A DNA stretch of 14,324 bases from NCBI GenBank assembly GCA_017940085.1, contig JAGAZK010000056.1:1-14324 (forward strand), given 5' to 3'. The notes under the pieces were generated by a model. That model ran no database searches and had not been told where the DNA came from. It saw only the letters and a program-made list of their open reading frames with translations. The number at the start of each line of letters is the position of its first letter. Position 1 is the first letter of the stretch. This DNA comes from Campylobacter sp. Its GTDB lineage: Bacteria > Campylobacterota > Campylobacteria > Campylobacterales > Campylobacteraceae. Position numbers and translations under genes: made by a program. Below are positions 1 through 14,324 of the stretch, one piece after another.

Positions 1-732
1 AATCCATGGCACATGAGCATAATTAAACACAGCAAATCTATCTGGGTCTAAATTTAATGCCATTTTAAGCGTATTTGAAAAGCTTTTTAAATCCTGATAA
101 GGAAGCCCATAAATAAGATCTGTATTTATGCTCTCAATACCATTATTTCTAGCTAAATTTACTGCATTTTGAGTAATCTCAAATGGCTGAATTCTGTGAA
201 TTTCTTTTTGAACTTTTTCATCAAAATCTTGCACACCAAAGCTAATTCTATTAAAGCCGTATTGTTTAAAAACAGCCATTTGTTCGTCATTAAAAAATCT
301 TGGATCAATCTCACAGCTAATTTCTGCATCATTAGCAAAATTTTTAAAATACGAATAAATTGTTTTTATGATTTGCTCAAGTTGTTTAGCACTCAAAAAT
401 GTGGGTGTCCCACCGCCAAAATGCATTTGCACGACTTGTCTATTTGTATCTACAACACTACTTAAAATCTCAATTTCTTTCTTTAAATAATCAATATATC
501 GGTCCATTTTTTCAGTTTTTGCAGTATAAATTACATTACAACCACAAAAATAACAAGCACTTCTACAAAATGGCAAATGAAAATACAAAGAAAGTGGTTT
601 TGAGCCAGATTTTAGACGAGAAACATAATCATCATAGCCAAAACTTTCACTAAACTCAAGTGCAGTCGGATAGCTAGTATATCTAGGACCGGGCTTAGAA
701 TATTTTACAAAAGCTTCAAAATCAATCATCAT
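1..732 (-). CDS. hemN: Oxygen-independent coproporphyrinogen III oxidase HemN, N-terminal part (runs off left edge)
   Basis: This radical-SAM enzyme decarboxylates coproporphyrinogen III to protoporphyrinogen IX without oxygen. The frame is open from the ATG at 730-732 to the window edge, giving 244 codons, roughly half of a HemN. The N-terminal region reads YSKPGPRYTSYPTALEFSE, a HemN signature. The radical-SAM cluster motif CRSACYFC has its cysteines at residues 56, 60 and 63, followed by GCNVIYT. The glycine-rich motif HFGGGTPTFL comes next, and the visible end reads DPDRFAVFNYAHVPW, also typical of HemN. Two ATG codons are in tandem (730-732 and 727-729); I took the first, but either is possible. 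The start overlaps the end of the upstream UPF0763 gene by about 11 bases, so translation is probably coupled. It is the last visible gene of the hemB-argF-UPF0763-hemN operon. The C-terminal part is not in the window. Confidence 0.95.
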   Translation of the reverse strand, partial: MMIDFEAFVKYSKPGPRYTSYPTALEFSESFGYDDYVSRLKSGSKPLSLYFHLPFCRSACYFCGCNVIYTAKTEKMDRYIDYLKKEIEILSSVVDTNRQVVQMHFGGGTPTFLSAKQLEQIIKTIYSYFKNFANDAEISCEIDPRFFNDEQMAVFKQYGFNRISFGVQDFDEKVQKEIHRIQPFEITQNAVNLARNNGIESINTDLIYGLPYQDLKSFSNTLKMALNLDPDRFAVFNYAHVPWI

Positions 733-1222
733 TTTCTCTTTGCATTTCAACTAAATTTGACAAATCTACGAATAAATTTGGGTGTTCTCTTTTGATTTTT
801 TCTATGATTTTATCAAGATCTGGCTCTTTTACAAATTTTTGCTTACTTAATTCGTCCATTGCCACACGCCAAACATCGCCAAAATCTACTGGAAAATGTT
901 GCCAAATAGATCGCTCTAATTTTAGCTCAAAACTTTCTCTTTGTGCGTTTTTAAGCATTTTTAGCACTATATCAAAAATCTCAGCTGGCATAAAAACATA
1001 AGGCTCTTCGTTTTTAATAGCAAACCACGGTGTTTTATAGTTTAGAGATCCATTTTTTATGCGAATCCTAAGCTCATTTTGATTAATTTCTTCTATATCA
1101 AATAAAATTTTATCTTTTTCTTTGACACCAAGAGTATTGCTCAAAGTTTCAATCAACTTAAGGCTGTTTATCAATTTGTCATTTATACAAGAAGTGTTTT
1201 TTTGCTCTAATTCTTTACTCAT
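722..1222 (-). CDS. UPF0763 (DUF2603) family protein of unknown function
   Basis: A 166-residue soluble protein without signal peptide or membrane segments; it is rich in charged residues and probably mostly helical. It matches my memory of the UPF0763/DUF2603 family, which is found in Campylobacter and relatives and has no assigned function. Recognisable stretches are [20 protein letters not shown] (about residues 63-82) and [20 protein letters not shown] (about 105-124). The ATG overlaps the end of argF by 8 bases (ATGAGTAA), and its stop overlaps the hemN start, so it is translated as part of this operon. Position between argF and hemN appears conserved in C. jejuni, as I recall. I cannot assign a reaction; a link to heme or arginine metabolism is only suggested by the neighbourhood. 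Confidence 0.85.
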
Positions 1223-2144
1223 TTCTTTTCCTATCGCACCATACCATTACAGCTTTTTGAGCATGAAGTCTATTTTCTGCTTCACTAAAAATCTCATTTG
1301 CATGATCTTCAAAAACTTCTTCGCTCACTTCATGATCTCTATAAGCTGGCAAACAATGCAAAAATATAGCATTTGGCTTTGCTAATTTCATCATATCACT
1401 ATCTACGCAAAATCCTTTAAAATCATTTATTCTTTTGGCTTTTTCGTCTTCTTGACCCATTGAAATCCAAGTATCAGTAGTAACGACATCTGCGTCTTTG
1501 ATAGCTATTTTTGGATCTAAACTAAAAGAAATTTTAGCTCCACTTTGTTTAGCATTTTGCATAGCAATTGCGACTATATTTGAGTTTGGCTCATATCCTT
1601 TTGGCGTAGCTATACTTAACTCAAAACCAATTTTACTAGCAGCCATTAGCCAAGAATGTGTCATGTTGTTGCCATCGCCTATATAAGCGACTTTCATTTC
1701 ATTTAAATTTAATCCAAATTCAACCAAAGTAAGTAAATCTGCCATTAATTGAACAGGGTGAAAATCATCACTTAGTCCGTTTATCACTGGCACACCGCTA
1801 AATTTAGCAAGTTCTTCTAAATCACTTTGTTTATAAACTCTAGCCATTATCATATCAACCATTCGCCCAAGCACTCTAGCTGTATCTTTGACAGGCTCTC
1901 CACGACCAAGTTGAATATCTTTGGAGCTCAAAAACAAAGCTTTTCCGCCAAGTTGATGCATACCTACATCAAAACTCACTCTTGTTCTAGTTGAGCTTTT
2001 TTCAAAAATCATAGCTAAAGTTTGCTCATGAAGATAAGGCGTGTAAATATGCTTTTTGGCATCTTTTTTGATTTGAATAGCAAGGTCTAAAATATCAAAA
2101 ATTTCATCTTTACTAAGATCGTTTAAAGTAAGAAAATGTCGCAT
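1215..2144 (-). CDS. argF: Ornithine carbamoyltransferase
   Basis: Transfers the carbamoyl group of carbamoyl phosphate to ornithine, giving citrulline in arginine synthesis; a cytosolic trimer in its family. The 309-residue length is normal. The carbamoyl-phosphate loop KSSTRTR ends at residue 55, [11 protein letters not shown] begins at residue 129, the ornithine-side DTWISMG motif is at 224-230 and the HCLPAYR motif with the catalytic Cys at 263-269. These distinguish it from aspartate carbamoyltransferase. The ATG lies one base after the hemB stop codon; its ribosome-binding site AAGGGG is inside the last codons of hemB. The stop overlaps the next gene, so the order hemB-argF-UPF0763-hemN looks like one transcript. 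I see no arginine-operator-like site at the promoter. Confidence 0.97.
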
Positions 2145-2145
2145 T

Positions 2146-3117
2146 TTAGCCCCTTAAAATTTGTGCGGCTTCTTTTGCATGATATGAAATTATCATATCT
2201 GCTCCGGCTCGCTTTATGCTAATTAGAGTTTCCATCATAACTCTTTCATAATCAATCACTCCAAGCTTTTTTCCAGCTTGTAAAAGGGCGTATTCGCCAC
2301 TAACATTATAAGCACAAAGTGGCAAAAGCGTGTTGTTTCTAATTTCTCGCAAAATATCTAAATACGCCAAAGCTGGTTTGACCATCAAAATATCAGCTCC
2401 TTGCGCTTCGTCTTGCATACTCTCATTTATCGCTTCTAAACGGTTTGCTGGATCCATTTGATAGCTTTTTCTATCTCCAAAACTAGGAGCAGATTCTGCT
2501 ACATCGCGAAACGGTCCATAATAAGCAGAAGCAAATTTAGTCGAATACGCCATTATTGGCAAATTTGCAAAACCTTCGCTATCAAGTGCATTTCTCAAGG
2601 TATAAATAATGCCATCCATCATACCGCTTGGCGCTATCATATCAGCACCGCTTTTAGCATGAATTATAGCTTGTTTGGCTGAAATTTCAAGCGTAGCATC
2701 ATTATCCACACTCCCACAACTCAAATCCAAAATCCCACAATGTCCGTGATCTGTATATTCGCAAAAACAAAGATCAGTAATCACGACTAAATTTGGAAAT
2801 TTGTCTTTTATAGCTTTGACCCCGTTTGCTATTAGTCCGTTTTCGTTTAGAGCGTCTGAGCCAACACTATCTTTAATGTCTGGAATACCAAATAAAATAA
2901 TTGATTTTATACCCAAATTTACTACTTCTTGGCATTCTTTTAAGATCTCATCAATACTCATTTGAAAGACACCCGGCATTGATGAAATTTCCTTTTTTAT
3001 ACCATTTCCACAAACCACAAAAAGCGGATATATAAAATCATCAGTTTTTAAGTGTGTTTCACGCACCAAATCTCTAATATTTGAATTAATTCTTAATCTT
3101 CTTAGTCTAGCAAACAT
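2146..3117 (-). CDS. hemB: Delta-aminolevulinic acid dehydratase (porphobilinogen synthase)
   Basis: Condenses two 5-aminolevulinate molecules into porphobilinogen, an early step of tetrapyrrole synthesis. The protein has 323 residues, the usual length. Two Schiff-base lysines are in recognisable context: K194 in [17 protein letters not shown] and K247 in [13 protein letters not shown] cysteine-rich metal site is visible as C117, C119 and C127 in [15 protein letters not shown], so this is probably a zinc-using rather than purely magnesium-using enzyme. The stretch [20 protein letters not shown] is diagnostic of HemB. It is the first gene of the minus-strand operon, with a good ribosome-binding site AAGGAG at 3123-3128 and a near-perfect -10 box upstream. 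Confidence 0.97.
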
Positions 3118-3140
3118 TTTGACTCCTTAAAAAGATAGAT

Positions 3141-3148
3141 ATTATAGC
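3141..3148 (-). promoter_or_regulatory. -10 promoter box of the hemB operon
   Basis: Read on the minus strand this is GCTATAAT, a perfect -10 hexamer with the upstream G that Campylobacter promoters favour. It ends 23 bases before the hemB ATG, leaving a short leader that contains the AAGGAG ribosome-binding site. No -35 box is visible, as is usual for this genus; the DNA further upstream is AT-rich. Confidence 0.7.
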
Positions 3149-3223
3149 ATTTTTGGATAAAAGTAAATTTATATATGGCAAATTTATCGTTTTAATATAG
3201 AGAATAATATTAAAAAAATAAAT

Positions 3224-3916
3224 TTATTGTCTTTCGTTCAAGTCCCAATTTATTGGTGAAATTTGATTATTTTTTAAATATTCATTGCATTTGCTAAAGT
3301 GTTTGCAACCAAAAAATGCTCCTCTAGCAAGTGGGCTTGGGTGAGCAGCCATTAAAACTAAATGTTTTTTAAAATCAATCAAATTTGCTTTTGATTTTGC
3401 ATAATTTCCCCACAACATAAAGACTAAATTTGATTTTTTTTCGCTCAAAATCCTAATCACAGCGTCCGTAAAGGTCTGCCAGCCAAAATTTGAATGCGAA
3501 TTTGCCACACCTGCATTTACGCTCAAAGTTGCATTTAAAAGCAACACTCCTTGCCTTGCCCAAAAGCTCAAATCACCGCTATTTGGCTCTTTGATACCCA
3601 AATCATCAGCTATCTCTTTATAAATATTTACTAGACTTGGTGGAATTTTAATACCATTTGGCACAGAAAAACTAAGTCCCATTGCTTGACCAGCCCCATG
3701 ATACGGATCTTGACCCAATATCACGACTTTGACTTTATCAAATGGAGTTAGGTTAAAAGCGTTAAATATTAAATTGCCAGGCGGATAAACTTTGTTTTTT
3801 GAAAGAGCGTGAAGTAAATTTTGTTTGATTTGCAAAAAATAAGGACTAAGAAACTCATTTTTAAGAGCTTCTTTCCAGCCTTGTTCAATTTTGATTTTGT
3901 CTAAATCTATTTGCAA
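3224..3916 (-). CDS. ung: Uracil-DNA glycosylase, family 1
   Basis: Removes uracil from DNA as the first step of base-excision repair. The 230-residue protein has the water-activating motif GQDPYH at 68-73 (catalytic Asp 70), the following GAGQAMGLSFSVP, the uracil-binding region LLLNATLSV, and the DNA-intercalation loop AAHPSPLARGAFFGCKHFS, beginning at residue 190, with His 192. The start codon is TTG (complement of 3914-3916), not ATG; no in-frame ATG precedes the conserved core, and KIKIEQGWKEALKNEF fits the family N-terminus. The ribosome-binding site would be AAAGGTGG about 6 bases upstream. This site and the start sit in or beside a perfect hairpin between rplT and ung, so expression is likely low or structure-controlled. 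It follows rplT in the same direction after 49 bases. Confidence 0.94.
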   Translation of the reverse strand: MQIDLDKIKIEQGWKEALKNEFLSPYFLQIKQNLLHALSKNKVYPPGNLIFNAFNLTPFDKVKVVILGQDPYHGAGQAMGLSFSVPNGIKIPPSLVNIYKEIADDLGIKEPNSGDLSFWARQGVLLLNATLSVNAGVANSHSNFGWQTFTDAVIRILSEKKSNLVFMLWGNYAKSKANLIDFKKHLVLMAAHPSPLARGAFFGCKHFSKCNEYLKNNQISPINWDLNERQ

Positions 3917-3945
3917 ACAAAACCACCTTTTAATGTGGTTTTGTT
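3916..3945 (-). terminator. Hairpin after rplT, probable terminator overlapping the ung start region
   Basis: An 11-bp perfect inverted repeat (AACAAAACCAC at 3916-3926 with GTGGTTTTGTT at 3935-3945) closes an 8-base loop. It begins 20 bases after the rplT stop. Read on the minus strand, the 3' arm GTGGTTTTGTTTG is U-rich, as in an intrinsic terminator, but there is no pure U run. The loop and 3' arm include the ung ribosome-binding site AAAGGTGG, and the TTG start is at the foot of the stem. It could therefore be a terminator, a translational lock on ung, or both. Confidence 0.55.
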
Positions 3946-3965
3946 GCTATTTTGGATTTGTGCAA

Positions 3966-4319
3966 TTAAAGAGCCTTTTTAGCTTCGCTAACTATTTTTG
4001 CAAAAGCTTCAGGATCGTTCATCGCTAAATTTGCCAAAACTTTTCTGTCAAGTGCGATATTTGCTTTTTTCAAAGCATTCATAAATTTAGAATAACTAAT
4101 ATCATTTAGTCTGCAAGCAGCATTTATTCTAATAATCCAAAGTCTTCTGAAATCGCGTTTTTTAGCTTTGCGATCGCGGAAAGCATAAACTAAACTTCTT
4201 TCTAATTGTTCTTTTGCTTTTCTAAAGTGCTTATGTCTAGCACTAAAAAAGCCTCTTGCTAGTTTTAGAACTTTTTTGTGGCGTCTTCTGCGAACTACGC
4301 CTGTTTTAACTCTTGCCAT
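3966..4319 (-). CDS. rplT: 50S ribosomal protein L20
   Basis: The 117-residue basic protein binds 23S rRNA early in assembly of the large ribosomal subunit. The start [20 protein letters not shown] and the region [19 protein letters not shown] are characteristic of L20, and the length is standard. The ribosome-binding site AAAAGGA lies just upstream of the ATG. rpmI is immediately upstream, the usual bacterial pair. In many bacteria L20 represses this pair by binding the mRNA; here the 91-base rpmI-rplT gap contains a small hairpin (4361-4383) but I cannot show that it mimics the rRNA site. The translation-factor gene infC, often next to this pair in other bacteria, is not present here. Confidence 0.97.
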
Positions 4320-4360
4320 AATTTTTCCTTTTAAATTTGGCGTCCAGATTTGGAACTTTT

Positions 4361-4383
4361 CCTAAAATTCCCGTAAATTTAGG
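4361..4383 (-). other. Small hairpin in the rpmI-rplT gap
   Basis: CCTAAA (4361-4366) pairs with TTTAGG (4378-4383), continued inward by two more pairs after one mismatch, closing on a short loop. It lies 41 bases before the rplT ATG on the minus strand. It is a candidate mRNA structure for ribosomal-protein feedback but is short and AT-rich, so it may be chance. Confidence 0.3.
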
Positions 4384-4410
4384 AGGTTTGAATGACTTTT
4401 TGTCAAAAAC

Positions 4411-4602
4411 TTATTTGCAAAGCATTTTTCTGACAGCTTTTTCGTTTGTGCTATCTACAAAATGCGGTCCTCTTAGATCTCTTTTGCGTGTGCTAGACAT
4501 TTTTGTCAAAATGTGGCTTCTAAAAGCTGAGCCTCTTTTGATCTTATTCTTGCCTATTTTAAAGCGTTTTGCCGCACCGCGAACAGACTTCATTTTTGGC
4601 AT
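4411..4602 (-). CDS. rpmI: 50S ribosomal protein L35
   Basis: A 63-residue very basic ribosomal protein of the large subunit. The N-terminus [16 protein letters not shown] and the later [20 protein letters not shown] identify L35; the length is normal. It begins the rpmI-rplT pair on the minus strand. The ribosome-binding site AAAGGA (4608-4613) is well placed, and a TATAAT box is 33 bases upstream of the ATG. The promoter region is shared, divergently, with glmM. Confidence 0.96.
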
Positions 4603-4635
4603 AACAATCCTTTAAAATTGAAAAAATGAGAAGCG

Positions 4636-4641
4636 ATTATA
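4636..4641 (-). promoter_or_regulatory. -10 promoter box of rpmI-rplT
   Basis: Perfect TATAAT on the minus strand, 33 bases before the rpmI ATG. No -35 box is seen, only T- and A-rich DNA upstream. Confidence 0.6.
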
Positions 4642-4698
4642 TAAAAAACTTGATAAAACTAAGATAAATTTCAGTAAATTTTTTTACCAATCCAAATT

Positions 4699-4714
4699 TG
4701 ATTAAATTTAATCA
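4699..4714. other. 16-base perfect palindrome in the rpmI/glmM divergent promoter region
   Basis: TGATTAAATTTAATCA reads the same on both strands and overlaps an exact CAAATTTG (4693-4700). It lies between the two divergent -10 boxes, 24 bases upstream of the glmM box. It resembles words repeated in other intergenic regions of this window, so it may be either a protein-binding site or part of a genome-wide base-composition habit. Confidence 0.4.
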
Positions 4715-4737
4715 TCAATTTTTAATCTCTTTTTGGC

Positions 4738-4743
4738 TAAAAT
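4738..4743 (+). promoter_or_regulatory. Candidate -10 promoter box of the glmM operon
   Basis: TAAAAT preceded by GGC, 28 bases before the glmM ATG, with T-rich stretches upstream (TTTTTAATCTCTTTTTGG), the pattern seen in Campylobacter promoters. The ribosome-binding site is a modest AAGAGG. Confidence 0.5.
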
Positions 4744-4771
4744 TACGCAATTTTTTATGTAAGAGGCGAAA

Positions 4772-6109
4772 ATGAAGCTTTTTGGCACTGATGGCGTAAG
4801 AGGAATGGCTGGAGAAAAATTAAATGCAATGCTTGCTATGCGTTTAGCAATGGCAGCTGGGATTTATTTTAGCAAACATAGTATCACTAAGACAATCTTA
4901 GTCGGCAAAGATACAAGAAAAAGTGGCTATATGATAGAAAATGCTATTGTTACAGGGCTTACAGCAGTCGGCTATAATGTCTTGCAAATCGGTCCGATGC
5001 CAACTCCAGCAGTGGCGTTTTTGACAGAAGATATGCGTTGTGATTGTGGGATTATGATAAGTGCTAGTCATAATCCATTTTTTGATAATGGAATTAAATT
5101 TTTTGATAGTTTTGGCAATAAACTAAGCGTTGAAGCAGAAAAAGCTATAGAAGATATTTATTTTGATGACAACCAAATAAATGAAGCCCAAGTTACTGGA
5201 TTTGAGATTGGAAGATCTAAAAGAATTGACGATGTTATCGGTAGATACATCGTGCATATCAAAAACAGCTTCCCACACAATCTCACCCTCAAAGGACTTA
5301 GAATAGTCTTAGATGTCTCAAATGGCGCTGCTTACAAAGTCGCTCCTACGATTTTTAGTGAGCTTGGAGCTGAACTAATCGTGCTAAGCGATGAACCAAA
5401 TGGTGCTAATATTAACGAAAATTGCGGTGCATTACACCCAGAAAATTTAGCCAAAGAAGTAAAGCATTTAAGAGCAGATATTGGATTTGCTTTTGACGGA
5501 GATGCTGATAGGCTTGTGGTTGTAGATGAAAAAGGCGAAGTTGTTCATGGAGATGCGTTAATTGGTATTTTAACAGCATTTTTGGACGAACAAAAAATGC
5601 TAGAAAAAAAAGCTATAGTAGCCACTGTGATGAGTAATGCGGCTTTAGATGATTTTTTGGCAAAGCGAAAAATAAAAATTATCAGATCTGCTGTTGGGGA
5701 TAAATTTGTGCTTGAAAAAATGAAAGAAAATGGAATAAATTTTGGTGGTGAGCAAAGCGGACACATAATATTTAGCGATTTTGCCAAAACTGGAGATGGG
5801 CTAGTTTCAGCACTCCAACTTGGTGCTTGTTTATTAACAAGTGGCAAAAAAGCAAGTGAATTATTTAAAGCTATCAAACCGTATCCGCAAATTTTGGCAA
5901 ATTTAAAAATAAGTGAGAAAAAATCACTTGATAGTCTAAAAGGACTAAAAGAATTAGAAGATGAGCTTAAAAATCTTGGGATTAGATCGCTATTTCGCTA
6001 TTCAGGCACAGAAAATTTACTTAGACTTTTATTAGAGGGTAAAGATAAAAATTTAGTAAATAAAAAAATGAAAGAAGTAAAGGAATTTTTTGAAAAGGCT
6101 CTTGGATGA
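4772..6109 (+). CDS. glmM: Phosphoglucosamine mutase
   Basis: Interconverts glucosamine-6-phosphate and glucosamine-1-phosphate on the way to UDP-GlcNAc, the precursor of peptidoglycan and lipid A sugars. The 445-residue length and all four domain signatures are present: the start [11 protein letters not shown], the active-site loop [12 protein letters not shown] with the phosphoserine expected at S99, the metal loop DGDADR at 242-247, the sugar-binding GGEQSGH with Glu 327, and the phosphate-binding RYSGTE at 409-414. The GTDGVRG start and SASHNP loop are of GlmM rather than PGM/PMM type. The activity needs phosphorylation of the serine. The stop codon overlaps the lspA start (ATGA), so the two are co-translated. 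It heads the plus-strand operon. Confidence 0.97.
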
Positions 6110-6555
6110 ATAAAGCAATTTTAAAATTTTTGCTTTATTTTTGCTTGGTTTTTATAATAGATCAAATTATCAAATGGGTGTTTTTAAATGGATTTTCATA
6201 CAAAAGCTCATGGATTGATTTAGTGCTGACTTTTAATAAAGGCGTAGCATTTTCGATGTTTGCGTTTTTGGGAGAATATTTAAAAATAATCCAAATCATT
6301 TTAATGGCTTTGCTTTTTAGCTATTTGATGATAGAAAAAACATTATTTCGCTCGTATCCAATAGCTCTTGGGCTTATTTTTGGCGGTGGTGCTTCAAATG
6401 TTTTGGATAGATTTATTCATGGCGGAGTTGTGGATTATGTGTTTTGGCATAAGTGGTTTGAATTTGCTGTATTTAACTTCGCTGATGTGATGATAGATTT
6501 GGGTGTGGTAATAATAATCTTACAAAGCCTAAATTTAATAAGGAAAAAACCATGA
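6106..6555 (+). CDS. lspA: Lipoprotein signal peptidase (signal peptidase II)
   Basis: Inner-membrane aspartyl protease that cleaves the signal peptide of lipid-modified prolipoproteins before the lipidated cysteine. The 149-residue protein has four hydrophobic segments and the family motifs IIDQIIKW near residue 18, [10 protein letters not shown] (43-52), [20 protein letters not shown] (93-112) and [12 protein letters not shown] (122-133). The two catalytic aspartates are expected to be D110 and D127. It overlaps glmM at its start by four bases and the following TM2 gene at its end by four bases (ATGA). It therefore has no separate promoter and depends on the glmM transcript. This glmM-lspA pairing is also what I remember from C. 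jejuni. Confidence 0.96.
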
Positions 6556-6920
6556 AAAAAAGCATTTTTTTTGCATATCTTTGGTGGATTTTATTTGTGT
6601 TTATAGGCGGCGGAGTTCATAGAATTTATTGTGGTAGATTTTTTAGCGGTTTTTTACAAATTGTTTTGTATTGGCTTGGCATAGCATTAAAAATCGTTTT
6701 AATCGGATATGTTTTTTTAGGAATTTGGGCGATTTGGTGGCTAATTGATGCGTTTTTGACAGCTAAAATTGTAGAAGATTTTAATGCCGCCCAACAAGGC
6801 AAAATTTCACTCGAAGAAGAAGAAAAAATCAAAATCATTGAGAAATTTTACGAACTTTATAAAGAAGGCAAAATTACTCAAGACGAATACGAACAAAAGA
6901 AAAACGAAATCTTAAATTAA
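6552..6920 (+). CDS. TM2-domain membrane protein with C-terminal SHOCT-like segment
   Basis: A 122-residue membrane protein. Residues 1 to about 75 carry hydrophobic helices with the TM2-type pattern: a glycine-rich turn GGGVHRIYCGRFFSGFLQ (about 19-36), then a second hydrophobic stretch ending in WAIWWLIDAFL. The C-terminal 25 residues, EKFYELYKEGKITQDEYEQK, resemble a SHOCT segment, a short helical module often found at protein C-termini and thought to mediate oligomerisation or substrate contact. An acidic/charged linker (EEEEKIKIIE) joins the two. The function is unknown. It overlaps lspA by four bases and is followed nine bases later by hemJ, so it is an operon member. It appears to be inserted between lspA and hemJ compared with what I recall of C. 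jejuni. Confidence 0.8.
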   Translation: MKKSIFFAYLWWILFVFIGGGVHRIYCGRFFSGFLQIVLYWLGIALKIVLIGYVFLGIWAIWWLIDAFLTAKIVEDFNAAQQGKISLEEEEKIKIIEKFYELYKEGKITQDEYEQKKNEILN

Positions 6921-6929
6921 GGAGAATTT

Positions 6930-7406
6930 ATGGGTGCTGAGAATTATTTTTGGCTAATTAATATCTCACCAAATACATATTATTGGCTGAGATTTTGGCA
7001 TTTTATGGCTTTTATTTCTTGGATGGCTGTGTTGTTTTATCTGCCAAGACTTTTTGTTTATCACGCAGAAAATATAGACAACAAACATTATTGCGAAGTC
7101 GTCAAAATCCAAGAAAGAAAACTATTTCACGGGATTGGCTGGATTGCTATGATTGTTACGATCGGCACTGGTGTGGCGATTTGGCTTTTAGCAAAACCTG
7201 ATCTTATCAGGCTTGGATATTTTCATATTAAACTAACCTGTGCAGTGCTTTTGATAATTTATCATTTTAGTTTGTGGCATTATTTGAAGCAGTTTGCGGC
7301 TGATAATTGCTTTAAAAGTGGGAAATTTTTCCGTTTTTACAATGAAGTTCCGACAATTATTATGGCATTTATAGTTTATGCTATGATAGTCAAAGCAAAC
7401 TTCTAA
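6930..7406 (+). CDS. hemJ: Protoporphyrinogen IX oxidase HemJ (UPF0093 family)
   Basis: Membrane heme-biosynthesis enzyme that oxidises protoporphyrinogen IX to protoporphyrin IX, the step after HemN. The 158-residue length and four membrane helices fit HemJ. Diagnostic regions are LRFWHFMAFISWMAVLFYLP (20-39) with the conserved His 24, RLFVYHAE (40-47), GYFHIKLTCAVLLI with Lys 101, HYLKQFAAD, and the end SGKFFRFYNEVPTIIMAFIV. His and Lys residues in these helices are those associated with heme b binding in the family. The ribosome-binding site AAGGAG overlaps the end of the preceding gene. It is the last gene of the glmM operon, followed by a terminator-like hairpin. Annotation pipelines may call it 'CopD family' or 'UPF0093 protein'. 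Confidence 0.9.
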   Translation: MGAENYFWLINISPNTYYWLRFWHFMAFISWMAVLFYLPRLFVYHAENIDNKHYCEVVKIQERKLFHGIGWIAMIVTIGTGVAIWLLAKPDLIRLGYFHIKLTCAVLLIIYHFSLWHYLKQFAADNCFKSGKFFRFYNEVPTIIMAFIVYAMIVKANF

Positions 7407-7425
7407 ATTTATTCAAATTTACGCA

Positions 7426-7473
7426 AGAGCAAGGGTTTTTTAAGTTAAGTTTTAGTAAAATCCTAGCTCTTTT
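7426..7473 (+). terminator. Terminator-like hairpin between hemJ and tRNA-Val
   Basis: AGAGC (7426-7430) pairs with GCTCT (7466-7470). After one A-A mismatch eight more pairs follow (AGGGTTTT at 7432-7439 with AAAATCCT at 7457-7464, including one G-U). The 17-base loop is AT-rich and the stem is followed by TTT. This fits an intrinsic terminator for the glmM-hemJ operon, but it ends exactly where the tRNA begins and contains the tRNA's probable -10 box. Confidence 0.5.
7456..7461 (+). promoter_or_regulatory. Candidate -10 box of tRNA-Val
   Basis: TAAAAT preceded by AG, 12 bases before the first base of the mature tRNA. A transcript from here would start close to the mature 5' end. The box lies in the loop and 3' arm of the hairpin at 7426-7473. 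Confidence 0.4.
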
Positions 7474-7549
7474 GGTTCCGTAGCTCAGTTGGTAGAGCAT
7501 CACCTTGACATGGTGGGGGTCGTTGGTTCAAGTCCAATCGGAGCCACCA
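7474..7549 (+). tRNA. tRNA-Val (anticodon GAC), CCA encoded
   Basis: A complete 76-base cloverleaf. The acceptor stem GGTTCCG pairs with CGGAGCC (one T-G wobble). The D arm is GCTC/GAGC, and the anticodon arm TCACC-TTGACAT-GGTGG carries GAC at positions 34-36, which reads GTC and GTT valine codons. The variable loop is GGGTC and the T arm GTTGG-TTCAAGT-CCAAT. The discriminator base is A and the 3' CCA is encoded at 7547-7549. Confidence 0.97.
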
Positions 7550-7566
7550 TTTTGACCGCAAATCAA

Positions 7567-7664
7567 TTAAATTTAATCAAATTTATCACAAATTTTAGAC
7601 TCAAATTGATTAAATTTAAACTATACAAGTCCAAATTTGATGATTTTTTATGCAAATTTGGGCT
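7567..7664. repeat. Two AT-rich inverted repeats downstream of tRNA-Val
   Basis: First, TTAAATTTAATCAA (7567-7580) and its exact reverse complement (7606-7619), 25 bases apart. Second, AGTCCAAATTTG (7628-7639) pairs with CAAATTTGGGCT (7653-7664), 12 bp with one G-T, around a 13-base loop. The second could act as a weak terminator for the tRNA but has no T run after it. The rest of 7550-7783 shows no gene. Confidence 0.45.
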
Positions 7665-7783
7665 AGGTTCGCACTAAATCAAATTTATCACACACGCTAT
7701 AAAAGCAAATTTATTAATTTATGCTGTTAAAACGCAGTTTTAGGCTACAACCAAATTTAATTGCCCAAAAATTCAAACAAAAT

Positions 7784-8497
7784 TTATTCTAAAACCTCAT
7801 CTAATCTAACAAACTCAAATCCGTTTGCTCTCAAAATTGAAATTCCTAAAATCAAGCCTTGTGCGATTTGCTTTTGTGGGCGATTGGCGTGAGCTATGAT
7901 AATATCACCATTTTTGGATTTTAGGATTTCTTTTTTGATACGATTTGCAGAAAATGTCGCCCCGCCGTCTGCTAAAATACTAAATCCAATCGGCTTTAAG
8001 CCCATTTTGTAAATTTGCTCAATTGCTTTTTTGTCATAATACGCTCCGCCAGAGCGATAAAATTTGGGTCTTTTGAGCGTGATTTGGGCGATTAAATTTG
8101 CATTTTTGTTTATTTCATCACTAAGTTCGGCTAAATTTTTTGTGCCTTTTAAGCCATAAATTGACTTACCATCAACCGAAGCTGGTTTGTGTTTGGTGCC
8201 ATGATTTTCTATCTCAAAAAGTGGATTTTTGTAAATTCGCTCAAAATATTTTGGGTATTTTTTGATCCAGCGGTAATTTACAAAAAATGTCGCTTTTATA
8301 TCGTTTTTCTCCAAAAACTCCACAAGTCTTTCATCAAATCCGTCTGTTTTGCCGCCACACAAATCCAAACTCAAAGCTAAAATTTTTTCGTTTTTTGGAT
8401 TTGGGATAGTTTTAATAACTCCACTCAAACTATCGCCCCACTCATTTTGTGAAGCAAAACACAAACTCATACAAAAAATAATTATAAATTTTTTCAT
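7784..8497 (-). CDS. Secreted polysaccharide deacetylase-like (NodB-fold) protein
   Basis: A 237-residue exported protein. Residues 1-16 (MKKFIIIFCMSLCFAS) form a signal peptide. The rest looks like a NodB-type carbohydrate esterase fold: motif 1 is LSLDLCGG with Asp 45, replacing the usual TFDDG, and matches a subgroup with ALTLDxCGG; motif 2 is ENHGTKH with the metal ligands expected at H99 and H103; motif 3 is FYRSGGAYYD around R148; and the late IIIAHANRP supplies H203. The likely role is to deacetylate or bind an N-acetylated glycan in the periplasm, perhaps peptidoglycan. It is also possible that the altered motif 1 has a different substrate. The gene stands alone, divergent from the nitroreductase. 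No good ribosome-binding site is visible (GAGAC only). Confidence 0.8.
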   Translation of the reverse strand: MKKFIIIFCMSLCFASQNEWGDSLSGVIKTIPNPKNEKILALSLDLCGGKTDGFDERLVEFLEKNDIKATFFVNYRWIKKYPKYFERIYKNPLFEIENHGTKHKPASVDGKSIYGLKGTKNLAELSDEINKNANLIAQITLKRPKFYRSGGAYYDKKAIEQIYKMGLKPIGFSILADGGATFSANRIKKEILKSKNGDIIIAHANRPQKQIAQGLILGISILRANGFEFVRLDEVLE

Positions 8498-8583
8498 TTT
8501 GTCTCAAATTTGATAAATTTGGCGTGAATTTTGATTAAATTTAGCTTAAAACTAGCAAAAACTTATGTAAATTTTGGAGAAAA

Positions 8584-8622
8584 TTTGATTAAATTTGGCA
8601 TAATTTAGCAAATTTAATCAAA
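8584..8622. promoter_or_regulatory. 14-bp perfect inverted repeat around the nitroreductase promoter
   Basis: TTTGATTAAATTTG (8584-8597) and its exact reverse complement CAAATTTAATCAAA (8609-8622) are 11 bases apart. The spacer contains the candidate -10 box CATAAT (8599-8604), and the right arm ends at the ribosome-binding site AAAGGA. This could be an operator for a repressor, or an mRNA hairpin that hides the ribosome-binding site. Related words occur in other gaps of the window, which weakens the case for a specific operator. Confidence 0.5.
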
Positions 8623-8631
8623 AGGATTTAA

Positions 8632-9243
8632 ATGAAAGAAATTATGAAAAATCGCTATAGTTGTCGTAAATTTAATGACACAAAAATCTCTGATGAAAAG
8701 GTGCGTGAAATTGTAGATTTAACAAGACTAAGTCCAAGTTCGTGCGGACTTGAGCCTTGGAAATTTATGGTAATCTCAAAAGAAAATGATATTAAAAACT
8801 TAGGCGAGATTTGCAATTCACAACCCCAAGTATCTACTTGCTCACACGCTGTAATTATCATAGCTAGAAACGATTTAAAAGTAGGAAATGAATATTTAGA
8901 ATCTTGTGTCAAACGCCGTGCAAATACGCCCCAAAAATACGAAGCTGCGATGCAATATTTTGAGCAAAAATTCCAAAATATGAATAATCAAATGATGACA
9001 AATTATGCTTCCAAACAATGCTATATCGCTGTGGGAAATATGGTAAATATAGCTGAGGGCTTGGGCGTGAAGTCTTGCATAATTGCTGGATTTGATGAGC
9101 AAAAACTTACTAAATTTGTGCGTGAAAATGGCGGTTTAAATGATAATTTTACACCAGTTTTGGTCGTGGCATTAGGAAAAGGCGAGGAAATCAAATTTCC
9201 ACACACTAGACATAGTTTAGAAGATGTGTTGATATGGAAATAA
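8632..9243 (+). CDS. RdxA/NfsB-like NAD(P)H nitroreductase
   Basis: A 203-residue flavoenzyme of the nitroreductase family, expected to be an FMN-containing cytosolic dimer that reduces nitro compounds or quinones with NAD(P)H. The N-terminal NRYSCRKFN (7-15) binds the FMN phosphate, LSPSSCGLEPWKFMVI (33-48) is the second FMN-contact motif, and KQCYIAVGNMVNIAEGLGVK with SCIIAGFD (148-155) forms the C-terminal flavin region. QCYIAVG and SCIIxGFD are shared with H. pylori RdxA, the metronidazole-activating reductase, as I remember it, so RdxA is the closest named relative. I do not give the symbol because NfsB-type paralogues cannot be excluded. The ribosome-binding site is AAAGGA. It is a single gene, convergent with lysP and divergent from the deacetylase-like gene. 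Confidence 0.85.
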   Translation: MKEIMKNRYSCRKFNDTKISDEKVREIVDLTRLSPSSCGLEPWKFMVISKENDIKNLGEICNSQPQVSTCSHAVIIIARNDLKVGNEYLESCVKRRANTPQKYEAAMQYFEQKFQNMNNQMMTNYASKQCYIAVGNMVNIAEGLGVKSCIIAGFDEQKLTKFVRENGGLNDNFTPVLVVALGKGEEIKFPHTRHSLEDVLIWK

Positions 9244-9249
9244 TTTTAT

Positions 9250-9395
9250 CCCAAACTTTGAGAAATTAATCAAATTTTGGGCTATGAGCCAAAATTTGCT
9301 TAATTTAATCCAAATTTGGCTCAAATTTGATTAAAAACTATTTTTCATAGTTTGTATCAAATAAAAACCGATCTTTTAAATTTGAGCCAAATTTG
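9250..9395. repeat. Nested inverted repeats between convergent nitroreductase and lysP genes
   Basis: Three structures share this gap. CCCAAA at 9250-9255 pairs with TTTGGG at 9276-9281, continued by TTTG/CAAA after a mismatch. GAGCCAAAATTTG (9286-9298) pairs with CAAATTTGGCTC (9311-9322), 12 bp with one bulged A. CAAATTTGGCTCAAATTT (9311-9328) has an exact 18-base reverse complement at 9378-9395. The last two compete. A small 7-bp hairpin AAACTAT/ATAGTTT (9335-9353) is inside. They may act as a two-way terminator for the two converging genes, though no clear T run follows any stem. Confidence 0.5.
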
Positions 9396-9415
9396 TTTGA
9401 TTAAAAGCTATAAAT

Positions 9416-10864
9416 TTATTCTCTTTGTAAATTTGCAGTTTTTAAATCTACAGCTTTTGATTTTGTAATAATTTTATGTCCTATCCAAATCCCAAAAAAC
9501 ATAAACACACCAAAAAGACTACTTATAAAAATAATCAAATTTGAACTCTGAATAAATGCATCAATCGTCTGTCCGACAATTACTACCAAACACATACAAA
9601 GAGCAATCAGTGGTGCGTATGGATACCATTTGGCAAGATAAGGCAAATCAGCTAAATTTCGCCCTTGCAAAACATAAGCTTTGCGAAAATTATAGTGCGA
9701 CCAAGCAATAGAAATCCAAGCAATAAATCCAGTTAGAGCTGAATTATTTAGTAGCCAATAATACGCCCCACCATCTCCAATAAAAGAAGTCAAAAAACAA
9801 CTCATTGCTATCATTGTAGTAGCAATGAGTGCATACACAGGGACACCATTTTTGTTTGTCATTCCAAATATTTTTGGTGCTTTTTTAGAATGAGCTAGAG
9901 CATAAAGCATTCTTGTGCTTGAATAAAGTCCAGAATTTCCAGCACTTACCACGGCTGTAAATATTACAGCATTCATAATACTCGCAGCAAATGCAATACC
10001 AGCTCTATCAAACAATAAAGTAAATGGGCTATAAGCAATATCTGTTTCATCGTTTTTGAGCAAATTTGGATCATTAAATGGAATCAAAGTCCCAATCACC
10101 GCAATTGCAAGTATATAAAATAATAATATTCGCCAAAATACCATATTTATAGCTTTTGGTATTGATTTATCTGGATTTTTTGCTTCACCTGCAGCAATTG
10201 CGACAAGTTCTGTGCCTTGAAAACTAAATCCAGCCACCAAAAATACACTCACCAATCCAAAAAATCCACCCACAAAAGGTGCGTGATTGCCTTTGTCATC
10301 GCTCAAAATCCAGTTTGAAAACCCTGCATCATGTCCGCTCATAATATGAAAAATCATAGCCAATCCAAGTCCGATAAACACGACCACAGTTATTACTTTG
10401 ATAAGAGCAAGCCAAAACTCGCTCTCCCCAAAAGCACCTGAACTAAAATAATTTATCACTACAATCACAGCCAAAAATGTCCCCGAACACAAATAACTTG
10501 GCATTTCAGGAAACCAAAACTTCATTATAATCGTAGCTGCTACAAGCTCAGCCGCAACCGTAATCGCCCAGTTAAACCAATACATCCAACCTATACTAAA
10601 CCCAAAAGACGGACTAACAAATCTAGAACTATATTCTTCAAAACTCCCAGCCACTGGCAAATAAGTCGCCATTTCACCAAGACTTTGCATAAGCAAATAC
10701 ACCATAAACCCAATTAACGCATAAGCAAGCAATGCTCCGCCTGGACCAGCTGTAGCTATACTAGCTCCACTTGCGACAAATAGCCCTGTGCCGATACTCC
10801 CACCAATTGCTATCATATTTAGGTGTCTTGTGGTCATTTGTCTTTTTAATTTACCAAGTTCCAT
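9416..10864 (-). CDS. lysP: Lysine-specific permease LysP (APC family amino-acid transporter)
   Basis: A 482-residue inner-membrane transporter with about 12 hydrophobic segments, expected to import lysine with protons. Similarity to E. coli LysP, as I remember that sequence, runs along the whole length: TTRHLNMIAIGGSIGTGLFV (11-30, with the substrate-binding GSIGTG turn in helix 1), AGPGGALLAYALIGFMVYLL, the helix-6 region VAGFSFQGTELVAIAAGE, then VFWRILLFYILAI, SAGNSGLYSSTRMLYALA, and FIAWISIAWSHYNFRKAYVL. These favour LysP over other APC permeases such as the aromatic or proline ones, but substrate specificity remains inferred. The start is preceded by AAAGGA; the -10 box is 25 bases upstream. 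It is a single gene, divergent from the outer-membrane protein gene. Confidence 0.92.
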   Translation of the reverse strand: MELGKLKRQMTTRHLNMIAIGGSIGTGLFVASGASIATAGPGGALLAYALIGFMVYLLMQSLGEMATYLPVAGSFEEYSSRFVSPSFGFSIGWMYWFNWAITVAAELVAATIIMKFWFPEMPSYLCSGTFLAVIVVINYFSSGAFGESEFWLALIKVITVVVFIGLGLAMIFHIMSGHDAGFSNWILSDDKGNHAPFVGGFFGLVSVFLVAGFSFQGTELVAIAAGEAKNPDKSIPKAINMVFWRILLFYILAIAVIGTLIPFNDPNLLKNDETDIAYSPFTLLFDRAGIAFAASIMNAVIFTAVVSAGNSGLYSSTRMLYALAHSKKAPKIFGMTNKNGVPVYALIATTMIAMSCFLTSFIGDGGAYYWLLNNSALTGFIAWISIAWSHYNFRKAYVLQGRNLADLPYLAKWYPYAPLIALCMCLVVIVGQTIDAFIQSSNLIIFISSLFGVFMFFGIWIGHKIITKSKAVDLKTANLQRE

Positions 10865-10888
10865 TTATTTCCTTTAAATTTTTGCGAG

Positions 10889-10894
10889 ATTTTA
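10889..10894 (-). promoter_or_regulatory. Candidate -10 box of lysP
   Basis: TAAAAT on the minus strand (context GTAGTAAAATCTCGC), ending 24 bases before the lysP ATG, with the ribosome-binding site AAAGGA between. Upstream lie several CTCAAATTT words in the divergent region. Confidence 0.45.
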
Positions 10895-10991
10895 CTACAA
10901 ATTCATAACTAAATTTTCTCAAATTTCGCCTCAAATTTAAAAAATTTTCAAATTTTTTCTCAAATTTAGTCAGATTTAAGCTGATTTTAAT

Positions 10992-11000
10992 GGGGGGGGG
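10992..11000 (+). repeat. Homopolymeric tract of nine G upstream of the outer-membrane protein gene
   Basis: Nine consecutive G in an otherwise very AT-rich gap. Campylobacter G/C tracts of about this length slip during replication and cause phase variation. This one is intergenic, 89 bases before the ATG, and directly touches the candidate -10 box TAGAAT (11001-11006). Length changes would move upstream promoter DNA relative to the -10 box rather than shift a reading frame. Confidence 0.85.
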
Positions 11001-11006
11001 TAGAAT
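11001..11006 (+). promoter_or_regulatory. Candidate -10 box of the outer-membrane protein gene
   Basis: TAGAAT (five of six bases of TATAAT) immediately after the G9 tract; AATAAT at 11005-11010 is an alternative. The leader that follows is about 80 bases and holds the palindrome TACTAAATTTAGTA at about 11020-11033 and a ribosome-binding site AAAGGA close to the ATG. Confidence 0.45.
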
Positions 11007-11089
11007 AATACTTTGAAATTACTAAATTTAGTAAATTTGAGTCTAAATTTAATCAAATTTAGTAGTAAATTTATTTTAAAGGAAAAAAT

Positions 11090-11821
11090 ATGTGCAAATT
11101 TAGCAAATTTACTCTTGGTGCATTGGTCGCAAGCAGTATCACAAGCAGTGCTTGTGCGAATTGGTATGACAATATATTTGCAGGCGTAGAAGCTGATTAT
11201 AACTTCGCTTCAGACATATCGCTTCAAGTAAAAAATCATATAAGCATCAGCCCTTTTAATGGAAATATGTCTGATGATGCTCGGGCATTTGGGTTTGGTG
11301 CCAAATTGGGTTATGATTTTGATATTGCCAGAGTTTATGGGGCTTATAATCACAATTTTAAAGCCAAAGCTGATACAAATTATTGGGATAATACATTACA
11401 CTCTGGTTATATTTCGAGCGGGGAAATCAAATGGAATAGCAACGATTTTATCTTAGGTGCGGACTACACGCCTAAATTTAGCATTTCCGGGATAGATTTC
11501 AAAGCGATTTTAGGTGCTTTTGGTGGGCTTAGCAAAATAGATATTAAACACGAAGAACGAGGCGTTAATACTTATGGATTAACACAAATGCAAGGAAGCC
11601 TAAATGGCTTTATTTATGGACTTAGGCTTGGCAGCATTTATGAGATAAACAAAAACAACGAAGTCGAATTTGGCTTTAAATTTAGCCAAGCTAAATATTC
11701 TGACAAAGATACTACTATAAATATTTGCAATTATATTCATTGCTTTAAAGAAAATTTAAAATTATCAGACACCAAGCTTACAAATAAAGGTGTTTTTGTA
11801 GGGTATAATTATAAATTTTAG
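11090..11821 (+). CDS. Outer-membrane beta-barrel protein, unnamed
   Basis: A 243-residue exported protein that I do not recognise by name. Residues 1-23 form a signal peptide with a cleavage site after ACA, before NWYDN. The mature part alternates hydrophobic and polar residues in many short strands (FGFGAKLGYDFDIARVYGAY, NDFILGADYTP, FKAILGAFGGLSKI, FIYGLRLGSIYEI, NEVEFGFKFSQAKY) and ends in VGYNYKF, an aromatic C-terminal residue typical of proteins inserted by the BAM complex. This fits a small barrel of about eight strands, like the OmpA-type or porin-like families. The loop NICNYIHCF has two cysteines that could form a disulfide near the C-terminus. It is a single gene with a G9 tract at its promoter and a hairpin terminator after it, so switching of expression is likely. 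Adhesin, transport or immune-evasion roles cannot be told apart. Confidence 0.8.
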   Translation: MCKFSKFTLGALVASSITSSACANWYDNIFAGVEADYNFASDISLQVKNHISISPFNGNMSDDARAFGFGAKLGYDFDIARVYGAYNHNFKAKADTNYWDNTLHSGYISSGEIKWNSNDFILGADYTPKFSISGIDFKAILGAFGGLSKIDIKHEERGVNTYGLTQMQGSLNGFIYGLRLGSIYEINKNNEVEFGFKFSQAKYSDKDTTINICNYIHCFKENLKLSDTKLTNKGVFVGYNYKF

Positions 11822-11841
11822 TTTTGCAAAACTTTGTTTTT

Positions 11842-11864
11842 AAGACGAGTTTGACGCTCGTCTT
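11842..11864 (+). terminator. Terminator hairpin of the outer-membrane protein gene
   Basis: Perfect 8-bp stem AAGACGAG/CTCGTCTT around a 7-base loop, 20 bases after the stop codon; the richest GC stem nearby. It is followed by GGTTCTTGT, a poor T tract, and preceded by TTTTT. The 12-base palindrome GTTTTGCAAAAC (11821-11832) lies just before it. Confidence 0.6.
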
Positions 11865-12060
11865 GGTTCTTGTATCTTCACAACTGCTTTTTTAATAAAT
11901 TTTATCACTAAATACTTCGCCTTAGAGTAAATTTGGCTCAAATTTGCGAGTAAATTTGACTAAATTTGGCATTAAATTTAATGAAACACTGTGTTTTGGA
12001 ATAAATTTGAAAACGCTGTGTTTTAGCAAATATTCAAGACAGATTAGGCGTAATTTAAGT
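11865..12060. other. AT-rich gap without a gene, with short repeats
   Basis: No open frame with coding character. It contains several AAATTTG words and a short direct repeat CTGTGTTTT at 11989-11997 and 12016-12024. The first copy is part of the odd palindrome AAACACTGTGTTT (11984-11996). No promoter or RNA gene could be supported. Confidence 0.4.
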
Positions 12061-12125
12061 CAAATTTAGCCGTTTGCAAAGGCGCGTACTTGAGCGTGCG
12101 TAACTGCAGAAAATGGCTAAATTTG
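12061..12125. other. Long hairpin with GC-rich tip
   Basis: CAAATTTAGCC (12061-12071) is the exact reverse complement of GGCTAAATTTG (12115-12125). Inside, GTTT/AAAT and GCA/TGC pairs follow with a small bulge, and GCGCG (12082-12086) pairs with CGTGC (12095-12099, one G-T) over an 8-base loop. The 65-base unit could fold as a single stem on either strand. The tip is far more GC-rich than the surroundings. Function unknown. Confidence 0.55.
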
Positions 12126-12170
12126 GCTTAAAATCCGTTCAAAGCTGGGGAATTAAAAAAGCTAAGCTGA

Positions 12171-12345
12171 GAATTGCGAAAATAAAAGGCGTGGGATTTG
12201 CGAGATGATTTTCGCGGTTGCACAGATACGAGCGACTGAGACGGACTTAAACGCCCGTCGCAAGGAAACACGAAGCAGGTTTTCTTAAAAAAGACGAATT
12301 GTAAAGAAGGCGAAGGATTTGCGAGATATTTTCGGGGTTGTGTAG
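12171..12345. repeat. Imperfect direct repeat, two copies 121 bases apart
   Basis: Copy 1 (12171-12226) and copy 2 (12296-12345) both begin GAATTG, continue through AGGCG and share GGATTTGCGAGAT (12194-12206 and 12315-12327), followed by a TTTTCG-GGTTG-AGA pattern. The second copy is also the left arm of the hairpin at 12315-12424. Between them is a small hairpin GACGG/CCGTC that resembles the terminator at 11842-11864. Looks like remains of duplicated noncoding DNA. Confidence 0.55.
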
Positions 12346-12424
12346 AAAATTTCTTGCGAAAATAGAACAAAAAAGTTCATTGAAACAAGAAATTTTCAAA
12401 CTCCACGAAAAGATCCGCAAAGCC
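12315..12424. repeat. Long imperfect inverted repeat, hairpin element A
   Basis: The core is 12 perfect pairs, GAAAATTTCTTG (12345-12356) with CAAGAAATTTTC (12386-12397). The outer part pairs imperfectly: TTTTCG (12329-12334) with CGAAAA (12406-12411), and GGATTTGCG with CGCAAAGCC at the base. The tip is GAAC-AAAAAA-GTTC (12365-12378), flanked by AAT and ATT. About 110 bases in all. The tip sequence is shared with element B. Confidence 0.6.
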
Positions 12425-12444
12425 AAGCCGTAAATTTAATTCAT

Positions 12445-12563
12445 AAGCGAAGATTTTTTTGCTATGCAAGGCAGGATAGCGAGTGCAAGGATAATAAGAC
12501 AAAAAAGTCTATTGACGAAGCACGAGCTATCCTAACACAGCATAGCAGAAAAAGCTGAAGCTT
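12445..12563. repeat. Long inverted repeat, hairpin element B, abutting the nrdA stop
   Basis: From outside in: AAGC/GCTT, TTTTTTT (12454-12460) with AGAAAAA (12547-12553), GCTATGC (12461-12467) with GCATAGC (12540-12546), AGGATAGC (12473-12480) with GCTATCCT (12526-12533), TGC/GCA, then AGAC-AAAAAA-GTCT at the tip. Internal loops are small. It touches the end of nrdA on the minus strand and may be part of its 3' end, but the A run after the stem on the minus strand is not what an intrinsic terminator has. Confidence 0.65.
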
Positions 12564-14324
12564 ATTGGCAGCCTTCGCATTCTATGCTTCTATCTAACGG
12601 CTTATTATCCAACGAAGTAGTTTCAGGGCTTTGAGATCTTAAATAATAAGTAGATTTAATGCCTAATTTCCAAGCCAAAGTATAAATATCGCTCAAATAC
12701 CCGCCACTTGCTTTATCAAGGCTCATAAATATATTTAGGCTTTGACCTTGATCGATCCATTTTTGGCGGATTGCACCAGCTTTTATCAGCACTCTTTGAT
12801 CCAAATCATAAGCTGGAGTATAATATTGCCAAGTATCAGGACTGAGATTTGGCACGACAGTTGGAATCATACCGCTTAAATTTTGTTCAAACCATTTTCT
12901 TTTATACACAGGCTCAATTGTTTGAGTGGTGCCTACTAAAATACTAATGCTTGAAGTGGGAGCAATTGCCATTAAATAGCCATTTCTCATACCATTTTTG
13001 ATGACTTTAGCTCTAAGTTCGTCCCAATTTAGTTGATTTTCGTCAAACAAACCTTCTCTGCTGACTAATTTTTTGGCTTCTTCATTTGCCATATCTATTG
13101 GAAAAATGCCTTTTGACCATTTTGAGCCTTGAAAATCTGGATAAATGCCTTTTTCTACGGCTAAATTGCTTGAAGCTAGGATTGCATTGTAGCTTATGTT
13201 TTCCATTATTTGATCTATGAGTTCTAAATGAGCATAACTTCCCCACTCTATTTGCTTAGTAGCAAGCATTTGAGCCTCGCCCATCACGCCAAGACCGATT
13301 GCACGATTTGCCATATTTGTTTCTTTGACTTTGCCAACTGGATAAAAATTGAGATCTATGACATTATCTAGCATTCTAATAGCCACAGGGACTACTCTTG
13401 CGAGATCTTCTTTGGTATTAATTTTGCTCAAATTTATACTAGCTAGGTTGCAAACTGCGGTTTTGCCATTAAATTTTTCTTTTTCTACGACAAAAATTTC
13501 TTTATTATCAATAAAATCAAGAGCTGTGATTTTTTTGGCTTTTTTAGAAATCCTATTATTTACAACCACATCTTCTTCTTCATCATACAAAGCCACAGAG
13601 CCGTCAGTAAATTTAACTCTAATCTTATAATAATTTGGTTCGGTATTTTGAAAAATCTCTGTGCATAGGTTTGAACTTCTAATTAACCCTACATGATCAT
13701 TTGGATTTGTTTTATTAGCATTATCTTTAAAGCATAAAAACGGCATTCCGCTTTCAAAATAGCTTGTGAGTATTTTTTTCCACAATTCTTTAGCTGATAC
13801 TGAAAATTTTGAAATTTTTGGATCTTGCTCGTATTGTAAATATCGTTTTTCAAACTCATCTCCATACAAATCGCATAAATCTGAAGTTTCAGCTGGATCA
13901 AATAAGCTCCAACGCTCATTATTCGCAAGTCTTTTCATAAACAAATCATTAATCCAAAGTGCTGGGAATAATTCGTGAGTTCTTCTTCTTTCTTCGCCTG
14001 AGTTTTTACGCAAATCAAGAAAATCATTAATATCCATATGCCAAGTCTCAATATACACAGCGATCGCACCTTTTCTAGTGCCGAGCTGATCTACGGCAAC
14101 TGCAATATCATTTGCAATTTTTAGAAACGGTATCACGCCACCAGCTGCGTTTTTGTGTCCGTCTATACTGCCGCCCATAGCTCTGACTTTGCACCAATCC
14201 CAGCCAATACCTCCACCAAATTTAGAAAGCATTGCCATTTCTTTGTAGCTATCAAAAATACCCTCAATATTATCAGGTGTGCTTCCTACATAACAAGAGC
14301 TAAGCTGATGACGGGTAGTTCTTG
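12562..14324 (-). CDS. nrdA: Ribonucleoside-diphosphate reductase alpha subunit (class Ia), C-terminal part (runs off right edge)
   Basis: Catalytic subunit that reduces ribonucleoside diphosphates to deoxy forms, working with the radical-bearing NrdB subunit. The frame is open from the right edge through RTTRHQLSSCYVGSTPDNIE (first redox Cys) to the stop. Numbering from the internal Met at 14236-14238: KFGGGIGWDW is at 6-15, the active-site NLCTE at 190-194 with catalytic Cys 192, and the second redox Cys 263 in TAVCNLASINL. Further on come APTSSISILVGTTQTIEPVY, the Tyr pair in STYYLRSQ that relays the radical, and the C-terminal shuttle CEGCQ. The segment between Cys 192 and Cys 263 is about 48 residues longer than in E. 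coli NrdA. The true start lies outside the window; the Met at 14238 is not the start, since homologous sequence continues upstream. No downstream nrdB is present. Confidence 0.95.
   Translation of the reverse strand, partial: RTTRHQLSSCYVGSTPDNIEGIFDSYKEMAMLSKFGGGIGWDWCKVRAMGGSIDGHKNAAGGVIPFLKIANDIAVAVDQLGTRKGAIAVYIETWHMDINDFLDLRKNSGEERRRTHELFPALWINDLFMKRLANNERWSLFDPAETSDLCDLYGDEFEKRYLQYEQDPKISKFSVSAKELWKKILTSYFESGMPFLCFKDNANKTNPNDHVGLIRSSNLCTEIFQNTEPNYYKIRVKFTDGSVALYDEEEDVVVNNRISKKAKKITALDFIDNKEIFVVEKEKFNGKTAVCNLASINLSKINTKEDLARVVPVAIRMLDNVIDLNFYPVGKVKETNMANRAIGLGVMGEAQMLATKQIEWGSYAHLELIDQIMENISYNAILASSNLAVEKGIYPDFQGSKWSKGIFPIDMANEEAKKLVSREGLFDENQLNWDELRAKVIKNGMRNGYLMAIAPTSSISILVGTTQTIEPVYKRKWFEQNLSGMIPTVVPNLSPDTWQYYTPAYDLDQRVLIKAGAIRQKWIDQGQSLNIFMSLDKASGGYLSDIYTLAWKLGIKSTYYLRSQSPETTSLDNKPLDRSIECEGCQ

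What the first reader, a model, noticed from the sequence alone, without database searches (positions are those of the whole stretch)
10982..11095. G9 tract touching the -10 box of an outer-membrane protein gene: candidate transcriptional phase variation
Nine consecutive G occur in a gap that is otherwise almost pure A/T, and TAGAAT follows without a gap. The gene downstream encodes an exported beta-barrel, a typical phase-varied surface antigen. Because the tract is upstream of the start and not in a frame, length change would alter promoter geometry rather than truncate the protein. Most known Campylobacter G-tract switches are inside coding sequences, so a promoter-located one is less common.
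Basis: partly seen in the sequence, partly recalled or inferred. Interest (0 to 1): 0.75.

Follow-up and report, generated by a model that had tools for sequence, protein, structure and literature searches.

The report
Slippery G-tract promoters of surface-protein genes
A run of nine G's sits inside the promoter of an outer-membrane protein gene, and because nearly the same promoter is found nine times in this genome and similar ones occur in related bacteria, it probably acts as a random switch for surface proteins, although switching itself has not been seen.

Summary
In detail: G9 at 10992-11000 abuts TAGAAT, the only TANAAT on the + strand of the gap, 83 nt before a predicted 8-strand outer-membrane barrel gene. 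It is not a one-off. The same ~130-bp promoter element, with G8-G10, was found nine times in this genome: before eight paralogues of this gene and at one contig end. Other species carry the same architecture. In the window's family (46 genomes), G7 directly before TANAAT occurs 80 times, the reversed control 14 times. In the genus, TTTAAGCTT most often stands 7-8 nt before TATAAT; with a G tract it stands 15-18 nt before it, about one helical turn further. Otherwise near-identical promoters differ in tract length in 17 of 78 pairs, though not within this genome. Best explanation: slippage of the tract changes distance and rotation between the -10 box and the upstream AT-rich element, giving transcriptional phase variation of each surface gene. 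Switching is inferred; no reads or RNA data were available. Promoter poly-G switches are a known kind (Neisseria porA, Treponema tpr, Campylobacter capC); not found described: one poly-G promoter shared by a barrel family, and the zero-gap, one-turn geometry.

The parts
10912..11040 (+). One copy of the dispersed promoter element (9 copies with tract found in this genome)
   Evidence: blastn of a 130-nt element query against the own genome: 9 copies with tract, this one 85% identical
10975..10982 (+). TTTAAGCT, upstream promoter element; first T at -38 if the last T of TAGAAT is -7
   Evidence: Coordinates; same motif starts 26 nt before the -10 in 8 of 9 own copies, 29 nt in L011 (read; computes window, L011, L020)
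10992..11000 (+). G9 tract in the promoter spacer, positions -13 to -21
11001..11006 (+). TAGAAT, -10 box directly after the tract (fits gnTAnaAT)
   Evidence: consensus from PMC3847290 passages
11007..11089 (+). Leader region; transcription start expected near 11013 (inference), AAGGA ribosome-binding site at 11079-11083
   Evidence: Sequence; start site not mapped
11090..11821 (+). Exported outer-membrane beta-barrel protein, 243 aa, one of 12 paralogous genes detected in the genome
   Evidence: 13 matches, two of them halves of one frameshifted gene; model with 8 long strands, mean pLDDT 79.7; top-ranked Foldseek matches are outer-membrane barrels
11840..11866 (+). Terminator-like stem-loop after the gene, suggesting a single-gene transcript
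   Evidence: 11 pairs, 4 G-C; consensus match only
9416..10864 (-). Divergent amino-acid permease gene; it has its own TAAAAT (10894-10889, - strand) 24 nt before its start, so it probably does not depend on the tract

Best explanation
The G9 tract is the variable spacer of a sigma-70-type promoter of this Campylobacter-group bacterium and makes the outer-membrane gene phase-variable at the level of transcription. Shown here: the tract touches the -10 box; the same promoter with G8-G10 is present nine times, before eight paralogous outer-membrane genes and at one contig end; the arrangement TTTAAG ... G tract ... TANAAT recurs in Campylobacter and Helicobacteraceae records, mostly before genes for exported or membrane proteins; TTTAAG has preferred distances to the -10 box; tract length differs between some otherwise near-identical promoters of other genomes. 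Inferred: slipped-strand mispairing gains or loses G's at high frequency; because the tract abuts the -10 box, the extended -10 G at -14 is always kept and only the upstream AT-rich element moves, by about 0.34 nm and 34 degrees per G (textbook B-DNA); nine G put it about one helical turn further upstream than in most tract-free promoters and in register with the conserved T's at -27 and -38; other lengths weaken or strengthen RNA polymerase binding. With eight or more such promoters slipping independently, a population would carry many combinations of surface barrels.
For: Nine element copies, each with G8-G10. The 80 nt before the tract are 83% identical on average among copies, against 37% for the stretch -200 to -120 and 32% for unrelated 80-mers; coding positions 76-330 are only 53% identical. 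Tracts in this genome: 2 G8, 15 G9, 3 G10 and a single G7. GGGGGGGTANAAT in 398 genomes of the order: 177 sites against 53 for the pattern read backwards; window's family 80 against 14, or 71 against 14 without the own genome. Poly-C in that place in the same family: 12 (reversed control 5), three of the 12 being the other strand of poly-G promoter tracts. Gap between tract and TATAAT in the genus is zero in 27 of 32 tracts (counted by hand). TTTAAGCTT to TATAAT in the genus: gap 7-8 in 38 of 93 tract-free matches, gap 15-18 in 8 of 8 with G6 or more. In 40 deduplicated promoter-like sites, 17 of 28 TTTAAG-type motifs within 60 nt start 24-30 nt and 6 start 16-20 nt before the -10; three control hexamers occur 1, 4 and 0 times. 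Near-identical promoters differ in tract length in 17 of 78 pairs, including G12 and G14 within one genome (L128, L130). 42 of 56 downstream proteins have an exported or membrane-like N-terminus by a simple hydropathy rule, against 29 of 78 control ORFs. Precedents: porA spacing and T. pallidum tp0126 and tprE/G/J poly-G promoters (PMC7864442 passages), sabA T-tract axial alignment (PMC4081817 abstract).
Against: Nothing here shows switching: one consensus assembly, no reads, no RNA. The nine own copies are almost uniform (7 G9, 1 G8, 1 G10), and none of the 15 near-identical own pairs differ in length; the 17 differing pairs elsewhere come from few odd sites (8 involve L135, 4 L157, 3 L121). 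Tract-free TTTAAGCTT matches also have a smaller group at gap 18-22, 25 of 93, so the far position is not unique to G tracts. In the gap test the reversed control is not empty: 32 overlapping matches against 61. The trade-off between flank and tract length is weak (r = -0.42, n = 20, permutation P = 0.024, sites partly related), and 3 of those 20 sites lie at 33-36 nt. 38 of the 109 scan and own sites lie in or across ORFs by my rule, among them 9 of 9 sites L172-L180 of the second family. A strict E. coli-type promoter scan does not report this site. The 83-nt distance to the start is longer than at most related sites. 4 of 12 own paralogues show no tract. For capC, tract length did not explain gene inactivation (PMC7168839 passages); the passages seen report no expression measurement.
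Confidence: 0.78

Rival explanations
1. The tract is a promoter spacer but not a working switch: an inherited, mostly stable G9 kept because the element was recently duplicated along with the outer-membrane genes, or because nine G is the best fixed spacer.
For: Own copies are nearly uniform in length and promoter copies are far more alike than the coding parts, as recent spread or gene conversion would give.
Against: The tract recurs with different flanks and genes in other genomes, lengths differ between near-identical promoters in 17 of 63 pairs outside this genome, and poly-G tracts including a G9 vary in reads of Helicobacter canadensis (PMC2823697 passages).
Confidence: 0.13
2. The tract is the binding site or docking sequence of a regulator, and its length tunes that binding rather than promoter geometry (opc-like, or CRP-like as proposed for tpr promoters).
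For: About 80 nt upstream of the tract are conserved among copies, more than a bare promoter needs; a palindrome ACTAAATTTAGT follows the -10 box in the window (sequence). Regulator models for opc and tprE/G/J are mentioned in PMC7864442 (passages).
Against: In the contexts listed for other species I see TTTAAG, the tract and the -10 box in common and no other shared operator (by eye, no motif search run); the tract overlaps the expected RNA polymerase contact zone.
Confidence: 0.06
3. Transcription starts upstream of the tract and the tract works in the mRNA leader, as in the H. pylori tlpB G-repeat read by a small RNA (recalled from memory, not looked up).
For: The leader is long (83 nt from the -10 box to the ATG).
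Against: TAGAAT directly follows the tract in 9 of 9 own copies, no other TANAAT exists on the + strand of the gap, and at related sites the start codon lies 20-52 nt after the -10 box in 52 of 56 cases.
Confidence: 0.03

Closest known systems
Neisseria meningitidis porA promoter (poly-G between -35 and -10)
   Same: Poly-G in the promoter spacer of an outer-membrane protein gene, outside the coding sequence
   Different: porA has -35 and -10 sequences with an optimal 17-nt spacing (passage in PMC7864442; start of the PMC3639595 abstract seen in the listing); here there is no clear -35, the tract touches the -10 box, and nine copies were found
Treponema pallidum tprE/G/J, tprL and tp0126 poly-G promoters
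   Same: Several putative outer-membrane genes, three of them of one family, each with a poly-G promoter; tp0126 works by -35/-10 spacing (PMC7864442 passages)
   Different: Unrelated bacterium and proteins; length dependence was measured there, not here
Campylobacter capC autotransporters (poly-G in the putative promoter, G4 to G10 or more, in C. jejuni most often G9)
   Same: Same bacterial group; autotransporter-like genes found here (by eye) carry G8-G10 directly before TATAAT (for example L153-L161), which I take to be this family or close to it
   Different: The window gene is a small 8-strand barrel, not an autotransporter; in C. jejuni and C. coli the capC genes share one genomic position (PMC7168839 passages)
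Helicobacter pylori sabA T-tract rheostat
   Same: A homopolymer shifts the axial alignment between core promoter and upstream elements in an epsilonproteobacterium (PMC4081817 abstract)
   Different: T tract adjacent to the -35 element rather than G tract against the -10 box
Helicobacter canadensis promoter tracts (4 poly-G and 1 poly-A candidates)
   Same: Poly-G tracts in predicted promoters, variable in sequencing reads (PMC2823697 passages)
   Different: G13-G16, different genes; positions relative to the -10 box not compared here

Membership tests
SSR-mediated transcriptional phase variation (porA type) | Homopolymer within the promoter, outside any reading frame of the gene | tested here: met
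   tract abuts TAGAAT; stops in the three frames; promoter activity itself is predicted, not measured
SSR-mediated transcriptional phase variation (porA type) | Tract lies between the -10 box and an upstream promoter element at constrained distance | tested here: met
   TTTAAG distance peaks; compensation between flank and tract weak (P = 0.024)
SSR-mediated transcriptional phase variation (porA type) | Tract length differs between otherwise near-identical promoters | tested here: met
   17 of 78 pairs, but 0 of 15 among near-identical own copies
SSR-mediated transcriptional phase variation (porA type) | Length heterogeneity within one clonal population | not testable with these tools
   No reads available
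SSR-mediated transcriptional phase variation (porA type) | Transcript level depends on tract length | not testable with these tools
   No RNA data or reporter
Epsilonproteobacterial sigma-70 promoter | -10 box of form gnTAnaAT, T at -7, -17, -27, -38 (PMC3847290 passages) | tested here: inconclusive
   GGTAGAAT fits; T at -7, -27 and -38 present, -17 is G because of the tract
8-strand outer-membrane barrel (OMP_b-brl, Opacity-like) | Exported N-terminus and eight-strand barrel | tested here: met
   Model with 8 long strands, N-terminal 25 residues low confidence; top-ranked Foldseek matches are outer-membrane barrels with modest TM-scores; prediction only
8-strand outer-membrane barrel (OMP_b-brl, Opacity-like) | Match of the window protein to a Pfam or NCBIfam family | tested here: not met
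   No match at E 0.001; PF13505 in 2 of 20 aligned members, Opacity in 1

The most novel reading that the evidence does not exclude
A single poly-G promoter cassette has spread with, and been kept alike before, at least eight diverged outer-membrane barrel genes in one genome, so that independent slippage sets each gene's output and generates combinatorial surfaces. It is one case of an order-wide promoter class in which a G tract fused to the -10 box moves the upstream TTTAAG element by about one helical turn, making tract length a geometric dial of RNA polymerase binding.
Probability: 0.5. Interest if true: 0.72.

Novelty: new variant of a known kind. Interest (0 to 1): 0.57.

Why it matters
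If right, one short sequence rule (TTTAAG, G tract, -10 box with no gap) marks candidate phase-variable surface genes across Campylobacterales, and it would explain how a bacterium could vary a whole barrel family at random. It also makes the question of how epsilonproteobacterial RNA polymerase reads a promoter without a clear -35 box testable, because nature supplies promoter alleles that differ mainly in spacer length and rotation.

Tried and rejected
Element in viruses: one viral-contig scan gave one match, with other bases between the tract and the box; taken as chance. Poly-C version: 12 matches in the window's family (reversed control 5), three of them the other strand of poly-G promoter tracts. 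An earlier count said 13; the table gives 12. Coding switch for the window gene: excluded by stops in the three frames. Control of the divergent permease by the tract: unlikely, it has its own -10-like site. E. coli-type promoter scan: does not report the site, number of hits at shuffle level. A first compensation test that included loci chosen by a fixed-flank pattern gave P = 0.0018; it was set aside as biased and repeated without them, P = 0.024. Solved-structure sequence search: 0 matches at E 0.1. Naming the species: not achieved; one genome of the same genus (G012) has in L053 the same promoter sequence as L093, a record titled Campylobacter sp. RGIG9945, yak rectum. Literature for a multi-copy poly-G promoter in a Campylobacter barrel family: not found in the ten searches run, which cover openly licensed PMC papers only and were judged from listings and the passages cited.

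Full report
What is there. The window holds nine G's at 10992-11000, directly followed by TAGAAT at 11001-11006, in a 225-nt gap that is 21% GC; no other G or C run in the gap is longer than two, and TAGAAT is the only TANAAT on that strand. Chance is a poor explanation: shuffles of the window give 0.11 matches to seven G on average. The tract cannot work through a reading frame of the gene, because the three frames through it meet stops at 11001, 11006 and 11014 and the start codon at 11090 has an in-frame stop at 11066. Downstream lies a 243-aa protein with no Pfam or NCBIfam match. Its model has an N-terminal helix of low confidence and eight long strands (mean pLDDT 79.7), and its top-ranked structural matches are outer-membrane barrels, with modest TM-scores. 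A terminator-like stem follows at 11840-11866.

It is one of nine. The assembly (G000, 1.50 Mb, 268 contigs, 83.6% complete) has 20 tracts of G8 or more: 2 G8, 15 G9, 3 G10, and only one tract of exactly G7. Nine of the 20 lie in the same element. A 130-nt query from one copy finds all nine (E 2.4e-24 or better) plus three short AT-rich pieces that do not reach the tract; the tool scored 40 of 214 first-look candidates, so a copy without a tract could have been missed. Twelve paralogous barrel genes are detected, one of them split by a frameshift; eight have the element upstream, four show no tract upstream, and the ninth element lies at a contig end (C33). The 80 nt before the tract are 83% identical on average over 36 pairs, the stretch from -200 to -120 37% (28 pairs; unrelated 80-mers 32%), coding bases 1-75 72% and coding bases 76-330 53% (21 pairs each). 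So promoter and signal-peptide region are alike while the barrels have diverged, which suggests recent spread or gene conversion of a cassette; which of the two was not tested. Contigs C10 and C33 end within 100 nt of the tract, so the true copy number may be higher.

It is not confined to this species, though the exact letters are: TTTAATGGGGG followed within 14 nt by TAGAATAAT was found in 1 of 16 genomes of the genus, the own one. Homologues of the barrel gene occur in 10 of the 15 other genomes, 28 matches. Loci came for 26 of the 28, and a context could be printed for 25; six of the 25 have G8-G9 directly before TATAAT or TAAAAT within 64 nt of the assumed start (L049, L051, L053, L056, L062, L063). 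A scan of named genomes for AGCTNNNNTTNATGGGGGGN{0,10}TANAAT gave 18 stretches: 15 in Campylobacter, Helicobacter or Helicobacteraceae records, and 3 in other groups across genes, taken as chance; records near the own genome may be left out there. In 398 genomes drawn evenly from the order, GGGGGGGTANAAT occurs 177 times against 53 for the same letters read backwards. In the window's family (46 genomes) it is 80 against 14, or 71 against 14 without the own genome; in the second family (f13) 60 against 18; in all others 37 against 21. Poly-C in this position occurs 12 times in the window's family, reversed control 5. In the genus, of 32 tracts lying 0-12 nt before TATAAT, 27 touch it; the reversed pattern with the same gap range has 32 overlapping matches against 61 (tracts counted by hand).

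Geometry. In the genus, 101 matches of TTTAAGCTT followed within 6-30 nt by TATAAT were listed. Of 93 without a G run of six, 38 have a gap of 7 or 8; a smaller group of 25 lies at 18-22, and no other single length has more than 4. The 8 with a G run all have a gap of 15-18. Compared with the main tract-free position, the tract thus goes with a shift of about 9-10 bp, close to one turn of DNA. Counting the last T of TAGAAT as -7, the window has T at -27 and -38, two of the positions reported as more conserved in C. jejuni and H. pylori sigma-70 promoters (T at -7, -17, -27, -38; PMC3847290, passages); -17 falls in the tract. C. jejuni promoters have an extended -10 box and a periodic AT-rich upstream pattern instead of a clear -35 box, and mutations in that pattern could also affect transcription (PMC3656092, passages).

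I fetched 100 tract sites: the 71 non-own sites of the window's family and 29 of 60 of the second family, the latter my choice and not random. Sixty-two of the 100 have no ORF across them by my rule. With the nine own copies this gave 71 promoter-like sites of 109, reduced to 40 after removing similar flanks. In these, 17 of 28 TTTAAG-type motifs (TTTAAG, TTTCAG, TTTAAAC) within 60 nt start 24-30 nt before the -10 box and 6 start 16-20 nt before it; TTTAAG alone gives 13 and 6 of 22; three control hexamers occur 1, 4 and 0 times. Longer tracts tend to have shorter flanks (r = -0.42, n = 20, permutation P = 0.024), weak evidence that the total distance matters; 3 of the 20 sites, at 33-36 nt, do not fit. 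Of the 56 sites with a downstream ORF, 42 proteins have an exported or membrane-like N-terminus by a hydropathy rule, against 29 of 78 control ORFs; orthologues are not independent and the control contains some tract-driven genes.

Does the tract vary? Among 78 pairs of sites with at most two mismatches in the 30 nt upstream and the same -10 box, 17 differ in tract length, including G12 and G14 in one genome with identical 30-nt flanks (L128, L130). The 17 pairs rest on few sites: 8 involve L135, 4 L157 and 3 L121. In the own genome none of 15 such pairs differ, but two more divergent own copies have G8 and G10. A consensus assembly cannot show population heterogeneity.

Most likely working. 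Slippage changes the number of G's. Since the tract touches the -10 box, the G at -14 of the extended -10 motif is kept at any length; what changes is the distance and rotation of the AT-rich upstream element with TTTAAG. I expect graded or on-off output with a favoured length near nine. This is inference from anatomy plus measured precedents: porA spacing and T. pallidum tp0126 and tprE/G/J (as described in PMC7864442, passages) and the axial-alignment model of H. pylori sabA (PMC4081817, abstract). With eight such genes, independent slippage would give many surface combinations.

Known and new. Poly-G tracts near Campylobacter genes outside ORFs are on record: 77% of 1,944 poly-G/C tracts in 77 genomes lie in ORFs, so 23% do not, and lengths 9 and 10 dominate (PMC6321876, sections 16 and 18 and passages). 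The capC autotransporter tract is in the putative promoter, in C. jejuni most often G9, and an effect on expression is called conceivable (PMC7168839, passages). Helicobacter canadensis has five promoter candidates, four of them poly-G, with lengths varying in reads (PMC2823697, passages). I did not find, in ten searches of open papers, a description of one poly-G promoter shared by a multi-copy barrel family in this group, or of the zero-gap, one-turn geometry. I therefore rate it a new variant of a known kind.

Noticed in passing
L021 2538-2547 (contig C183): A G10 tract overlaps the ribosome-binding site seven bases before the start of a LysR-type regulator gene (product judged from the sequence by eye).
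   Followed up: no
L027 396-404 (contig C262): A G9 tract ends five bases before the start of what looks like a chemoreceptor gene (by eye), possibly a translational dial; compare the H. pylori tlpB leader (recalled).
   Followed up: no
L011, L012, L013, L019, L025: A dispersed TGTCATACTGAGC-type repeat sits near several element copies, in some within the leader, but not in the window; leader lengths of seven copies vary from 80 to 265 nt.
   Followed up: partly
L025 and L081 (contig C253): One barrel paralogue behind an intact element is split by a frameshift, a decayed gene or an assembly error.
   Followed up: no
L022, L024: G9 tracts inside two similar genes that look like surface-sugar glycosyltransferases (by eye), a classic coding phase-variation arrangement.
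   Followed up: no
L119, L120 (G025) and L133 (G134): Long poly-G tracts with a -10-like box on both sides, TAAAAT on the reverse strand, so that the same tract touches a box in each direction.
   Followed up: no
window 11021-11032: Palindrome ACTAAATTTAGT just after the -10 box, also seen after several other element copies; could be an operator or only this genome's abundant AAATTT words.
   Followed up: no
L127 (G220): Two poly-G runs separated by one A before a -10 box, a possible double tract.
   Followed up: no
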